From Lacihabitans soyangensis (lineage in GTDB: Bacteria > Bacteroidota > Bacteroidia > Cytophagales > Spirosomataceae): 64,000 bases of DNA. The notes below the pieces were generated by a model, which was not told the origin of the DNA, ran no database searches, and saw nothing but the letters and a program-made list of their open reading frames with translations. The position numbers and the translations under genes were made by a program. Location: contig NZ_RJUF01000183.1 in NCBI RefSeq assembly GCF_024343775.1, forward strand, positions 1 through 64,000, written 5' to 3'. Positions 1 to 64,000 of this stretch are shown piece by piece; the stretch's first letter is position 1, and each line of letters opens with the position of its first letter.

Positions 1-375
1 AGCTGTGCTTAGTCTTCAGACTAAGCACGAGTGAAAAGCGGTCTTCAGACCGAAAACTTGAAACAATACACCACAATTCAATATTAATGCCATATCCAAA
101 TTTCTTTACTGCATTAACAAATGGTTTTGATGGCAATTTTACAGAAATTAGAGCCCAAATATTTTTTCTTTGCTCATCCCTATGTTCAGCTATGCCAAGT
201 CTTCAGACTAAGCACGAGTGAAAAGCGGTCTTCAGACCGAAAACTTGAAACAATACACCACAATTCAATATTAATGCCATATCCAAATTTCTTTACTGCA
301 TTAACAAATGGTTTTGATGGCAATTTTACAGAAATTAGAGCCCAAATATTTTTTCTTTGCTCATTCCTATGTTCA
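1..375. repeat. Tandem 187-bp direct repeat with REP-like palindromes
   Basis: Bases 1-187 recur almost exactly at 188-375 (period 187). Each unit carries two close GTCTTCAGAC-centred palindromes: in the left copy a perfect 20-nt one at 7-26 (arms GCTTAGTCT and AGACTAAGC) and a 14-nt one at 39-52 (CGGTCT and AGACCG); the second lies at 226-239 in the right copy. The right copy ends at the mscS stop codon (373-375, read on the minus strand), so the duplicated unit abuts that gene. Paired short palindromes are typical of REP-like elements mobilised by RAYT transposases, but no transposase is in view. The left copy may be cut by the window edge. No gene is supported in this stretch. Confidence 0.85.
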
Positions 376-1206
376 TTTTACTGCCAATGATGTCAAATGA
401 TCAAAAGGTCCCGCAGGGCCTACAATACCATTTTTGTCAAAGGCTATTTTAATGGCTTCGTAGAGGAAATCCTTAACCGAATTGGTGTCTGCGGCGTCGC
501 AAGTGGCTTTTATGTCTATTTTGGTTGCTCCTAAATCTGAGGTGTCAAGCGTTACCGTTACCTCTGGCGTTTTGTGAACGAGCTCACAGGTATAGGCTAC
601 ATTTTTAACAACATTTCTAACTTTTTCGGTGTCAGAATTCCCGGCAATGGTAAAATTAAGTCCAACTTTTACGGCTCCAAGTCCTGAGAGGTTAATGATG
701 GTTCCGCTCATAATTGCTCCGTTTGGTATAATGACTTTGTAGTTGTCTGATGTCTTCAGTATGGTTTGCAAAATCAAAATTTCTAAAACTTTTCCAGTTT
801 GACCACCTGCTGTTATGGTATCGCCGACCTTGTAGGGTTTGAATATCAATATCAATATGCCGCTTGCGAAATGTGACAAGCTACCTTGAAGGGCGAGGCC
901 AACTGCTAGACCAGCACCTCCAATCATGGCCACAAATGAGGTGGTTTCTATGCCAAACTTGGTGGCGACACTTACTATTACCAGAACTTTGATCAAAATG
1001 GAAATAAAAGACCCTATGAATGGTACTATGGTAGGGTCAAGATTCTTGCTCATCAAGGACTTGTGGAATAGTTTGCTCACTCTGTTGGCTACCCAGAATC
1101 CAATAATGAGGGTAAAAATGGCCATTAGGACTCTCGGAGAGTAGTCCACAAGCATTTCTGTAAATCTGTCAATTAAGTGTACGAAATTTAAGTTTTTGAC
1201 TTCCAT
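373..1206 (-). CDS. mscS: MscS-family small-conductance mechanosensitive channel
   Basis: This is an inner-membrane channel that opens under membrane tension and releases solutes on osmotic downshock. The 277 residues match the roughly 286 of E. coli MscS. Three hydrophobic segments are visible (about 22-44, 62-84 and 88-122). The third is the glycine/alanine-rich pore helix containing GGAGLAVGLALQG, followed by the family motif FKPYKVGD and the beta domain with NGAIMSGTIINLS. The N-terminus MEVKNLNF fits a normal start. It lies downstream of nrdA on the same strand but is separated from it by a terminator and about 250 bp, so it is probably its own unit. Family assignment is secure; channel conductance is not inferable. 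Confidence 0.93.
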   Translation of the reverse strand: MEVKNLNFVHLIDRFTEMLVDYSPRVLMAIFTLIIGFWVANRVSKLFHKSLMSKNLDPTIVPFIGSFISILIKVLVIVSVATKFGIETTSFVAMIGGAGLAVGLALQGSLSHFASGILILIFKPYKVGDTITAGGQTGKVLEILILQTILKTSDNYKVIIPNGAIMSGTIINLSGLGAVKVGLNFTIAGNSDTEKVRNVVKNVAYTCELVHKTPEVTVTLDTSDLGATKIDIKATCDAADTNSVKDFLYEAIKIAFDKNGIVGPAGPFDHLTSLAVK

Positions 1207-1398
1207 AAAATATAGTTTGTTGAAAATTAATAACGAATGATTTGGAGGTGAATTACTAGTAAACCTCCCCTAAGAATCATTTTAAAGACAAAATGAATGT
1301 TTATTAGGTGATTATTAATTCTTTGAAATAATAATTTGTTTTAAATTTTGCGAATAATTTAAGGATCATTATATCGGTATTTAGGATATAAATAAAAA

Positions 1399-1424
1399 AC
1401 CGCCTTGCGGCGGTATTTATTTTT
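1399..1424 (-). terminator. Rho-independent terminator of nrdA
   Basis: ACCGCC (1399-1404) pairs with GGCGGT (1409-1414) around TTGC. On the minus strand the stem is followed by TTTTTTATT, just past the nrdA stop. T-rich sequence on the other side lets it act in both directions. Confidence 0.8.
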
Positions 1425-1452
1425 AGAATAGCAAATCTGTAAGTCGGAATCC

Positions 1453-3930
1453 TTAAGAACCGCACATTTCGCAACCTTCTGGGTTGTCTAGTGAGCACTG
1501 CATTGCTGCATATTTTAGTTCTTCTTCGCTTAATTGAAAGCTAGCGGCTGCTTCTTTGGCTTTGGCCTCATTTTCTTTGGCGTAAGCTTCATAGTTGAGC
1601 GGTTTTTCTTCAAACTTCTCAGTTACTGGCGTAGTTTCTGCTATGGCTTGTCTATCTACTGTAAACTTAACGGCATCAACAGCTGCTTTAGTACGTAGGT
1701 AGTACATTCCGGTCTTGAGTCCGGCTTTCCACGAGTAGAAATGCATAGACGTTAGTTTTGCAAAGTTTGGATCCAACATGAAGATATTCAGTGACTGACT
1801 TTGGCATATAAATGCACCTCTGTCAGCTGACATGTCTATCAAAGTCTTTTGTTTTATTTCCCAAGCGGTCTTGTAAAGCTCTTTTAGATGAGTTGGTATC
1901 TCGGCAATGTTCTGTACAGATCCATTGGCGGCTATCAACTTGTTCTTCATAGAGTCGTTCCACATGTTTATTTTCACGAGGTCTCTCAAAAGGTGCTTGT
2001 TTACTACCACAAATTCACCTGACAATACTCTTCTGGTGTAAATATTTGAAGTGTAAGGCTCGAAACATTCGTTGTTTCCGAGAATTTGACTTGTTGAGGC
2101 TGTTGGCATTGGAGCCAATAGCAATGAGTTTCTAACGCCGTTTTTGATAACTTTGGCTCTTAGGTCTTCCCAATCCCAAAGACCTGAGTCTGGCGTAACT
2201 CCCCACATATCAAACTGGAACTCACCTTTCGATATTGGTGATCCAGCCCAAGTCTCATAAGGACCCTCTTCCATGGCCAACTCCATAGATGCTTCCATTG
2301 AAGCAAAATAGATGGTTTCGAAGATGTCTTTGTTGAGTTTTTGAGCAGGTTCGCTGTCAAAAGGCATTTTCATCAAAATAAATGCATCAGCAAGTCCTTG
2401 AATACCAATACCTATTGGCCTGTGACGCTTGTTACTCTTTTCTGCTTCAGGAACAGGGTAGTAGTTTACGTCAATGATTTTGTTTAGGTTACGGGTGATA
2501 ACCTTGGTAATGTCGTAAAGCTTTTTGAAATCAAAACTTACCGTTTCGTTATTGTCAACATTGTTGACAAATTTCGGTAGAGCTATCGATGCCAAATTAC
2601 AAACCGCCACCTCGTCTGGAGCGGTGTATTCTATAATTTCGGTACACAAGTTTGAAGACTTGATGGTACCTAGATTTTTCTGGTTTGATTTTTTGTTAGC
2701 CGAATCCTTGAACAAAATGTATGGCGTACCAGTCTCAACTTGAGATTCAAGGATTTGGAACCAAAGTTCTTGGGCCGAGATTGTTTTTCTAGCTTTACCT
2801 TCTGATTCGTATTTTTCGTATAATCTCTCAAAATCGTCGCCATAGCAGTCTGATAGACCTGGACACTCATGAGGACAGAATAGACTCCAATCGGCGTTGG
2901 CTTCTACTTTTTTCATGAACAAATCAGGAATCCAAAGTGCAAAGAATAAGTCTCTTGCACGATTTTCTTCCTTTCCGTGATTTCTCTTCAAATCCAAGAA
3001 TTCAAAGATATCTGCATGCCAAGGCTCTAGATAGATGGCAAATGAGCCCTTTCTTTTGCCACCGCCTTGGTCAACGTATCTGGCAGTGTCGTTGAATACA
3101 CGAAGCATCGGAATTATACCGTTAGAAGTACCGTTGGTTCCTTTAATGTAACTTCCTGTTGCTCTGATATTGTGAATAGAAAGACCAATTCCACCAGCCG
3201 ATTGTGAGATTTTGGCTGTTTGTTTTAGTGTATCATATATACCGTCAATGCTGTCGTCTTTCATTGTCAAAAGAAAACACGACGACAATTGAGGTTTTGG
3301 TGTACCTGCATTAAAAAGCGTAGGAGTAGCATGTGTAAACCATCTTTCCGACAATAGATTATAAGTTTCTATTGCTTTTTCGATGTTTTCGCCATGAATA
3401 CCCACAGAAACCCTCATGAGCATGTGCTGCGGACGCTCAACAATTTTGCCGTTGAGTTTCATCAAATATGATTTCTCCAGTGTTTTGTATCCGAAGTAGT
3501 CATACCCGAAATCACGGTCGTAAATGATAGATGAGTCCAACAAGGCAGCGTTGGCTTGGATTATTTTCCACACGTCTTTTGCAATGAGTGAGGCGTTTTC
3601 ACCTGTTTTTGGATCAACGTATTGGTACATTGCCTTCATAGTACCTGAGAAAGACTTCAAGGTATTTTTGTGAAGGTTAGAGATGGCTATCCTAGCGGCC
3701 AATGTGGCGTAGTCTGGATGCTTGGTGGTCATTGAAGCCGATGTCTCGGCAGCTAGGTTATCTAATTCAGAGGTTGTAACTCCATCGTAGATACCCGAAA
3801 CCACTTTCATGGCTACTTCTACTGGCTGAATGAAATTAGGATCTAAACCATAACAGAGCCTTTCAATACGAGCTGTGACTTTGTCGAATTTCACTGATTC
3901 GCGGCGTCCATCTCTCTTAATTACGTACAT
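1453..3930 (-). CDS. nrdA: Ribonucleoside-diphosphate reductase, class Ia large subunit
   Basis: Reduces ribonucleoside diphosphates to deoxyribonucleotides together with a small radical subunit, which is not in this window. The 825-residue protein starts with an ATP-cone domain (about 1-90, [11 protein letters not shown]). The catalytic residues can be read directly: redox pair C218 (QLSSCFLL) and C444 (VAVCNLAS), the N427/C429/E431 triad in NLCTE, the radical-path YY in [10 protein letters not shown], and the C-terminal shuttle CEMC at 820-823. As I recall the human RRM1 numbering, these positions coincide with it, which marks the eukaryote-like branch rather than the E. coli type. A TACTTTTG element (4006-3999, minus strand) and DnaA-box-like sites lie upstream; DnaA control of nrd genes is known in E. 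coli. Confidence 0.97.
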
Positions 3931-3994
3931 GTTTTTTTAGGAGTAAAAGGTGTAATATAAATTCTTTTATTTTTTAGGTTCACTTCAGTAAGGA

Positions 3995-4310
3995 ATCTCA
4001 AAAGTATATAAAAAATAAAATAAAAAAAAGACAAATTTTTTTTGGAAAAATAAATTATTAAAATTTTCCAGAGAGTGTATTTTTACTTGTGTCTAATTAT
4101 CAATTAATTGTAAAAATGGCATCTACAAAAAATACCAAAATAAAAGTTTTCCACAGTGAAAATGGGTTGAATAATAGGACTAACCGAATAATAAATATGT
4201 GGATTATATGGAACCCTAAATCTAAAACTTTGTATTACAAATTGTTTTTATACCCATACTTATCCACAATTAACATGTTCATTATTAATCTTTACATTCC
4301 ATTATCAACA
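3995..4310. other. DnaA-box cluster beside an AT-rich block (nrdA upstream region; candidate origin)
   Basis: The 354-bp gap between nrdA and the thiamine pyrophosphokinase gene contains no gene. A block of almost pure A/T (about 4000-4075) is followed by sites matching the DnaA box TTATCCACA: TTTTCCACA at 4147-4155, TAATCCACA on the minus strand at 4199-4207, a perfect TTATCCACA at 4260-4268, and TTATCAACA at 4302-4310 just inside the neighbouring gene. An AT-rich unwinding-type block next to spaced boxes is what an origin looks like, but the same boxes could instead serve DnaA control of nrdA. The nrdA -7-like element TACTTTTG (minus, 4006-3999) lies at its edge. Confidence 0.45.
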
Positions 4311-4959
4311 TATCCCCACTTTGATAGCTAATTTGCACTTGTCCGTCCTCATGTGCTTCGTTGCTATTGCCATTTCTGTAGCCAAGTTTGAGCGTTTCGC
4401 CATTCAGCGGATATTTGAGATTGTGGGTGGTTATACCTGTGGCTTCACCTACTGGCATGAGCGATATTATGCTGCCTTTTTTGTACCATTTGGTGAAGGT
4501 ATTCGGCAGGGGCAATATTGGAAAAATACAAGAATGGTCATCCACGATTTTGAGCTTGATCAGGCTGGAATATTTGGGTAAAATGGCAATGTTGGCCATG
4601 GTATGATCGGCTCTTTTGCCGGTTGCCCATGCAATGTTTGCCGCAGGGAAATCTCGCTCAATTAGAAATTCTATCGCTTTTTCGAGGTCTGTTTTTTCCT
4701 GATCTGGAGCATGGATTATTTCTATCGGAAACTGGCTTGTTTTGAGCTCCTCAAAGTTTTTATTACCGTGATCAAAATCGCCGAAAAGTACATCTATTTT
4801 AATTCCAAGAGAAAGTACTCTGTCTATGGCACCATCGAGTACCAAAACGAATGGACTCCATTCGAGTAGCTGCCCGAGGAGTTCATCATTGCAGGCTTCT
4901 CCGTTGGCGATTATGAGAGCGGGTTCCTGTTTTTCTCTTACTATGTGATGCGATGACAT
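4285..4959 (-). CDS. thiN: Thiamine pyrophosphokinase (thiamine diphosphokinase)
   Basis: Transfers pyrophosphate from ATP to thiamine, giving thiamine diphosphate in the cytosol. Family motifs are present in order: IIANGEACN, VLDGAIDR, FGDFDHG, the charged PDQEKTDLEKAIEF and GKRADHTMANIAIL, which form the nucleotide and thiamine sites. The product is about 224 residues, normal for the family. I place the start at 4959 (MSSHH) because the in-frame ATG at 4977 lies inside the terminator hairpin of the upstream gene. No thiamine biosynthesis genes or TPP riboswitch are nearby, which suits a salvage enzyme. Confidence 0.9.
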   Translation of the reverse strand: MSSHHIVREKQEPALIIANGEACNDELLGQLLEWSPFVLVLDGAIDRVLSLGIKIDVLFGDFDHGNKNFEELKTSQFPIEIIHAPDQEKTDLEKAIEFLIERDFPAANIAWATGKRADHTMANIAILPKYSSLIKLKIVDDHSCIFPILPLPNTFTKWYKKGSIISLMPVGEATGITTHNLKYPLNGETLKLGYRNGNSNEAHEDGQVQISYQSGDMLIMECKD

Positions 4960-4962
4960 ATT

Positions 4963-4992
4963 AAAAAAAAGACCCAAATTTTAGTTTGGGTC
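4963..4992 (-). terminator. Terminator after the DUF5606 gene
   Basis: GACCCAAA (4971-4978) and TTTGGGTC (4985-4992) form an 8-bp stem with a 6-nt loop, followed on the minus strand by eight T residues. It ends the DUF5606 transcript and overlaps the longest possible thiN start. Confidence 0.8.
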
Positions 4993-4999
4993 GTTTATG

Positions 5000-5470
5000 T
5001 TATTTCTTCTTTGCTTTTTTAACTGGCTCTTTGGTTTCGACCTTTTCTTCCTCTTTTTCTTCTTCCTTTACATCAAATAGTTCTGGTAGATTTTCGGAGA
5101 GGATATTGTACCAGTTGATTATTTTCTTAACATCGGTAGGATAAACCCTGTCTCTGTCAAAATCTGGCATTACTTTTCCAAAGAAATCAAAAATCTCTTT
5201 ATTGGAAGCGTTTTTAGTGTCTAGTTCTACTTTGTTTCCAAAATCCTTACGGATAGAAAGGAAAATTTCGCCAAGGGGCGTGGCTTTGTTTATGTCTTCT
5301 GTATAAACTGAGATTTCTTTCAATACCGACACTTTGGCGTTTGCATTAATCATCTCTCTTTTGTGAAGTTGATCTAATGACTCTACAATCACTCCTGCTC
5401 TGCCTGGCTTAACTATTCTATAAAGGCCTGGCTTGCCAGAGATGTTTGCTACTTCTTGTAATAATTCCAT
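5000..5470 (-). CDS. DUF5606-family protein
   Basis: A 156-residue cytosolic protein without signal peptide or membrane segment. The N-terminal part (MELLQEVANISGKPGLYRIV) is the recognisable DUF5606 signature, a family I know only from Bacteroidota. It is followed by a helical region and a low-complexity lysine/glutamate tail from about residue 130 (EEEKEEEKVETKEP) ending in KKAKKK. Function is unknown. It has its own terminator and is about 80 bp downstream of the SDR gene, so cotranscription with that gene is possible but not shown. Confidence 0.8.
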   Translation of the reverse strand: MELLQEVANISGKPGLYRIVKPGRAGVIVESLDQLHKREMINANAKVSVLKEISVYTEDINKATPLGEIFLSIRKDFGNKVELDTKNASNKEIFDFFGKVMPDFDRDRVYPTDVKKIINWYNILSENLPELFDVKEEEKEEEKVETKEPVKKAKKK

Positions 5471-5552
5471 ATATATTTTTCTATGTGTTTTAAAAAACGT
5501 TGCAATTTAGTGAAAAATCAGAAGGGTTTAAATGTTTAGGCGAATATGGCTT

Positions 5553-6257
5553 TCAAATATCGCCTTTTAAGGGACGAAGTACGATTTCTTCAACGACGGC
5601 TGATTTGGATAAATTGTAACTGGCCCAAATAATGTCTGCCACGTCTTTGGCTTCCATAAATCGTTCTGCAGGAAGATCTACACCAGCCCAACTGTCGGTT
5701 AAGGTCGCTCCTGGCATTATGGACGTCACTTTTACTGTGGTTTCTAACAATTCCTGGCGAAGACTTTTACTGAATCCTAGTAAGGCAAATTTTGAAATAG
5801 AGTAAGAGCCGCTTTGTGGGTAGGCCATCAAACTAGCTATAGAGCAGATATTGAAAACGTGTGCTGATTCTAGGGTTTCCATTTCCGGAACAAGAATTCT
5901 GGATAGATAATAAGCACTGTAAACGTTGGTATTTATTAGTTTTTCTAGGGTATCTTCGGCTTCTTGGAGGATTTTTCCAGGTAAAAAGAGACCCGCATTG
6001 TTCACCATAACATGTATTGGGGTTTGTAAGTCCAAAATGAATTTTCCAAAATTCTGAATTTGTTCTTTTTTTGAAACATCAGCTACGAATACGTGAATTT
6101 TGGTTGAATAAGTACTTTCTAATTCATTTTTTAAGGCCTCTAGGTTGGTCATGGATCGGGAACAAACGGCAACTTCAAAACCTTCGGCTGCAAATTTTTC
6201 AACCACAGCCCTGCCAATTCCCTTACTCGCTCCACTTACAACAGCTAATTTTTTCAT
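5553..6257 (-). CDS. SDR-family NAD(P)-dependent oxidoreductase
   Basis: A classical short-chain dehydrogenase/reductase of 234 residues with a Rossmann fold. The cofactor motif GASKGIG is at 9-15, NNAG at 86-89, the catalytic serine near 139 (ICSIAS) and the YxxxK pair at Y152/K156 (SYSISK). The substrate cannot be read from the sequence; the nearest subgroup is the 3-oxoacyl-ACP-reductase-like or generic SDRs. It is divergent from the MlaE-type permease and may have its own promoter in the shared gap. Confidence 0.9.
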   Translation of the reverse strand: MKKLAVVSGASKGIGRAVVEKFAAEGFEVAVCSRSMTNLEALKNELESTYSTKIHVFVADVSKKEQIQNFGKFILDLQTPIHVMVNNAGLFLPGKILQEAEDTLEKLINTNVYSAYYLSRILVPEMETLESAHVFNICSIASLMAYPQSGSYSISKFALLGFSKSLRQELLETTVKVTSIMPGATLTDSWAGVDLPAERFMEAKDVADIIWASYNLSKSAVVEEIVLRPLKGDI

Positions 6258-6321
6258 TGTTATTGATTTTTGTCAAAATTAATGCTTGAATGGGTTTAAA
6301 TAAAATTCAATTTGATTAGAC

Positions 6322-6350
6322 TTGAATTAATTGCTGTTTGATTACCTTTG
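6322..6350 (+). promoter_or_regulatory. Bacteroidota-type promoter for the MlaE/MlaF operon
   Basis: TTG at 6322-6324 is spaced 18 bp from TACCTTTG at 6343-6350, matching the TTG / TANNTTTG consensus of the Bacteroidota primary sigma factor. It excludes an upstream TTG at 6331 as the start codon of the permease gene. Confidence 0.65.
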
Positions 6351-6375
6351 TGTTTCACCTTTTATGATAGCAATT

Positions 6376-7107
6376 ATGCTAAAACTGTTAGGCAAATTCT
6401 TTATTTTTCTTAACGAACTTTTTACGAGGAGAGAGTCCGCCAAAGTTTATTGGTATCGTTTTTTGGACGAATGCATTACCATTGGTATTGATTCGGTGCT
6501 GATTATAGCCATTGTGGCCTTGTTTATTGGTGCAGTAACTTGTGTTCAGATTTTCGCCAACTTAGTGAGTCCAGTAATCCCACTTTATATTGTGGGTAAT
6601 ATTGTGAGAGATATGACCCTGTTGGAGCTTTCCTCGACTTTTATGTGTGTGGTGTTGGCGGGTAAAGTTGGTTCAAATATCGCAGGTGAGTTGGGTACAA
6701 TGAGAATAACGGAGCAAATTGATGCCTTGGAAGTGATGGGAATTAATTCAGCTTCCTATCTGGTACTACCAAAACTTTTGGCTGCGGTGGTCACATTTCC
6801 AGTTCTGGCCATTTTTTCTGGCTTTTTGGGCATTTTTGGTGGATATTTGGCTGGAACGTTGACTGGTATTCTTACACCTGAGCAATATATTTATGGTATC
6901 AGATTTTCGTTTATACCTTATAATCTTGTTATACCCATCGTGAAGTCGGCGGTTTTCGGATTTTTAATTGCCACCATATCTGCTTACAAGGGTTATCATA
7001 CAAGAGGTGGAGCCTTGGAGGTTGGTAAGGCATCTACCGCTGCGGTAACCAATAGTTGTATAGCCATTTTGATTGCAGATTATCTTTTAGCAGAGTTACT
7101 CACATGA
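6376..7107 (+). CDS. mlaE: MlaE/YrbE-type ABC transporter permease
   Basis: Inner-membrane permease of the Mla/Mce type, which moves phospholipids between inner and outer membrane. The roughly 243-residue product has the amphipathic N-terminal helix (LGKFFIFLNELF), about five membrane segments, and the conserved AGKVGSNIAGELGTMRITEQIDALEVMG stretch near 100-128 (shown here as family signature). The start is put at ATG 6376 (6364 is the alternative); an earlier TTG at 6331 sits inside the promoter. Its stop overlaps the start of the ATPase gene by 4 bp (ATGA). The MCE-domain substrate-binding partner is not in this window. Confidence 0.9.
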   Translation: MLKLLGKFFIFLNELFTRRESAKVYWYRFLDECITIGIDSVLIIAIVALFIGAVTCVQIFANLVSPVIPLYIVGNIVRDMTLLELSSTFMCVVLAGKVGSNIAGELGTMRITEQIDALEVMGINSASYLVLPKLLAAVVTFPVLAIFSGFLGIFGGYLAGTLTGILTPEQYIYGIRFSFIPYNLVIPIVKSAVFGFLIATISAYKGYHTRGGALEVGKASTAAVTNSCIAILIADYLLAELLT

Positions 7108-7862
7108 TAGAGATAAAAAATATTTCTAAGACTTTTAACGGGAAAGTGGTGCTGGACGATGTTTCTGGCATATTTCGAAAGGGCGAAACCAGTCTGGTAA
7201 TTGGGGCTAGTGGAACTGGCAAAAGTGTTTTGTTGAAATGCATGCTGGATCTTGTAGAACCTGAAAAAGGAGAGGTGTTTTTTGACGGAAAGGAATTTCT
7301 ACATGTGAGTGAAAACGACAGGAAGGATCTAAGAAGAGAAATGGGTGTGCTTTTTCAGGGTGGAGCATTGTTTGACTCTAAAACAGTGCAAGAGAACGTG
7401 AAGTTTCCACTGGATATGCTCACCAAGATGTCTGAAGGAGAAAAAAACGATCGGGTGGAGTTCTGCCTTCACAAGGTGGGATTAGATGGTACAGGTCCCA
7501 GAATGCCCTCGGAAATATCTGGTGGCATGAAAAAAAGGGTGGGTATAGCCAGAGCTATAGTAATGAATCCGAAATATTTGTTTTGTGATGAACCAAATAG
7601 TGGCCTAGATCCCTTGACCTCCATAAAAATAGATGAGCTCATCAAAGAAATTACCGACGATTTCAATATAACCACGGTGGTGATTACCCATGACATGAAC
7701 TCTGTGCTTTCTATTGGAGACAATATCATGTTTTTGTACAAAGGCAAAAAACTTTGGGAGGGCGATAGCAGTACCATTATGACTTCAAGTGTTAAAGAAC
7801 TCGACGAGTTTGTGTTTTCAAACCACGCTTTGAAAAAGCTCAGAGGTGAGTTTACGAAGTAA
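7104..7862 (+). CDS. mlaF: MlaF-type ABC transporter ATP-binding protein
   Basis: ATPase of the lipid transporter formed with the upstream permease. About 252 residues with Walker A GASGTGKS (34-41), Q-loop LFQGGALFD, signature SGGMK (139-143), Walker B YLFCDEP (D162/E163) and the H-loop in VVITHDMNS. The start at 7104 is preferred to a longer frame from 7056 because it gives the ATGA overlap with the permease stop and the usual MIEIKNISK beginning. All catalytic residues are intact. Confidence 0.92.
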   Translation: MIEIKNISKTFNGKVVLDDVSGIFRKGETSLVIGASGTGKSVLLKCMLDLVEPEKGEVFFDGKEFLHVSENDRKDLRREMGVLFQGGALFDSKTVQENVKFPLDMLTKMSEGEKNDRVEFCLHKVGLDGTGPRMPSEISGGMKKRVGIARAIVMNPKYLFCDEPNSGLDPLTSIKIDELIKEITDDFNITTVVITHDMNSVLSIGDNIMFLYKGKKLWEGDSSTIMTSSVKELDEFVFSNHALKKLRGEFTK

Positions 7863-7879
7863 AAAGCTGAACCTTGGGT

Positions 7880-9292
7880 ATGAAAAGAAAGAAGATCACC
7901 GCCTGTTTACTCTCTCTTTTTCTTACGGTTTTATTTTTCAGTAAAGTATTTTCTCAAGAGGTAAATCCAGCCTTTCTTAGGTCTCAGGTAGATTCTGCCC
8001 TCAGATTTATTAAGGAAACTCAGGTAAAAGAAACCATTTTTGCAAAACAATATACTGGAGAGTGGCCTGTGGATATGCATCTTACCACGGCTTATTTTTT
8101 TATTGGTAAAAAACAAAAAGCACAGGATTCCAATTGCTTTACGATATCGGCTATACACAATGCTTTAGCGGAGATTTACCTCCTAGATACTACTAGGAAA
8201 GAGCTTTTACCAACGTTAAAGCTAGCTCACGACGATATAAAGACTTACAAAGAAGACAATCTCTATAATTTTTGGAAAAAATTACCCCCCACCAGAAAGT
8301 TGAAATGGTTTAATGAACCTGATCCACAACCTTGGGTTCATCGACCTACGAACTTTCATCTAAGAATTAAATTTATTCACAATACCGCTAATGTGCCTGA
8401 AGACGCAGATGATACGTCATTGGGAAATCTTGCGGCATATTATAATAACAGGATTTTTGATGAGGCAAATCCGTTGGTTTCGTATAAAAAGTTTGATGCG
8501 TTTCTAGACCAAAAGCGTAAAAATCGCAATTGGTTTAATGTGCTTTTTCACCACGACGGGAATTCAGGAGCATATATGACTTGGCTTTATTCAGAGTACG
8601 AGTATAATCGTTGGAATATTCTTAAAACTACGCTTAATACGATTTTGATATTTGTACCAGGTAGCACGGCCCGACCTGAGGCTTATGAATCTTGGGTGCC
8701 TTTTGGGGCCAATGACGTAGATGTGGTGGTAAACGCGAATGTACTTACTTATTTGTCTAAAACACATCAGTTGGAAAAAAGCAAAGGCTACTGGCAGTCG
8801 GTAAAAATGATTGAGAATAGACTGAGGAAGAGTTTTTGGTATAATAACTCGGTTTATTATCCCAACCAATATCATATTCATTTTACGGTGGCTAAGGCAT
8901 TTGCGAGTGGGGTAGAAGGTCTACGAAATTCAGCACAAATTATATTGGATAATCTGCTTGAAAGTCAAAACAAGGATGGTAGTTTTCAGAGCCAAAGCTA
9001 TATCAATCATCATGATAAAGTGCAGAGTACGACAAATGCTCTTTCGGCCATGATTGATTGTAAATCCAAGGGCTTGATGGTGCCAGACTCGGCTATGCAC
9101 AAGGCGATTGGCTATATTTTGAGCCAGAAAAAAGTCAAGAATGGCCAAGTTCATTGGGAGGCTGGCGTGTATTTTTCAGGAGGAACTTTGCTCCGAAACA
9201 TCCTTTTTTGGAAATCCGAAGCATACACCACCGTGGCCGTTGCCAATTGTTTTCAGCGATATTTAACCTTAAAGAGCAAAGAAGATAGCTAA
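7880..9292 (+). CDS. Secreted protein of unknown function, possible alpha/alpha-toroid fold
   Basis: A 470-residue protein with a lysine-rich signal peptide (about 1-22, ending KVFSQ) and no membrane segments after it. I do not recognise a named family. The second half contains ESQNKDGSFQSQSYI and STTNALSAM, which resemble the repeat motifs of terpenoid-cyclase/prenyltransferase toroid proteins, and tryptophan-rich stretches such as QPWVHRP. The start is ATG 7880; a TTG two codons earlier is unlikely. It follows mlaF by 17 bp on the same strand, so it is probably in that operon and may be periplasmic. The product converges with the TolC gene 3 bp away. Confidence 0.7.
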   Translation: MKRKKITACLLSLFLTVLFFSKVFSQEVNPAFLRSQVDSALRFIKETQVKETIFAKQYTGEWPVDMHLTTAYFFIGKKQKAQDSNCFTISAIHNALAEIYLLDTTRKELLPTLKLAHDDIKTYKEDNLYNFWKKLPPTRKLKWFNEPDPQPWVHRPTNFHLRIKFIHNTANVPEDADDTSLGNLAAYYNNRIFDEANPLVSYKKFDAFLDQKRKNRNWFNVLFHHDGNSGAYMTWLYSEYEYNRWNILKTTLNTILIFVPGSTARPEAYESWVPFGANDVDVVVNANVLTYLSKTHQLEKSKGYWQSVKMIENRLRKSFWYNNSVYYPNQYHIHFTVAKAFASGVEGLRNSAQIILDNLLESQNKDGSFQSQSYINHHDKVQSTTNALSAMIDCKSKGLMVPDSAMHKAIGYILSQKKVKNGQVHWEAGVYFSGGTLLRNILFWKSEAYTTVAVANCFQRYLTLKSKEDS

Positions 9293-9295
9293 GTT

Positions 9296-10681
9296 TTACT
9301 TAACCAATACACCCGCGGCCCAAAGTTGTTTATATGCTGATTTTAAATACTTTAGCTTTAATGACTGGTTTTTGAGCAAACTTTCAATCCATTTGTTTTC
9401 TCGAGAGTTTATCAAGAAAAGCGTGCTTTCTCCCTGCTGAAGTTTAAATTCCTCGTTTCTAAGTAGATTTCTATAGTTTGTAATCATACTTTGAGAAGTA
9501 ATTAGTTGATTTTTAAGTCCGTTCAGTTCTACTCCATATGACCTGATTTTGTTTTCTATTTCCCAAGTTTTGTTACTGATAATAGAATTAGTTTCTGAAA
9601 TCTTGAACATGGTCTTTTGATAATCTCCTCTGGCCTCTCTAAGAAACAATGGCATTTTGAAGTCAAAGCCAAACTTATAATTGTTTGCCAAGAATGGCGA
9701 ATAGGCCGATTCGAAATTGTAGTAGTTTTTGCTCAAGACATTCATTTTTAGATTGGCTGTTGGTAGCATGGATTGGCGTTTTAGCCTCCTTTCAACTGCC
9801 AAAGCGTCCATTTTATAACGATATATGCCTAATTCTGGATGTTGATTTTTGGCCAACGATATTAATTCTTCGGTACGGTCTTCAATAGAAACACTTCCAA
9901 AAGCCACCAAATCAGGTATTACGTCTACTTCCAAAAAATAAGGACTATTGTCGGCATTCCATAAGTATTTGGCCAGGCCTATTTGAGCGGTTTGGGCTTC
10001 CATTTGAGCTTCTTGGTAGAGAAGCTCGATGTTTTGTACTTGGGTGTAGGCTTCCAAAGTATCGTTCAGCGACCTGTCGCCATTCTGGAATGCAATGCGT
10101 TGTAAGTCCAGCCTTGATTTTGCGTTTACAAGATTTTGATTTAGCAAATTGAAGTTTTGATAAGCAGCTGCCCATTGCCAATATTCCTCTATGGCGTCTA
10201 GGTAGAGATCATTAAGAATTGCCCTTCTTTCTTCTTCAGTTTGACTTTGATAAATGCTGGCCTGTTTGAGTGCTGCTCTTTGGTAGTCAATAAGCAATCC
10301 TTTCAACAAAGGCATTTCTAAGCCTATATAGCCAAGGTTACCTATGGTTCGCTCATCAATTACAAACGAACCCGTGCTACGTTCGACACCGGTTTTTGCG
10401 GTTAGTCCGATGGGCGTGTAAACTTTAAGTTCGGTATCTTGATAGTTGTAATAGCTCTTACCATCCAATGTTTTTTGTGCCGATTCGTTGGTTAGAACCG
10501 GGTCAAATACACCCTTTGCTGCAAAAAACTCAGCTCCAGACATATCAACTCTGAGCTGGGCTTGTTTTGCAACAGGATGATTGTTTTTTACCAACTCTAA
10601 GAAATCATCTAACTTTAATATTCTTTGAGCAGACAGGTTTTTTGACAATACCATTATCAAAATTACTATTGCTATTCTCAT
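9296..10681 (-). CDS. TolC-family outer-membrane efflux protein
   Basis: Outer-membrane channel of an ABC exporter. About 461 residues with a signal peptide (MRIAIVILIMVLSKNLSAQ, cleaved after SAQ) and long coiled-coil helices typical of the OEP domain (for example 160-250 and 345-430). The start at 10681 is chosen because it gives the signal peptide directly and a 7-bp gap to the HlyD stop; the longer frame from 10726 would overlap HlyD and add a proline-rich leader. Third gene of the ABC-HlyD-TolC operon. Confidence 0.9.
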   Translation of the reverse strand: MRIAIVILIMVLSKNLSAQRILKLDDFLELVKNNHPVAKQAQLRVDMSGAEFFAAKGVFDPVLTNESAQKTLDGKSYYNYQDTELKVYTPIGLTAKTGVERSTGSFVIDERTIGNLGYIGLEMPLLKGLLIDYQRAALKQASIYQSQTEEERRAILNDLYLDAIEEYWQWAAAYQNFNLLNQNLVNAKSRLDLQRIAFQNGDRSLNDTLEAYTQVQNIELLYQEAQMEAQTAQIGLAKYLWNADNSPYFLEVDVIPDLVAFGSVSIEDRTEELISLAKNQHPELGIYRYKMDALAVERRLKRQSMLPTANLKMNVLSKNYYNFESAYSPFLANNYKFGFDFKMPLFLREARGDYQKTMFKISETNSIISNKTWEIENKIRSYGVELNGLKNQLITSQSMITNYRNLLRNEEFKLQQGESTLFLINSRENKWIESLLKNQSLKLKYLKSAYKQLWAAGVLVK

Positions 10682-10688
10682 ATCATGG

Positions 10689-12038
10689 TCATTTTTTTGT
10701 GGTGGTGGCTTTGGTCTCTGGTACATAAAACTCTGGTGGGAAGCCGTTTATGTTTCGCCATAGCTCATAAATAATTGGCACATCTTTTAATAGAGCAATT
10801 CCTTTGGAGCCTCCTCCCATTCTGAGGTTTTTAGGCCATGGACGATCGTCTTTGTCTTCAGCTACCAACACTCTAAACTTGCCATTGGGGCTTACAGAGG
10901 TTTCAACTGCCGTTATAATTCCCGAGAATGTACCATAGCTGGTTTGTGGCCAGCCACTGAAAACTATTGCCGGGAAACCATCAAAAATGAAGGTCACCTT
11001 CTGTCCTTTATTTATCAATGGTAAATCAAGTGGACTCACAAACATTTCTACAGCTAGCTTTGTGTTTTGAGGTACTATTTCCACTATCATGTCACCCTCT
11101 TTTACCATTTCACCAATACCCGCCTTCATGGCCTTGGTTATTTGGCCACTTTGTGGGGCAGTGATAAAAAATAATTGTTGCCGTGCATCATAATTGGCAA
11201 GGGTATTTTCCAGTTTTAGTACCTCGGCTTCTGTACTTGCTGCCGCCGAAATACTCCCAAATCGATCTCCTTCGGCCTTTGCTATTTTGTCTAAATATTC
11301 TTGTACTACGCCGTTTCGTTCAATTCGGAGATTCAGTAGTTCTTGTTTTGATTGGTTCAGTTTATTTCCACTACTCGTTGTTTTGGCAATAGCATCTTGA
11401 TAGGTAACTCTTCTTTTTTCGAATTCAATGAGAGATATTACGCCACTGTCTAGCATCACTTTTGCGGCTGCAATTTGACGAGTGTAGGCATTTAAGGCAT
11501 TGTTTGCAGCAGCCAAATCGGCACTATCGCTGGTGATTTTCAGTTTTTGCTGGCCTATTTTATTGTCTACAGAATTCAGTTTGAGTTCCATTGCATTTCG
11601 CAAGACTTCAGTTTGCGTTACCGAAGTCGATGCCTTTCCTTCGTAGGCCAAAATACTTTGGTTTTTTGCATCGATTTGCCTTTGGGTACGTTGTAATAAA
11701 ATCGGGTCAAAATACTCCACTTTCACCTCGCCCAACTGTAGTATCGTGTCTCCTTTTTTGACAAAATCTCCTTCTTTCACAAACCATTTGACTACTCTTC
11801 CCGGAATAATGGTGTTGATTTCTTGAGGCCTGTCTTCTTGTCGAAGCGTAGTTATATTCCCATTTGATCTTATGTTTTGGGTCCACGGAAGAAGCAATAT
11901 GACAAGTGAAATCACAAGTATTCCATAAAACCACTTTTTTATAGAAGATCTCTTATTGATTTGATAAATATCTGAAAACGACTTCATTTTGGCCGCTTCA
12001 TCTATTTTATCGAAGCTAGTATTTAGATATGTTTTCAT
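10689..12038 (-). CDS. HlyD-family periplasmic adaptor of an ABC exporter
   Basis: Membrane-fusion protein linking the ABC exporter to TolC. 449 residues: short cytosolic N-terminus, one membrane helix at about 37-55 (YGILVISLVILLLPW), a biotinyl-lipoyl half motif (IPGRVVKWFVKEGDFVKKGD), a long coiled coil (about 135-280), the second lipoyl half (APQSGQITKAMKAGIGEMVKEG) and a beta-barrel domain. It overlaps the ABC gene by 4 bp (start 12038, ABC stop 12035), so translation is probably coupled. Confidence 0.9.
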   Translation of the reverse strand: MKTYLNTSFDKIDEAAKMKSFSDIYQINKRSSIKKWFYGILVISLVILLLPWTQNIRSNGNITTLRQEDRPQEINTIIPGRVVKWFVKEGDFVKKGDTILQLGEVKVEYFDPILLQRTQRQIDAKNQSILAYEGKASTSVTQTEVLRNAMELKLNSVDNKIGQQKLKITSDSADLAAANNALNAYTRQIAAAKVMLDSGVISLIEFEKRRVTYQDAIAKTTSSGNKLNQSKQELLNLRIERNGVVQEYLDKIAKAEGDRFGSISAAASTEAEVLKLENTLANYDARQQLFFITAPQSGQITKAMKAGIGEMVKEGDMIVEIVPQNTKLAVEMFVSPLDLPLINKGQKVTFIFDGFPAIVFSGWPQTSYGTFSGIITAVETSVSPNGKFRVLVAEDKDDRPWPKNLRMGGGSKGIALLKDVPIIYELWRNINGFPPEFYVPETKATTTKK

Positions 12039-13705
12039 TTTGCAATATTGATTTTTCCGTTATCGAGACTCAATGTTAAATCACAATATTTTTGACAAAC
12101 GGTTGACTCTGATGCGATAATTATAGTGGCCTTGGTATCCTTTAAATACCCAATTAGATTATTTAATTGTTCGTCGTTTAAGTATTTAAAAGGTTCCTCG
12201 AACAAATACAGTCTGGACTTGCCAAGTAGTGCTCTTGTTAGCAAAATAGCATGCCTTATCTCTGACGGAAGTCGTTTGCCAACAGGATCAATCGTGGTTT
12301 CTAATCCTTTTTCCGAACTTTTTAAGAAAGTATTCAAACCCGTCAATTCTGAAACTTCCAGTATATTCTGTAATGTAATGCCGGGAACACCAAGCGTTAG
12401 GTTTTCTTGCAATGACCCTAAGAAAATGTCTTGCTGGCCAAGTAAAATTCCTGTCTGTGCTCTTATGGAATCAGAGTCGTAATTTCTGATTGGAAGTCCG
12501 TCAAGGCTAATTTGTCCTGAGAAATTTTTAAATGCTCCTGTCAGGAGTCTCAAAATGGAGGATTTGCCAGCTCCAGATTTACCGTTAATAAGAACCCATT
12601 GACCGGGTAGGATTTCGAAGTTAAGATGTTTAAGAATTTCGTTGTTAATTTCATAAGAAAAATCTACATTCTGAAAGTCAATTTGCACCCCTTCTGTTCT
12701 ATTAGAGAGTATTTCGTTACCAGAGGTTTCTATCTCAGCTTCTGCTACTTTGTTGAGTTTCGCCACTGCCGTCAGTGCTTCATATACTTGCTCCATCACA
12801 CCTATAAGCTTTTCTATAGATCCCATAATGGATATAATCACGATGTCAGCAGCTATAAATTGCCCTATGTTTATCTGTTGATTGATCAAAAGCCAAACAC
12901 CTATTATAAGCATGGAGGCGGTGATCAAAAGCTTGAAGCCTATTAAGCTCCAGTACTGAATTTGTAAAATTTTAAAATGTCTTGTACGTGCATCTAGATA
13001 TTTCGTGACTAATTCGTCTGTGTTGTCGAGGTGTAAATGAGATTTTTTGGAGTATTTAAATGATTTTATACTGCGGGCCATTTCTTCCAGCCAGCCACCT
13101 ATTTCGTATTTTTTATCGCTTGTTTCTATAGAGGTAGCAAATCCTTTTGCAGACGTAAATTGTAAAATAGTGGCCACCGTTATTAACAATATGAGGCCGA
13201 AGGCAATAAACAGAGGATGATAAAATGCCAAAAGCACTATACCAAGCAGTACTTGTATAATGGCTGCTGGTACATCTACTAAAAGCTTATGCAAACTTTT
13301 CTGTAGGGTGCTAATGTCGAAAAAACGATTGACCAGCTCGGGTAGATAGTATGAGTCAAGCTTTTCGATATTCAGTTTTGGTAATCTATCTCCATATTCG
13401 AGTGAGTATCTAACGAATAGTTTTTGCTCAATTTTTTCAATCATTTGCAGGGTTCTTACCTGTAAAAATCCTGTAAAGAATGTGCCCAACAGTACCATGG
13501 CAATAAGAACCACAATAGAGGTAGACAAACTACCAGCCATAACGAAGCCTATAATTGCCTGAATACCCAATGGCAACGAAAGCGACAGTATTCCTGCAAA
13601 AATGGAGAATATGTAGATGGAGCTGATGTCTTCTTTATCTAGTTTCAGCAAATCCAAAATTCTGCTAGTGGCCGAACGTATGGTAGTTGAATGTTTTTGT
13701 CCCAT
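12035..13705 (-). CDS. ABC exporter (membrane domain fused to ATPase) with a degenerate nucleotide-binding domain
   Basis: Inner-membrane component of the export operon: an ABC membrane domain (about 25-310) fused to an ATPase domain (about 340-556), with no N-terminal C39 peptidase. Walker A GKSGAGKSS (375-383) is intact. The other motifs are altered: the signature reads GKRLPSEIRH instead of LSGGQ (near 476-485), Walker B reads LYLFEEP, with glutamate where the magnesium aspartate is expected, and the H-loop histidine is replaced (IIIASES, about 528-534). Similar divergence is, to my recollection, common in this Bacteroidota subgroup, so it is probably a family trait rather than decay. No substrate gene is nearby. 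Confidence 0.85.
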   Translation of the reverse strand: MGQKHSTTIRSATSRILDLLKLDKEDISSIYIFSIFAGILSLSLPLGIQAIIGFVMAGSLSTSIVVLIAMVLLGTFFTGFLQVRTLQMIEKIEQKLFVRYSLEYGDRLPKLNIEKLDSYYLPELVNRFFDISTLQKSLHKLLVDVPAAIIQVLLGIVLLAFYHPLFIAFGLILLITVATILQFTSAKGFATSIETSDKKYEIGGWLEEMARSIKSFKYSKKSHLHLDNTDELVTKYLDARTRHFKILQIQYWSLIGFKLLITASMLIIGVWLLINQQINIGQFIAADIVIISIMGSIEKLIGVMEQVYEALTAVAKLNKVAEAEIETSGNEILSNRTEGVQIDFQNVDFSYEINNEILKHLNFEILPGQWVLINGKSGAGKSSILRLLTGAFKNFSGQISLDGLPIRNYDSDSIRAQTGILLGQQDIFLGSLQENLTLGVPGITLQNILEVSELTGLNTFLKSSEKGLETTIDPVGKRLPSEIRHAILLTRALLGKSRLYLFEEPFKYLNDEQLNNLIGYLKDTKATIIIASESTVCQKYCDLTLSLDNGKINIAK

Positions 13706-13779
13706 AAAGAAATAATTTTTGCAAATATAATAACACTTTTTAAAATAATAGTAAAACTATTATAAAACATTGTTAAACT

Positions 13780-13811
13780 TTTGTTATTGTAACATTTACT
13801 ATTTAATTTTG
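13780..13811 (+). promoter_or_regulatory. Promoter of the TetR gene in the divergent control region
   Basis: TTTG at 13780-13783 is followed after 20 bp by TAATTTTG at 13804-13811, the TANNTTTG form. The AT-rich gap (13706-13829) separates the TetR gene from the divergent ABC-HlyD-TolC operon and is the natural place for its operator. Confidence 0.6.
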
Positions 13812-13829
13812 TTTTGTTAAAGTTCCAAT

Positions 13830-14507
13830 ATGCAAATAGAATTCAAAATAAAGCTGAATAGTTCGTTGTTTCATCGCGACCCAGACGGAACGGAAATTGG
13901 CAAAAAAATAATTACTCATTCTATAAAGTTAATTTCGGAGATTGGTTACGAGCAATTTACGTTCAAAAAGTTGGCTGCCATAATTCCAACAACTGAGGCC
14001 ACTGTTTACCGTTATTTTGAAAACAAACATAAGCTATTAATTTATCTTATAGATTACTATTGGGCGTTTATAAGATATCAGGTTTTGTTCAATATCAATA
14101 ATTTACAAAGCCCAAAAGACAAAATCAGAACCATTATTGACCTTTTGGTTTGGGAAGATAACGCCAATTCCTTTTCAACAGATATTGACCAGAAGGCACT
14201 TTATTATATTGCCATAGCCGAAGGTAGTAAAACTTTTCTATCGAAGGAGGTTGATCATTTGAACAAAAACCAGGTTTTTGTGCCTTACAAAGAATTGTGT
14301 GAGCTTATTGCCTCGGTTTTTAAGGAGTACAATCCAGAGTACCAGTTTGCCAACTCTCTTGCGAGTACACTGGTAGAAACTTCGCATTTTCAGTATTTTT
14401 TTATGCACCATTTGCCTCGCTTGTGCGATTTTACTGATAAGAAAGACCCAAAGGTTATCGAAGAATTCTTAGAAACCATGGTTTTTGGTGCATTGGACAA
14501 TAGATAA
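13830..14507 (+). CDS. TetR-family transcriptional regulator
   Basis: 225 residues. After a short extension, an N-terminal helix-turn-helix spans about 35-75 (EIGYEQFTFKKLAA and TEATVYRYFENKHKLL, with the diagnostic Y-YxYFxNK pattern). The C-terminal half is helical and ligand-binding in type. It is divergent from the ABC-HlyD-TolC operon, which suggests it controls that operon and itself. The inducer is unknown. Confidence 0.88.
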   Translation: MQIEFKIKLNSSLFHRDPDGTEIGKKIITHSIKLISEIGYEQFTFKKLAAIIPTTEATVYRYFENKHKLLIYLIDYYWAFIRYQVLFNINNLQSPKDKIRTIIDLLVWEDNANSFSTDIDQKALYYIAIAEGSKTFLSKEVDHLNKNQVFVPYKELCELIASVFKEYNPEYQFANSLASTLVETSHFQYFFMHHLPRLCDFTDKKDPKVIEEFLETMVFGALDNR

Positions 14508-14624
14508 ATGTTTATTTATCATAATTCATTGACCCTCAAATAAGAAATCCACCTTTGGTAAATATTCCTTCAGGAATTGTTTGATTTTTGGCTTTTTTTG
14601 AACTTCAAATCTAAAGCTATTACT

Positions 14625-15266
14625 ATGAAACAATTTGGAGAAACCGTACAAGGGTACACTATTCCCGTCTTAAACGAAAGAGAAATCAGAGGAGCAGCTG
14701 GCATTTTGTTTTTATTCATGATAATTTCTTTCATGATGATTATGTTCAAGGCTGATTTTCTACTCATAAAATACTTTATTACGGTATTTATGCTGGACAT
14801 GGCTATCAGAGTTTTTATGAATCCCAAGTATTCGCCATCGCTTATCATTGCCCGATTTATGGTGAGAAACCAAACTCCGCAATATGTAGGTGCAGCACAA
14901 AAACGATTCGCTTGGATGATTGGGCTTACTTTGTCCACCGCTATGTTCATTCACATGATAGTCTTTAATGCCTATGGCCCAGTCAATGGAATTTCGTGTT
15001 TGATCTGTATGATTTTGATGTTTTTTGAAGTGGCTTTTGGTATCTGTATTGGCTGCAAAGTTTACGCTTGGTTCAACAAAGGTAAGGTATTGCACTGTCC
15101 TGGAGAAGTTTGCGAGATGAAGGATAGGCAAGAAATTCAGAGGATATCTGGAAGGCAAGTGATGGTTTTACTTTGTTTTTGTGTTTTATTGGCCGTAATG
15201 GTTTATTTTTTCAACGATTATTTCCTGAAGTCCCCTCAGGATTTGATGAAGGTACTTGCCAATTGA
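14625..15266 (+). CDS. DUF4395-type membrane protein
   Basis: 213 residues with four or five membrane segments (about 28-45, 48-66, 105-125, 128-150, 185-205). The GICIGCKVYAWF stretch carries the CxGC motif that I associate with DUF4395 proteins, followed by a second cysteine pair (HCPGEVC). The start is ATG 14625; an in-frame TTG at 14577 adds an unconvincing leader. A shorter relative with the same motif lies at 55797. Paired cysteines suggest a redox or sulfur-related role, but this is inference only. Confidence 0.7.
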   Translation: MKQFGETVQGYTIPVLNEREIRGAAGILFLFMIISFMMIMFKADFLLIKYFITVFMLDMAIRVFMNPKYSPSLIIARFMVRNQTPQYVGAAQKRFAWMIGLTLSTAMFIHMIVFNAYGPVNGISCLICMILMFFEVAFGICIGCKVYAWFNKGKVLHCPGEVCEMKDRQEIQRISGRQVMVLLCFCVLLAVMVYFFNDYFLKSPQDLMKVLAN

Positions 15267-15563
15267 GGCTATTTTTACAAATGCTTTTTATTACAGATCG
15301 TCGACATTTATTGCTGTAAAAAATTAATTTAAGAATAAAATATATAGGTCTAATTTCCAACTATTTGACTGAAATGGGAGTCTACTTTTATGGTGAAACC
15401 TATCCTTCAATTCCTTGAAAGTATCATTTTTTTTCGCAAGAATTTATCCACACCTCTTGGTAATCGGTATCATTATTGAAAATTATTAAAATCCGAATAT
15501 CAATAATTGAAAGAATTTCGTTTTTGAAGTAAATGAATCAAAGTAAATTTAAACAACCTTAAT
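15267..15563. other. Gene-free gap with a perfect DnaA box
   Basis: No gene is supported in these 297 bp. A perfect TTATCCACA is at 15444-15452, and an 8-bp inverted repeat (ATTATTGA 15472-15479, TCAATAAT 15500-15507) lies next to it. A single box has little weight alone. Confidence 0.4.
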
Positions 15564-16034
15564 ATGTATAAAACTCTCATTGTTTTCTTGGTTTTGGGTG
15601 TCTTCAGATGTGACCGCACCGAAGTTATTGCCGAAAAAGGATTGGCTGTTGAATGGCGATATGTTGGTACTTTTAGCCATTTGGTGGATTATAAGTGTTT
15701 TATTTGTGATGGCTACGATTTTGAAAAAAGTAAATATGTCATCAACTTTCTAGACGCTAATAACTATACAGCTAACATAAATCTTTTAAGGGGTAAAGGC
15801 GAATACAGTGTAAGTTTCGAGGACACTGGTAATGAGACAATAAGCGGAACCTTTGAAAATCTCAACTTGCAAATATTGAATAAACCCTATGAGAACCAGG
15901 AAGATAGTAAGTTTCAGGCTATGTTTTCGGAGTCAACAAATTTCACTTTGGTTCAAAAATCAAACAATGAAATTTACGATCAACTTACCTTAGGTTCTAA
16001 CAACAGCGAGTATTTACTCTTTGTAAGAAAATAG
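15564..16034 (+). CDS. Hypothetical exported protein
   Basis: 156 residues with a hydrophobic start (MYKTLIVFLVLGVF) followed by RCDRTE. The cysteine at 16 could be lipidated, but VFRC is a poor lipobox. The remainder is rich in beta-strand-type sequence (YTANINLLRGKGEYSVSF) and resembles small lipocalin-like Bacteroidota lipoproteins. No family recognised. Neighbours give no functional clue; it converges with the nuclease gene. Confidence 0.6.
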   Translation: MYKTLIVFLVLGVFRCDRTEVIAEKGLAVEWRYVGTFSHLVDYKCFICDGYDFEKSKYVINFLDANNYTANINLLRGKGEYSVSFEDTGNETISGTFENLNLQILNKPYENQEDSKFQAMFSESTNFTLVQKSNNEIYDQLTLGSNNSEYLLFVRK

Positions 16035-16039
16035 TACTT

Positions 16040-16486
16040 TTAATTGCTCCAAATCCCTATTTTTTTGATTCTGGCTTCTATTTCGAGTTTAGAATAAACC
16101 CACGAACTCGAATATTTCTTGTAGTGAATGGCCAAACCAGCCTTTACCAATTCTTGATTGAGGTTTCGTCCATCAGGCAAAATTACCTCACCAATCAGTC
16201 TGCCATATCTGTCGTATTCGTTCTTGTGGATTATTTTTACGGTTTTTCTGAAACATTTTTCTGAAGTGAACTTCTTTGCATTTTGATAAAACGGCATTCC
16301 ACGCTCCGGACAATCCACATGTGCCAACCTGATCCGCAAATTCTTACCTTTTCTTGCTTTGTTTCTGGGATCGTTTGAGACCATCCTGAGTTCTATGGTG
16401 TCGCCGTCCATAACACCTACCACCTCCGAGCTTAGTGTTTGAGTAAAAATCAAGAATTTCAGGAGCAGTGAAATGGTAAATGACAT
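16040..16486 (-). CDS. Thermonuclease (SNase)-family secreted nuclease
   Basis: 148 residues with a signal peptide (about 1-20) and one staphylococcal-nuclease domain. Motifs: DGDTIEL (calcium-binding aspartates), RIRLAHVDCPE (catalytic Arg and Glu), YDRYGRLIGEV (second catalytic Arg) and NQELVKAGLA. All catalytic residues are present, so it is predicted to be an active calcium-dependent nuclease outside the cytoplasm. Confidence 0.9.
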   Translation of the reverse strand: MSFTISLLLKFLIFTQTLSSEVVGVMDGDTIELRMVSNDPRNKARKGKNLRIRLAHVDCPERGMPFYQNAKKFTSEKCFRKTVKIIHKNEYDRYGRLIGEVILPDGRNLNQELVKAGLAIHYKKYSSSWVYSKLEIEARIKKIGIWSN

Positions 16487-16576
16487 TTTTTAGGCACGTT
16501 TATTTAACCGCAAAAGTAAAAAAGAACTTTCCATTCATACTCAAATTCTTCCTTTTGATAATATTTTTAGAATTTA

Positions 16577-16635
16577 TTTGGATTACTAAACGGTGTTCAT
16601 TTAGTTTGTAGTGTTAAATAAAAAACTACCGTTTA
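16577..16635 (+). promoter_or_regulatory. Promoter with overlapping TetR-type operator for the RND operon
   Basis: TTTG (16577-16580) is 20 bp from TTAGTTTG (16601-16608), a near-consensus -33/-7 pair. The spacer holds an inverted repeat with arms ACTAAA (16585-16590) and TTTAGT (16600-16605), and TAAACGGT (16587-16594) recurs inverted as ACCGTTTA (16628-16635). A palindrome lying over the promoter of a TetR gene implies autorepression of the whole operon. Confidence 0.55.
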
Positions 16636-16638
16636 ATA

Positions 16639-17253
16639 ATGGGTGTAGCTGATAGAAAAGAAAGAGAGAAGGAAGAAATGAAAACCAAGATATTGGAGGC
16701 AGCCAAAAAGTTGTTTCTAGATCATGGTTTTGAGAAAACTTCTATTCGGAATATAGCCGAGGAGATTGAATATAGTCCTGGTACCATTTATTTGTACTTT
16801 AAGGATAAAAACGAGCTCCTGTTTGCACTTCACCAAGAGGCTTTTCAGGGTTTAATAGCCAAGTTTATGGTGGTGGCACCTATTGAGGATCCATTTGAGC
16901 AGCTCATTGCCATGGGGCACGAATACCTAAAGTTTGCGATTGAAAATCCAGAACTTTATGAGCTGATGTTCCTGATGACCGCACCTATTGAGGCCCTAGA
17001 GTGTCGCTGTGATGTGTGGGAAGACGGTCATACAGCTTTAAACATGCTCATTGCACTTATAGATGCTTGTAAAACCAAAGGATATTTTAAAGATCAGGTA
17101 TCAGAAGATTTAGCCATGATGATATGGGCCAATGTGCATGGTTTTGCTAGTTTACACTTACGCAAGCGTATGTCTATGTTTCCGGAAGAAGAGCGTATTC
17201 CGAGACTACAAAGGGCTTTGGAGGTTATGATAGAATCATTAAGAAAATTGTAG
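16639..17253 (+). CDS. TetR-family regulator, first gene of the RND operon
   Basis: 204 residues with the HTH at about 12-58 (KILEAAKKLFLDHGFEKTS, then GTIYLYFKDKNELLFAL) and a C-terminal ligand domain with WxxxHG-type sequence (MIWANVHGFASLHL). It heads a same-strand run of eight genes with gaps of a few bases, ending in an RND pump, so it most likely represses that operon in response to a compound the pump exports. Confidence 0.92.
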   Translation: MGVADRKEREKEEMKTKILEAAKKLFLDHGFEKTSIRNIAEEIEYSPGTIYLYFKDKNELLFALHQEAFQGLIAKFMVVAPIEDPFEQLIAMGHEYLKFAIENPELYELMFLMTAPIEALECRCDVWEDGHTALNMLIALIDACKTKGYFKDQVSEDLAMMIWANVHGFASLHLRKRMSMFPEEERIPRLQRALEVMIESLRKL

Positions 17254-17257
17254 GGTT

Positions 17258-17686
17258 ATGAATATCAACCAAATACTATTTTCTATTGATGCCCTGATTC
17301 TCCTAGGAGTGGCGGTCATACATTTTTATTGGGCCTTTGGTGGTAAATGGGGGGCAAATGCGGTTTTACCACAAATCAATTCTGAAAAACGGGTATTTAC
17401 ACCTTCCCCGTTAATGACTTTGGCCGTAGCAGTCCCGTTTCTAATTATCAGTGTAATATTTGCTCAGGCCGCTGGTTGGATGGATTTTGAAATAATAGCT
17501 CCATATCTGCCGACTCTTTTGTTGGTTTTAGTAGCTGTTTTTGCCATAAGGGCATTGGGCGACTTTAAGTATGTAGGTTTTTTCAAGAAAGTAAAAAACA
17601 CAGATTTTGCCATAAACGATACCAAATATTTTACGCCGCTCTGTGCATTTGTTGCGGTTTCACTCCTTATAGCCATTTATATATAA
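17258..17686 (+). CDS. DUF3995 membrane protein
   Basis: 142 residues with four membrane helices (about 10-30, 50-70, 80-100, 122-142). The pattern HFYWAFGGKWG near 22-32 and late ALGDFKYVGFFKK are typical of DUF3995. Function unknown. It starts 4 bp after the TetR stop and its stop codon overlaps the next start by 1 base, so it is firmly in the operon. Confidence 0.8.
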   Translation: MNINQILFSIDALILLGVAVIHFYWAFGGKWGANAVLPQINSEKRVFTPSPLMTLAVAVPFLIISVIFAQAAGWMDFEIIAPYLPTLLLVLVAVFAIRALGDFKYVGFFKKVKNTDFAINDTKYFTPLCAFVAVSLLIAIYI

Positions 17687-18264
17687 TGAAAAAAACACTA
17701 ATTATACAAGGTCATCCTGACTCCGAAAGCTATTGCAGAGCTCTTGCAAATGCCTATAAAGTGGGAGCCATTAATGCAGGAGCCGAAGTACAGGAGATTA
17801 TAGTGAGTGATTTGAAATTCAATCCAAATCTCGAATTTGGCTACAGAAAACGCACTGAACTTGAGTCTGACCTATTGGCGGCTCAAGAAAAAATAAAATG
17901 GGCAGAACATCTCGTAATTATATATCCACTTTGGTGGGGAGGCATGCCCGCATTGTTGAAAGGATTTTTTGATAGGGCATTTCTACCGGGTTTTGCTTTC
18001 CAGAAAAGAGAAAACTCAGTTTGGTGGGACAAATACCTCACGGGTAAATCTGCCAGAATAATCACCACCATGGATCAGCCCGCTTGGTATCATTGGCTTA
18101 TTTATGGCGAACCCGCACACAAAGCCTTAAAAAAGATGATTTTGGAATTTTGTGGTATAAAACCAGTGAAAATTACCTCCATAGGGCCAATCCGATTCTC
18201 AAAGGACGAGTTAAGAAAGAAATATTTAGAAAAAGTAAAAGCTCTTGGAATCAAACAAATTTAA
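17686..18264 (+). CDS. NAD(P)H dehydrogenase (quinone)-family flavoprotein
   Basis: 192-residue flavodoxin-like oxidoreductase of the NQO1/KefF/MdaB group, predicted to reduce quinones or similar electrophiles by two electrons with bound FAD or FMN. Motifs: QGHPDSESYC at the flavin phosphate site and IIYPLWWGGMPALLKGFFDR near 80-100. Its presence in a TetR-RND operon suggests the inducer is a quinone-like or aromatic toxin. That is inferred from context. Confidence 0.88.
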   Translation: MKKTLIIQGHPDSESYCRALANAYKVGAINAGAEVQEIIVSDLKFNPNLEFGYRKRTELESDLLAAQEKIKWAEHLVIIYPLWWGGMPALLKGFFDRAFLPGFAFQKRENSVWWDKYLTGKSARIITTMDQPAWYHWLIYGEPAHKALKKMILEFCGIKPVKITSIGPIRFSKDELRKKYLEKVKALGIKQI

Positions 18265-18268
18265 AAAA

Positions 18269-18622
18269 ATGAAAACGCTATTGAAACTTGAAGATTTGGC
18301 CGAATTTCTTTTCGGAATATTCTTTTTTGGCCTGCTTAGCTACGAATGGTGGTGGTTTCCCGCACTTTTGCTGGTGCCAGATTTATCCATGATTGGCTAT
18401 CTAATCAATCCGAAAATCGGAGCTTGGCTATACAACTTGGTTCATCACAAAGGTTTGGCCATACTTTGCATCATTTTTGGTTATGCCTTAGGAAAAAACG
18501 AAATGAGTTTGGCAGGAGCCATTCTGTTATCTCATTCGGCTATGGATAGAATCTTTGGCTTTGGCTTAAAATACGAAACTGCATTTAAAGACACGCATTT
18601 AGGTACTATTGGAAAAAAATAA
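18269..18622 (+). CDS. DUF4260 membrane protein
   Basis: About 117 residues, four hydrophobic segments. The family pattern is recognisable: WWWFPALLLVPDLSMIGYLI, YNLVHHKGLAIL and SHSAMDRIFGFGLKY. Function unknown. The start is ATG 18269 after an A-rich tract; an in-frame TTG at 18245 overlaps the previous gene. Confidence 0.8.
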   Translation: MKTLLKLEDLAEFLFGIFFFGLLSYEWWWFPALLLVPDLSMIGYLINPKIGAWLYNLVHHKGLAILCIIFGYALGKNEMSLAGAILLSHSAMDRIFGFGLKYETAFKDTHLGTIGKK

Positions 18623-18634
18623 AAACAGAAAAAA

Positions 18635-19045
18635 ATGTTTAAAGATTTGATTGGAAAGGAATCCAAAGATATAAGCCCTTCACCTTTTGGAAGATGGCTC
18701 AATGGCAAACTTATTGATGCTGAGACGGGCAAGCTCACCATAGAGTTTTTGGTAAGAGAAGAAATGACCAATCCTGCAGGCATAATGCACGGAGGTGCCA
18801 TAGCGGGGCTGATAGATGAGGTAATCGGCATGACCACATTTTCATTGGGTAAAACAGGTTTTTATGTGGCCATAAATCTCAATATTGATTTTTTAAGACC
18901 GGGTAAATTGGGCGAAAAACTCAAAGTGATTGCGGAAGTGATCAGAGACGGACGTACCATGGCTCACGCGGAGTGCAAGGTTTTCAATGAAGAGGGCAAA
19001 CTTATAGCCAAAGCGGCTTCAAATCTGGCACTTACAAAACTTTAG
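18635..19045 (+). CDS. PaaI-type hotdog-fold thioesterase
   Basis: 136-residue hotdog thioesterase. The active-site helix motif NPAGIMHGGAIAGLIDEVIG is at about 46-65, and the strand sequence NLNIDFLRPGKLGEKL follows. Predicted to hydrolyse an acyl-CoA or aryl-CoA thioester in the cytosol. Its presence beside a quinone reductase and an RND pump fits aromatic-compound detoxification, but the substrate is not visible. Confidence 0.87.
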   Translation: MFKDLIGKESKDISPSPFGRWLNGKLIDAETGKLTIEFLVREEMTNPAGIMHGGAIAGLIDEVIGMTTFSLGKTGFYVAINLNIDFLRPGKLGEKLKVIAEVIRDGRTMAHAECKVFNEEGKLIAKAASNLALTKL

Positions 19046-19050
19046 ATGCT

Positions 19051-20397
19051 ATGAAAAAACTACTCCAAATATTAATTTTTTGGGTTTTTTGGCAAAATTT
19101 GTCCGCTCAATCGGCCATTTTACAATCTTATATCAATCAGGGTTTGGAGAGTAACTTATCTCTGAAACAAGAAAATCTAGAGCTTCAAAAAGCACTGAAA
19201 AGCATTGACATTGCTCGCTCCAATCTTTTCCCAAAAATCAGTTTCTCGCCCAATTATTCATTGGCAGCGGGTGGTCGTAGGCTAGATTTCCCAATTGGTG
19301 ACTTGCTCAATCCGGTTTATTCTACACTTAACCAATTGACCAAAACCAACAATTTTCCGCAGGTTGAAAACGTAAGTCAGCAGCTGGCACCGAATAATTT
19401 TCATGATACAAAATTCGCCATTCAGTACCCGATTTTCAATCCTGATATCAAGAACAATATTGCTTTACAAAAGGAAATTTTGCAATCGGAATATGCCAAA
19501 AAGAAATATCTAGAATACGAACTCAAGCACAATATTGAGCACGCTTATTTTCAATATTTGCAATCTTTGGAAGCCATAAAAATCTATGAAAATTCTCGAA
19601 GTGTACTATTGGATTTGAACGCCTTAAACCAAAAACTTTTGGCCAGCCATGTGATACTGAAAGACGTGGTGCTCTCGGCTGAATATGATTTAGAAAAGCT
19701 CGATCAGCAAATTATTGAGGCAAAAAAGAACAATGCATTGGCCAAAGCGTATTTCAATTTCTTGATAAACAGGTCATTGGAAGAGCCTGTGGAAGCAGAC
19801 ACCGCACTAATTTCCAGCCTTCCGTTGGTCAATCAATTACAGACTTACACCCAATCAGCTTTTGAAAATAGACCTGAGTTTGATCAAATAAACAGCGGTA
19901 AAAGAATCAATCAATCGCTCCTGAATTTGCAGCAAAAAAACGCCAAACTTCCGCAGGTATTTGCGGGTGCAAATACCGGTTTTCAGGGATTTGGTTATAA
20001 TTTGTCTGGCCAGGCCTACTTGATAGCCCAACTGGGACTCAATTGGGATCTTTTTCACGGATATGAAAAAAAACACAAAATAGAACAGACCAAGATTTCG
20101 ACCGAAATATTGAATGTAAAACTGGAGGAAACCAAAAACCAGATGCAATTGCAGGTTTTACAAAAATATAAAGAGCTTCAGGCTAGTGTTTCCAACCTAG
20201 GCTCAGCCAAAGGAGGGATAGAGAAAACTCAAAAAATTTATGATCTGGTAAACAGCCGATACCGCAACGGCAATGCCATTTTTATGGAAGTATCGAAAGC
20301 ACAAAACGATTTGATGATAGCCAAACTTACCGAATCCTTGATAAAATACGATATCTGGGTAAAATACGCCGACTTGAAGAAGGTGAGTGGAATGTGA
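19051..20397 (+). CDS. TolC-family outer-membrane channel of the RND pump
   Basis: 448 residues, signal peptide about 1-20 (ending NLSAQ), then two OEP repeats of coiled-coil helices (about 135-235 and 330-445). Its position directly before the adaptor and RND genes makes it their outer-membrane partner. It starts 5 bp after the thioesterase stop. Confidence 0.92.
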   Translation: MKKLLQILIFWVFWQNLSAQSAILQSYINQGLESNLSLKQENLELQKALKSIDIARSNLFPKISFSPNYSLAAGGRRLDFPIGDLLNPVYSTLNQLTKTNNFPQVENVSQQLAPNNFHDTKFAIQYPIFNPDIKNNIALQKEILQSEYAKKKYLEYELKHNIEHAYFQYLQSLEAIKIYENSRSVLLDLNALNQKLLASHVILKDVVLSAEYDLEKLDQQIIEAKKNNALAKAYFNFLINRSLEEPVEADTALISSLPLVNQLQTYTQSAFENRPEFDQINSGKRINQSLLNLQQKNAKLPQVFAGANTGFQGFGYNLSGQAYLIAQLGLNWDLFHGYEKKHKIEQTKISTEILNVKLEETKNQMQLQVLQKYKELQASVSNLGSAKGGIEKTQKIYDLVNSRYRNGNAIFMEVSKAQNDLMIAKLTESLIKYDIWVKYADLKKVSGM

Positions 20398-20406
20398 TGT
20401 CGCTTC

Positions 20407-20444
20407 GGCTACGCTCAGTGACCGAGGCTACGCTCCGTGACCGA
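20407..20444 (+). repeat. 19-bp tandem repeat between tolC and the adaptor gene
   Basis: GGCTACGCTCAGTGACCGA (20407-20425) is followed at once by a copy differing by one base (20426-20444). It is GC-rich against an AT-rich background. This looks like the short interspersed ACGCTCAGTGACC-type repeats common in Bacteroidota genomes. Confidence 0.7.
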
Positions 20445-20493
20445 ATTCAGAGAATACTTATTGTTCAGTTTGAATAGAAAAATTTCTAAAAAT

Positions 20494-21540
20494 ATGAAAA
20501 AATTATTATTTATTACCCTTACAGTCAGTGCTTTAGTTTTCTCTTGTAAAACTAAAGCAAAGAAAGAAAAAGTCGCAGTAGACGCACAACTTCAGACCAT
20601 TGAAGTGGCCACAGTTCAAAGCCAAAATCTCACTGACCAAATCAATGCCTCAGGTATTATGGCTTCTAAGTCAGAACTGAAATTGGCCTTCAAAACTGGT
20701 GGAATGATTAAGCGAATGTATGTTTCAGAAGGTCAGTCGGTTTCAGTTGGACAGCTTTTGGCTGAACTCGATATGTCAGAAATTGACGCCCAGGTTAATC
20801 AAGCTAAAATTGGTTTTCAAAAGGCCAAAAGAGACTTTGACCGCGTAAAAAAATTGTATGATGACGAAGCTGCCACACAAACGAATCTTCAAGATGCCAA
20901 CAGTGGTCTTGAAATAGCAACCCAGGCATTGACAGCCGCAGAATATAACCGCAAGTTATCTAAAATATATGCCCCGGCAGCTGGAAGAATTCTAAGGAAA
21001 ATTGCAGAACAAGGGGAGCTGATAGTGCCTTTTTCGCCAGCCATAATTCTTGGAACAGGTGCCAATGCCTATATTTTGAATGTCGGATTGGCTGATAAAG
21101 AGATAGTTAAATTGAAAATAGGAGATAAGGCAAGTGTTGAACTAGACGCTTATCCCAACGAGAAATTTTCGGCTCGGGTGAGTCAAATAGCACAGACCAT
21201 CAATCCCGCCACCGGTACTTACGAAGTGGAACTAGAAATGCAAGCGACCAACAAAAAGCTGATTTCAGGTTTTGTGGCCAAGGTTAGCATTTTGCCGAGT
21301 ACCTCTAACAATAGTCTGGTGCTGCCAATAACTGCTGTGGTGGAGGCTGATGCACAGAATGCCTTTGTGTTTGTTTTTGATTCGGCTACTAGTAAGGTTT
21401 CCAAAAAACCAGTAAAAATTGGGAAGATTTACGAAGATACGGTCGAGCTGATTTCAGGTGTGAGCCAAGGCGATCAAATAGTGACCCGGGGTAGTGGTTT
21501 TGTGGCCGATGGCGAAAAAGTTAAACTATTTCATCCCTAA
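20494..21540 (+). CDS. RND efflux periplasmic adaptor (membrane-fusion lipoprotein)
   Basis: About 348 residues. The start at 20494 gives a lipoprotein signal with lipobox VFSC (C18); the longer frame from 20437 runs through the tandem repeat and is unlikely. Lipoyl halves are MIKRMYVSEGQSVSVGQLLAELD and APAAGRILRKIAEQGELIVP, separated by a short hairpin, followed by beta-barrel and membrane-proximal domains. Links the RND pump to TolC. Confidence 0.92.
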   Translation: MKKLLFITLTVSALVFSCKTKAKKEKVAVDAQLQTIEVATVQSQNLTDQINASGIMASKSELKLAFKTGGMIKRMYVSEGQSVSVGQLLAELDMSEIDAQVNQAKIGFQKAKRDFDRVKKLYDDEAATQTNLQDANSGLEIATQALTAAEYNRKLSKIYAPAAGRILRKIAEQGELIVPFSPAIILGTGANAYILNVGLADKEIVKLKIGDKASVELDAYPNEKFSARVSQIAQTINPATGTYEVELEMQATNKKLISGFVAKVSILPSTSNNSLVLPITAVVEADAQNAFVFVFDSATSKVSKKPVKIGKIYEDTVELISGVSQGDQIVTRGSGFVADGEKVKLFHP

Positions 21541-21555
21541 AAAGAACTCCTGAAG

Positions 21556-24500
21556 ATGAAAATAACAGACTTTTCCGTAAAAAACCATCAGTTCACCATC
21601 ATCATTTTTATAATGATTATGGCTCTGGGTATCAGTTCTTTGCTCAACATGCCCAAAGCTGAGGATCCTGTACTGAAGGCTACCTTTAATTCCATAGTGG
21701 TAGTGTATCCTGGCACAAGTCCCGAAGACATGGAAAAACTCATTTTGGAGCCCATCGAGGATAAAATGAGCAGTATTGCCGATATCAAAAAGATGATTTC
21801 TTATGCTAATGATGGCGTGGCTTCGATCATCATTGAGTTTAATCACAATGTAAAAGAAGACGAGAAAAACAACGAGGTTTTGCGTGAGCTAAACAGTCTC
21901 AAAAGCAAGCTTCCACAAGATATTTTTGCCATGGATGTGTTCAAATACACGCCTGAAACGGTAAATATCATTCAGGCAGCTTTTTTGTCTGAAACGGCCT
22001 CTTATAATGAACTAAAAACCTATGCTGAGGACCTCAAAACCGAGATTAAAAAAATAAAAAACATTAAAGATGTAGAGATTCATGCCGCTCCAGACAGAAT
22101 TGTACGGATAGCGATTAACACCGACAGATTGGCTCAGTTTAAGATACCTTTAAGCAGGGTGATGCAATTGGTACAGTCCGAAAACTTGAATATTCCGGCA
22201 GGGGCGATAGAAATAGGGGACAGGAAAATAAATGTGAAAACTTCTGGTTCATATGAGTCTTTGGATGAAATAAAAAACACGGTTATAAGTACCTCTGGCA
22301 CTCAGATTACGTACCTGAAAGACGTTGCAGAGGTCAATTTTGGTTATGAAGACGAAACCTATTTGGCTAGGCTCAATGGCAAAAGAGGGATTTTTATAAC
22401 GGCTTCGCAGAAAAAAAACACGAATATTTTTGATGTAAATAAGATACTTTCACCACTACTCGATGACTTTGAAAAGACACTCCCAAATCACATAAAATTT
22501 GAGAAAAGCTTCGACCAAGCTTACAGCGTTTCCAAAAGGCTCCTGGGATTGGGCAGAGATTTTGCTATTGCAATCGTTTTGGTGCTTATCACCCTCATTC
22601 CCTTAGGCTTTAGGGCGGCATTAATTGTTATGATTTCCATTCCGCTTTCCTTGGCCATTGGTTTGGCAGGTTTGGATGTGCTCGGCTATGGTATCAATCA
22701 GCTCTCGGTAGTGGGCTTAGTTATTTCTTTAGGCTTGTTGGTGGACGACTCAATTGTGGTGGTTGAAAATATTGCCCGATATTTGCGAATGGGTTATACC
22801 CGAAAAGAAGCGGCAACTGAAGCTACAAAACAGATTAGTTTGGCTGTATTGGGTTGCACAGCTACCCTGATTTTCGCATTTTTGCCTCTAACTTTTTTAC
22901 CAGAATCTGCCGGTGATTTTATCCGAAGTTTGCCTATGGCAGTGATTACTACGGTATTGGCTTCTCTTTTTGTTTCGCTCACTATTGTGCCGTTTTTGGC
23001 CAGTTTGTTGATGCCAAAAGAAGAAAAAGAACATGGAAATGTGTTTTTACAATTTATGAATAGGGCAATCGACGGCTCTTACAAAAAAGTGCTCAATTGG
23101 TCTCTGGCCAACCCATACAAGACCCTATTTGTCGCTCTTTTACTTTTTGGTGGCAGTTTGGCTATGATAAAAGTAGTGGGTGTGAGTGTTTTTCCAAAGT
23201 CGGAAAAACCACAATTCTTGATTAACATAGAAACGCCCTTGGGGACTTCCCTGAAATTGACGGACAAAGCAGTTCGTTTTGTAGAAAAGATTCTGTCAGA
23301 GGATAATTTGGTGAAAAGCTATGCCTCGAATATCGGGAAAGATAACCCAAGAATCTACTATAATATCTTGCCCAAAGGAGGTACTTCTAGCAATACGGCT
23401 CAAATTTTTGTACAACTGCAAGAGGAAACAGAAGTGCCGGAAAGAACGGCTTATATCAACGAACTTCGGAAGAAATTTCAGACCTACCCAGGAGCCAAAA
23501 TTAAGGCCATAGAGTTTGAGCAAGGAGCACCAGTAGATGCACCCTTGGCTGTTAGGATTTTTGGAGAAGACTTGGATTCGCTCAGAAATATCGCATTGAA
23601 AGTAGAAGGACTATACAAATCTACAGAGGGAACTATCTATGTCAACAACCCAATTGGGGCCGTTAATACCGATCTTAGAGTCGATATCAACAAAGATAAA
23701 GCCGGTATGATGGGCATAGCTACGGCAGAAATAGACCGAAATGTGAGAATGGCGATTTCGGGATTGAGTTTGGGTACTTTTCAAGATAAAAATGGCGATG
23801 ATTATGAAATAAACATCACTTTGCCGAGAGGAAAAACCGTTTCGGCAGATGTCTTTGATAAAATTTATGTGTCTTCTCCAATGGGTGCTCAGATTCCTTT
23901 GTCTCAACTTGCCACTATTCATTTCGAAACCTCTCCTAATAGAATTCAACACTATGACCAACAGCGTTTTACAAGTGTTTCGGCTTTTATAGCCGATGGC
24001 TATTTGACACCTGATGTTCAGGCGGTGTTCAAGGAAAAATTGGAGAAATTCCAACTGCCCAAAGGCTATAGAATAGCTATCGCAGGTGAAGAGGAACAAA
24101 GAGCTCAAACTTTCGGTGGATTGGGTACGATTATCATCATTACTATTTTCGGTATTTTGGCTATCTTGGTGTTGGAGTTCAAAACCTTTAAGAGCTCATT
24201 TATAGTGCTTTCGGTTATTCCTTTGGGTGTTATCGGAGCTGTCGGCATCTTGTATTTGGCTGGATACAGTCTTTCATTTACGGCTATAGTAGGAATCATT
24301 GCTTTGGCAGGTATTGAGGTTAAAAACTCCATTTTGTTGGTAGATTACACCAATTATCTGCGAAAAGAAGAGGGTTTAACAATCGATGAAGCCATCGAAA
24401 CTGCTGGAAAAACAAGGTTTATTCCAATCGTTCTCACCACCATGACGGCCATCGGCGGACTTATTCCATTGGTTTTAGAGCATTCGCCACTTTATTCACC

Positions 24501-24600
24501 TTTGGCTTTGGTAATTATTGGAGGGTTAATCTCGTCTTTGATTTTGACGAGAATCGTAACGCCCGTAATGTATAAATTGCTGCCTCCTTCGGTGAAATAG
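21556..24600 (+). CDS. RND-family efflux pump (AcrB-like, 1014 aa)
   Basis: Inner-membrane proton-driven efflux transporter with 12 membrane helices and two large periplasmic loops. Proton-relay residues are present: the aspartate pair in LVDDSIVVVENI (TM4) and the lysine in GIEVKNSILLVDY (TM10). The length is normal for the family. Substrate is unknown; the coexpressed quinone reductase and thioesterase hint at aromatic or quinone compounds. Last gene of the operon; its stop is 1 bp from the convergent Crp gene. Confidence 0.94.
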   Translation: MKITDFSVKNHQFTIIIFIMIMALGISSLLNMPKAEDPVLKATFNSIVVVYPGTSPEDMEKLILEPIEDKMSSIADIKKMISYANDGVASIIIEFNHNVKEDEKNNEVLRELNSLKSKLPQDIFAMDVFKYTPETVNIIQAAFLSETASYNELKTYAEDLKTEIKKIKNIKDVEIHAAPDRIVRIAINTDRLAQFKIPLSRVMQLVQSENLNIPAGAIEIGDRKINVKTSGSYESLDEIKNTVISTSGTQITYLKDVAEVNFGYEDETYLARLNGKRGIFITASQKKNTNIFDVNKILSPLLDDFEKTLPNHIKFEKSFDQAYSVSKRLLGLGRDFAIAIVLVLITLIPLGFRAALIVMISIPLSLAIGLAGLDVLGYGINQLSVVGLVISLGLLVDDSIVVVENIARYLRMGYTRKEAATEATKQISLAVLGCTATLIFAFLPLTFLPESAGDFIRSLPMAVITTVLASLFVSLTIVPFLASLLMPKEEKEHGNVFLQFMNRAIDGSYKKVLNWSLANPYKTLFVALLLFGGSLAMIKVVGVSVFPKSEKPQFLINIETPLGTSLKLTDKAVRFVEKILSEDNLVKSYASNIGKDNPRIYYNILPKGGTSSNTAQIFVQLQEETEVPERTAYINELRKKFQTYPGAKIKAIEFEQGAPVDAPLAVRIFGEDLDSLRNIALKVEGLYKSTEGTIYVNNPIGAVNTDLRVDINKDKAGMMGIATAEIDRNVRMAISGLSLGTFQDKNGDDYEINITLPRGKTVSADVFDKIYVSSPMGAQIPLSQLATIHFETSPNRIQHYDQQRFTSVSAFIADGYLTPDVQAVFKEKLEKFQLPKGYRIAIAGEEEQRAQTFGGLGTIIIITIFGILAILVLEFKTFKSSFIVLSVIPLGVIGAVGILYLAGYSLSFTAIVGIIALAGIEVKNSILLVDYTNYLRKEEGLTIDEAIETAGKTRFIPIVLTTMTAIGGLIPLVLEHSPLYSPLALVIIGGLISSLILTRIVTPVMYKLLPPSVK

Positions 24601-24601
24601 C

Positions 24602-25183
24602 TTATTTCCGAGCAAAATCTTTTCGGATTCTGCTCAACGAAGTATCGGTAATTCCGAGGTAGGATGCTAAGTATTTCAAAGGTACATTTTGAATGAGTTC
24701 GGGCTTTTGGCGGATAAGTTTTTCATAACGATTTTCTGCTGTGAGTTTTAGGAGGTTGATGGTGCGGTTTTGGAGCTTTGCAAAATTGCTCAGTAGTAGC
24801 AATCGCCCCCATTCCCTAAATTCAGGAAAATCATGAAAGTGCTTTTGGACGGTTTCGTAGTCCATTACCCAAACTTTACAGGGCGTAATGGCCTGAAAAG
24901 TTTCTGGACTTGGGGTTTTTCTAAAAAAAGAGAGAAAATTGTCGGCAAATTCAGAAGGTCCGTAAAGTTCGGTAGTGACTTCGTTATCGTCGACATCTAT
25001 CACAAAAGATCTTACAAACCCTTCTTCAATAAAATGCGTGAGATTATTGATTTTGCCTTCTTGGAGGATAGTTTCACCTTTTTCTATTTCTTTGAAAGTC
25101 AATATTTCAGAAAACTGAGCAGCAATTTCCTCTGGCATAGGTAGAATTTGCTGAAAATAGGATTTGAGGATGTTTCTATTCAT
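24602..25183 (-). CDS. Crp/Fnr-family regulator
   Basis: 193 residues: an N-terminal cyclic-nucleotide-binding-type beta barrel (about 15-115; GETILQEGKINNLTHFIEEGFVRSF) and a C-terminal helix-turn-helix with PLKYLASYLGITDTSLSRIRK. It lacks an obvious Fe-S cysteine set. Its start overlaps the retropepsin-like gene stop by 4 bp. A close relative with the same HTH lies at 31278. Confidence 0.88.
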   Translation of the reverse strand: MNRNILKSYFQQILPMPEEIAAQFSEILTFKEIEKGETILQEGKINNLTHFIEEGFVRSFVIDVDDNEVTTELYGPSEFADNFLSFFRKTPSPETFQAITPCKVWVMDYETVQKHFHDFPEFREWGRLLLLSNFAKLQNRTINLLKLTAENRYEKLIRQKPELIQNVPLKYLASYLGITDTSLSRIRKDFARK

Positions 25184-26091
25184 TTTTTCACGGTATAATT
25201 CATTTTTTCTAAACGATTCGGTTTCAGGTAAACTTCCTTTTTCTGAAAATCGAAAATCACATTAAATCGTTTCAAAAGGTCGTTTCCGAAAACCTTCATG
25301 GGTATATCAGACGACCGTGCCGCAAAGCTTAGGGGAATATTTTTAAGTGTTTTGTTGCCAATTTTTACTTTTGGCAAAAGCTTGGTTTCTATTTTGAAAA
25401 CATTGCCAAATGAGTCTTTAAGTTCAGAAGTGCTGATGGTTGGCAGCGATCTGGAGTTATATTTTTCTCCCAGTTTAGGATCGAGAAGAATAGCTCCACC
25501 ATAACCCGTGTGAAACATAAAATTTCCTGTAAATTCCTGATTTTCAAACACCAAAGTGCCTACTATAAACATACTTCCGTCTTCGAATAGCAATTTCATT
25601 TTTTGATAACCCTTTAAGTTTTTGGGTAAAAGCTCTGATACCACCATAGTTTTTTCGTCATAGTTGAGCGATACAATTTTGTTTTTGAAAAGGTCATAGC
25701 CAAACTTTCCGTCGGTATCTGGTCCAGAGTTTTCGTTTACAAATACCGTCATGTCGTCCCATTTCAAACTACCCAACTCGAATGTATTGTGCTCACTAAA
25801 TTCAGAGTCGGCCCTACCTCCCCACGTTTGTACGTTGGTGCTCTGCTTATTTTTTAGAAGTATTTTATTTTGAAGGCTTTCTTTAGTTACTGTGACCCCG
25901 GTAGAAGAAGTGTGAAACATCATAAGCAGTGTATCAGAATCATTCAATTTGGCACACAAACAGATGTTGCTCTGCTTATTGAGTTTAATAGGAAACGTCT
26001 CTGTTTGTCCAAAGACTGAATTGCCTAACGAAAGACAAATGAGGCAGATGAAAAAGGTAGTTTTCAGTATATTTAAATTTTCAAAAAGCAA
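25180..26091 (-). CDS. Retropepsin-like secreted protein with His in place of the catalytic Asp
   Basis: 303 residues with a signal peptide (about 1-28). Two pseudo-symmetric repeats resemble retropepsin domains: MMFHTSSTGVTV (H60-T61-S62) and FMFHTGYGGAIL (H194-T195-G196). The usual motif is DT/SG, so both catalytic aspartates are replaced by histidine. Aspartic protease activity is not expected. It may bind peptides or have another chemistry. The last residues before each motif (LLMMF, NFMF) fit the hydrophobic strand of the fold. It is translationally coupled to the Crp gene. Confidence 0.7.
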   Translation of the reverse strand: MLFENLNILKTTFFICLICLSLGNSVFGQTETFPIKLNKQSNICLCAKLNDSDTLLMMFHTSSTGVTVTKESLQNKILLKNKQSTNVQTWGGRADSEFSEHNTFELGSLKWDDMTVFVNENSGPDTDGKFGYDLFKNKIVSLNYDEKTMVVSELLPKNLKGYQKMKLLFEDGSMFIVGTLVFENQEFTGNFMFHTGYGGAILLDPKLGEKYNSRSLPTISTSELKDSFGNVFKIETKLLPKVKIGNKTLKNIPLSFAARSSDIPMKVFGNDLLKRFNVIFDFQKKEVYLKPNRLEKMNYTVKK

Positions 26092-26216
26092 GCTATGAAT
26101 ATTTTTTAAAAAAAAGAGGAATTCTCTTTAAAATGCCTTTAAACAGAATTCACCATCGACATTTTCATTTTTTTCTCCTCTGTGGTAATAAATCTAATCT
26201 CCATCAAATGCTCTTT

Positions 26217-27404
26217 TTACTTTTCCATAAATTGCTCTATCTCAGTAACGATTTTCAGAAAACTTTCAACAGGTTTTTCATTATTGGAACCCTCCAACTG
26301 AGTATTTATAAGGATTATCAGACCGTTTTTGGTGACCGGATGAAATCTGACAAAAGCCGACACGCCCAAGTCTCCGCCTGTATGAAATATATAGCCGCGG
26401 CGGTTATAGGCCCAAAAGACACCCCTATTTGGTTCTTTTTTGTCTAAATTTAATGGTGGATTTTCTTCCGAAAATTGCTTTTCAAATAGCGTTTTGTAGG
26501 ATTGTTGGCTCAATAAATCTGATCTTCCACTGTAACCTTTCATCATTTCTAACAAATATTTTGTAAGGTCGGCTACAGATGTTTTAAGGCTTCCGTCGGG
26601 ATAAGTTACACAAGAGTATGTTTTCACAGAATTGTCAGCATTAAGAAAAGAAATCATTTCTGGGGTTTCTGGCTTGTTTACTTCATATAATGTTGCGTAA
26701 TTTTTGGATTTTTCGGAGTCATAAAACCAATGAGTCTGGTTCATTGAGAGAGGTTCAAAAATGTATTTTTGAGTAAAGACATCGAAAGGTGTTTTTGACT
26801 TAAGTTCCACAATGTATGCCGCCAATGCTGCACCAATATTGGAATAATTATACATTTTACCCGGTTCGGCTTTTACAAAATTATTATCAGAGTAATATTT
26901 ACCATTTTCAACGTAATATTCCTTTAAAAAATCGTTCAGACTCTCTTTTGGCTTTTCTCCAACGGAGTAGGTTTTCAAATAAATAGTTTCATTGTCAAGC
27001 AAGCCCGAGGTATGAGTAGCCAAGTCTTTGATTTTTATTTTAGAATTTGGAAAATGTGGACTTTTGACTTTAAAAGGTAACAGTTCATTTATGTCAGTTT
27101 CCAAAGTAAAATAACCTAAATCAACAGCTTTCATAAGTGCAAAACCTATTAGTGTTTTGCTGACAGAACCTACTGGTTGTATGGCATTTAAGCTATAAGG
27201 CGTTTTAGACTTTAGATCTGCAAAACCAAATCCTTCTTCAAAAACGACTTTTTCATTTTTGATAATGGCCACCGCAAAACCTGGAAGATTTGATTTTGAA
27301 TGGATTTGTGTGAGTTTTTTGGAAAGTGTTTGATTTTGACCAAAACCAACACAATGACCAAAAGAAATGATAAATGTAACAATACGAAAAAAGGTACTTT
27401 TCAT
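26217..27404 (-). CDS. Serine hydrolase, class C beta-lactamase/penicillin-binding-protein-like
   Basis: 395 residues with a signal peptide (to about 22). SxxK is GSVSKT (S80-K83), YxN is NYSN (Y187-N189), and HTGGDLG near residue 340 supplies the third motif. These make an active serine hydrolase of the AmpC/DD-peptidase/esterase group; the substrate cannot be told. It shares one base with the upstream DUF5694 gene, so the two are cotranscribed. Confidence 0.88.
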   Translation of the reverse strand: MKSTFFRIVTFIISFGHCVGFGQNQTLSKKLTQIHSKSNLPGFAVAIIKNEKVVFEEGFGFADLKSKTPYSLNAIQPVGSVSKTLIGFALMKAVDLGYFTLETDINELLPFKVKSPHFPNSKIKIKDLATHTSGLLDNETIYLKTYSVGEKPKESLNDFLKEYYVENGKYYSDNNFVKAEPGKMYNYSNIGAALAAYIVELKSKTPFDVFTQKYIFEPLSMNQTHWFYDSEKSKNYATLYEVNKPETPEMISFLNADNSVKTYSCVTYPDGSLKTSVADLTKYLLEMMKGYSGRSDLLSQQSYKTLFEKQFSEENPPLNLDKKEPNRGVFWAYNRRGYIFHTGGDLGVSAFVRFHPVTKNGLIILINTQLEGSNNEKPVESFLKIVTEIEQFMEK

Positions 27405-28237
27405 TATTTTTTGTTTAAAATAGTTTTCAGTTGAATAGCTTTAAGTTGGTTATCATGCTGGATAAATTCACTAAACATACCTACATGGCTTGCACCGAGT
27501 AAAACCATTCCTTTCTTGGAATCTGCCATGAGTTTTTGTAAAAGGGCATACATATACAGGTTTCGTTTATACCATTCTGAGTTTAGATATGCCCCTACGA
27601 AGTTCTCATTTCGGCCACCTCTGTTAAACAGTGAAATATAAAATCCAAGGTCTTGTTTTCTGAATTCGTCAGTATTCATTTCCAAAATCAATTCTGTAAG
27701 TTGCAAATTTTCGCGATCTCTATTTGATTTTTGTGTATTCTCGACAAGCTGTTTATCTATTTCGGCTTTTAAGTCCATTTGTTTCGCTTTCTCTATTTCG
27801 GTCATGAGGCTGTCATACGGGAAGTCGCCGGCGTAGGGATAATCTATTGCATAAACTTTTTTATGCCCCAATTTTTTGGCTGTCCTGAAGGCCAATTGAA
27901 TAATTTCGTTTTGGGTATAAAAACTCCTATTTGGGTATTTTCGAGCGACATATTCGAAGTATTCATTCTTTAAGTACAAATCATAAAGTGTATCCAATGA
28001 AGCTTGAGCGTCAAACTCCCACTCGACAAAGATTTTTTCTGGCCCAAATCCTTTTATCTTATTCGAAATGTTTTCAAGTTCTTTTTGTGAATTGGCGGTC
28101 GTCACGTCGAATGGATTGGTTTTTACAACATCAAATCCTGGGTTGTTGAAATGAAAAGTTCCTATCAGCAAGACTTCTTTTTGGGCAAAAAGTAGTGTTG
28201 AATTCAGAAGTAATAAAAAGGTAATTAGTTTTCTCAT
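27404..28237 (-). CDS. DUF5694 protein, TIKI/TraB-like (first copy)
   Basis: 277 residues with a signal peptide (1-19, ending LFAQ). The N-terminal LIGTFHFNNPG (G26-H29) and the C-terminal GASHVGMF (G248-H251) are the two GxxH motifs of the TIKI/TraB/GumN superfamily, and E72 in KIFVEWEF matches its conserved acid. These residues suggest a metal-dependent hydrolase outside the cytoplasm. A paralogue with the same layout lies at 32564. The protease assignment is inference from motifs. Confidence 0.8.
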   Translation of the reverse strand: MRKLITFLLLLNSTLLFAQKEVLLIGTFHFNNPGFDVVKTNPFDVTTANSQKELENISNKIKGFGPEKIFVEWEFDAQASLDTLYDLYLKNEYFEYVARKYPNRSFYTQNEIIQLAFRTAKKLGHKKVYAIDYPYAGDFPYDSLMTEIEKAKQMDLKAEIDKQLVENTQKSNRDRENLQLTELILEMNTDEFRKQDLGFYISLFNRGGRNENFVGAYLNSEWYKRNLYMYALLQKLMADSKKGMVLLGASHVGMFSEFIQHDNQLKAIQLKTILNKK

Positions 28238-28341
28238 GAGTTGGTTTTGATATATTTTTCTTTAGATGATTTTATTTTAGGTTTGGTTGTCTGTTAATTA
28301 TAATTTGTTCACTTTTTCCTGCTCAATTTCATTTTTTATTT

Positions 28342-28381
28342 AAAAAAAAATGACTCTCTTCGAAAAGTTTTCCGAAGAGAG
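28342..28381 (-). terminator. Terminator of the small-protein operon
   Basis: CTCTCTTCG (28354-28362) and CGAAGAGAG (28373-28381) form a 9-bp stem; the minus strand continues into nine T residues (28350-28342). It ends the operon 30470-28502. Confidence 0.85.
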
Positions 28382-28501
28382 CCTATAATATTTGACATTA
28401 TCTCTCGATTTTTTAAATTCAAACCTTTTTTACTTCGCTTTTGAGGTGTTCATGAACTTTTCGATAACAATTAATACCTTTAAATTGTACCAAAATCTAA
28501 A

Positions 28502-29053
28502 TCACCCGGCCTTTTCAAAAGCCATTTTTATCCAAGCGATTACTTCTTCATCGATTTCTTTTATATCCGAAAGGTTGATTTTGTGAGAACAGATACCGTT
28601 GGGTTTCTCTGCTTCTAATTTGCCTTGTGGTTCTATACCTTTAAGATTAAAACCTATCTCAAATCTGGTCTTTGAGGCGGGATTCAAAATAACAAACTGT
28701 TTTTTTCTCTTTAGGCTAACATAGGTTTTCTTTGGTGCTATCTCAAAATCACCATTAAATCCTTGAATTTCAGCAATTAATTTGTCGTAAAACGGCTTCA
28801 AATTCTCTTTTCCTTTGTATTGACTTTCCAAAAACTCATCTGTATTGTTTGAAGAATCGGCATCCGAACCCAACACTTTTAGGGCTATTTCAGAGGCATA
28901 ACCGTGGGTAACATTATGGCTTTCTTTTAAAAACTTTACAATTTCGCCGTGTTTTACGAGTTTTTGAGCTGATATTACCTCTTTCCACTCTTCTAACGTA
29001 TGACCTGTTTTTTCTTTCAGGTTTTCAATCATTTTTACTACTGTTTTGTCCAT
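28502..29053 (-). CDS. DUF4287 + DUF5655 protein
   Basis: 183-residue soluble protein. The N-terminal half (about 1-65, GHTLEEWKEVISAQ) is the DUF4287 domain and the C-terminal half (about 80-180, with KKTYVSLKRKKQFVILNP) is DUF5655. Function is unknown; the second domain occurs in nucleic-acid or transport-related proteins. Last gene of a four-gene operon of small proteins. Confidence 0.8.
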   Translation of the reverse strand: MDKTVVKMIENLKEKTGHTLEEWKEVISAQKLVKHGEIVKFLKESHNVTHGYASEIALKVLGSDADSSNNTDEFLESQYKGKENLKPFYDKLIAEIQGFNGDFEIAPKKTYVSLKRKKQFVILNPASKTRFEIGFNLKGIEPQGKLEAEKPNGICSHKINLSDIKEIDEEVIAWIKMAFEKAG

Positions 29054-29065
29054 GATATAAGTTGT

Positions 29066-29602
29066 TTATAATTTTTCTACTGCTTTTTTTAATAAATCTA
29101 AACCTTGCTGATTGGTGTTTTCCATGTCTTTTACTGCTCCAAATGCCCACATAAAAAAGGCATCGGACAGGCTAGATTCTAGTTTAAAATCTTGAGTGAC
29201 AGTAACACCAGCATTATTTTCGCTTATGGTATATTCAAAAGTTGGTTGAGCGGCAAAAGGCTTTTCTATAAAACATTTCATTCCTACCATTCCTGTTGTG
29301 TCTATTTTAACAATCTCTTGGTAACCTACATCTTCGCCTCCATTTCCAACCCAGTGGTATTGAGCTCCGATGGTGCCGTCTACACCTTCAATTCGTACTT
29401 TTTGAGAAGGATCTTGAGCGAGAAAGGGCGACCATTTCGGGAAGTTTCGGAGGTATTGTATCATTTCCAAAACTTCTCCTTTGCTTCCGTTGATGGTTAC
29501 TGTTTTGGTGATTTGTAGCTTTTGTATTTTTTGGGCTTTAAACAAACCAATACAAACGAATGCCACCAAGGCAAGTGCGATTACTATAAAAATCTTTTTC
29601 AT
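29066..29602 (-). CDS. SRPBCC-family (START/polyketide-cyclase-like) protein
   Basis: 178 residues with an N-terminal hydrophobic segment (about 4-22) that anchors or exports it. The rest is one SRPBCC domain: ITKTVTINGSKGEVLEMIQY, then YHWVGNGGEDVGYQEIV and EYTISENNAGVTVTQDF. Such domains bind hydrophobic ligands. The ligand is unknown. Confidence 0.8.
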   Translation of the reverse strand: MKKIFIVIALALVAFVCIGLFKAQKIQKLQITKTVTINGSKGEVLEMIQYLRNFPKWSPFLAQDPSQKVRIEGVDGTIGAQYHWVGNGGEDVGYQEIVKIDTTGMVGMKCFIEKPFAAQPTFEYTISENNAGVTVTQDFKLESSLSDAFFMWAFGAVKDMENTNQQGLDLLKKAVEKL

Positions 29603-29628
29603 TGTTATTTCTGTTTTTTAGTGGAAAA

Positions 29629-30087
29629 TTAAACGCCAAACTGTGTTAGGTGATGGTCGAGGTGTTTGTAGTAAAAGTTATTCCATTCATCTTTGGTCAT
29701 CACTCCAAACCCAGGATGATCTTTGCCATCGAAAAATGCTTCGCCCACTTTAACCGTTTTTTGAAGGTGGGCTATCAATTTGCTTTTTTCTTCTTCGAAA
29801 ATCTTAGGCGTTTTTATTAACATTTCTGGAGCCGTAGAGCTGTTTTTCTTCAAGGGCTGTGCGTTTACAATACCTTTCTTTACGAGATTTTTAAGAATAA
29901 ATCTTATGAAAGGACTCGATTTTTTAAAGTTTTGATCAAAAGCCATATCGTAGGTGACATTGCAATGGGCCAGCATTTGTGCCACGTCCATTTTGCCCCA
30001 GTTGGCGGCTTGCGTATTATTCAACTTATTTACTCTTTCTACCAAAGTTTCGGAAATTTCTTTACTGAAAATATTAGGTATGTTCAT
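29629..30087 (-). CDS. DUF1569 (DinB-like) protein
   Basis: 152-residue helical protein. WGKMDVAQMLAHCNVTYDM and the C-terminal YKHLDHHLTQFGV provide the histidines typical of the DinB/DUF1569 four-helix metal-binding fold. The reaction is unknown. It sits between the YCII-like and SRPBCC genes with short gaps. Confidence 0.82.
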   Translation of the reverse strand: MNIPNIFSKEISETLVERVNKLNNTQAANWGKMDVAQMLAHCNVTYDMAFDQNFKKSSPFIRFILKNLVKKGIVNAQPLKKNSSTAPEMLIKTPKIFEEEKSKLIAHLQKTVKVGEAFFDGKDHPGFGVMTKDEWNNFYYKHLDHHLTQFGV

Positions 30088-30122
30088 GATATTTTTTGTT
30101 TTAAAATTTTTTTAAAAAAAGA

Positions 30123-30470
30123 TTACATTGGGTTGATACTTCTTATTTCTACGTTGCCGCCCATTAGTAATATTGGGCAATCTTTGGCAATCTCAGCTGC
30201 TTCGTTTAAGTCAGCGGCTTTTACAATCATATTGCCGCCAAGTGTTTGGTTTTCAGCTACTAGTATTCCGGCTGAAACAGATTTGTCAGTGGCGATTTTG
30301 AGACCTTCAAAACCTAACTGATAGGTACTTACGAGTTTTTCGCTTATGGCTAGGCCACCAATATACCCTCCCCAAGCTTGATGCATTTGGGTTAGTTCTT
30401 CAGCTGTCGGTTGGTAGCTGAAGTTTGGTTCGAATCTGAACAACAACATGAATTCGTTTGAGTTTTTCAT
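30123..30470 (-). CDS. YCII-related (dimeric alpha-beta barrel) protein
   Basis: 115 residues: MLLFRFEPNF opening strand, HQAWGGYIGGLAISEKL and a final MGGNVEIRSI strand typical of YCII/DGPF proteins that accompany ECF sigma factors in other bacteria. No sigma factor is nearby. First gene of the operon 30470-28502. Confidence 0.82.
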   Translation of the reverse strand: MKNSNEFMLLFRFEPNFSYQPTAEELTQMHQAWGGYIGGLAISEKLVSTYQLGFEGLKIATDKSVSAGILVAENQTLGGNMIVKAADLNEAAEIAKDCPILLMGGNVEIRSINPM

Positions 30471-30509
30471 TTTTGTAACATTTAAATTGTTTGTAATAAT
30501 TTGATGTTA

Positions 30510-30537
30510 CAAAGGTGCAGCTGCCAGACATAGCAAA
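30510..30537 (-). promoter_or_regulatory. Candidate promoter of the YCII-DUF1569-SRPBCC-DUF4287 operon
   Basis: On the minus strand TTTG (30537-30534) is 16 bp from CACCTTTG (30517-30510), a one-off match to TANNTTTG. Spacing is a little short. Confidence 0.4.
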
Positions 30538-30561
30538 TCTTGTCATAGGACAAGAAAGCAT

Positions 30562-31269
30562 TTATGTAGAAATATTTTTTAGTTTTCTAAAAATCAAAAC
30601 ATGTAAAAGTATAATGGTAGGTGGAGCAATGGCTGGAATGAGGCTAAACGGAAATCTGGCGAGCGTATCTACACCCATTTGACCCGTATCCATGGATATT
30701 TTGGTCAAGACATTTGCCAGAATAGCTGTCATGAGGATATCGGCAAATCCGAAAACATTCCAAGCAAAGGCGAATTTTTTGGCGTAGGTCTTTTCTTTTT
30801 TCAATGCGTAAACTACATAAATACTCGACAAGGCCGCCATTACATCTCCCGTACCCGCTAGGTAAGCAAAGTGTTTCGGGAGAGCGTCGTAAATTCCTAA
30901 AAAGATAAATGTACTGCCCACCAATCTAAAAATGTGCAGTCTTATGAGTTCTGAAAGCTTTGTTTTTTCTATGATTTTTTGTGCTAAAGGCAATTTTATC
31001 ACCACAAAAAACAAAAATAGAGCGTAGGGAAGCGTAGTAAAAAGTAATATTTTGGGTGGAAACATGACTTGCTGAAATAAGCCTTTTTGACCCGCCAAGA
31101 CAACATAGAAAACATACACTCCAAAAAATGCCAGAATACTTCCGGTTACAAGCTTTTTCTTGTTGGTAGGTGCATTTTTGGTTGCGATATATACTAAAAG
31201 TAAGATAACTACTGCAATGCCAATTAAAAACGGAATGGTTAGCCAGGAGGGAGTTGGATAGTATTTCAT
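30562..31269 (-). CDS. Multi-pass membrane protein of unknown family
   Basis: 235 residues with seven or so hydrophobic helices (about 12-30, 42-60, 72-92, 105-130, 135-155, 165-185, 210-230). No enzymatic motif is visible. It starts 8 bp after the Crp gene and may be its target or partner. Confidence 0.65.
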   Translation of the reverse strand: MKYYPTPSWLTIPFLIGIAVVILLLVYIATKNAPTNKKKLVTGSILAFFGVYVFYVVLAGQKGLFQQVMFPPKILLFTTLPYALFLFFVVIKLPLAQKIIEKTKLSELIRLHIFRLVGSTFIFLGIYDALPKHFAYLAGTGDVMAALSSIYVVYALKKEKTYAKKFAFAWNVFGFADILMTAILANVLTKISMDTGQMGVDTLARFPFSLIPAIAPPTIILLHVLIFRKLKNIST

Positions 31270-31277
31270 GAGGAATT

Positions 31278-31862
31278 TTAGATTTTTTCGTTAGCTATTT
31301 CTTTTCTTATTCTACTCAGAGAGGTGTCAGTTATGCCCAAATAGGTGGCTATTTGTTTGAGTGGAACGTTTTGAATAAGGTTCGGTTTGTCTTTAATCAA
31401 ACTCAAGTATCTATCTTTTGCTGGGTCTATGATCATAGAGGTTGTATGGTTTTTTAGTTCAAAAAAGCTGTTTACTAACCTCGTACGTCCGATTTCTCGA
31501 AAAGCCTCTATGTGAAAAAGCTTCATGAAATCTTCAAAAGTGATCTTCCAGGCGATGCAAGGGGTGATGGCTTGTATGTTTTCACGGGTTGGTTTTTTTA
31601 AGAAATATGAGTGCCAATCTATCACGATATCTTTGGGACCAAAAAACTTCGTAGTGATGTCGTTGCCCTCTAAGTCGATGGCATAAGAGCGGGCAAAACC
31701 ACTTTCTAGGAAATAATAGTAGTTACCCACACTTCCTTCACGAATTAGGAAGTCATTTTTGGCAAACTCCATTTTTTTGTATTGCTCCAGCACTTTCGCG
31801 ACTTCCTCTGGCCGAAAACTGGGTTCTGCAAAAATGGTCTTCAGAAACTCTTTATTTTCCAT
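31278..31862 (-). CDS. Crp/Fnr-family regulator (second copy)
   Basis: 194 residues with the same architecture as the copy at 24602: effector barrel (FLIREGSVGNYYYFLESGFARSY), a long central helix and HTH PLKQIATYLGITDTSLSRIRK. Its 5' end overlaps the HEIAH membrane-protein gene by 11 bp. The two copies share the AITPC segment and the HTH. Confidence 0.88.
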   Translation of the reverse strand: MENKEFLKTIFAEPSFRPEEVAKVLEQYKKMEFAKNDFLIREGSVGNYYYFLESGFARSYAIDLEGNDITTKFFGPKDIVIDWHSYFLKKPTRENIQAITPCIAWKITFEDFMKLFHIEAFREIGRTRLVNSFFELKNHTTSMIIDPAKDRYLSLIKDKPNLIQNVPLKQIATYLGITDTSLSRIRKEIANEKI

Positions 31863-32547
31863 TAGACTTTAGTTGGGTTATATTTGCTTTGCTCAAAAAT
31901 AATAGAACAATTACCAATATCGTCCACAATGTGACCACTTTAGGAGAACCTAAAATCCAAACTTTACTCAAAAACCCTGTTGCTAATATAGTGTTCAATA
32001 CCCCGAGTATCATCAAAAGTATAGCCGCAAATGGCAAAATACAAAAACCTAAAAACCAGGCCCATCTGTTTTTATTTTCGATAAATAAGTAAGCCTTTCT
32101 TAAAGGGTAAAAGACAATTACGGCGACAAGAACAAAGGCAGCAATCAATGAAATCGTTCTTTGCTCATTGAATACTTCGTTATAGAACACCGTAAATTCG
32201 TCGCCACTCTGAAAGGGAAATACATTTAGAAGTCTACCGAAAATTGAGCTTGCAAAAATTAATGAAAAGCCAAGGGTTTGTTTTTCGATTGTATTATGTT
32301 TTTTGAGCATACTGGCACCCCAGTAGGCCACAGAAAAAGAAAAAAGTGGACCCATCATTGTAGGTATAAAACTATAAGGATTATTTTCGCAGCCTTCACA
32401 TAAACCCCATTGATTAAAATCACGCTTACCCCAACACCCGCAAATTAGCCTTCCTACGGCTGTGTGAGCAATTTCATGAAATTCGGACAAGACAAACGTG
32501 AGCATTAAAAAAGTAAAGACGTAGGCTGGGGTAAGTTTTAGTTTCAT
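31852..32547 (-). CDS. Membrane protein with an HExxH motif (possible site-2-type metalloprotease)
   Basis: 231 residues, five or six membrane helices. FHEIAHTAVGRL (about 23-34), inside or at the end of the first helix, is an HExxH zinc motif, as in M50-type intramembrane proteases. A cysteine-rich loop follows (CGCWGKRDFNQWGLCEGC). I see no clear second M50 motif (NxxPxxxxDG), so protease function is uncertain. Overlaps the Crp gene downstream. Confidence 0.65.
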   Translation of the reverse strand: MKLKLTPAYVFTFLMLTFVLSEFHEIAHTAVGRLICGCWGKRDFNQWGLCEGCENNPYSFIPTMMGPLFSFSVAYWGASMLKKHNTIEKQTLGFSLIFASSIFGRLLNVFPFQSGDEFTVFYNEVFNEQRTISLIAAFVLVAVIVFYPLRKAYLFIENKNRWAWFLGFCILPFAAILLMILGVLNTILATGFLSKVWILGSPKVVTLWTILVIVLLFLSKANITQLKSNGK

Positions 32548-32563
32548 AATTATTTGGATTGAT

Positions 32564-33433
32564 TTATTTCAGTACATTTTCAATTTCTACTACTTCAAAA
32601 TACGGATTCATGTTAAATAAATACTTCAGAAAAGGTATGTGGTTGGAGCCATAGATTATCAAATATATATTGTCTTTTTTATAATCGACTTGTCGAAGTA
32701 CATTATTATAATTTTTTAGATTTGCCCCATACCAAATGGTACTTATATAGTCTACGTTTGTCATTGTTAAGTCTGTTCCATAGCTTATGGCTGTATTCCA
32801 CTCGTTGTAATCGGTTTGTTGCATTCTTCTTTCAGAGTTGTCGTCAATCAGATATTCCGCTAAGGTAGATTTCTGCAAAAGCGAATCTTTTTTTGGTAGT
32901 TTATATGGAAAGGGCATATCGAAGAATTCTGTATTTGTTCGGCTGTTGTCCTCAAATGTTTGTAATGCTTTGAACAAACCCAACATAGCTGAATCTACAG
33001 GATTGGGTGGTGTATATCCTTCAGCCAATAAGTCGAGCGGCTGATAGTTCATGCCTATTACTCTTTTGTGACCGAGTTTTTTGGCTGTTTTCATTCCTAT
33101 TTGAAAAATCTCGTTGGCTTTTTGTCTAATTATTGCGGGCTCTCTTCCAGTCAAATAATCATTATAAAGACTATCGTAAAAAGGCTGACGAGCTGGAGTA
33201 AATTCGCAAAATATTTTGTCTGGCTTTTGTTTAGCAAGTTTTGCTACCAGATCATCTACTTCTTTTTGGCGTTTTGGAGTGAAGAGATTTGAATGTAAAC
33301 GACTATTACTGTCTAAACTTTGGTTAAAATGAAAAGTACCCAAAAGTATTATTTTTATTCGTTTGGGCGGACTTTGAGAAAATCCTATATGAATTATAAA
33401 AAACAGGACTAATGTAAATAAAGGTTTTTTCAT
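32564..33433 (-). CDS. DUF5694 protein, TIKI/TraB-like (second copy)
   Basis: 289 residues with a signal peptide (to about 20). GxxH motifs are GTFH (G32-H35) and GSNH (G262-H265), with E77 in KIFCEFTP. TAKKLGHKRVIGMNYQP matches the equivalent segment of the copy at 27404 (TAKKLGHKKVYAIDY). It is 16 bp upstream of the HEIAH gene and so probably starts that operon. Confidence 0.8.
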   Translation of the reverse strand: MKKPLFTLVLFFIIHIGFSQSPPKRIKIILLGTFHFNQSLDSNSRLHSNLFTPKRQKEVDDLVAKLAKQKPDKIFCEFTPARQPFYDSLYNDYLTGREPAIIRQKANEIFQIGMKTAKKLGHKRVIGMNYQPLDLLAEGYTPPNPVDSAMLGLFKALQTFEDNSRTNTEFFDMPFPYKLPKKDSLLQKSTLAEYLIDDNSERRMQQTDYNEWNTAISYGTDLTMTNVDYISTIWYGANLKNYNNVLRQVDYKKDNIYLIIYGSNHIPFLKYLFNMNPYFEVVEIENVLK

Positions 33434-33528
33434 TGTAAGAATTTATAAATGATGTTTTCCAAGTTTTGTTTCTAAATAAAATGGAGAAGGTTTTAAAGCA
33501 AAAAGAAGATAGTTTCTTCTCTCCTAAT

Positions 33529-34428
33529 TTACTTAAAAAAGGCCCCGATTTTTTCAGTTATCTCTTTGCCATATTTTGCTGAGCCTTCCAAGTGCTTACC
33601 TTTAATTTCTAAAAATGCCTTTGGTTCGTTTGCCAGCGAAAATATACGTTGGCCATGTTTGAAAGGCACCACTTCGTCTTCGTTGCTATGAATAACAAGG
33701 ACAGGTTTTTTGTTTTTTGTTACTGACTTTTCTGCACTGTAGAGTTCTTTAACGAATATTCGTCCGCCCAGTCCGCTGTCGTGAGCGGCTATGTCTTTGT
33801 GCGACGAAAACGCCCCCTCGGTAATTACGCCGTCTATCTTGTCTTGCGAGTTTTCAGCTACAGCTATGGCGAGGTTGCCGCCAAATGACTGTCCATATAT
33901 GAGTAGTTTGGTTTTTGAACGGTCAATTTTGGTATTTAGAAAATCCAGAGCTGCCTCACAGTCCGCAATGAGCTTCCGCCTGCTTGCATCTCCTTCTGAG
34001 AAACCATAACCTTCATAGTCAAAGACCAATACTTTAAAACCTTTTTCGACCAAAGGAAATATTGATTGTGACTGATTGACGATTAGACCATTGCCCGCTC
34101 CTCTAAAATGTGCCAACACATAGGGTAAAGGGGCGGTGGTTTTTGAGCTTAGTATCCAACCGTTGAGCTTGTTTCCTCTACTGTTCTTAAAAAATACGCT
34201 TTCGAAATTTATATTTTTATACAGCGTATCGTCATTTTTTACAAAAGTTGGAGTCTGTGTGGTGGCATCGAAAAATACTTTGGTAGAATCTGGCGTTCCT
34301 CGAAAAATTGTTACTTTTTTGGTGCCATTTGGAAATGGGAAAGGCTTAACGAAGTTGCTGTCCATGCTACAAGCAAGGCAACAGATGTACAGAAGACTTA
34401 TGGACCAATAGCGACGGTAGATTTTCAT
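33529..34428 (-). CDS. Alpha/beta hydrolase, lipoprotein
   Basis: 299 residues. The start carries a lipobox (CLAC, C20). The nucleophile elbow is GQSFGG (S181); the acid is probably the aspartate in SNEDEVVPF (about 253) and the histidine is in GKHLEG near 281. The Ala-His-Phe-Arg-Gly stretch near 106-111 is the oxyanion region. Likely a serine esterase or peptidase facing the periplasm. 95 bp separate it from the DUF5694 gene downstream. Confidence 0.85.
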   Translation of the reverse strand: MKIYRRYWSISLLYICCLACSMDSNFVKPFPFPNGTKKVTIFRGTPDSTKVFFDATTQTPTFVKNDDTLYKNINFESVFFKNSRGNKLNGWILSSKTTAPLPYVLAHFRGAGNGLIVNQSQSIFPLVEKGFKVLVFDYEGYGFSEGDASRRKLIADCEAALDFLNTKIDRSKTKLLIYGQSFGGNLAIAVAENSQDKIDGVITEGAFSSHKDIAAHDSGLGGRIFVKELYSAEKSVTKNKKPVLVIHSNEDEVVPFKHGQRIFSLANEPKAFLEIKGKHLEGSAKYGKEITEKIGAFFK

Positions 34429-34636
34429 TGAATTGTTTAAAATTTACGATTGCGTAAAAATGGCTTGAAATATTTTCAGGAATAAAAAAAAATGACCAGC
34501 CAATACTTTGTAGCGATATATTCTTTTTTGTCGATTTTAAAAGGCGAATTGATTAGTTGGTATGGCCCAAGCCTTGGTTTGCATAACAATCCAAGATTTA
34601 GCTACAAGAGTGGGATAAAGTTTTTAAATTTCCAGA

Positions 34637-35677
34637 ATGAAAAAACACCTCACTGAAATAAAGTGGCAGTTTATAGTTTTTGGAACTTACGCTGCCCTTG
34701 CCCTTGTACAGGCATATTCGGAGCATCCGTCTGAGGGCATTTATTCCAAGGAAATTCTTGGTATTATTGGAGTAGTGTTGTCTGAATGTGTTTTGGTAAA
34801 TTTATTAGGCAATTGGCTAATGGTGCGTTTTCCGTTTTCCAAAAAACCTCTGCCATACATGACCTTTCTGGGCATTTTGCTGCTTTGTTTTTTGATTTTT
34901 AGATATTTTTCAGCTTATCCCGAGCATGTAGACGTCCTCAAAACCTACAACGGCAATCAAGACGAGAACTCTATTGTATTTTTCACTTTTATATCTACCA
35001 TTAACTTCGTCATTTCGTTTTTGGTTGCTTTAGGGGTTTTTTCTATCAAAAAAAGTCTTCGCATGGAGCAAAAGGCACTTTTGCTTGAAAAAGAAGTAAA
35101 CATGGCGAAGTTGTCAATGCTCAAACACCAGGTCAATCCACACTTTCTTTACAATACGCTCAGCTACATATATTCTCAGGCTCGACCAGTATCTGAGAAT
35201 TTGTCCAAAAGCATCCTTATATTATCAGAAATGATGCGATATTCCCTTAGCAAAACCAACGAAGATGGTCTAACACCCTTAGAAAAGGAAATTCAATATA
35301 TTGAAAACTTCATAGAGATCCACCGGTTACGATTTGACTCAGATTTTTGTCTCGAATTTGAAGTAGAGGGTGTCATTGGGAATAAAAAAATTGTGCCATT
35401 GATATTGATAACCTTTGTTGAAAACGCCCTAAAACATGGCATACTTAACAATCCCAAAGATCCGATAGTGGTAAAAATATTGGTGCAAAAGAACCTTTTG
35501 GAGCTTTTTGTAAGGAATTTAAAACAGGGGGGCACGAAAGATGAAACAAGCGGAATTGGCCTTATAAATACCCAAAAACGCTTAGAAATGGCTTATCCCA
35601 ACCGCCATACCTTGGAAATAATTGATAAACCTGATTACTTTGCTGTAACTCTTAAAATAGACCTGAATGGCGATTAA
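34637..35677 (+). CDS. LytS-type sensor histidine kinase
   Basis: 346 residues: four membrane helices (about 12-28, 40-62, 74-92, 115-135), then a His-kinase domain of the LytS/YehU type. The phospho-acceptor is H169 in HQVNPHFLYN, and the ATP site includes VENALKHGI and the glycine box SGIGLINTQKRL. Its 3' end overlaps the response regulator by 11 bp. There is no extra sensor domain, so the signal is probably perceived in the membrane. Confidence 0.92.
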   Translation: MKKHLTEIKWQFIVFGTYAALALVQAYSEHPSEGIYSKEILGIIGVVLSECVLVNLLGNWLMVRFPFSKKPLPYMTFLGILLLCFLIFRYFSAYPEHVDVLKTYNGNQDENSIVFFTFISTINFVISFLVALGVFSIKKSLRMEQKALLLEKEVNMAKLSMLKHQVNPHFLYNTLSYIYSQARPVSENLSKSILILSEMMRYSLSKTNEDGLTPLEKEIQYIENFIEIHRLRFDSDFCLEFEVEGVIGNKKIVPLILITFVENALKHGILNNPKDPIVVKILVQKNLLELFVRNLKQGGTKDETSGIGLINTQKRLEMAYPNRHTLEIIDKPDYFAVTLKIDLNGD

Positions 35678-36386
35678 AAAATGCCTGGTGCTGGATGACG
35701 AACAGCATGCAGTAGATATCCTCACTGATTATATTTCGAAAACTCCAAGCTTGAGCCTGCTTAAGGCTCTTAAGAATCCTATTGAGGCCATTTCGCTCAT
35801 TCAGTCTGAAACTATTGACATAGCTTTTATAGATGTGCAGATGCCCAACCTCAACGGTTTACAGTTTTTAAAACTCCTCAAAAAATCTACAAAGGTGGTT
35901 CTTTGTACTGCTTATTCAGAATACGCCATAGATGGTTTTGAGCTTAACGTCGTGGATTATTTATTAAAGCCTATTTCTTTTGAAAGATTTCTCCGAAGTG
36001 TTCAAAAAATCGAAGAAACTGGTTTGCAGTCCGGAATCTCAAGAACGACAAATATTGGAGACGAATATATTTTTGTAAAAGCCGACGTGAAAGGAAAGTA
36101 CATAAAGGTTTCGCTAGAGGATATTCGTTTTATTGAAGGTTTAGGAAATTATCAAAAGATACAATTGGCAGATAGTCAGATTGTTTGCCAACTGAAGATG
36201 AAAAATCTTGAAGAACAGCTCGGAAGTTTTGGGTTTTTGCGTGTCCACAAGTCATTTCTTGTGCCGTTCCACAGAATATCGCAAATAGAGGGAAACAAAA
36301 TTCATATAGACGGCTTTAGGATACCGATTGGTGATATGTTTAAAGAAGATGTTTTATCCAAACTTAACGAAAAAATTCTAAGTTAA
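35667..36386 (+). CDS. LytTR-family response regulator
   Basis: 239 residues: receiver domain (1-120) with acidic pair DD at 10-11, phospho-acceptor D56 (IDVQMPN) and a conserved lysine in LLKP; LytTR DNA-binding domain (about 135-235; FLRVHKSFLVPFHRI). Pairs with the overlapping LytS kinase. Target genes are unknown; the permease downstream is one candidate. Confidence 0.93.
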   Translation: MAIKKCLVLDDEQHAVDILTDYISKTPSLSLLKALKNPIEAISLIQSETIDIAFIDVQMPNLNGLQFLKLLKKSTKVVLCTAYSEYAIDGFELNVVDYLLKPISFERFLRSVQKIEETGLQSGISRTTNIGDEYIFVKADVKGKYIKVSLEDIRFIEGLGNYQKIQLADSQIVCQLKMKNLEEQLGSFGFLRVHKSFLVPFHRISQIEGNKIHIDGFRIPIGDMFKEDVLSKLNEKILS

Positions 36387-36729
36387 TCATGTGTTTTGGG
36401 AGTTCCTCTAGTTTTGTAGATGAGCCGTAGTCTATTAAAAATCATCCACAGATACTTACTTTCTGTTATATTTTCTTTGAGTTTCGTAAGGACTGAATTT
36501 TATTTGGGTAGGCAATACTTAGCTTTGGTATGCATTTTTTTCAACGACTTAGAGAATTGTCTTAAGTAGAATATTTATTCCTCAAAAAACTAAAATCTCA
36601 AGCCAAAGGAATGACGAATTATCGGTCTAACACTGGTGCAAATTGTGTTTTAAAACGCTCAAATTTGTAATAGAAACATTTTTTAGTTTAAATTGCATTT
36701 CAATTACAAATAACTCTAAAACTAGAAAC
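36387..36729. other. 343-bp gap with no recognisable gene
   Basis: Nothing coding is supported here. One near-consensus DnaA box (TCATCCACA, 36442-36450) is present. No strong TANNTTTG promoter or hairpin was found. Confidence 0.5.
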
Positions 36730-38187
36730 ATGGAAAAAAGTATTTGGCGGAAAAAGCCGATGCACGCTTATGAGGCTGATATGAAGAAATCAGAGCTTAA
36801 GCGAGTACTCACTAAATGGGGATTGACATCTCTCGGTATTGGAGCCATTATAGGAGGTGGAATCTTTACACTAACCGGTATTGCTGCACACAACTTCGCT
36901 GGGCCTGCCTTGGCAGTCTCATTTGTTATAGCGGCCATAGGTTGCACATTTGCTTCCCTTTGTTATAGTGAATTCGCATCAATATTACCTGTGGAGGGTT
37001 CTGCTTATGCGTATTCTTACGGAACAGTAGGTGAGTTTTTTGCATGGATTATCGGCTGGAATCTGATTTTAGAGTACATGATGGGAGCAACCACGGTTGC
37101 AGTGGCTTGGTCAGGTTATCTTGAAAAGTTCCTGCATTTGTTTGGTATAGAACTTCCGGCTTATCTTATGAATGATCCTTTCACGGCTGGTGAAAAACTT
37201 GGCCTAGATGGTCCAACCCCCGCCTTCAACATAGCAGCATTTTTTATAACATGGATAGTAACTTCTGTTTTAGTTAGAGGGATTCAAGAATCATCTAAAA
37301 CAAACAATATTATAGTTGTTGTAAAGCTTAGTGTGGTAATTTTTGTGATTTTGGTTGGTGCTTTTTACGTAAAAGTAGAAAACTGGACGCCATTCATTCC
37401 TGATACCGTAACCGCAGCTGATGGTACCACAACCTTTGGATGGGATGGTGTTATTACTGCTGCCACTATCGTGTTTTTTGCTTATATAGGCTTTGATGCA
37501 GTTTCTACGCAGGCTGGTGAAGCAATTAACCCACGTAAAGATGTACCTTTTGCTATTGTAGCCTCTTTGATTATCTGTACGGTTTTATACATTCTTGTGT
37601 CGTTGGTTCTTACGGGTATGGTAAGATATGATACACTTGATTTGAAAGCTCCTGTGGCTTCTGCCTTTGCTGATGCTGGACTTCCTTGGGCTGTGTTTAT
37701 CATTACGTTGGCCGCGGTTGCAGGTTTAACTTCTGTAATGTTGGTGATGTTATTGGGCCAAACTCGTATCTTTTTGGGTATGGCAAAGGACGGCCTATTG
37801 CCTAGTTTTTTCAAAGAGATTCACCCGAAATTCAAGACACCATGGAAAAGCACTTTATTGGTAGGTTTGATAGTTTCAATAGTTGCGGCAGTTACACCTA
37901 TAGACAAGGTTTCCGAAATGTGTTCTGCTGGAACCTTGCTCGCTTTTGCGATGATTTCTGGTGCAGTGCTTTTATTGAGATACCAAAGGCCAGACTTAGA
38001 GAGACCGTACAAGGCTCCTTTAATATGGTTTGTAGCTCCTATGGGAGTTTTATTTAATTTGTTTTTGATGTCTCGTTTACGTATAGATACTTGGTACGCT
38101 TTCCTGATTTGGAGCAGTTTGGGAATTATTGTTTACTTCTTGTACAGCCGTAATAAAAGTAATCTTAACGAAATGGAAAAGGATTGA
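36730..38187 (+). CDS. APC-superfamily amino acid permease
   Basis: About 485 residues with 12 membrane helices. TM1 holds the substrate loop GLTSLGIGAIIGGGIFTLTG and TM6 the FFAYIGFDAVSTQAGEA segment, both diagnostic for the cationic amino-acid/YfnA-type branch. The start at ATG 36730 avoids a cysteine-rich leader from an upstream in-frame codon. Substrate: amino acids, specificity unknown. A terminator follows at 38221. Confidence 0.9.
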   Translation: MEKSIWRKKPMHAYEADMKKSELKRVLTKWGLTSLGIGAIIGGGIFTLTGIAAHNFAGPALAVSFVIAAIGCTFASLCYSEFASILPVEGSAYAYSYGTVGEFFAWIIGWNLILEYMMGATTVAVAWSGYLEKFLHLFGIELPAYLMNDPFTAGEKLGLDGPTPAFNIAAFFITWIVTSVLVRGIQESSKTNNIIVVVKLSVVIFVILVGAFYVKVENWTPFIPDTVTAADGTTTFGWDGVITAATIVFFAYIGFDAVSTQAGEAINPRKDVPFAIVASLIICTVLYILVSLVLTGMVRYDTLDLKAPVASAFADAGLPWAVFIITLAAVAGLTSVMLVMLLGQTRIFLGMAKDGLLPSFFKEIHPKFKTPWKSTLLVGLIVSIVAAVTPIDKVSEMCSAGTLLAFAMISGAVLLLRYQRPDLERPYKAPLIWFVAPMGVLFNLFLMSRLRIDTWYAFLIWSSLGIIVYFLYSRNKSNLNEMEKD

Positions 38188-38220
38188 GGATTTGTATAAA
38201 ATCTTTATCGTTAAACAGAA

Positions 38221-38247
38221 AAAGAAGGTTTTCGCCTTCTTTTTTTG
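38221..38247 (+). terminator. Terminator of the permease gene
   Basis: AAAGAAGG (38221-38228) pairs with CCTTCTTT (38235-38242) around TTTTCG, followed by T residues. Confidence 0.85.
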
Positions 38248-38280
38248 TTTTAAAAGACTGATTGCCAATTTTTAAGAGCT

Positions 38281-38304
38281 ATTATTTTTCAACAGAAAAA
38301 TAAT
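38281..38304 (+). repeat. Perfect AT-rich inverted repeat upstream of kup
   Basis: ATTATTTTTC and GAAAAATAAT form a perfect 10-bp stem with AACA loop. It lies 33 bp before TACATTTG (38337-38344), a -7-type element, so it could be an operator rather than a leader hairpin. Confidence 0.5.
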
Positions 38305-38365
38305 TTGGAAAATAATCGTAATACAAATATTCGTCTTACATTTGCACACTTTTTCAAAAAGACCT

Positions 38366-40306
38366 ATGTCAAAAGAACACCACGAAACAAATAAACTAAG
38401 CCTCGGGGGCTTATTAGTAACTTTAGGAATAATCTTTGGGGATATCGGAACCTCTCCATTATATGTGATGCAAGCCATTATAGGTAAGGAGGTTATAGAT
38501 GAAGAGCTTGTCTTTGGATCCCTTTCGCTTATTTTTTGGACATTGACTTTACAAACTACACTGAAGTATGTAATACTTATCTTAAGAGCAGATAACAGAG
38601 GAGAGGGAGGCATTTTTGCCTTGTATGCTTTGGTAAGAAGACATGCTAAATGGTTGACCGTGCCAGCCATTATTGGTGGAGCGGCACTTTTGGCAGATGG
38701 CATCATTACCCCACCTATTTCAGTTTCTTCGGCCATTGAAGGTTTACAAATTAAATACCCAGAAATAGAAACCATTCCAATCGTCATAGGTATTCTTACA
38801 GTGCTGTTTCTTATTCAATCGCTAGGAACCAATGTTGTAGGTAGAGCATTTGGGCCTATTATGTTGATATGGTTTTCTATGTTGGCCATTTTGGGTATTT
38901 CTCAAGTAATTCACAATCCATCAATATTTAGGGCTATAAATCCTTATTATGCTTACAAACTTTTGTTTTTTCATAAAGAAGGCTTTTGGCTTTTGGGCTC
39001 CGTATTTTTATGTACCACTGGAGCAGAGGCACTTTACTCTGACTTAGGACATTGCGGTCGTCAAAACATTCGTGTCAGCTGGGTATTTGTAAAAATCACC
39101 TTGTTATTAAATTATTTTGGACAAGGAGCTTGGGCAATCTCACAACATGGAACACATCTAGACGGTAGAAAGCCATTTTACGAAATAGTACCGGAATGGT
39201 TCCTATTACCTGCGATTCTTATAGCCACTGCAGCGGCTATTATAGCCAGTCAGGCCTTAATAACAGGTTCTTACACTTTGATTTCGGAGGGGATACGTCT
39301 TTCATTTTGGCCTAAAGTTAGACTTAATTATCCTTCAGACAAGAAAGGACAATTATATATTCCTTCTATCAACTGGTTTCTATTGGCGGGTTGTATTGGT
39401 ATTGTTTTATATTTCAAAGAATCTTCCAACATGGAGGCGGCCTATGGCTTGGCCATTACACTTACCATGATGATGACCACCATTTTGGCAGTGGTTTACC
39501 TTTATACGCACAAGTTTAACAAAATTTGGGTTGGTTTATTTTTAGTTGTCTATTTGGCAATTGAACTCAGCTTCTTGGCGGCCAATTTGCTCAAATTTAC
39601 ACATGGAGGTTGGGTTTCACTACTCATAGCCACGCTTATCGGAGGGGTAATGATAGTTTGGTACAGATCAAGTAAAATCAAGAATAGGCTTACAGAATAC
39701 GTTAAACTTGAAAAATACATTCCTGGCCTGAAAGAGTTAAGCGAGGATGTCAGCATTCCGAAATATGCTACGCATTTGATTTTTATGTCAAATGCTAATA
39801 GAGTTACTGATATTGAATCAAAGGTAATGTATTCGATCTTGGAAAAACGACCCAAACGAGCCGATATCTTTTGGTTTGTACATGTTGACACTACTGATGA
39901 GCCATATACTCGCAAATACAAAGTGGATGTTATAGCCAAGGACGATATTATCAAAGTTAACTTCAAACTCGGATTTAGAGTTGAACAAAGAATAAACCTT
40001 TATTTCAAGAAGGTTGTGGAGGATTTGGTAAAGTCTGGTGAGGTAGATATAACCAGTCGTTATGAGTCTTTGAGCAAACAAAATGTTATTGGAGACTTTA
40101 GGTTTGTGGTTTTGGAAAAGTACCTGTCTTATGACAACAAACTGCCGTTTTTTGAAAAATTGGTAATGGAGACGTATTTCTTTATTAAGCAGTTTACAAC
40201 CCCGGAACACAAGTGGTTTGGTTTGGATGCTAGCAACGTAAAGGTGGAGAAAGTGCCGTTGGTAATCAGGCCAAATACAGAGATAAATCTGGAAAGAATA
40301 ATGTAA
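38366..40306 (+). CDS. kup: Kup-type potassium transporter
   Basis: Roughly 646-residue K+ uptake permease. The N-terminus carries GGLLVTLGIIFGDIGTSPLY, the family hallmark, followed by DNRGEGGIFALYAL and about 12 membrane helices to residue 430, then a cytosolic C-terminal domain. I use ATG 38366 rather than the TTG at 38342, because the latter is part of the -7 promoter element. Alone between terminators, so probably monocistronic. Confidence 0.94.
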   Translation: MSKEHHETNKLSLGGLLVTLGIIFGDIGTSPLYVMQAIIGKEVIDEELVFGSLSLIFWTLTLQTTLKYVILILRADNRGEGGIFALYALVRRHAKWLTVPAIIGGAALLADGIITPPISVSSAIEGLQIKYPEIETIPIVIGILTVLFLIQSLGTNVVGRAFGPIMLIWFSMLAILGISQVIHNPSIFRAINPYYAYKLLFFHKEGFWLLGSVFLCTTGAEALYSDLGHCGRQNIRVSWVFVKITLLLNYFGQGAWAISQHGTHLDGRKPFYEIVPEWFLLPAILIATAAAIIASQALITGSYTLISEGIRLSFWPKVRLNYPSDKKGQLYIPSINWFLLAGCIGIVLYFKESSNMEAAYGLAITLTMMMTTILAVVYLYTHKFNKIWVGLFLVVYLAIELSFLAANLLKFTHGGWVSLLIATLIGGVMIVWYRSSKIKNRLTEYVKLEKYIPGLKELSEDVSIPKYATHLIFMSNANRVTDIESKVMYSILEKRPKRADIFWFVHVDTTDEPYTRKYKVDVIAKDDIIKVNFKLGFRVEQRINLYFKKVVEDLVKSGEVDITSRYESLSKQNVIGDFRFVVLEKYLSYDNKLPFFEKLVMETYFFIKQFTTPEHKWFGLDASNVKVEKVPLVIRPNTEINLERIM

Positions 40307-40310
40307 TTGA

Positions 40311-40347
40311 AAAGCCCTTGAAAAATGATTTTCAAGGGCTTTTTTTT
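40311..40347 (+). terminator. Terminator of kup
   Basis: A 14-bp stem (40311-40324 with 40329-40342, GCCCTTGAAAA arms) with loop ATGA and an immediate T run. It also faces the convergent fucosidase gene. Confidence 0.9.
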
Positions 40348-40359
40348 GAGCTGAGAAGT

Positions 40360-41799
40360 TTAAAAGGCTTTTAATTCACTTAGGATAACTTCTGCTTTTG
40401 CATCTGTTATTCTTAATCGTATTTTACTTGCCTTAGTAGTAGAAATTTTAATTATTCGTTTGTAGCCAATTGTCGTCTCTCTGGCTACATTTTTCCATTT
40501 TCCGTTCTCAAATATATCTACCTCAAAACCCTTAACCCTCTGTCCAAGAGCAATGTATTCCGACACCTCAACGAAGTTGACTGTTTCGATTTTGTCTAAA
40601 TCTACCTCAATTTCGCAATTGTTTTTTGAAGCCGCCCAGAAGGTTTTATTGTCTCCATCTGTAAGATTTTGTGCTTTTTGTTTCTTGTTGAATGCGTAAG
40701 TAGCCTTTACTTTTTTATGTAGGGCTAGATTGTTTGCAAACCTTTCATTCAATAATTTTCTCCATTCCAAAAGGTTTTTGACGTCTATTTCATGAATTTG
40801 CCCACGTCTGTCAGGCGGAATATTAAGCAATAGATTGGATCCTCTACCTACTGATGTCATGTAAATATCAAACAATTGCTCAGGCGTTTTTACTTTGGCA
40901 TCCTCTTCGGCATGATAAAACCAGCCTGGTCGGATGCTCACGTCAACTTCCGCTGGCACCCAGTCTTTGCCATTTTCGTGACCTGTATTCAATAGTTCTT
41001 CTATTCCAGCTTTTCCAGCATACAGCGTATCTCTACTGATGGTGTTCCAATTGGTGCGGCCAGCTATTCCTCGTTCATTTCCTACCCAACGAATTTCCGG
41101 ACCCGCATCTGAAAAAAACAAGATTTTTGGCTCTAAACCTCGAACCAGTTCTATGGTTTTTGGCCAATCGTAGAAAGTTTTTCCATTTATTTTTCTCATT
41201 TCCTTGCTACCACCATAGTATCCGTCTCCGCCGTTGGCTCCGTCAAACCACATTTCGAAAATGGGTCCATAGGCTGCAAAAAGCTCTTTCAGTTGATTTC
41301 TATAATACTCTACATAAGAAGGACTTCCGTAGTCGGCTCGGTTTCTATCCCATGGCGAAAGGTATACGCCAAACTTCAAACCATATTTTTTACAAGCTTC
41401 TGAAACCTCTTTTACGATGTCGCCTTTTCCGTTTTTGTATGGACTGGCGGCTATAGAGTGATTGGTATATTTACTTGGCCAAAGCACAAAGCCATCGTGG
41501 TGTTTGCAGGTGAGAATCACTGCCTTCAGGCCGGCATCTTTGATGGTTTTTACCCATTGGTCTGTATTCATGTCAGTTGGGTTGACAATCGATGGGCTTT
41601 CATCGCCATAACCCCATTCTTTACCCGTAAAAGTATTGGTTGTGAAATGGATAAATGCGTAAGTTTCGAGCTCATGCCAAGCCAATTGGTCTTTCGTTGG
41701 AACTACAGTTAATGGTTTTGGAGAGGTTATTTTGGAAGTTTTACAAGCTGTAAAACCAAAGGCTATTGCAAAAAAAGCAAAGAGTTTGATTAGTCTCAT
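40360..41799 (-). CDS. Alpha-L-fucosidase, GH29, with C-terminal F5/8-type domain
   Basis: 479-residue lipoprotein (lipobox FTAC, C19), so probably on the outer membrane or in the periplasm. The GH29 domain (about 35-345) has LTCKHHDGFVLWPSK and the nucleophile aspartate in FEMWFDGANGG. Residues about 360-479 (NLALHKKVKATYA, LTDGDNKTFWAA) look like an F5/8 type C / CBM32-like sugar-binding domain. It removes fucose from glycans; linkage is not inferable. It stands with GH25 and GH20 genes but on separate units. Confidence 0.9.
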   Translation of the reverse strand: MRLIKLFAFFAIAFGFTACKTSKITSPKPLTVVPTKDQLAWHELETYAFIHFTTNTFTGKEWGYGDESPSIVNPTDMNTDQWVKTIKDAGLKAVILTCKHHDGFVLWPSKYTNHSIAASPYKNGKGDIVKEVSEACKKYGLKFGVYLSPWDRNRADYGSPSYVEYYRNQLKELFAAYGPIFEMWFDGANGGDGYYGGSKEMRKINGKTFYDWPKTIELVRGLEPKILFFSDAGPEIRWVGNERGIAGRTNWNTISRDTLYAGKAGIEELLNTGHENGKDWVPAEVDVSIRPGWFYHAEEDAKVKTPEQLFDIYMTSVGRGSNLLLNIPPDRRGQIHEIDVKNLLEWRKLLNERFANNLALHKKVKATYAFNKKQKAQNLTDGDNKTFWAASKNNCEIEVDLDKIETVNFVEVSEYIALGQRVKGFEVDIFENGKWKNVARETTIGYKRIIKISTTKASKIRLRITDAKAEVILSELKAF

Positions 41800-41896
41800 T
41801 TGATATTTAATAAAATATTTTATAAATTATAAAAATAGGGGTTATTGGGCATATAAAGAAAAAATACGTTTATTTTGATTCGTAAATCACTAAAAA

Positions 41897-43651
41897 ATGG
41901 CAAAATTCTTTTCTTTAGAAAACTTAAGGTCTGTTCTGGGTTCATTTATTACGGCTACCGGGAGATTTCCTGTTACCCTGCTTTGCAGTTTGGCAGGAAC
42001 AGTGTTTTTTGTAATGATGGCAACTGACGATGCTCATAGCAAGGAAATAGAAAAGTTGGCTACCACATTTTTATTGTTTTTGCCATTGTTTTTTAGTGGA
42101 GAGGTTTTTGAAGAAAGGAAAATTACACCGCGGTTTACGGTGGTTGGCTTGTCAGTTTTGGCGTTTCTACTATTTTATTTCTTCGGCTCTCCTGCACCCG
42201 CTGATATTTTTTACAATAAATCGTACATGATTAAATATGGTGTTTTGGTCATAGTATTTCATTTATTGGTTTCTGTTGCTCCTTATATTTTCAAAAATAA
42301 CCCTTCTGGTTTTTGGCAATACAACAAAACGTTGTTTATCAATATATTAACGGCTTTCTTGTATAGTGGTACACTAAGTGCCGGTTTGGTTTTAGCGTTC
42401 TCAGGAATTCAGAATCTTTTCGAATTAAATTTGAGTAATGACTGGTATGTTTATATTTGGTTTGGGGTTAACGGTTTTTTCAATACACTCATTTTCACTT
42501 CTAAGCTGCCAAGTATAGACAAGATAGATGCTGAAACCGAATTTCCGATTGGATTAAAGTATTTTACACAATATGTTCTGCTACCATTGGTGGCCATATA
42601 TTTGGGTATTTTGGTTGCCTATGAGGCCAAAATTGCCTTGCAATGGTCTTTGCCCAAAGGCTGGGTGAGTATCATGGTGTTGGCCAGTGCCATTTTTGGT
42701 ATTTTGGCGTTTTTGCTCATTTATCCGCTTAAAGAAGCCAATAGGTGGATTCAGACTTATACCAAACTTTACTACTGGATTTTATTGCCTTTGGTGGCTT
42801 TGATGATGGTAGCTATTTATGTCAGAATTTCGCAGTATGGACTAACTGAACCGAGGTATTTTGTTGCACTTTTGGCAGTTTGGTTGCTTGGGGTAGGTTT
42901 ATATTTTTCGATTTCAAAGGTAGATAACATTAAAATCATTCCGCTTTCGCTATTGTTGGTTGGTCTGTTTGGTATTTATGCCCCTTTTAATGCTTTTCAA
43001 AGTTCAAGAATAAACCAAGAAGGCAGGTTGGAGAAGGTTTTGAATAAATATAAAGTTTTGAAAGGGGGTAAAATAGTTGTGCCGGCTAATTTGAAATTAG
43101 ATAGCGTGAATCAGGACAGAGTTTTTGCGGCTTTAGAATATCTTTCTGAAAATCAGCCGGAAAGATTGGAAAAGTATTTAAGTAAAAAACAATTTGATGA
43201 GTTGATTGCTGAAAAAAATGAATATAATCGTAGTCAGCTAGTAATCAAGCTGACGGGATTTCCTCAGAAAAAGACTTTTGACTTACATAAATTCTTTAGT
43301 GTTAAAAATAGTGAGTTTTTGGTTTTGGATAAAGCAGATTTTCTTATTAGCCCGAATGAGTTTCGGGAAGAAGTAGATGTGGTCAAAATTGGAAATGATA
43401 CTTTCGATTGGGATTTGAAACAAAATCAACTTAATGTAAATATTAATTCAAAAGAAAAAATTGGCTTTGATTTAAATGAATTGACGAAATTAAACGCAAG
43501 TGATTTGCCTATTTCTGATCTAACGTTTCTGAAAGATAGTGAGAAATATAAAATGAAGCTTTACGTGGAAAGTGGAAACTCAAGAAATGGAGCCTTGGAG
43601 AATGTGAAGTGGAAACTATTACTGACTAAGAAATTATCAATTAGTGACTAA
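41897..43651 (+). CDS. DUF4153 membrane protein
   Basis: 584 residues: about ten membrane helices in the first 370 residues, then a soluble C-terminal domain with strand-rich repeats (IKIGNDTFDWDLKQNQLNV-like). The membrane part matches the DUF4153 family. Function is unknown. The C-terminal 200 residues probably face the periplasm. Confidence 0.75.
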   Translation: MAKFFSLENLRSVLGSFITATGRFPVTLLCSLAGTVFFVMMATDDAHSKEIEKLATTFLLFLPLFFSGEVFEERKITPRFTVVGLSVLAFLLFYFFGSPAPADIFYNKSYMIKYGVLVIVFHLLVSVAPYIFKNNPSGFWQYNKTLFINILTAFLYSGTLSAGLVLAFSGIQNLFELNLSNDWYVYIWFGVNGFFNTLIFTSKLPSIDKIDAETEFPIGLKYFTQYVLLPLVAIYLGILVAYEAKIALQWSLPKGWVSIMVLASAIFGILAFLLIYPLKEANRWIQTYTKLYYWILLPLVALMMVAIYVRISQYGLTEPRYFVALLAVWLLGVGLYFSISKVDNIKIIPLSLLLVGLFGIYAPFNAFQSSRINQEGRLEKVLNKYKVLKGGKIVVPANLKLDSVNQDRVFAALEYLSENQPERLEKYLSKKQFDELIAEKNEYNRSQLVIKLTGFPQKKTFDLHKFFSVKNSEFLVLDKADFLISPNEFREEVDVVKIGNDTFDWDLKQNQLNVNINSKEKIGFDLNELTKLNASDLPISDLTFLKDSEKYKMKLYVESGNSRNGALENVKWKLLLTKKLSISD

Positions 43652-43706
43652 TTTTTTTATTTTCGATTTGAAAAATCGAAATACTTAAATTTTGATTTTT
43701 GACATT

Positions 43707-44096
43707 ATGTCTAACCCACTCTACAAAAAACTCGGACTGAAAGACGGTCAAAAAGTGATTTTGACTAATATTCCTGAAAACTATTTTGATTTATTGATAG
43801 AAGTGCCAGAGGTTGAGGAGGCCGAAGGAAACGAACAGGCAGATTTTGTGCATATTTTTGAAAGTAGTTTGTCTGCATTGGAAAAATCTTTTGCTGAAGT
43901 ATTTCAAAGGCTCGCCCAAAAAGGTATGATTTGGGTCTCTTGGCCTAAGAAAACTGCTAAGGTTCCAACCGATTTAGACTATCACTCAGCTAAATCTGTT
44001 GCTGTTAAACATGGCATGGTTGACGTCAAAATAAGTGCTATTGACGATACTTGGACGGCATGTAAATATTTGGTGCCACTCAAAAATCGCAAGTAA
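43707..44096 (+). CDS. DUF3052 protein
   Basis: About 129 residues, cytosolic. NPLYKKLGLKDGQKVILTN and WVSWPKKTAKVPTDLDY are typical of DUF3052, a SAM-methyltransferase-like remnant family. The start at ATG 43707 is preferred to an in-frame TTG 15 bp earlier. Stop codons of this gene and of the convergent lysozyme gene are adjacent. Confidence 0.8.
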   Translation: MSNPLYKKLGLKDGQKVILTNIPENYFDLLIEVPEVEEAEGNEQADFVHIFESSLSALEKSFAEVFQRLAQKGMIWVSWPKKTAKVPTDLDYHSAKSVAVKHGMVDVKISAIDDTWTACKYLVPLKNRK

Positions 44097-44849
44097 TTAT
44101 TTTCTGGAAACAGATTCAACTTCGATATCTAGTTCGAAATCCTCGTTTCCAAGTTTCATGCTTTCAAATTCTTCTTCGGGTCCCACAAATGCATTGATAT
44201 CTACATGTCCTGATATACCTGAAACTCTTCCTTTTTCAGTATACTGCCAAAATTTGAGATTTGGGCTTTTTACCAATGAATGGATATTGCCAGAATTATA
44301 ATCAGCCAGCCAAAGTGAGTAGTTCTTGAAATGACCTTTGATGTATTTGTTATAGATTGAAGTATTGGTGTAAATAATCGGACGAATACCGTAGTGTTTC
44401 TCCACAATTTGCAGCCATTTCATAAGGCCTTTTCTTACGGTTATAACGTTGGCATTGGGGCTGTCTTTTTCAAAGTCTAGCACGGGAGCCAGGTCTCCAT
44501 CACGTAGTTTTACATTATTGATAAAGTTTTTGGCTTGGTCAGCAGCTCCTCTCGTAGGATGGTAGAAATGGTATGCCCCACGAACGATGCCTGCGTCTGA
44601 GCATTCTCTCCAATAAGAATGGAATCTGGTGTCTTCATGCGTGGCCCCTTCGGTTGCTTTTAAGAAACAAAAACTTACTTTGAACTCATTATGTTCAGCT
44701 ATTTTGTCCCAATCCACATATCTTTGGTGATGCGACACGTCAATACCATGTATGCTGTATCGTTTGGTAATGTGCTTGTGGCTCGGAGCAAAATTGAGTG
44801 AAAGAATATTCAAAAATAATGTGAATACAACCGTAAAGTTTAAGAACAT
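44097..44849 (-). CDS. GH25-family lysozyme
   Basis: 250 residues with a signal peptide (about 1-20). The GH25 TIM-barrel motifs appear in order: GIDVSHHQRYVDW, FLKATEGATHED, GAYHFYHP, the catalytic acids in APVLDFEKDS, then IYTNTSIYN and FWQYTEKGRVSG. Hydrolyses the glycan strands of peptidoglycan. A C-terminal acidic tail (DFELDIEVE) follows the domain. Confidence 0.92.
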   Translation of the reverse strand: MFLNFTVVFTLFLNILSLNFAPSHKHITKRYSIHGIDVSHHQRYVDWDKIAEHNEFKVSFCFLKATEGATHEDTRFHSYWRECSDAGIVRGAYHFYHPTRGAADQAKNFINNVKLRDGDLAPVLDFEKDSPNANVITVRKGLMKWLQIVEKHYGIRPIIYTNTSIYNKYIKGHFKNYSLWLADYNSGNIHSLVKSPNLKFWQYTEKGRVSGISGHVDINAFVGPEEEFESMKLGNEDFELDIEVESVSRK

Positions 44850-44980
44850 GTGTCTGAAAAAGTTTGATTATTAACCAACACTTTAGAGCAATTATTGTGC
44901 CGTTTACTCAGTTTTATGCGTGTTAATTCCCCGAACTTTCTTCTTTTATTTTTTTTCTTTAAAAATTACAATTTCGCTAT

Positions 44981-45022
44981 AAAACAAAAATGAGCCAATG
45001 CATATTGACTCATTTTTGTTTT
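44981..45022 (-). terminator. Terminator of the GH20 gene
   Basis: A 14-bp perfect stem (44981-44994 with 45009-45022, arms including AAAATGAG and CTCATTTT) with a further inner CAAT/ATTG pairing. T-rich on both sides, so it may act in both directions. Confidence 0.85.
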
Positions 45023-45053
45023 TTTATGAACAAATAAAAACTTCAGAAATTCC

Positions 45054-46952
45054 TTATTTTGCTCTTTTGGCTAACTCCGCATAGGGTATAATAAGTTCTC
45101 TGCCAAGTGCTTGTCCGTTTCTGTAAGTTTGAGTTCTTAGGCTCAAGAAACCTTTTGGTACTTCGAAAGCCCCTTTGTATTTATTCGCAAAATTTACAGG
45201 ATAGGTATTGTCTATGCTGTAATAGATTTCGGTATTTGGAACATTGTTGGTAAGTTCCACCATTATTTTTTCACCATCTTTTTTTACCTTAACAATGGGC
45301 TCATATACGGCTTTTGAAATATTGGTTTTGGCAGCATCAAATCTGTAGAAATGTGATTCGACTCTATTCACAAAACTGCTCCAGTTTTTGGCTTCCTTAG
45401 GACTCCAGAGCGTTTCTATGGTAGAAAATGCTCGTGGATATGTCATGTAGTAAGCGAACTGAAGGTTTGGAATCATTTCAGTCCATAGATTGGCCTGTCC
45501 TCCAAGAATATATTTTGGATCTACTCCTTCTGGTACAGGTTCAAATTCGAAGGTTTTTTCAAGTAAGAGTTCGGCATAAATAGGGTTTTCTACACTTTTG
45601 TCGCCTTGCATATAGTCTATGTATGCGTATGTAGTAGGAGTCATTACTACCGGAACGCCCATTTTAGCAGCTTCTATTCCTCCTTTCATCCCTCTCCAGC
45701 TCATCACAGCGGCACCCGGAGCTAGACCACCTTCAAGTATTTCGTCCCACCCGATAAGTTTTTTTCCTTTGCTGCTTACTATTTTCTCAACTCGCTTAAC
45801 AAAATAGCTTTGTAGTTCATGCGTGTCTTTTATGTTATTTTTTTTCATGAAAGCCTGTACATTGGCATCTCTTTCCCAATATCCATGATAGCTTTCGTCT
45901 CCTCCCATGTGTATGTACTGGCCTGGGAAAAGTGCGGCCACTTCGGTCATTACTTTGTTTACAAATTCGTAAACTTTTTCGTCGGCAGGGTTGAGGGTGT
46001 TCTCAATGAGCATCTCGAAAGTGCCGTTGGCGTACCATTCGGCAAACTTAGCACCAGGATTTACAAAGGTTGGTTTTTTCAAAGTTGATAGCTCAGGATA
46101 AGCTGCCAAAGCCGCCATGCTATGTCCTGGAATATCAATTTCGGGTACAATAGTTATATTTCTTTCAGCGGCATATTTTACGACATCCTTTATTTGTTCT
46201 TGGGTATAAAATCCACCATAGGTAGCTTTTTCACCTTCTTTTGGTTGCGGTCGGTCTTCGCCGAATTTTCCGTAACGTTCTACTCTCCAAGCTCCAATTT
46301 CTGTAAATTTTGGTAATGATTTTATTTCTATTCTCCAGCCTTCGTCGTCTGTTAAGTGCCAGTGGAAAACGTTGAATTTGTACTGAGCCATTTTGTCGAT
46401 GTAATCTTTGACAGCATCAACGCCAAAGAAATGGCGGCTATCGTCAAACATCAAACCTCTCCAGCCAAATCGTGGATAATCCTTTATTTTGCAACCCATC
46501 AACATACCTAAACCCATTGGTCGGTCTTTTGATTCAAATTCACGGGGTAGCATTTGTCTCAATGTTTGTAAGCCATTGAATATTCCAGCGTTGGCATTTG
46601 CAAAAATTTCTACGGTATTGTCTTTTACTTCAAGCGTGTAACCTTCGGTTCCCAGCACGGCATCTTTGGTTTTAAGCAAATCCAAGATGATTACCTTATT
46701 GGCACGGTCAGGATTTGGTACCGCTTTGATGTTGAGGTTTAGCCCTGCATTTTTGAGAAAAGCTTGAAAGTTTTCCGTCATTTTCTTGAGTTCAGGGTTG
46801 TTGGCTTTTAGATCAATACTGGTTTGATTATCAAGCATAAACATTCCCTCTTTGCTTTCGAAGCTCACCGGAGCGGGTATAATGGTGTGTTGAGCTTTGG
46901 CATACATAGCTCCAAAACACATAAAGATTATCAGCAGATGTTTTTTCATCAA
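45054..46952 (-). CDS. Beta-N-acetylhexosaminidase, GH20
   Basis: 632 residues with a signal peptide (to about 20). GH20b domain (about 25-155) then the catalytic TIM barrel: VFHWHLTDDEGWR, the catalytic D352-E353 in HMGGDESYHG, and WDEILEGGLAPGAAVMSWRG. A small beta domain (about 540-625) is typical of long Bacteroidota members. Removes terminal GlcNAc or GalNAc from glycans or chitobiose. Own promoter upstream within 46953-47274, terminator at 44981. Confidence 0.93.
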   Translation of the reverse strand: MMKKHLLIIFMCFGAMYAKAQHTIIPAPVSFESKEGMFMLDNQTSIDLKANNPELKKMTENFQAFLKNAGLNLNIKAVPNPDRANKVIILDLLKTKDAVLGTEGYTLEVKDNTVEIFANANAGIFNGLQTLRQMLPREFESKDRPMGLGMLMGCKIKDYPRFGWRGLMFDDSRHFFGVDAVKDYIDKMAQYKFNVFHWHLTDDEGWRIEIKSLPKFTEIGAWRVERYGKFGEDRPQPKEGEKATYGGFYTQEQIKDVVKYAAERNITIVPEIDIPGHSMAALAAYPELSTLKKPTFVNPGAKFAEWYANGTFEMLIENTLNPADEKVYEFVNKVMTEVAALFPGQYIHMGGDESYHGYWERDANVQAFMKKNNIKDTHELQSYFVKRVEKIVSSKGKKLIGWDEILEGGLAPGAAVMSWRGMKGGIEAAKMGVPVVMTPTTYAYIDYMQGDKSVENPIYAELLLEKTFEFEPVPEGVDPKYILGGQANLWTEMIPNLQFAYYMTYPRAFSTIETLWSPKEAKNWSSFVNRVESHFYRFDAAKTNISKAVYEPIVKVKKDGEKIMVELTNNVPNTEIYYSIDNTYPVNFANKYKGAFEVPKGFLSLRTQTYRNGQALGRELIIPYAELAKRAK

Positions 46953-47274
46953 GGTTTGATTTTTGGTTTGGGGTGTAATTTATTAAAATTTTTTAAGAAC
47001 TCAGAATTGTTTAGGGTGTATTCTTTCTTGTGTGGCTTTTGTGTTAAGTTTTTCAATAAAAAATGAATGGTTTGTAAAAGATTTTCATTTTGAATATATA
47101 CATGAATTTATAAAAATATCGGATAATTTATAAAGTGCACTTATAAAAATATCGGTTTTTTTAAAGTGTATATTTAGTTTGTTCTTCCAATTTATTCAAT
47201 TCAGCCAGACTGTTTTGGGAATTAAAGTCAAGTACTATCTTTGCAGCATTATCCAAAATTTTTAATTTATATTA
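46953..47274. promoter_or_regulatory. Divergent control region with 15-bp direct repeats
   Basis: No gene is present. TTATAAAAATATCGG occurs at 47108-47122 and again at 47141-47155, exactly 33 bp apart (three helical turns). Between them lies the perfect palindrome AAGTGCACTT, and a related AAAGTG follows at 47163. The block sits between the GH20 and OMP promoters. This spacing is typical of tandem operator sites for a regulator not encoded here. Confidence 0.55.
47214..47243 (+). promoter_or_regulatory. Promoter of the small outer-membrane protein gene
   Basis: TTTG at 47214-47217 and TATCTTTG at 47236-47243, spaced 18 bp, match the Bacteroidota -33/-7 consensus. Confidence 0.7.
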
Positions 47275-47754
47275 ATGAAAAAAACGTTCACATTATTGGC
47301 ACTAGTTTTATGTTTTTCAATGACTATTTCTGCACAAGTAGTTAGAGTTGGGATTTTAGGAGCTGGACTTGGCGGTGGTCAGAATTCCGGTCGTTTGGCG
47401 GTCCATATTTTTGAAGCAGCCTATGCTCCAAGTCCAAGAATCGATTTTGGTGGTTATTTGGGAGCAGCCGTTGGTGGTAACAGCGAGTCGGCTTCAGCAG
47501 GAATTAGATATGGTGCTCAAAGCAAATTTTATCTGATGACAGAAAAATTTAAACCATTTGTTGGCTTACAGTTAGGCTTAAACACTAGAGCAAAGGTTGA
47601 TGTAAATTCGGAGGAAATAGCTGATGCTGGTACAAAATTTCAAGTGACTCCACAAGCGGGATTCAGAGTTGGTCCTTTGAATATTTGGGCCTCTTATCAA
47701 AACGGATTTATGGTCAACGGAGGTCTTGTTTTCGGATTTGGAAAGTTTGAATAA
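47275..47754 (+). CDS. Small outer-membrane beta-barrel protein
   Basis: 159 residues with a signal peptide (1-20, ending ISAQ). The mature part alternates glycine-rich strands (GAGLGGGQNSG, YGAQSKFYLM, FKPFVGLQLGLN) and ends GGLVFGFGKFE with a terminal strand, as in 8-strand OmpA/OmpX-like barrels. Function is unknown. Monocistronic: own promoter and terminator. Confidence 0.8.
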   Translation: MKKTFTLLALVLCFSMTISAQVVRVGILGAGLGGGQNSGRLAVHIFEAAYAPSPRIDFGGYLGAAVGGNSESASAGIRYGAQSKFYLMTEKFKPFVGLQLGLNTRAKVDVNSEEIADAGTKFQVTPQAGFRVGPLNIWASYQNGFMVNGGLVFGFGKFE

Positions 47755-47774
47755 AAGTTATCTAATTGATTATA

Positions 47775-47814
47775 AACACAAAAGCCAGCCCCTAGAGCTG
47801 GTTTTTGTGTTTTA
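47775..47814 (+). terminator. Terminator, probably bidirectional
   Basis: CCAGC (47785-47789) pairs with GCTGG (47797-47801), extended by AACACAAAAG with TTTTTGTGTT (47775-47784 and 47802-47811). Serves the OMP gene and the convergent phosphodiesterase gene. Confidence 0.88.
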
Positions 47815-47822
47815 GGGTATTC

Positions 47823-48653
47823 TTATTTCAGCGAAATCTCCGCCAAAACTGGATGATGGTCAGATGCAAAAAGCCCGGCCCAGGTATTGCTCAGAGTGGC
47901 GTGCTTAAGCACTTTTAGTTTTGGGTTATTCACAAAAATATGGTCTATTTCACTTTTTTCTCGTTCTTTCGGCTCAAATCCAGTAAAAGTATCGTTCGGC
48001 CCAAAATGGGGCGTTTGGCTGATTGCTTTGGTATTTGTTAGCCCAGACAAAATAATCTTTATCGGCTCAGAATCAGGAGTAGCATTGAAGTCTCCAGTAA
48101 GAATGGCCGTTTCAGTTCCTGCAATTTCTTTTATTTTCTTTAGAACTAGTTTGGAGCTTTCTGCCCGTGCCACTTGGCCAATGTGGTCGTAATGCGTGTT
48201 AAAAACATAAAATTTCTTTTTGGTTTTGAGGTCTTTAAAATATCCCCAAGTCACGATTCTGGGCAGATTGGCATCCCAGCCTTTACTGGGTTTTTCGGGT
48301 GTTTCACTGAGCCAGAAAGTCTCTTCTTTCAGTAGTTTAAATCTCGTTTTGTTGTAAAAAATAGGTGAGAATTCTCCCTTCTCTTTGCCGTCTTCTCGGC
48401 CAAGTCCAAAGTGCCCGTATTCGGGCAACCTTTCCTGGAGGTCATTTATTTGGCCTAAGAGAGCTTCTTGCATTCCACAAAAGTCTGCTTTATAAAATTT
48501 CACCATTTCGGCCGCATGGTCTTTTCTGTTATCCCATTTGTTTATGCCGTCACGCTCGGTATTGTATCTGATGTTGAAGGTCATCACTTGGATGGTTTGT
48601 GCATAAACTTGGCTCTGGACCAAAAGAAGAAAAGCAATAAGAAGTAATTTCAT
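47823..48653 (-). CDS. Endonuclease/exonuclease/phosphatase-family secreted enzyme
   Basis: About 276 residues with a signal peptide (start MKLLLIAFLLLVQSQVYAQ). EEP motifs: MTFNIRYN, the magnesium glutamate in GMQEALLGQ, VFNTHYDHIG, LTGDFNATPDSEPI and the C-terminal SDHHPVLAEI. Active-site residues are complete; it is a metal-dependent phosphodiesterase or phosphatase of unknown substrate. The start at 48653 supplies the signal peptide; a longer frame from 48749 has no support. Confidence 0.88.
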   Translation of the reverse strand: MKLLLIAFLLLVQSQVYAQTIQVMTFNIRYNTERDGINKWDNRKDHAAEMVKFYKADFCGMQEALLGQINDLQERLPEYGHFGLGREDGKEKGEFSPIFYNKTRFKLLKEETFWLSETPEKPSKGWDANLPRIVTWGYFKDLKTKKKFYVFNTHYDHIGQVARAESSKLVLKKIKEIAGTETAILTGDFNATPDSEPIKIILSGLTNTKAISQTPHFGPNDTFTGFEPKEREKSEIDHIFVNNPKLKVLKHATLSNTWAGLFASDHHPVLAEISLK

Positions 48654-48826
48654 GAGGGGGTTTGTTGTATCCGCAATGCGAAAGGTTGAATAAAATATTA
48701 CTGAAAGTTTTAAGAGCTTTGAGGTTGATTTTAAGGTAACATCTCTCAAAAATTTAATTTTTTCAAAAAAGGATATAATTATACAAAGAAAATAATATTA
48801 TTTTTATAATTTTAATACTCTACTAT

Positions 48827-48858
48827 TTTGATAGACTAAATAGATTACGCTACATTTG
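48827..48858 (+). promoter_or_regulatory. Promoter of the TonB-dependent receptor and its leader RNA
   Basis: TTTG (48827-48830), 20 bp, TACATTTG (48851-48858). Transcription would begin near 48865, giving a leader of about 165 nt before the receptor start at 49031. 48654-48826 between this and the phosphodiesterase gene holds nothing else recognisable. Confidence 0.7.
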
Positions 48859-48885
48859 TTAAATAATATAACCAGAATAAATCAA

Positions 48886-49030
48886 CGATGTTGTCTCTAA
48901 AATAATTTTTGAAAAAACCAGCCTGGCTGCAACCAGACTGGCGGATGCTTAACAAAAATAATATCATCGCTAAATGAGCTGCCTTGTGAAAGGCCAGTTT
49001 TCTTATTTTCAATTAAACAATTTCAAATTA
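48886..49030 (+). ncRNA. Structured cis-regulatory leader RNA, copy A
   Basis: CGATG (48886-48890) pairs with CATCG (48965-48969), enclosing a hairpin CCAG-C-CTGG / CTGCAA loop / CCAG-A-CTGG (48918-48941) and the sequence GGATGCTTAAC. GCTAAATGA follows, then GCCTT/AAGGC (48981-48994) with a T-rich tail like a terminator. The same arrangement occurs at 56237 before susC. I do not recognise an Rfam family. GCAACC and GCTTAAC superficially recall parts of the S-box core. Confidence 0.65.
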
Positions 49031-51601
49031 ATGAAAAAACTTTTAAATTCTAGTCTTCTAGTAGGAGCATTTTTATTTCCCCTACTAATTTCTGCCCAAG
49101 ACAAACCCATCATCAACGCCACGGTATCAGGTGTAGTATTAGACGCTAAAACCAACGAGAGAATCATCGGAGCCACTGTATCAATCAAAGGAACCACAAA
49201 TGGAGCCTCAACAGACGCCAACGGTGAGTTTGCACTTGTAACAGGTCAGAAATTGCCTTTCACGCTCATTGTTTCGTTTATCGGCTATATCAAAAAGGAA
49301 CTCGTTATCAATGATAGCAAAGTAGAAATCAGAATAGAACAAGATACCAAGAACCTGGCAGATGTGGTAGTAACCTCAAGACGTAGGCAGGAGGCGGTTC
49401 AAGATATTCCGATTCCTATTTCGGTAATTCGTGGCGTAACAGTAGAAGACCAAGGAGCTTTTAACGTAAACCGTCTGAAAGAATTGGTACCTACAGTTCA
49501 ATTTTATGCTTCAAATGCTAGAAATACTACTTTGAATATCAGGGGACTAGGTTCAACTTATGGACTTACCAATGACGGTATTGATCCGGGTGTTGGATAT
49601 TATGTTGATGGTGTCTATTATGCTCGTCCAGCGGCTACAGCTCTTGACTTTATAGATATCGACCAAGTAGAGGTACTTCGTGGACCACAGGGAACTTTGT
49701 TTGGTAAAAATACTACCGCCGGTGCTTTTAACGTAACTTCTCGTACCCCAACGTTTGACCCATCGGCTAGTTTTGAGTTGAGCTATGGTAACAAAGGATA
49801 TATACAAGCAAAAGCGTCGGTTTCAGGCCCTTTGAGTAAGAAACTAGCCGCAAGGGTATCATTTACTGGAACTCAAAGAGACGGTTTGTTATACAATACA
49901 CGTACACAAACCAATATTAACGACATCAATAACATAGGTGTGAGAGGGCAGTTATTATTTAAGCCTACTGATAAAATCAATTTTACTTTCATAGCGGACG
50001 TTACAGATCAAAATCCAGTGGGTTATGGTTGGCCAGTTGCGAAGGTAGTGACCACCAAACGTGCAGCCTATCGTCAGTTCAATGCTATAATTGCCGATTT
50101 GGGCTATACCATTCCTTACAAAAGTGCATTTGAGAGAATCATAGACCAGGATACTCCATCAAGAGCAGGTAATCAATTGGGTGGTTTGTCGCTGAATGCG
50201 GATTTCAAAATTGGTGGAGGTACATTGACCTCAACTACGGCCTGGAGATACTGGAAATGGGATCCATTGAATGACCGTGACTATACGGGCTTAAACTCAT
50301 TTTCTATTTCAGCAGGAACTTCGTCGCATGACCAGTATTCACAAGAATTTAGATATTCGGGTAAAATAAATAATAAAATAAGTGGTGTTGTAGGTGCATT
50401 TGGTTTGTGGCAGGATCTAAGAACAGATCCCGTTCATACAGAAGAGGCAGGTACTGCACAATGGCGTTTTGCCCAAAGTTCTACCAGTGCTTTATGGAAA
50501 ACCCCAGGTCTGTTGGATAATTTCGGTATTAAAACCACTTATGACATTATATCTTCAAGTGCGGCATTGTTTGCCCAAGCCGACTGGGCCATTACTGAAA
50601 AACTACATGTTTTACCGGGTATCAGGTATAATAAAGATACCAAAAAGGTTAATTATAGCCGTGTAACCTATGGTGGTTTACAAACCACGGATCCAGCATT
50701 GTTGGCTTTGAAGAATGGTGTTTATAGTAACCAAACCTTCGACATAGATGCCAATGAGGATAACTTTTCAGGCCAGTTAACTTTACAATACAAGGTTAAC
50801 AAGAATGTAAATTCTTTTGCAACCTACTCATTGAGTTACAAGCCTATTGGAGTGAATGTAGGAGGGTTGCCAACCGCCAATGGTAGAGTGTTAACAGAGT
50901 TAGCTACCGTTAAGCCAGAAGCGGTTTCGCATTGGGAATTCGGTGTAAAAACCAAGCCAACTGCGAGTTCAGTGTTAAACATAGTTTTCCATAATACCAA
51001 CATCAAAGACTATCAAACACAAGTACAAACACCGGAACCTGGTGTGAATAGGGGTTATTTGGCCAATGCAGAAGAGGTGAATGTGCTTGGAATTGAAGTT
51101 GATGGAAGTATCAGAGTCAACAACCACTTTACGTTCAATGGAGCATTTGCTTACACAGACGGAAAATATGTAAAATTCACCAATGCACCTGTGCCTATTG
51201 AAGAAGTTGGAGGGCCAACAGCCTTCAAAGATATTTCCGGTAGTGTTTTGCCAGGAATTTCTAAATATGCAGGATCATTGGGTACCGAAATCACCGGAAA
51301 AGGTAGCTTGTTTGGCCTAAAAGGTAACTACTTTGGTGGCTTAGATGTATATTATCGTTCTACGTTTTCTTCAAGTCCATCCCCTTCACAATTCTTAGAT
51401 ATTGAAGGCTATGCCTTGCTAAACGGCAGAGTTGGTTTCAGAGCTTCAAATGGTATTTCACTATTTGTTTGGAGCAGAAACTTAGGTAATAAGGACTACT
51501 ACGAGCAACTTTTGGTAGCTCTAGGAAGTGCAGGCCAAATCGGTGGTATTTTGGGTGATCCACGTACCTACAGTGTAACTCTGAGATTTACACTTAACTA
51601 A
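49031..51601 (+). CDS. TonB-dependent outer-membrane receptor (FecA-like barrel)
   Basis: About 856 residues: signal peptide (ending ISAQ), carboxypeptidase-like domain (about 28-115, GATVSIKGTTNGAST), plug domain (VRGLGSTYGLTNDG-like IRGLGS, then VEVLRGPQGTLFGKN) and 22-strand barrel. An in-frame ATG at 48974 would start in the leader RNA and adds no signal peptide, so 49031 is preferred. The barrel is not of SusC type and no SusD follows. Its first 110 residues and its leader are close to those of the SusC at 56375. The ligand is unknown. Confidence 0.9.
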   Translation: MKKLLNSSLLVGAFLFPLLISAQDKPIINATVSGVVLDAKTNERIIGATVSIKGTTNGASTDANGEFALVTGQKLPFTLIVSFIGYIKKELVINDSKVEIRIEQDTKNLADVVVTSRRRQEAVQDIPIPISVIRGVTVEDQGAFNVNRLKELVPTVQFYASNARNTTLNIRGLGSTYGLTNDGIDPGVGYYVDGVYYARPAATALDFIDIDQVEVLRGPQGTLFGKNTTAGAFNVTSRTPTFDPSASFELSYGNKGYIQAKASVSGPLSKKLAARVSFTGTQRDGLLYNTRTQTNINDINNIGVRGQLLFKPTDKINFTFIADVTDQNPVGYGWPVAKVVTTKRAAYRQFNAIIADLGYTIPYKSAFERIIDQDTPSRAGNQLGGLSLNADFKIGGGTLTSTTAWRYWKWDPLNDRDYTGLNSFSISAGTSSHDQYSQEFRYSGKINNKISGVVGAFGLWQDLRTDPVHTEEAGTAQWRFAQSSTSALWKTPGLLDNFGIKTTYDIISSSAALFAQADWAITEKLHVLPGIRYNKDTKKVNYSRVTYGGLQTTDPALLALKNGVYSNQTFDIDANEDNFSGQLTLQYKVNKNVNSFATYSLSYKPIGVNVGGLPTANGRVLTELATVKPEAVSHWEFGVKTKPTASSVLNIVFHNTNIKDYQTQVQTPEPGVNRGYLANAEEVNVLGIEVDGSIRVNNHFTFNGAFAYTDGKYVKFTNAPVPIEEVGGPTAFKDISGSVLPGISKYAGSLGTEITGKGSLFGLKGNYFGGLDVYYRSTFSSSPSPSQFLDIEGYALLNGRVGFRASNGISLFVWSRNLGNKDYYEQLLVALGSAGQIGGILGDPRTYSVTLRFTLN

Positions 51602-51614
51602 TCTTTAGTTTTTT

Positions 51615-51645
51615 GGGAGTAGGAGTTTATCTACTCCCATTTTTA
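51615..51645 (+). terminator. Terminator of the TonB-dependent receptor
   Basis: GGGAGTAG (51615-51622) pairs with CTACTCCC (51631-51638), loop of 8 nt, followed by ATTTTTAA. Confidence 0.88.
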
Positions 51646-51648
51646 AAC

Positions 51649-51719
51649 TTTCGTGGCAATCATAGGGGTTGGCAAGGTTTCATAAACCTAGTTTGGTGGT
51701 TCGAACCCACCCACGAAAA
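51649..51719 (+). tRNA. tRNA-like sequence with CAT anticodon and a poor D arm
   Basis: Acceptor: TTTCGTG (51649-51655) pairs fully with CACGAAA (51712-51718), A73 next. T arm: GGTGG/CCACC with loop TTCGAAC is perfect (51695-51711). The anticodon loop TTCATAA (51679-51685) shows CAT, on a 4-bp stem with an A-A end mismatch. The D region (51656-51673) pairs only CAA with TTG, and U8 and A14 are absent. It is 71 nt, ends 11 bp before the Rrf2 start, and no CCA is encoded (AC follows). It could be an unusual tRNA, a decayed copy or a tRNA-mimicking leader. Confidence 0.4.
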
Positions 51720-51730
51720 CAAAATCATTT

Positions 51731-52120
51731 ATGGGATTTACAAAAAAGACAATTTACACCATTAAGGCATTGGTTTTTCTGAATAAAAAAGAGAGGCTGA
51801 TTAATGTTTCGGAGATTGTAAAAGGTACTGAAATTCCGAAAAAGTTTTTAGAGAGTATCATGCTCGAACTTAAAAAGAATGGGTTTGTGGAGAGCTTTCA
51901 AGGTAAATTAGGAGGATATAGGTTACTTAGAAAACTTGAAGATATTCCTGTTTTGGAAATATTAAACTTTACCGAGTGTAAGGTTAGGCTTACAACGGAA
52001 TGTGGCGAAAATTGCGAATGCATAAGCAAGGTAGACTGTAGGTTTAAGGCATTGAATCATGAGATATTATCTTATTATCTAAAAACTCTTCAGAACCTCA
52101 AAGTTCTTGATTTTGCCTGA
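51731..52120 (+). CDS. Rrf2-family regulator with a cysteine-rich centre
   Basis: 129 residues: winged HTH (about 5-65; YTIKALVFLNKKERLINVSEI) and dimerisation helix. TECGENCECISKVDCRF (near 94-110) is rich in cysteines, as in the Fe-S-binding Rrf2 proteins (IscR/NsrR type), unlike the sulfur regulator CymR, which has none there. It is next to bshB1 and the sulfatase locus, so a redox or sulfur role is plausible but unproven. The tRNA-like sequence lies in its 5' leader. Confidence 0.85.
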   Translation: MGFTKKTIYTIKALVFLNKKERLINVSEIVKGTEIPKKFLESIMLELKKNGFVESFQGKLGGYRLLRKLEDIPVLEILNFTECKVRLTTECGENCECISKVDCRFKALNHEILSYYLKTLQNLKVLDFA

Positions 52121-52321
52121 TGAAAAAGCTGGTTTTTTTTAAAAATTAATGACTTTGAATTTAATAAAATTAAGCTATTTGGTTTGTAAAAAATAACACT
52201 CAAACATGCTCTATTAATTGTAAATGTAAGATTGGGTAAACAGGAAATGATAATAAATTTTGAAGTGTTTAGAATATTCAACTTTAGACCTCAATACTAG
52301 TAATTTAAAGATTAATCAAAT

Positions 52322-53065
52322 ATGAAAATTTTGATATTAATTGTTCTTTGTTCTTTTTCATTTTCGGGGTCATTTGCTCAAAGAATTACTCAAACTGACC
52401 AGCAATTGTGGTTGGGGTATTTTAATCAAATTCGTTTTAGCAATAAATGGGGTTTGTGGTTTGATACGCATTTTCGTACAACAGACCAATTTGTAAAAGA
52501 GCCTTCAAAGTTTTTGGCAAGAGTTGGTGCTATGTATTATATCAATGACAATTTGAAATTTACAAATGGGTATACTTTTGCTAATCATTTTCCCGAGGAA
52601 GCTCACCCAGAAATATCACAGCCTGAACACCGATTATGGCATCAGTTTCAACAGCACAATACATACGGAAAAGTTAGAACAATGCATTGGCTTCGCCTAG
52701 AAGAACGTTTTCGTAGAAATTATAAAGATAACCAATTGGTGGATGGGTACAGATTCGATGAAAGAATAAGAGCTAATTATTTGATAAACGTGCCTTTGAG
52801 CAAAAAAGGAATAGTCCCAAAGACATTTTCGGCGATTGTAAATGACGAAGTAATGCTGAACCTTTCAAAAAAAAATATTTACAACACCTTTGACCAGAAC
52901 AGGTTATTTGTTGGTTTAGCCTATAATGTTTCGTCACACTCCAATTTGCAATTTGGGTATATGAATGTGTATCAACAGCTTGCTGCTGGAAATAGATATT
53001 TGAATTTGAACACTATTCGAATATTTTATTTTCAAAATTTAGACTTCCGTAAAAAAGATAAATGA
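52322..53065 (+). CDS. DUF2490 outer-membrane protein (intact copy)
   Basis: 247 residues, signal peptide to about 20 (SGSFAQ), followed by a beta-barrel typical of DUF2490: QQLWLGYFNQIRFSNKWGLW, RLEERFRRNY and DQNRLFVGLAYNV. Likely a small porin. Shares a 4-bp overlap with its paralogue, and both precede bshB1. Confidence 0.85.
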   Translation: MKILILIVLCSFSFSGSFAQRITQTDQQLWLGYFNQIRFSNKWGLWFDTHFRTTDQFVKEPSKFLARVGAMYYINDNLKFTNGYTFANHFPEEAHPEISQPEHRLWHQFQQHNTYGKVRTMHWLRLEERFRRNYKDNQLVDGYRFDERIRANYLINVPLSKKGIVPKTFSAIVNDEVMLNLSKKNIYNTFDQNRLFVGLAYNVSSHSNLQFGYMNVYQQLAAGNRYLNLNTIRIFYFQNLDFRKKDK

Positions 53066-53813
53066 GAGTTCTTCACTCTCAGCAATCTAATTTGCTAATA
53101 ATTTTTTTTGTGGCAATTATCTGTTGTTCTGTTAGTTACGGCCAAAAGTCAGATTCCGTAGTGGTGGGAAATCAATTGTGGCTGGGTAACTACACAAAAA
53201 TCAGGTTTTCAGACCATTGGGGATTATGGCTGGAGCCGCATTTGAGAAGGACAGACAATTTCACCAACAAACCGTTTCAGACAGTGGCAAGAGTGGGGGC
53301 AATTTATTTTTGGATGATGCAAGTCAGCTGTTGGCTGGTTACACTTTTTCAAATTTTGGTTCTGAATACCAGCGGTTTAACGGTGTTGAAAACGAACAAA
53401 GAATATGGCAACAGTTCCAGTCTGCTTCATACCTAAGTAGAAGATTTAAACTTTCTCATTGGGTTAGACTTGAGGAGTGTTTTATGAATCAAGTCGTAGA
53501 AAGCAAATTTGAAATGCGTGCGAACGGAAATTTGAATTTTTCAGTGGATTTGGCATATTGGAAAAAGCAGAAAGGTATGTTGTCGATAGTGGTTTACGAT
53601 AATTTTTTCCTTTATCTGAGAAATGTCACTGCTGGACAAGACATTTTTGATCAGAACAGATTCTTTTTAGGATTGGCTTATCCGAGCAACAAGAGAAATT
53701 ACTTGCAAATCGGATATCTCCTTGTGAATCAGTTGAATAGAAATGAAGTCTATACAAGAAATCATAACATAGGCATTTATTGGTTTCAAAACATCAACAA
53801 TATTAAAAGATAA
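53062..53813 (+). pseudogene. DUF2490 outer-membrane protein, frameshifted copy
   Basis: Frame one begins MRVLHSQQ, has a signal peptide (to about 27, SYGQ) and reads QLWLGNYTKIRFSDHWGLWL up to VARVGAIYF. The homology then continues in the -1 frame (LDDASQLLAGYTFSNFG) to WFQNIN at 53813. The break is at a run of five T (53307-53311); six T would restore one frame matching the upstream paralogue. It may be a real mutation, a sequencing error or, less likely, a slippage site. No canonical slippery heptamer is present in the reading frame. Confidence 0.85.
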
Positions 53814-53817
53814 GATA

Positions 53818-54537
53818 ATGAAACTAGATATTTTATTTTTTGCAGCTCATCCAGACGACGTGGAGGTCGTAGCAGGAGGAATAATTTTGAAACACTTGGC
53901 ATTGGGTAAAAAAGTAGGTATAATTGATTTCACGTGTGGTGAGTTAGGCACTAGGGGCAATGCTGAAATAAGAATTATAGAAGCGACAATGGCCTCAAGT
54001 ATTCTTGGACTGAGTTATAGAGCTAACCTAAATTTTGCAGACTGTTTTTTCGAGGTCTCTAAGCCCAACATAATGAAGGTAGTGGAATGTATTCGTAAAC
54101 ATCAGCCCGAAATAGTCATCACAAACCCAGAAATTGATCGACACCCAGACCACGTGAGGGCATCAAAAATAGTGAAGGAGGCGGTTTTTATTTCTGGTCT
54201 TGAAAAAGTGACTACGCTAAATGAGTATGGCGAAAAGCAAATTCCGTGGAAGCCCAATTCTTTGCTTTACTACATTCAAGATACTTATATTGAACCCAAT
54301 TTATATTTTGACATTACGCCATTTTATGAAACCAAGGTTAAGGCCTTCAAGGCTTATAAAAGTCAATTCTTTGATCCAGAGAGCAATGAACCCGAAACTA
54401 TAATCTCAACCCCAGAATTTTTCAGAAGGGTAGAAGCCCGCAACATAGAATTTGGTAGAAGAATAGGAGTAAAATATGCTGAGGGATTGGTTAGAGAAAA
54501 GGCAATTGGTATCCACAGTTTGTTCGATGTGATTTAG
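53818..54537 (+). CDS. bshB1: Bacillithiol biosynthesis deacetylase
   Basis: LmbE/PIG-L-type zinc deacetylase that removes acetate from GlcNAc-malate, the second step of bacillithiol synthesis. 239 residues. Zinc motif AHPDD at 10-14, the GELGTRGN loop and HPDHVRAS with the second zinc histidine. Length and motifs fit BshB1. It lies 4 bp after the DUF2490 copy, so is probably in that operon. Bacillithiol consumes cysteine, which links the operon to the sulfur theme. Confidence 0.9.
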   Translation: MKLDILFFAAHPDDVEVVAGGIILKHLALGKKVGIIDFTCGELGTRGNAEIRIIEATMASSILGLSYRANLNFADCFFEVSKPNIMKVVECIRKHQPEIVITNPEIDRHPDHVRASKIVKEAVFISGLEKVTTLNEYGEKQIPWKPNSLLYYIQDTYIEPNLYFDITPFYETKVKAFKAYKSQFFDPESNEPETIISTPEFFRRVEARNIEFGRRIGVKYAEGLVREKAIGIHSLFDVI

Positions 54538-54672
54538 CGACATTTTTGTACTATTTCTATATATTTTTTTCGGTGATAGACTGTTTTGTAAAATAAACAA
54601 ATGATGCAAATAATTATAAGTCAACAATTTGTGTATTTTCACGAAACACAAAAATAAAGTTCAAGTTTTTGT

Positions 54673-54703
54673 TGCGATTTATTATTTATATAAATATCTT
54701 TGT
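54673..54703 (+). promoter_or_regulatory. Promoter upstream of the polycysteine leader
   Basis: TTG (54673-54675), 20 bp, TATCTTTG (54696-54703), matching the Bacteroidota consensus. Predicted start near 54710, 60 nt before the leader ORF. Confidence 0.65.
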
Positions 54704-54770
54704 CTATCGATTAAGTAGATTATTAAACTTGTTGCTGTTAACCACCAACAGCAAGTAAAAGAATCAAACA

Positions 54771-54860
54771 ATGAAAGATTTCTGTAATTATCCTCTTTTT
54801 GTGGTTAATCATTCCATTTCCATATTTGGCTTGACAAGCCGAATGTGCTGTTGTTGCTAA
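54771..54860 (+). CDS. Leader peptide ending in four cysteines (candidate attenuator ORF)
   Basis: A 29-codon frame starting MKDFCNYPLF and ending SRMCCCC then TAA; codons 26-29 are TGC TGT TGT TGC. It has no signal sequence and lies about 100 nt before the FGE gene. A run of four Cys codons immediately before a stop is very unlikely by chance. Known parallel: polycysteine uORFs in mycobacteria act as cysteine-responsive attenuators. Here ribosome stalling at low cysteinyl-tRNA would change the folding of the leader hairpins and raise expression of the sulfatase locus. The mechanism is inferred. Confidence 0.6.
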   Translation: MKDFCNYPLFVVNHSISIFGLTSRMCCCC

Positions 54861-54962
54861 TTTTCATTTCATCAATTCCGACATTTCCTAGAAACCACTG
54901 CTGAAGTAGTTTGGTGGTTAAATTGCTTTGGCAGCTGGTTCTGGGATATTAATATTCTCATT

Positions 54963-55790
54963 ATGAAATCACTTATATGTTTTTTGGGTTTGTTGTTGCT
55001 AACTAGCTCCATCACTGACAATCAAAGGTCTGTGGTGTTTGAAGGAGGTATTTTCAAAACAACCGACCCTGAAACCAACAGACCCAAGACTGTAAAAATA
55101 GGCAGCATTGAGGTTGATAGATATTTGGTTACTGTGGGCGAATACCAAGAATTTGTAAACACCACAGGTTACAAAACGCAGGCTGAACAATATGGGAATT
55201 CCATCATTTTTGATTCAAAAACCCAAAAATGGGAGTTAGTCGAAGGTGCAAACTTCAGGTTTCCGTTTGGGCCAAATGCTTCACCAGCTATTTTGAATCA
55301 TCCAGTGACGCAGATTTCATGGTACGATGCAGTGGCCTATGCCAAATGGAAAGGAAAAAGACTCCCAACTGACGCAGAGTGGGAGTATGTGGCCAAATCG
55401 AGAGGCAAATCAAAGGAAATTTATCCCTGGGGAAGTCAAGATTTTGTGGATGGGAAATATTTAGCGAATAGCTGGCAGGGGGCTTTTCCTTATTACAACT
55501 CTGGTGCTGACGGTTTTCTAACTACCTCACCAGTTGGTTTTTTTGGAGAGGATAGGTCGGGCCTCACCGACATGGGAGGCAATGTATGGCAATGGTGTCA
55601 AGATGCCGTTCAATCCACTGGCTGCAACGCTGAGGATGATTTGAGTGTAAGAAGAATCTGCCGTGGAGGGTCTTTTATGTGTGACAAAAATGTTTGTCAT
55701 GGATACAAAATCGGCAACCGCACCAACTCTACACCAGAGTCGGGCATGGTACATATAGGATTTAGATGCGTTAAAGATATTAAAATTTAA
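54963..55790 (+). CDS. Formylglycine-generating enzyme (sulfatase-modifying factor)
   Basis: 275 residues with a signal peptide (about 1-17), so it acts in the periplasm. FGE-sulfatase fold: ISWYDAVAYAKWKGKRLPTDAEWEY, GNVWQWCQD, RRICRGGSFMCD and C-terminal IGFRCV. The cysteines C240 and C245, five apart, correspond to the copper-binding pair of true FGE (C272/C277 in S. coelicolor), so it is expected to be catalytic, converting a sulfatase cysteine to formylglycine. Its substrate is the CAPTR site of the sulfatase at 60918. Confidence 0.9.
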   Translation: MKSLICFLGLLLLTSSITDNQRSVVFEGGIFKTTDPETNRPKTVKIGSIEVDRYLVTVGEYQEFVNTTGYKTQAEQYGNSIIFDSKTQKWELVEGANFRFPFGPNASPAILNHPVTQISWYDAVAYAKWKGKRLPTDAEWEYVAKSRGKSKEIYPWGSQDFVDGKYLANSWQGAFPYYNSGADGFLTTSPVGFFGEDRSGLTDMGGNVWQWCQDAVQSTGCNAEDDLSVRRICRGGSFMCDKNVCHGYKIGNRTNSTPESGMVHIGFRCVKDIKI

Positions 55791-55796
55791 AAGACC

Positions 55797-56234
55797 ATGA
55801 GTTTTGAATTAGAATGTCCAGTGGACTTTAAAACAATCGATGAAAACAAAGCCAGATTTACGGCTCTTTGGGTTTTCCTATTAACCATTACATTTTTGGT
55901 GGTTGAAAATTGGCTTCCTATAGGTCTTTTACTTTTTGACTTTAGTCTAAGGGCCTTTGAGTCTGGCAAATTTAGTCCATTAAATAAGCTGTCTGATTTC
56001 GTAATCAACCTCGTTAAAATTGATCCCAAACCAATAGATCAAGCACCTAAAATTTTCTCTGCTAAAATAGGCTGGTTTTTCTCCATTTCAATTATTGTGG
56101 CACTTTGGTTTGAAGGGTCCGATATTGCCATCATTTTGGCAGCTGTTTTAGCTCTTTTTTCATTATTGGAATCCTCCATTGGGTTTTGTGCGGGATGTTA
56201 TGTATATACTATTTTAAAAAAAATATTAAAATGA
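55797..56234 (+). CDS. DUF4395 membrane protein
   Basis: 145 residues: short N-terminal soluble segment with a cysteine (ELECPVDFKTIDENKAR), then four membrane helices; LESSIGFCAGCYVYTILKK holds the CxGC motif of DUF4395. It begins 6 bp after FGE, so is cotranscribed. The role is unknown; the cysteine pair and its neighbours suggest sulfur or thiol handling. A longer relative is at 14625. Confidence 0.8.
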   Translation: MSFELECPVDFKTIDENKARFTALWVFLLTITFLVVENWLPIGLLLFDFSLRAFESGKFSPLNKLSDFVINLVKIDPKPIDQAPKIFSAKIGWFFSISIIVALWFEGSDIAIILAAVLALFSLLESSIGFCAGCYVYTILKKILK

Positions 56235-56236
56235 AA

Positions 56237-56374
56237 CGATGTTGTAAAAAATAAAAAACCAGCCCGGCGGCAACCGAACTGGCAGAAGCTTAACCAAAAA
56301 CAAGTTCATCGCGAAATGAATATCGGAAACCAGGTTTCCAAATCTTATTTTTTAATTAAACCAATACAAAGTAA
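56237..56374 (+). ncRNA. Structured cis-regulatory leader RNA, copy B
   Basis: CGATG (56237-56241) pairs with CATCG (56307-56311). Inside, CCAG-C-CCGG / CGGCAA / CCGA-A-CTGG (56259-56282) aligns base for base with copy A; one inner T-A pair is C-G here, a compensatory change. GAAGCTTAACC follows, then GCGAAATGA and a GGAAAC/GTTTCC hairpin (56325-56339) with TCTTATTTTTT. A 20-codon frame from ATG 56316 ends (TGA) overlapping the susC start at 56375. Ligand and mechanism unknown. Confidence 0.65.
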
Positions 56375-59300
56375 ATGAAAAAAATTCTTTACCAGATATG
56401 CCTTGGCATTTTACTCATTCCATTGGCCGTTTCGGCTCAGGAAACCAAGCCTTTAATCAATTCAAAACTCGTCGGTAATATCATCGACCAAAAATCAAAA
56501 GAACCTTTAGTCGGGGCAACTGTTCAAATTAAGGGTACGACTCATGCTGTCACGACAGATGTCAATGGTAAGTTCTATTTTCAAACAGGTCAAAAGTTTC
56601 CTTATACACTGGTTATAAGTTTTATAGGTTTCAAAACCAAAGAAGAAATAGTAAATGAGGAGGCCGTAACTATTCAACTTGAAGAAGACCAAAAACTACT
56701 TAATGAAGTGGTGGTAATTGGATACGGTCAACTCTTGAAAAAAGATGTGACGGGCTCAATTGAATCGGTAAATTCACAAAGTATTAAAGCCGTTCAAACC
56801 AGTTTAGACCGGGCTCTGCAAGGAACAGTAGCTGGCGTAAATGTTACCCAAACTTCTGGTCAGCCCGGCGGTGGAATAAGCGTTCGGGTAAGGGGAGGAA
56901 GCTCAATTCAAGGTGGAAACGAGCCATTGTATGTTGTAGATGGATTTCCAATCTATAACTCTGACCAAAATGCTGGGGTGGCTAGTGGTTCAAATTCCAA
57001 TCCTTTAGCTTCTATTAATCCATCTGATATTGAGTCTATTACGGTTTTGAAGGATGCTTCTTCCACGGCTATTTATGGATCAAGAGGAGCCAATGGGGTC
57101 GTCATCATAACCACCAAAAAAGGAAAAACCAATGAGAACAGAGTAAGCTACGATGTAAGTTATGGTGTACAAAAGCTCAATAAGAAACTGGATTTGTTGG
57201 ATGCCAAAGGCTTTGCTCGACTGCGAAACGATGCTTTATTTGATTCTGCCCCAGCAAAAGGTAAAAACCAATATTTATCAGAGGAGCAAATAAACGCCTT
57301 GGGTGCTGGTACAGATTGGCAGGATGAAACATTCAGAAGTGCCAAAACTCAAAATCATCAATTGTCTATTTCTGGTGGAAGCCAAAGGACCAGATATGCG
57401 ATTTCTGGAAACTATTTCAACCAGGATGGCATAATAAAAAACACCGATTTTAATAGATACAGTGCCAGAATAAACCTAGACACGGATATCAACAGTAAGG
57501 TGAGATTCGGATTGAACCTGACAGGTACAAAAACTACCGCAGACCTTGCTCCAACTGGCTTAGTATCCGCGATAATTAGTATGCCTGCCACTGCAACTGT
57601 ATTTGATGCCAATGGAAACTATACACTCAGAAACCCATTTGAAAACATTTTCTCGAATCCCATAGCAGCATTAAATAAGCGAATTAACAATTCAAACGCA
57701 TACAGGGTCTTGGCCACAACGTATGGTGAATATGATATCATCGACGATTTGGTATTAAAGGTTTCATTTGGCACTGATATTCAAAACAATCGTGAGAATA
57801 GCTATTTGCCCACCTCTATTTTCGAAGGCTTAGCATTGAATGGGGAAGCAAGAATCGGATATTTCAATTCAAGCTCTTGGCTGAATGAGAACACCTTAAC
57901 CTACTCGAAGGCCATTCAAAATAAGCATTTCTTCAACATTTTAGCTGGTTATACCCAACAACGCAATACCAGAGAAATAGTGAGTACAGGTTCGCAGAAT
58001 TTTGTAACAGATGCACTGACTTACAATGCTTTGCAAAGTGGTAACACCCCTTTAACACCAGTATCCTCATCAAATACCTGGGCCTTAAATTCTTATTTGG
58101 GAAGAGTAAATTACAATTTCGAAGGTAAATATTTCGCAACGGCCAGTATTCGTTCGGATGGATCATCTCGTTTTGGTGTAAACAACAAATGGGGTTATTT
58201 TCCATCAGCTGCTTTGGCCTGGCAAGTGAGTAAAGAGAATTTCTTCTCACCACTTTCTGCTGCTATCAACAGTCTGAAAATCAGAGCTTCGTATGGCTCT
58301 ACTGGTAATCAAGAAATCGGGGAATATCAGTCGCTTTCCACCTTAGAAAGTGTAAAGTATATTTTTGGGGATCAAATTGTTACCGGGTTTCGACCTTCAA
58401 GAATCGCTAATAGCTTTTTGGGTTGGGAGCAAACCAATCAATTTGATGGGGGATTGGACTTGGGCATTTTGAAAAACAGACTTTTCTTAACCTTAGATCT
58501 TTATCAAAAAATCACCTCTAATTTATTGTTGGATGTTCAGATTCCATACACTAGTGGGCATACTTCTTCACTGCAAAACTTTGGATCGGTTAGAAACAGA
58601 GGTATAGAAGTAGGAGCTAACACCCAATTGGGTAGCGGAGCATTTTCTTGGTCTTCAAACTTCAATATAGCCTTCAATAAAAACGAAGTTATTCAAATAG
58701 GCAATGGAGCATCATTTTATACTTTCGGAAACTATATCGTGAAAGTGGGCGAGCCACTGGGTAGTTTTTATGGAGCAGTTACAGATGGTGTTTTACAAAA
58801 AGCAGATATCGAAACCAAAGGGAAACTGACTGGCAATGCCGTACCCAAAGCTGGCGATAGACTTTATAGAGATATCAATGGCGACGGAGCATTTACCACT
58901 GCGGCGGATAGAACAACCATAGGTACTGCTCAGCCCAAATTTACCGGAGGGTTTAATAATACTTTTAATTACAAAGGTTTTGAGTTAAATGTACTTTTTC
59001 AAGGGTCTTATGGTAACAAAATCTTAAACGGCAATGGTCAATCTTTGGAGCTTTTTAATGGCCAACAAAACGCTTCTATTGCTGCATTAGACAGATGGAC
59101 GGAAACTAACCCAAGCACCACCATTCCGCGTGCAAAGCTAGATCCTGCTCCAGTTTTCTCTGACAGGTATGTGGAGGACGGATCATTTTTAAGAGCCAAA
59201 AACGTAAGCTTAACTTATAGTTTGCCAAAACCACTTTTGGTAAAAGCAAAAATAGAAGCTGTAAGAATCAGATTGTCTGGGCAGAATCTATGGACATTGA

Positions 59301-59419
59301 CAAATTACACAGGCTTTGATCCGGAAGTTACGAACGGTAGCTCTATCTCGCCCGGAACCGACAGTGGTATTTATCCAACTTCCAAAACCTATTCTTTGGG
59401 CTTAAATCTAACTTTCTAA
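56375..59419 (+). CDS. susC: SusC-type TonB-dependent outer-membrane transporter
   Basis: 1014 residues: signal peptide (ending AVSAQ), carboxypeptidase-like domain (about 30-115; LVGATVQIKGTT), then plug with the SusC motif VVVIGYGQLLKKDVTGS and VRVRGGSSIQGGNEPLYVVDG, and the 22-strand barrel ending GLNLTF. Works with the SusD lipoprotein downstream to capture and import a compound, here probably sulfated. Its leader RNA and N-terminal domain resemble those of the receptor at 49031. Confidence 0.95.
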   Translation: MKKILYQICLGILLIPLAVSAQETKPLINSKLVGNIIDQKSKEPLVGATVQIKGTTHAVTTDVNGKFYFQTGQKFPYTLVISFIGFKTKEEIVNEEAVTIQLEEDQKLLNEVVVIGYGQLLKKDVTGSIESVNSQSIKAVQTSLDRALQGTVAGVNVTQTSGQPGGGISVRVRGGSSIQGGNEPLYVVDGFPIYNSDQNAGVASGSNSNPLASINPSDIESITVLKDASSTAIYGSRGANGVVIITTKKGKTNENRVSYDVSYGVQKLNKKLDLLDAKGFARLRNDALFDSAPAKGKNQYLSEEQINALGAGTDWQDETFRSAKTQNHQLSISGGSQRTRYAISGNYFNQDGIIKNTDFNRYSARINLDTDINSKVRFGLNLTGTKTTADLAPTGLVSAIISMPATATVFDANGNYTLRNPFENIFSNPIAALNKRINNSNAYRVLATTYGEYDIIDDLVLKVSFGTDIQNNRENSYLPTSIFEGLALNGEARIGYFNSSSWLNENTLTYSKAIQNKHFFNILAGYTQQRNTREIVSTGSQNFVTDALTYNALQSGNTPLTPVSSSNTWALNSYLGRVNYNFEGKYFATASIRSDGSSRFGVNNKWGYFPSAALAWQVSKENFFSPLSAAINSLKIRASYGSTGNQEIGEYQSLSTLESVKYIFGDQIVTGFRPSRIANSFLGWEQTNQFDGGLDLGILKNRLFLTLDLYQKITSNLLLDVQIPYTSGHTSSLQNFGSVRNRGIEVGANTQLGSGAFSWSSNFNIAFNKNEVIQIGNGASFYTFGNYIVKVGEPLGSFYGAVTDGVLQKADIETKGKLTGNAVPKAGDRLYRDINGDGAFTTAADRTTIGTAQPKFTGGFNNTFNYKGFELNVLFQGSYGNKILNGNGQSLELFNGQQNASIAALDRWTETNPSTTIPRAKLDPAPVFSDRYVEDGSFLRAKNVSLTYSLPKPLLVKAKIEAVRIRLSGQNLWTLTNYTGFDPEVTNGSSISPGTDSGIYPTSKTYSLGLNLTF

Positions 59420-59429
59420 ACTTAAAATC

Positions 59430-60878
59430 ATGAAAAATAAAATCATAATAGCTTTAATATCAATAAGTACGCTTGCCTGTAACTCATTGGAGGAAGTGCC
59501 TTTGGGTTTGGTTTCATCATCGACTTTTTACAAGAGCGATAAAGATGCTGATGCGGCGGTCATAGCTGTTTACAATGCCATCAACAACGGTCAGCATACG
59601 CTTTACAATCGATTGATACAGATAGGTACGGAAATGGCCACCGACGACTATGAGGCTGGTCCAAGAGCCAGAAATGCACATGTAAGAGCCTTATCAGGTC
59701 TTACACATGATCCATCCAACGACCGAATGCTGGAGTTGTGGAGACAGAGCTACGATGGCATTAATAGAGCTAATATTGCCATTGATAATATTTCTTCTAA
59801 TACAAATCTTACTGCCCAAACAGCCAAAAACTTGGTGAATGAAGCCAAGTTTTTAAGAGGTTTGCTATATTTTAATTTAGTTAGATGGTTTGGCGGTGTG
59901 CCTTTGGTGCTGCATGAAACTACCACTTTAGATGCAACTTCGTTGAATGTATCAAATGCTACAGAGCCTGCTGTTTATGACCAAATTATAAAGGATTTGA
60001 CAGATGCCGAAGCCTTGCCAATTCCAGGAAAAGAAACCATAAAAGGAAGAGCGACAGCTGGTGCGGCGAAAAGTTTGTTGTCAAAAGTGTATCTAACGCA
60101 GAAAAATTGGGCAAAAGCTGCCGAAAAAAGCAAAGAAGTCATAGACAGTGGCTGGTATGATTTATTTGCCAACTATGCCGATGTGTACAATGTGGCCACC
60201 AAAAATGGTAAAGAACATATTTTTTCGGCTCAATCTAAAGGCCTTACCAATTGGAACGGCAACATGTTGGCAGGTTCTTCGGCACCTTTTGTAGTGCCAG
60301 GCATCACGGGTGATTATGCCGATGCCCTGCACAAAGAAGGAAAACTATTTGCGGCTTTTGCAGAAACAGATAAACGCAAATACATCACTTTTGGAGTAGA
60401 ATTTGTGAGTCCAACGGATGGAAAAACTTACAAAACCGACCCGCATTTTAATAAGTATTTTGACCCAGCTATACCTACGACGCCTTATCAATCTTCTAAA
60501 AACACCCCAATCATTAGGTTTTCGGAGGTTTTATTGATTCATGCCGAAGCACTGAATGAGCAAAATTCAGGTCCTAATGACCAAGCTTATGCTGCGATAG
60601 ATAGAGTGAGAACACGTGCAGGCATTCCATTGCTCAAAACTACTTCACCAAGTCTTAGTCAGGCAGATTTTCGAGAGGCGGTTTTTGAGGAACGAAGAAA
60701 GGAGCTGGTTTTTGAGTATCAACGTTGGTTTGATTTGGCCAGAAGAGGTGCAGATTATTATGTTGCCAAACTAAAAGCTGCAGGAAAGACCAATGCACAA
60801 GCCAAACACATTCACTTTCCAATTCCCCAAAGAGAATTAGACCTCAATCCAAATCTTAAGCAGGTGGCAGGTTGGTAA
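59430..60878 (+). CDS. susD: SusD/RagB-family surface lipoprotein
   Basis: 482 residues. Lipobox TLAC (C17). Helical TPR-rich SusD fold: EAKFLRGLLYFNLVRWFGGVPL and the C-terminal FEERRKELVFEYQRWFDLAR signature. Sits on the outer surface and closes over the SusC channel. 10 bp after susC. Confidence 0.94.
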   Translation: MKNKIIIALISISTLACNSLEEVPLGLVSSSTFYKSDKDADAAVIAVYNAINNGQHTLYNRLIQIGTEMATDDYEAGPRARNAHVRALSGLTHDPSNDRMLELWRQSYDGINRANIAIDNISSNTNLTAQTAKNLVNEAKFLRGLLYFNLVRWFGGVPLVLHETTTLDATSLNVSNATEPAVYDQIIKDLTDAEALPIPGKETIKGRATAGAAKSLLSKVYLTQKNWAKAAEKSKEVIDSGWYDLFANYADVYNVATKNGKEHIFSAQSKGLTNWNGNMLAGSSAPFVVPGITGDYADALHKEGKLFAAFAETDKRKYITFGVEFVSPTDGKTYKTDPHFNKYFDPAIPTTPYQSSKNTPIIRFSEVLLIHAEALNEQNSGPNDQAYAAIDRVRTRAGIPLLKTTSPSLSQADFREAVFEERRKELVFEYQRWFDLARRGADYYVAKLKAAGKTNAQAKHIHFPIPQRELDLNPNLKQVAGW

Positions 60879-60917
60879 TTAAAATATTTTAGACTCGATT
60901 ATTTTAAACATTTAAAA

Positions 60918-62588
60918 ATGAAAAAAACACTTATAATATTTACTGCCATTTTGAGTCTTACAATTGCGGCTCAAGCACAAAAAAAGTCAAAAGTTCAGGA
61001 AGTTAAGCCAGACAGTCGTCCTAATGTTATACTGATTATGGTGGACGATATGGGATATTCAGACCTCGGCATTTATGGTTCTGAAATAGCTACGCCCAAT
61101 TTGGATAAATTGGCAACGCAGGGTCTTCGTTTACGTGAATTTTATAACAACTCCATCTGTGCCCCAACGCGAGCCTCTTTGTTGACAGGACAATATCAAC
61201 ATAAGGCAGGAGTTGGATATTTTGACGTCAACCTAGGTTTGCCGGCATACCAAGGCTTTTTAAACAAAGAGTCTTTGACTTTGGGGGAAGTTTTTCGTTC
61301 GGGTGGTTATAGCACGCTATTGTCTGGCAAATGGCATGTTGGTGATGACAGTTTAAGCTGGCCAAAGCAACGAGGTTTTGATAAATTCTATGGAATCCTG
61401 AAAGGTGGAGCAAATTACTTCAACACAAAGCCGCTTTACATTGGTGGTCAAAATGGGTACCCTGTCACGCTTTTGAAAGATAACACGCGTCAGTATCCAG
61501 CAGATGATTCTTACTATTTTACTGATGAGATAGGCAAAAACGCAATTGAGTTTTTACAGGAACAAAACAATGAAAAGAAGCCATTTTTCTTGTACCTAGC
61601 ATTTACAGCACCGCATTGGCCGCTTCAAGCTAAGCCCGAAGACATCGCTAAATACAAAGGAAAGTTCGATAAAGGGTGGGATGCATTGAGAGAAATAAGA
61701 ATAAATAAACTCAAAGAAAATGGCATTCTTTTACCAAGTCAAACCATAGCTGCCCGTGATCCTGAAGTGCCGGAATGGGATAAATTAACTTGGGATGAGA
61801 AGGATTTTTGGAAGAAAAAAATGGAAGTTTATGCCGCTATGGTAGACAACATGGACCAAAACGTAGGCAAAGTATTAGAAAAACTGAAAGAGCTTAAAAA
61901 AGATGATAATACCTTAATTATTTTCATTTCTGACAATGGAGCTCAGGGTGGTTTTAATACCTACAATCCTTTAAGAAGAGGAAAAGTTGTAAATGCTGGT
62001 CCTATTGGCACCTCAGGTTCATTTGACTATCAAGAACAAAACTGGGCATACTTATCCAACACTCCACTTCGTCAGTACAAAAACAATATGCATGAAGGTG
62101 GATTCAGTTCTCCATTTATTGCTTGGTTTCCTTCCAAAATCAAGGCTGGTAGAATAGACAAAGGCACAGGTCATTTGATAGATCTCGCTCCAACTTTTTA
62201 TGATTTAGCGGGAATAAAGTATCCTGAAAACTACAATGGTATCAAAACCAACCCACTGGCGGGTAAAAGTTTGTTGCCAGTATTGTTTGGAGATGCTTCT
62301 GAAGTAAATAGGGGCGAACCAATTTTTTGGGAAAGAGCGGGCAACCGTGCGGTAAGAGATGGCAAATGGAAGATTGTTTCCACCTTTCCAGCTTATAAAT
62401 GGGAGCTATACGATTTAGAAAACGACCGTGGTGAAACCAAAGATTTGGCAGAGGCTCACCCTGATGTGGTAAATAGACTCTCAACATCTTACAACCAATG
62501 GGCAGAAAAAACTGGCGTCGTAGAATACAGTAAAATTCGTCCCGGAAACGAACTAATACCTGGAGCTGCCGCACGAAGAAATCAATAA
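60918..62588 (+). CDS. Type I sulfatase
   Basis: 556 residues with a signal peptide (to about 20, AAQAQ). Removes sulfate from an organic sulfate ester. CAPTR (C81-R85) is the CxPxR motif; C81 must become formylglycine, presumably by the FGE at 54963. Calcium site aspartates are D43/D44 (MVDDMGYSD) and the HVGDDS / SDNGAQGG segments; LSGKWHVG supplies active-site Lys and His. Substrate cannot be told; related enzymes act on sulfated glycans or aryl sulfates. A terminator at 62605 ends the main operon here. Confidence 0.93.
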   Translation: MKKTLIIFTAILSLTIAAQAQKKSKVQEVKPDSRPNVILIMVDDMGYSDLGIYGSEIATPNLDKLATQGLRLREFYNNSICAPTRASLLTGQYQHKAGVGYFDVNLGLPAYQGFLNKESLTLGEVFRSGGYSTLLSGKWHVGDDSLSWPKQRGFDKFYGILKGGANYFNTKPLYIGGQNGYPVTLLKDNTRQYPADDSYYFTDEIGKNAIEFLQEQNNEKKPFFLYLAFTAPHWPLQAKPEDIAKYKGKFDKGWDALREIRINKLKENGILLPSQTIAARDPEVPEWDKLTWDEKDFWKKKMEVYAAMVDNMDQNVGKVLEKLKELKKDDNTLIIFISDNGAQGGFNTYNPLRRGKVVNAGPIGTSGSFDYQEQNWAYLSNTPLRQYKNNMHEGGFSSPFIAWFPSKIKAGRIDKGTGHLIDLAPTFYDLAGIKYPENYNGIKTNPLAGKSLLPVLFGDASEVNRGEPIFWERAGNRAVRDGKWKIVSTFPAYKWELYDLENDRGETKDLAEAHPDVVNRLSTSYNQWAEKTGVVEYSKIRPGNELIPGAAARRNQ

Positions 62589-62604
62589 TCCCTAAACCTA
62601 TACC

Positions 62605-62636
62605 GAGGGAGAACGAATCTTTCTTCTCCCTCTTTT
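62605..62636 (+). terminator. Terminator after the sulfatase gene
   Basis: GAGGGAGAA (62605-62613) pairs with TTCTCCCTC (62624-62632), then TTTT. The next gene begins 12 nt later, so read-through or a separate promoter is needed for it. Confidence 0.75.
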
Positions 62637-62648
62637 ACATCTTGTTTT

Positions 62649-63278
62649 ATGAAAAAACTAAGTTTTGTCTTTTTGATTATGCTCGGGAGTCTAAATGGAT
62701 ATTCCCAAGTTTTCAATTTGGTAGAAGAACTTCGAAAGGGAAAACTGGAGTTTGTACATAGACAGAATGATAAATTTGGTTTAAATAACATTAAAATATC
62801 AAAGGGTTCAGGAGAAGGCTTAGTTTGGCTGAGAAATAAGAAATTAAAGACTGGTACCATTGAAGTTGATATCAAGGGAGAAGATGTTTTTCAGAAAAGC
62901 TTTGTTGGAATTGCCTTTAATGGACAAAACGATTCTACTTATGAAGCCATCTATTTTCGTCCTTTTAATTTTCATGCCACGGATTCTGTTCGAAGGATTC
63001 ATGCTGTGCAATACATTGCTCATCCAAAGTATACTTGGAAGCACCTTCGAGAGTTTCGAAACGCAGAATTTGAAAAGGGCATAAAAAATGCACCAGATCC
63101 AAATGGCTGGTTTCATGCTAAAATTGTTGTTTTGCCGACTTCGGTTACTGTATATGTTGATAACAAACAAGAACCTTCATTGGTAGTTAATCGCTTAGTT
63201 TCGAATAAGAAAGGAACAATTGGTTTGTTTTTAGGAGATGGTTCAGGTGGAGAATATAAAAATTTAAATATTTATTAA
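62649..63278 (+). CDS. Secreted laminin-G/DUF1080-like protein
   Basis: 209 residues with a signal peptide (about 1-20, GYSQ). A jelly-roll-type fold is suggested by GTIEVDIKGEDVFQKSFVGIAF, YEAIYFRPFNF and the C-terminal GTIGLFLGDGSGGEYKNL, as in concanavalin-like and 3-keto-disaccharide hydrolase (DUF1080) proteins. No catalytic residue is firm. It may bind or act on the same glycan as the sulfatase locus. Confidence 0.65.
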   Translation: MKKLSFVFLIMLGSLNGYSQVFNLVEELRKGKLEFVHRQNDKFGLNNIKISKGSGEGLVWLRNKKLKTGTIEVDIKGEDVFQKSFVGIAFNGQNDSTYEAIYFRPFNFHATDSVRRIHAVQYIAHPKYTWKHLREFRNAEFEKGIKNAPDPNGWFHAKIVVLPTSVTVYVDNKQEPSLVVNRLVSNKKGTIGLFLGDGSGGEYKNLNIY

Positions 63279-63308
63279 GAAAAAATCCTCTCAAATCAGT
63301 TTTTTCTT
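63277..63308 (+). terminator. Weak AT-rich terminator
   Basis: AAGAAAAAA (63277-63285) pairs with TTTTTTCTT (63300-63308). Purely A/T apart from one G-C pair, so uncertain. It overlaps the stop codon of the preceding gene. Confidence 0.35.
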
Positions 63309-63368
63309 ATATACTCTATAAAATATATAGACTAAGTATTTATATTTGTATAAAAACAATTAAACTTC

Positions 63369-64000
63369 ATGAAAAAAATAATTGCGATATTGATAGTTTT
63401 GGGTTCTGTGAATCCGATAAATGCTCAAAATAAGCTTCAGACTGGCGTTTGGCGTGGTACGTTTTCTGTTTTTGAAGGAAATGAGTCGCCCTTCAATTTT
63501 GAGGTTACGAGCAAAGATATAATTCTATTAAATGCCTCAGAACGCTTTGAGTTAAAAAATTATGGAATAAAAGGAGATTCTATTTTCATTCCAATCGAAA
63601 TTTTTGATGCCATTATAAAAGCTAAAATTGAAACCAATTCTTCCATTTCTGGTGTATTGAAAAAGTACAATTCCACTACACCTGATATTCCGTTTAAGGC
63701 TATTGCTGGCAAAAAGTATCGTTTTTTTGAAGAATCCACACAAGCAAATGTAAGTCTTCAGGGCAATTGGGACTTTTTGATCGGTACTACAGGCAACAAA
63801 ACAGTAGGAGTTTTTAACCAGACCGGAAGCAAGCTTACTGGTACCATATTAAGTACCACTGGCGATTATCGTTTTTTCGAAGGAACAGTAAAGGGCAATG
63901 AATTTTATCTTTCGGCATTTAGTGGTTCTAGTCCATCGCTGATTAAAGGCTCTGTAAATGGTGATGAACTTACAGCTGAAATCATTGGATTGAGAGGAAG
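63369..64000 (+). CDS. N-terminal part of a secreted TlpA-like thiol-disulfide protein (cut by window end)
   Basis: The frame from ATG 63369 stays open for 210 codons to the window edge. It has a signal peptide (about 1-20, NPINAQ) and a beta-rich domain: TGVWRGTFSVFEGNESPFNFEV, LQGNWDFLIGTTGNKTVGVF and TGDYRFFEGTVKGN. This pattern is, as I know it, the N-terminal domain of Bacteroidota TlpA/thioredoxin-family disulfide reductases. The thioredoxin domain itself would lie beyond the window. A TATATTTG element is at 63341-63348. Confidence 0.65.
   Translation, partial: MKKIIAILIVLGSVNPINAQNKLQTGVWRGTFSVFEGNESPFNFEVTSKDIILLNASERFELKNYGIKGDSIFIPIEIFDAIIKAKIETNSSISGVLKKYNSTTPDIPFKAIAGKKYRFFEESTQANVSLQGNWDFLIGTTGNKTVGVFNQTGSKLTGTILSTTGDYRFFEGTVKGNEFYLSAFSGSSPSLIKGSVNGDELTAEIIGLRG

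Follow-up and report, generated by a model that had tools for sequence, protein, structure and literature searches.

A putative cysteine-sensing leader peptide upstream of a sulfatase operon in Lacihabitans soyangensis and related leaders in other Bacteroidota

Translating ribosomes pause at codons for which charged tRNA is in short supply. In Actinobacteria, cysteine leader peptides with runs of Cys codons near the stop were predicted in 2005, and the excerpted text of that report describes no conserved terminator hairpins for the mycobacterial leaders (PMC1262725). Ribosome occupancy of a mycobacterial open reading frame (ORF) ending in Cys followed in 2015 (excerpt of PMC4633059), and Canestrari et al. 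reported cysteine-responsive attenuation in 2020, as cited in passages of PMC13236596 and PMC9094748; the former passage terms the M. smegmatis case translation attenuation. For Flavobacterium psychrophilum and B. thetaiotaomicron, transcriptomes have suggested attenuation of the leader-peptide type, but the relevant passages name neither a cysteine leader nor a sulfatase locus (PMC9723704, PMC7366714).

Here, we describe a short ORF at positions 54771-54860 in a 64,000-nucleotide stretch of DNA from Lacihabitans soyangensis (the window), together with similar ORFs from other genomes. Like the Actinobacterial leaders, as far as the excerpts portray them, these are short ORFs with a Cys run near the stop; the combination by which Actinobacterial-type attenuators are recognized, a short upstream ORF with a 3′ run of Cys codons in front of cys or related sulfur genes, is found here as well. 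In contrast to those leaders, the present ones belong to another phylum and precede other targets, namely sulfatase, SusCD and formylglycine-generating-enzyme (FGE) genes, and the leader in the window is, judging from its predicted promoter, probably not leaderless. The operator and the AACCACC/GGUGG pair described below are not mentioned for the Actinobacterial cases in the excerpts consulted.

The Bacteroid-trp RNA (RF01692), which we take to be a tryptophan leader, comes from the same phylum, but no Rfam 15 family reaches its gathering score in the window, nor an E value of 5 or below for positions 54500-55050. That RNA is described as a candidate cis-regulatory RNA of Bacteroidetes in the part of the source consulted (PMC2864571). 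Among the matches listed from the open PMC literature, outside which most subscription papers fall, there is no cysteine leader from Bacteroidota. This outcome agrees with an earlier interpretation of the same DNA made without database searches (the sequence-only reading), which knew of no described case in a sulfatase locus of this phylum. By this open-literature search, the leader, if real, would apparently be the first cysteine leader to be described from Bacteroidota, and likewise the first with a connection to sulfatase/SusCD loci. Desulfation of glycans would then be linked to cysteine supply, and not only to carbon supply.

We consider it likely that the ORF at 54771-54860 is translated and acts as a regulatory leader, sensing charged tRNA-Cys and gating the following operon by way of AACCACC/GGUGG RNA. 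Dozens of similar leaders in related soil bacteria suggest that these cells measure their cysteine supply by the success of ribosomes in translating the last codons of the peptide.

The leader region in the window and the genes behind it

The ORF lies on the forward strand, as do the promoter elements, operator and hairpins around it, the genes from FGE to sulfatase, the Rrf2-family gene and the candidate second leader described below, and reads MKDFCNYPLFVVNHSISIFGLTSRMCCCC-stop; it has 29 codons, the C-terminus RMCCCC, and a distance of 102 nt to the FGE gene on its 3′ side. Its four Cys codons, UGC UGU UGU UGC (54846-54857), are followed by UAA. This check of the sequence confirmed the frame ending Arg-Met-Cys-Cys-Cys-Cys-stop that the sequence-only reading had pointed out; enrichment of Cys at the end was assessed at the level of the class (see below). 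The ORF is intergenic, in a 425-nt gap between the FGE gene and a BshB1-type gene (53818-54537) that passes the NCBIfam cut-off for bacillithiol deacetylase. Elsewhere in the window, two overlapping ORFs in different frames (53062-53436 and 53217-53813) resemble the two parts of a single protein interrupted by a frameshift.

The operon behind the leader spans 54963-63278. By domain matches, it consists of an FGE-like gene (PF03781, 54963-55790) directly behind the leader, a DUF4395 gene (55797-56234), genes for a SusC-like TonB-dependent receptor (56375-59419), a SusD-like protein (59430-60878) and a sulfatase (60918-62588), and a last gene with a weak match to 3-keto-disaccharide hydrolase. 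No close copy of this operon was found in the family: the best value among the matches listed is 54% for the FGE gene (222 genomes) and 56% for orthologues of the DUF4395 gene (121 genomes). Because of this lack of a close copy, orthologous upstream regions are not comparable. In the window's own genome, the pattern TGYTGYTGYTGYTRA has four matches, and the three besides that of the window fall in protein genes.

A promoter from which transcription of the leader would start is predicted from a -7 box, TATCTTTG, at 54695-54702 (read from the sequence, coordinates checked). We assign this box to the type TAnnTTTG, presumably the consensus of the Bacteroidota -7 box; a GTTG at 54671-54674, also read by eye from the letters, is a possible -33 element. 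Of the consensus promoter claimed earlier for this ORF, the Bacteroidota-type box stands, whereas a sigma-70 scan lists no forward-strand site at 54695-54702. Overlapping the promoter at 54699-54721 is an imperfect palindrome, TTTGTCTATCGATTAAGTAGATT, that matches TTTGTCTATNNNNTNNRTAKRNT and is a candidate operator of the Rrf2 type. A gene at 51731-52120 encodes a member of the Rrf2 family, for which the superfamily cut-off is passed and the CymR and IscR equivalog cut-offs are not reached; its product may be the regulator that reads this operator. The operator is common to the other leaders described here mostly because it served as a search pattern.

Between the end of the predicted -7 box (54702) and the leader ATG (54771) lies a conserved hairpin, P1 (54727-54757; -9.1, or -9.4 with flanks), with AACCACC (54740-54746) in its apical region. 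Another hairpin (54821-54847, -13.7 kcal/mol) lies inside the ORF and reaches the first Cys codon. The long hairpin P3 (54886-54946, -32.7) stands between the leader stop and the FGE start, ends 16 nt before the FGE start codon and carries GGUGGUU at its tip; the fold of 54886-54962 has an energy of -33.3 and a z score of -6.84. The loop of P1 has complements at two places. The Val-Val codons of the ORF contain GUGGUUAA (54801-54808), which is complementary to UUAACCAC of the loop (duplex, -11.0 kcal/mol) and gives the window's ORF copy the form GUGG, not GGUGG. The second complement, GGUGGUUAA at the tip of P3 (54913-54921), would pair with UUAACCACC of the loop (-15.6 kcal/mol). By chance, a loop complement of 9 nt is expected in 54757-54962 in 0.1% and one of 8 nt in 0.55% of cases (2000 shuffles).

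Recurrence of leaders ending in cysteine

In 390 genomes of the order, the pattern RM-CCCC has eight matches in seven genomes, including that of the window. The others were rejected: five (L002, L005, L006, L007 and L008) coincide in part with protein genes, L004 consists of nothing but the five codons of MCCCC, and the intergenic frame of L003 ends MCCCCWR with no fitting gene behind it. In a search of 222 genomes for CCCC followed by a stop, 30 loci were read from among the matches listed, and three of these have a started frame (L135 and L143, which overlap genes, and L144, which is intergenic). At 20 further CCCC-stop places, the only convincing leader is L167, the same locus as L144. This search led to the leaders L144/L167 and L146, both of which have the promoter of the window. 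The former reads MNFNSSGKKTTTMVAKSKDLPHSKSCCCCC, has an AACCACC loop and precedes three sulfatase-like genes and a putative binding protein, recognized only by a sub-threshold match to PBP_like_2. The latter ends in QQFCCCC, has the loop GACCACC and lies in a sulfur locus. Operator and loop are also present at L102, a leader that ends in PASQCCC.

The pattern TTTGTCTATN{14,44}AACCACC matches 73 of the 222 family genomes, concentrated in one genus and often with several copies per genome; in many other genera the matches listed have no palindrome and look like chance. Among nine other genomes of the window's genus, seven have no match and two (G423 and G444) have one that lacks the palindrome. 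Because these close relatives have no proper match, the argument for the window copy builds on the class and not on close orthologues. A stricter operator/loop pattern, run on named genomes, yielded 68 stretches: 59 in Dyadobacter, three in Rhabdobacter roseus, two in Chitinophagaceae MAGs, and one each in Emticicia, a Cytophagales MAG, a Flavihumibacter MAG and Longirhabdus, the last probably by chance. Dyadobacter is a member of the Spirosomataceae, and many of its genomes carry several copies of the leader, a recurrence that provides a testable regulon, operator and candidate RNA switch in culturable soil strains. Leaders ending in Cys occur in Dyadobacter, Rhabdobacter, Emticicia, the Flavihumibacter MAG and one Chitinophagaceae MAG. 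The sequence-only reading had been staked beforehand on conservation of the Cys codons in homologous loci, and leaders with the same operator and loop do end in Cys runs in several genera. As judged from their sequences, these leaders of Spirosomataceae and some relatives are a family with a shared promoter/operator, an AACCACC hairpin, an ORF of about 30 codons ending in Cys and, usually, GGUGG.

The enrichment of Cys was quantified on 156 operator sites (L101-L102, L144-L167 and L185-L332, with the window site as L292), which were reduced by 8-mer similarity to 105 non-redundant sites, 88 of them with the loop motif within 70 nt. The first ATG ORF has 20-60 codons at 74 of these 88 sites (shuffles: mean 48.9, maximum 60). 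Cys is among the last three residues in 56 of the 74 ORFs, and Cys-Cys among the last six in 51, as compared to 5.2 (maximum 11) and 0.3 (maximum 3) on average in 200 dinucleotide shuffles. The share of Cys is 48% in the last five residues versus 3.4% in the peptide body, and both Cys codons are in use (TGT 121, TGC 49). At the 17 operator sites without the loop, seven such ORFs occur and none ends in Cys. Counted against the leader reading are the 14 of 88 loop sites that have no ORF by this rule, the 18 of 74 first ORFs that have no Cys in the last three residues, and the occurrence of the operator without a Cys ORF in front of sulfur genes. At L225, L243, L252, L264 and L268, operator and AACCACC stand about 61 nt before the gene of a 129-aa protein, with no Cys leader by rule.

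In the MKAKD group, the gaps between the conserved start block and the MVV...CC block, likewise conserved, measure 9, 15, 21 or 24 nt, multiples of three in all seven gapped rows; the other two of the nine rows are ungapped. The middle of the leader peptides is not conserved, and the excess of synonymous changes is modest (206, 176 and 125 versus 145.5, 151.8 and 92.1 expected), as would follow from a peptide sequence that is largely unconstrained.

Proposed pairing of the AACCACC loop and competing explanations

RNA elements were analyzed on the 60 leaders whose last six residues include Cys. The ORFs of 45 of them contain GGTGG, compared to a mean of 3.5 (maximum 10) after permutation of codons and of 17.7 (maximum 27) after synonymous recoding, which keeps the Val-Val residues. 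In 42 of the 45 the motif is in one frame, at a median of 16.3 codons before the stop (IQR 15.3-17.3), and the AACCACC loop lies a median of 42.5 nt upstream of the leader ATG. In leaders with Val-Val (33 cases), the first of the two codons is GTG in 32 and stands behind a G in 29, with no fixed choice of the second codon; this bias is expected of selection on RNA for GGUGGU, the complement of the AACCACC loop. The flanks of AACCACC form more pairs than shuffled flanks (7.7 versus 3.9, 60 leaders). On these comparisons, AACCACC and GGUGG are the conserved pair of putative partners.

The pairing is uneven across leaders. GGTGG is missing from 15 of the 60, for example from L146, L272, L320, L325 and L328, and the best helix between loop and ORF surpasses codon permutations at p < 0.05 in only 33 of 60 leaders and at p < 0.01 in 14 of 60. 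Covariation between loop and ORF can be judged on few sites because most were found by patterns that fix AACCACC: L301, with the loop AGCCACC and GGTGGC in the ORF, provides one clear double change, and L323 and L348 keep the pairing via wobbles. In the binding-protein group, RNAalifold pairs UAUGGUG of the ORF with the region of the gene start, which is a hint only because none of the pairs shows a double change.

A later GGUGGUU follows within 230 nt 3′ of the ORF in 15 of the 60 Cys leaders, including the window's. The loci contain 29 non-redundant sites of the type UCGGUGGUUG, of which 26 were aligned and three dropped by eye; most of the aligned sites form a long hairpin with the motif at its tip. 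Compensatory changes are seen in 13 of the 16 consensus pairs, in an alignment that is not structure-aware. The covariance model R1, built from this later hairpin alone and blind to Cys, found 13 places in 10 of 61 family genomes. Eight of these have a Cys leader upstream, five by rule (L339, L341, L343, L347 and L349) and three more on reading, their CC being more distant from the stop (L337, L340 and L348). Since L339 and L349 share one leader, these amount to seven distinct leaders, among which L343 (...LLRCCRCCC) is the only one from a genus not used for R1; L242, which was used, shares sequence with L291 of the genus g16, to which L341 also belongs. The remaining places are L338 and L342, which have an operator-like site before them but no Cys ORF; L344, inside a gene; L345, without leader-like surroundings; and L346, without GGTGGTT by script. 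R1 does not match the window hairpin at 54886-54946, and the window thus has the loop but not, by R1, the same hairpin family. A weak R1 match (E 3.2) lies at 55892-55922, inside the DUF4395 gene that is second in the operon.

We propose the following mechanism. At short supply of cysteine, the ribosome would stall on the Cys run and the sulfatase/SusCD/FGE operon would be on, releasing and importing sulfur. With ample cysteine, the ribosome would finish the peptide and leave, and expression of the operon would be damped. The AACCACC loop most likely pairs with GGUGG of the ORF: while a ribosome occupies the Cys codons, this motif would lie about 36 nt upstream, outside the footprint, and be free to bind the loop. 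Once the ribosome has gone, the loop could enter the stronger pairing with the later GGUGGUU near the gene start in the window and 14 other leaders, such that the position of the ribosome would select between the two partners. The core device must nevertheless function without the later GGUGGUU, since this motif is absent from most leaders. Sites resembling terminators occur 3′ of the ORF in 1 of 60 leaders, compared to 2.2 in shuffles (five shuffles); given this absence of intrinsic terminators, Rho-dependent termination or translation initiation at the first gene would be the likelier output. With slightly more doubt than conviction, we propose further that these leaders form a regulon-wide class of cysteine sensors new to Bacteroidota, in which an ORF with a Cys run gates a loop-loop switch, AACCACC pairing either with GGUGG of the ORF, nearly constant in its distance from the Cys codons, or with the GGUGGUU hairpin before the operon, and in which SAM and cysteine are read jointly in two genomes.

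Classical transcription attenuation, with the Cys-run ORF controlling an intrinsic terminator/antiterminator in cis as in trp, strikes us as improbable. The window offers alternative pairings for such a device (P1 arm with Cys codons, -12.1; loop with ORF, -11.0; loop with P3, -15.6) and a terminator-like hairpin at 54821-54847 that runs into U-rich Cys codons. However, this hairpin is the single terminator-like site in 54200-55800, as compared to 1.3 expected, and it lies inside the ORF; the scan of the window lists none downstream of the leader ORF, P3 has no U tract, and the scarcity of such sites behind the 60 leaders does not support an intrinsic terminator as output. That the P1 arm could re-pair with the Cys codons, as the sequence-only reading had proposed, is feasible in the window, where AACAGCA and UGCUGUU give 8 bp and -12.1 kcal/mol, but such re-pairing is not a property of the class. 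Across the 60 leaders, the 3′ arm of P1 scores 11.3 on average with its own Cys end and 11.4 with those of other leaders, and helices of at least 7 number 9 versus 8.5 expected. We rejected this pairing as a conserved mechanism, since own Cys ends fit no better than foreign ones. Another explanation, which we regard as unlikely, is a structured RNA with the GGUGGUU hairpin as an aptamer for a protein, small RNA or metabolite, the Cys ORF being secondary or a means of tuning. The compensatory changes in the later hairpin, the sharing of the operator with SAM riboswitches and the GGUGGUU hairpins that stand behind the operator without a Cys ORF (L313, L316, L322, L338 and L342) would fit this explanation, but the strongest signal is the Cys run, the second GGUGGUU is found in only a quarter of the Cys leaders (15 of 60), and R1 passes over the window.

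That the ORFs encode functional small proteins, such as thiol- or metal-binding peptides, and not leaders appears quite improbable to us. N-termini are shared within groups (MKAIIL, MKSMDRYSS, MKAKDVLL) and binding of metal by Cys runs is conceivable, but the free middle of the peptides and their modest synonymous excess do not point to a selected protein. The Cys run moreover sits at the stop, at a near-fixed distance to the RNA element, and the placement before sulfur operons fits cis regulation. Least credible is a chance ORF, with the CCCC frame as a by-product of a hairpin arm rich in TGYTG: the 5′ arm of P1, TTGCTGTT, does resemble Cys codons, and the leader is not found in other genomes of the window's genus, but dinucleotide shuffles never come near the Cys counts of the class, and leaders of the MKAIIL type, despite P1 stems of a different sequence, keep Cys at the end.

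The long hairpins with a GGUGGUU tip and no Cys ORF are a candidate structured RNA in their own right. Two of them, L316 and L322, precede genes that resemble sulfatases by eye, and the hairpins of L313, L316 and L322, the three loci tested, have no match in Rfam.

Sulfur genes, SAM riboswitches and a second candidate leader

Of 61 proteins listed behind Cys leaders, 57 were analyzed and four left out by hand; at 22 of the 60 leaders, no gene of at least 100 aa lies within reach of the sequence examined. Pfam assigns 15 of the 57 to sulfatases, nine to TonB plug, nine to FA_hydroxylase, four to SusD and one, the window's own, to FGE, plus single others. Between the sulfatase of the window and its seven best matches, identity is 63-66%; each of the seven is encoded at a locus that carries the same operator, and three of these loci (L224, L267 and L270) also have a Cys-ending ORF by rule. 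A conserved small ORF, ATGACA..GCTGACGT, stands behind the GGUGGUU hairpin of leaders of the MKAIIL type (L203, L216, L222, L262 and similar). It precedes an FA_hydroxylase-like gene and looks like a small membrane protein (alignment A1).

SAM riboswitches (RF00162) stand behind the same operator in six loci, whereas the covariance model of this aptamer has no match in the window. At L288 and L289, with leaders as in L102 and L101, the SAM match covers 1528-1620 and AACCACC is the loop of a riboswitch helix, which we take to be the P3 of the riboswitch; an ORF with a Cys run (QCCC and QCYC) lies 3′ of it. In these two genomes of one related genus, the leader would read both signals and may be a two-input leader. 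If true, such SAM-riboswitch chimeras would be a natural example of this arrangement.

A smaller second Cys leader is a candidate at 48856-48900, before the TonB receptor gene at 48974. Relatives of the same genus encode MNQRCCL in front of this receptor; the window has ATA in place of ATG and would start at TTG or ATA, and a rule that accepts only ATG gives no ORF in the window copy (L065). In two genomes of the same genus, the orthologue of this receptor gene precedes genes of the sulfite reductase and PAPS-reductase type, recognized by Pfam at L098 and by likeness at L099, neither of which has a clear Cys leader. Of 30 regions upstream of TonB receptors, 13 contain an ATG ORF whose last three residues include Cys (mean of mononucleotide shuffles, 3.6; maximum, 9), a count that is supporting only because L072, L082 and L085 look incidental and redundancy was left in. 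Finally, very short ORFs in which Cys is terminal or nearly so, followed by a hairpin, are seen in relatives upstream of the counterpart of the receptor gene at 48974 (L066, L067, L070, L078-L081, L088, L091 and L093); they read MNQRCCL, MNLKIICC, MNLKIICKN, MNLKIIC and ...RQYLFC.
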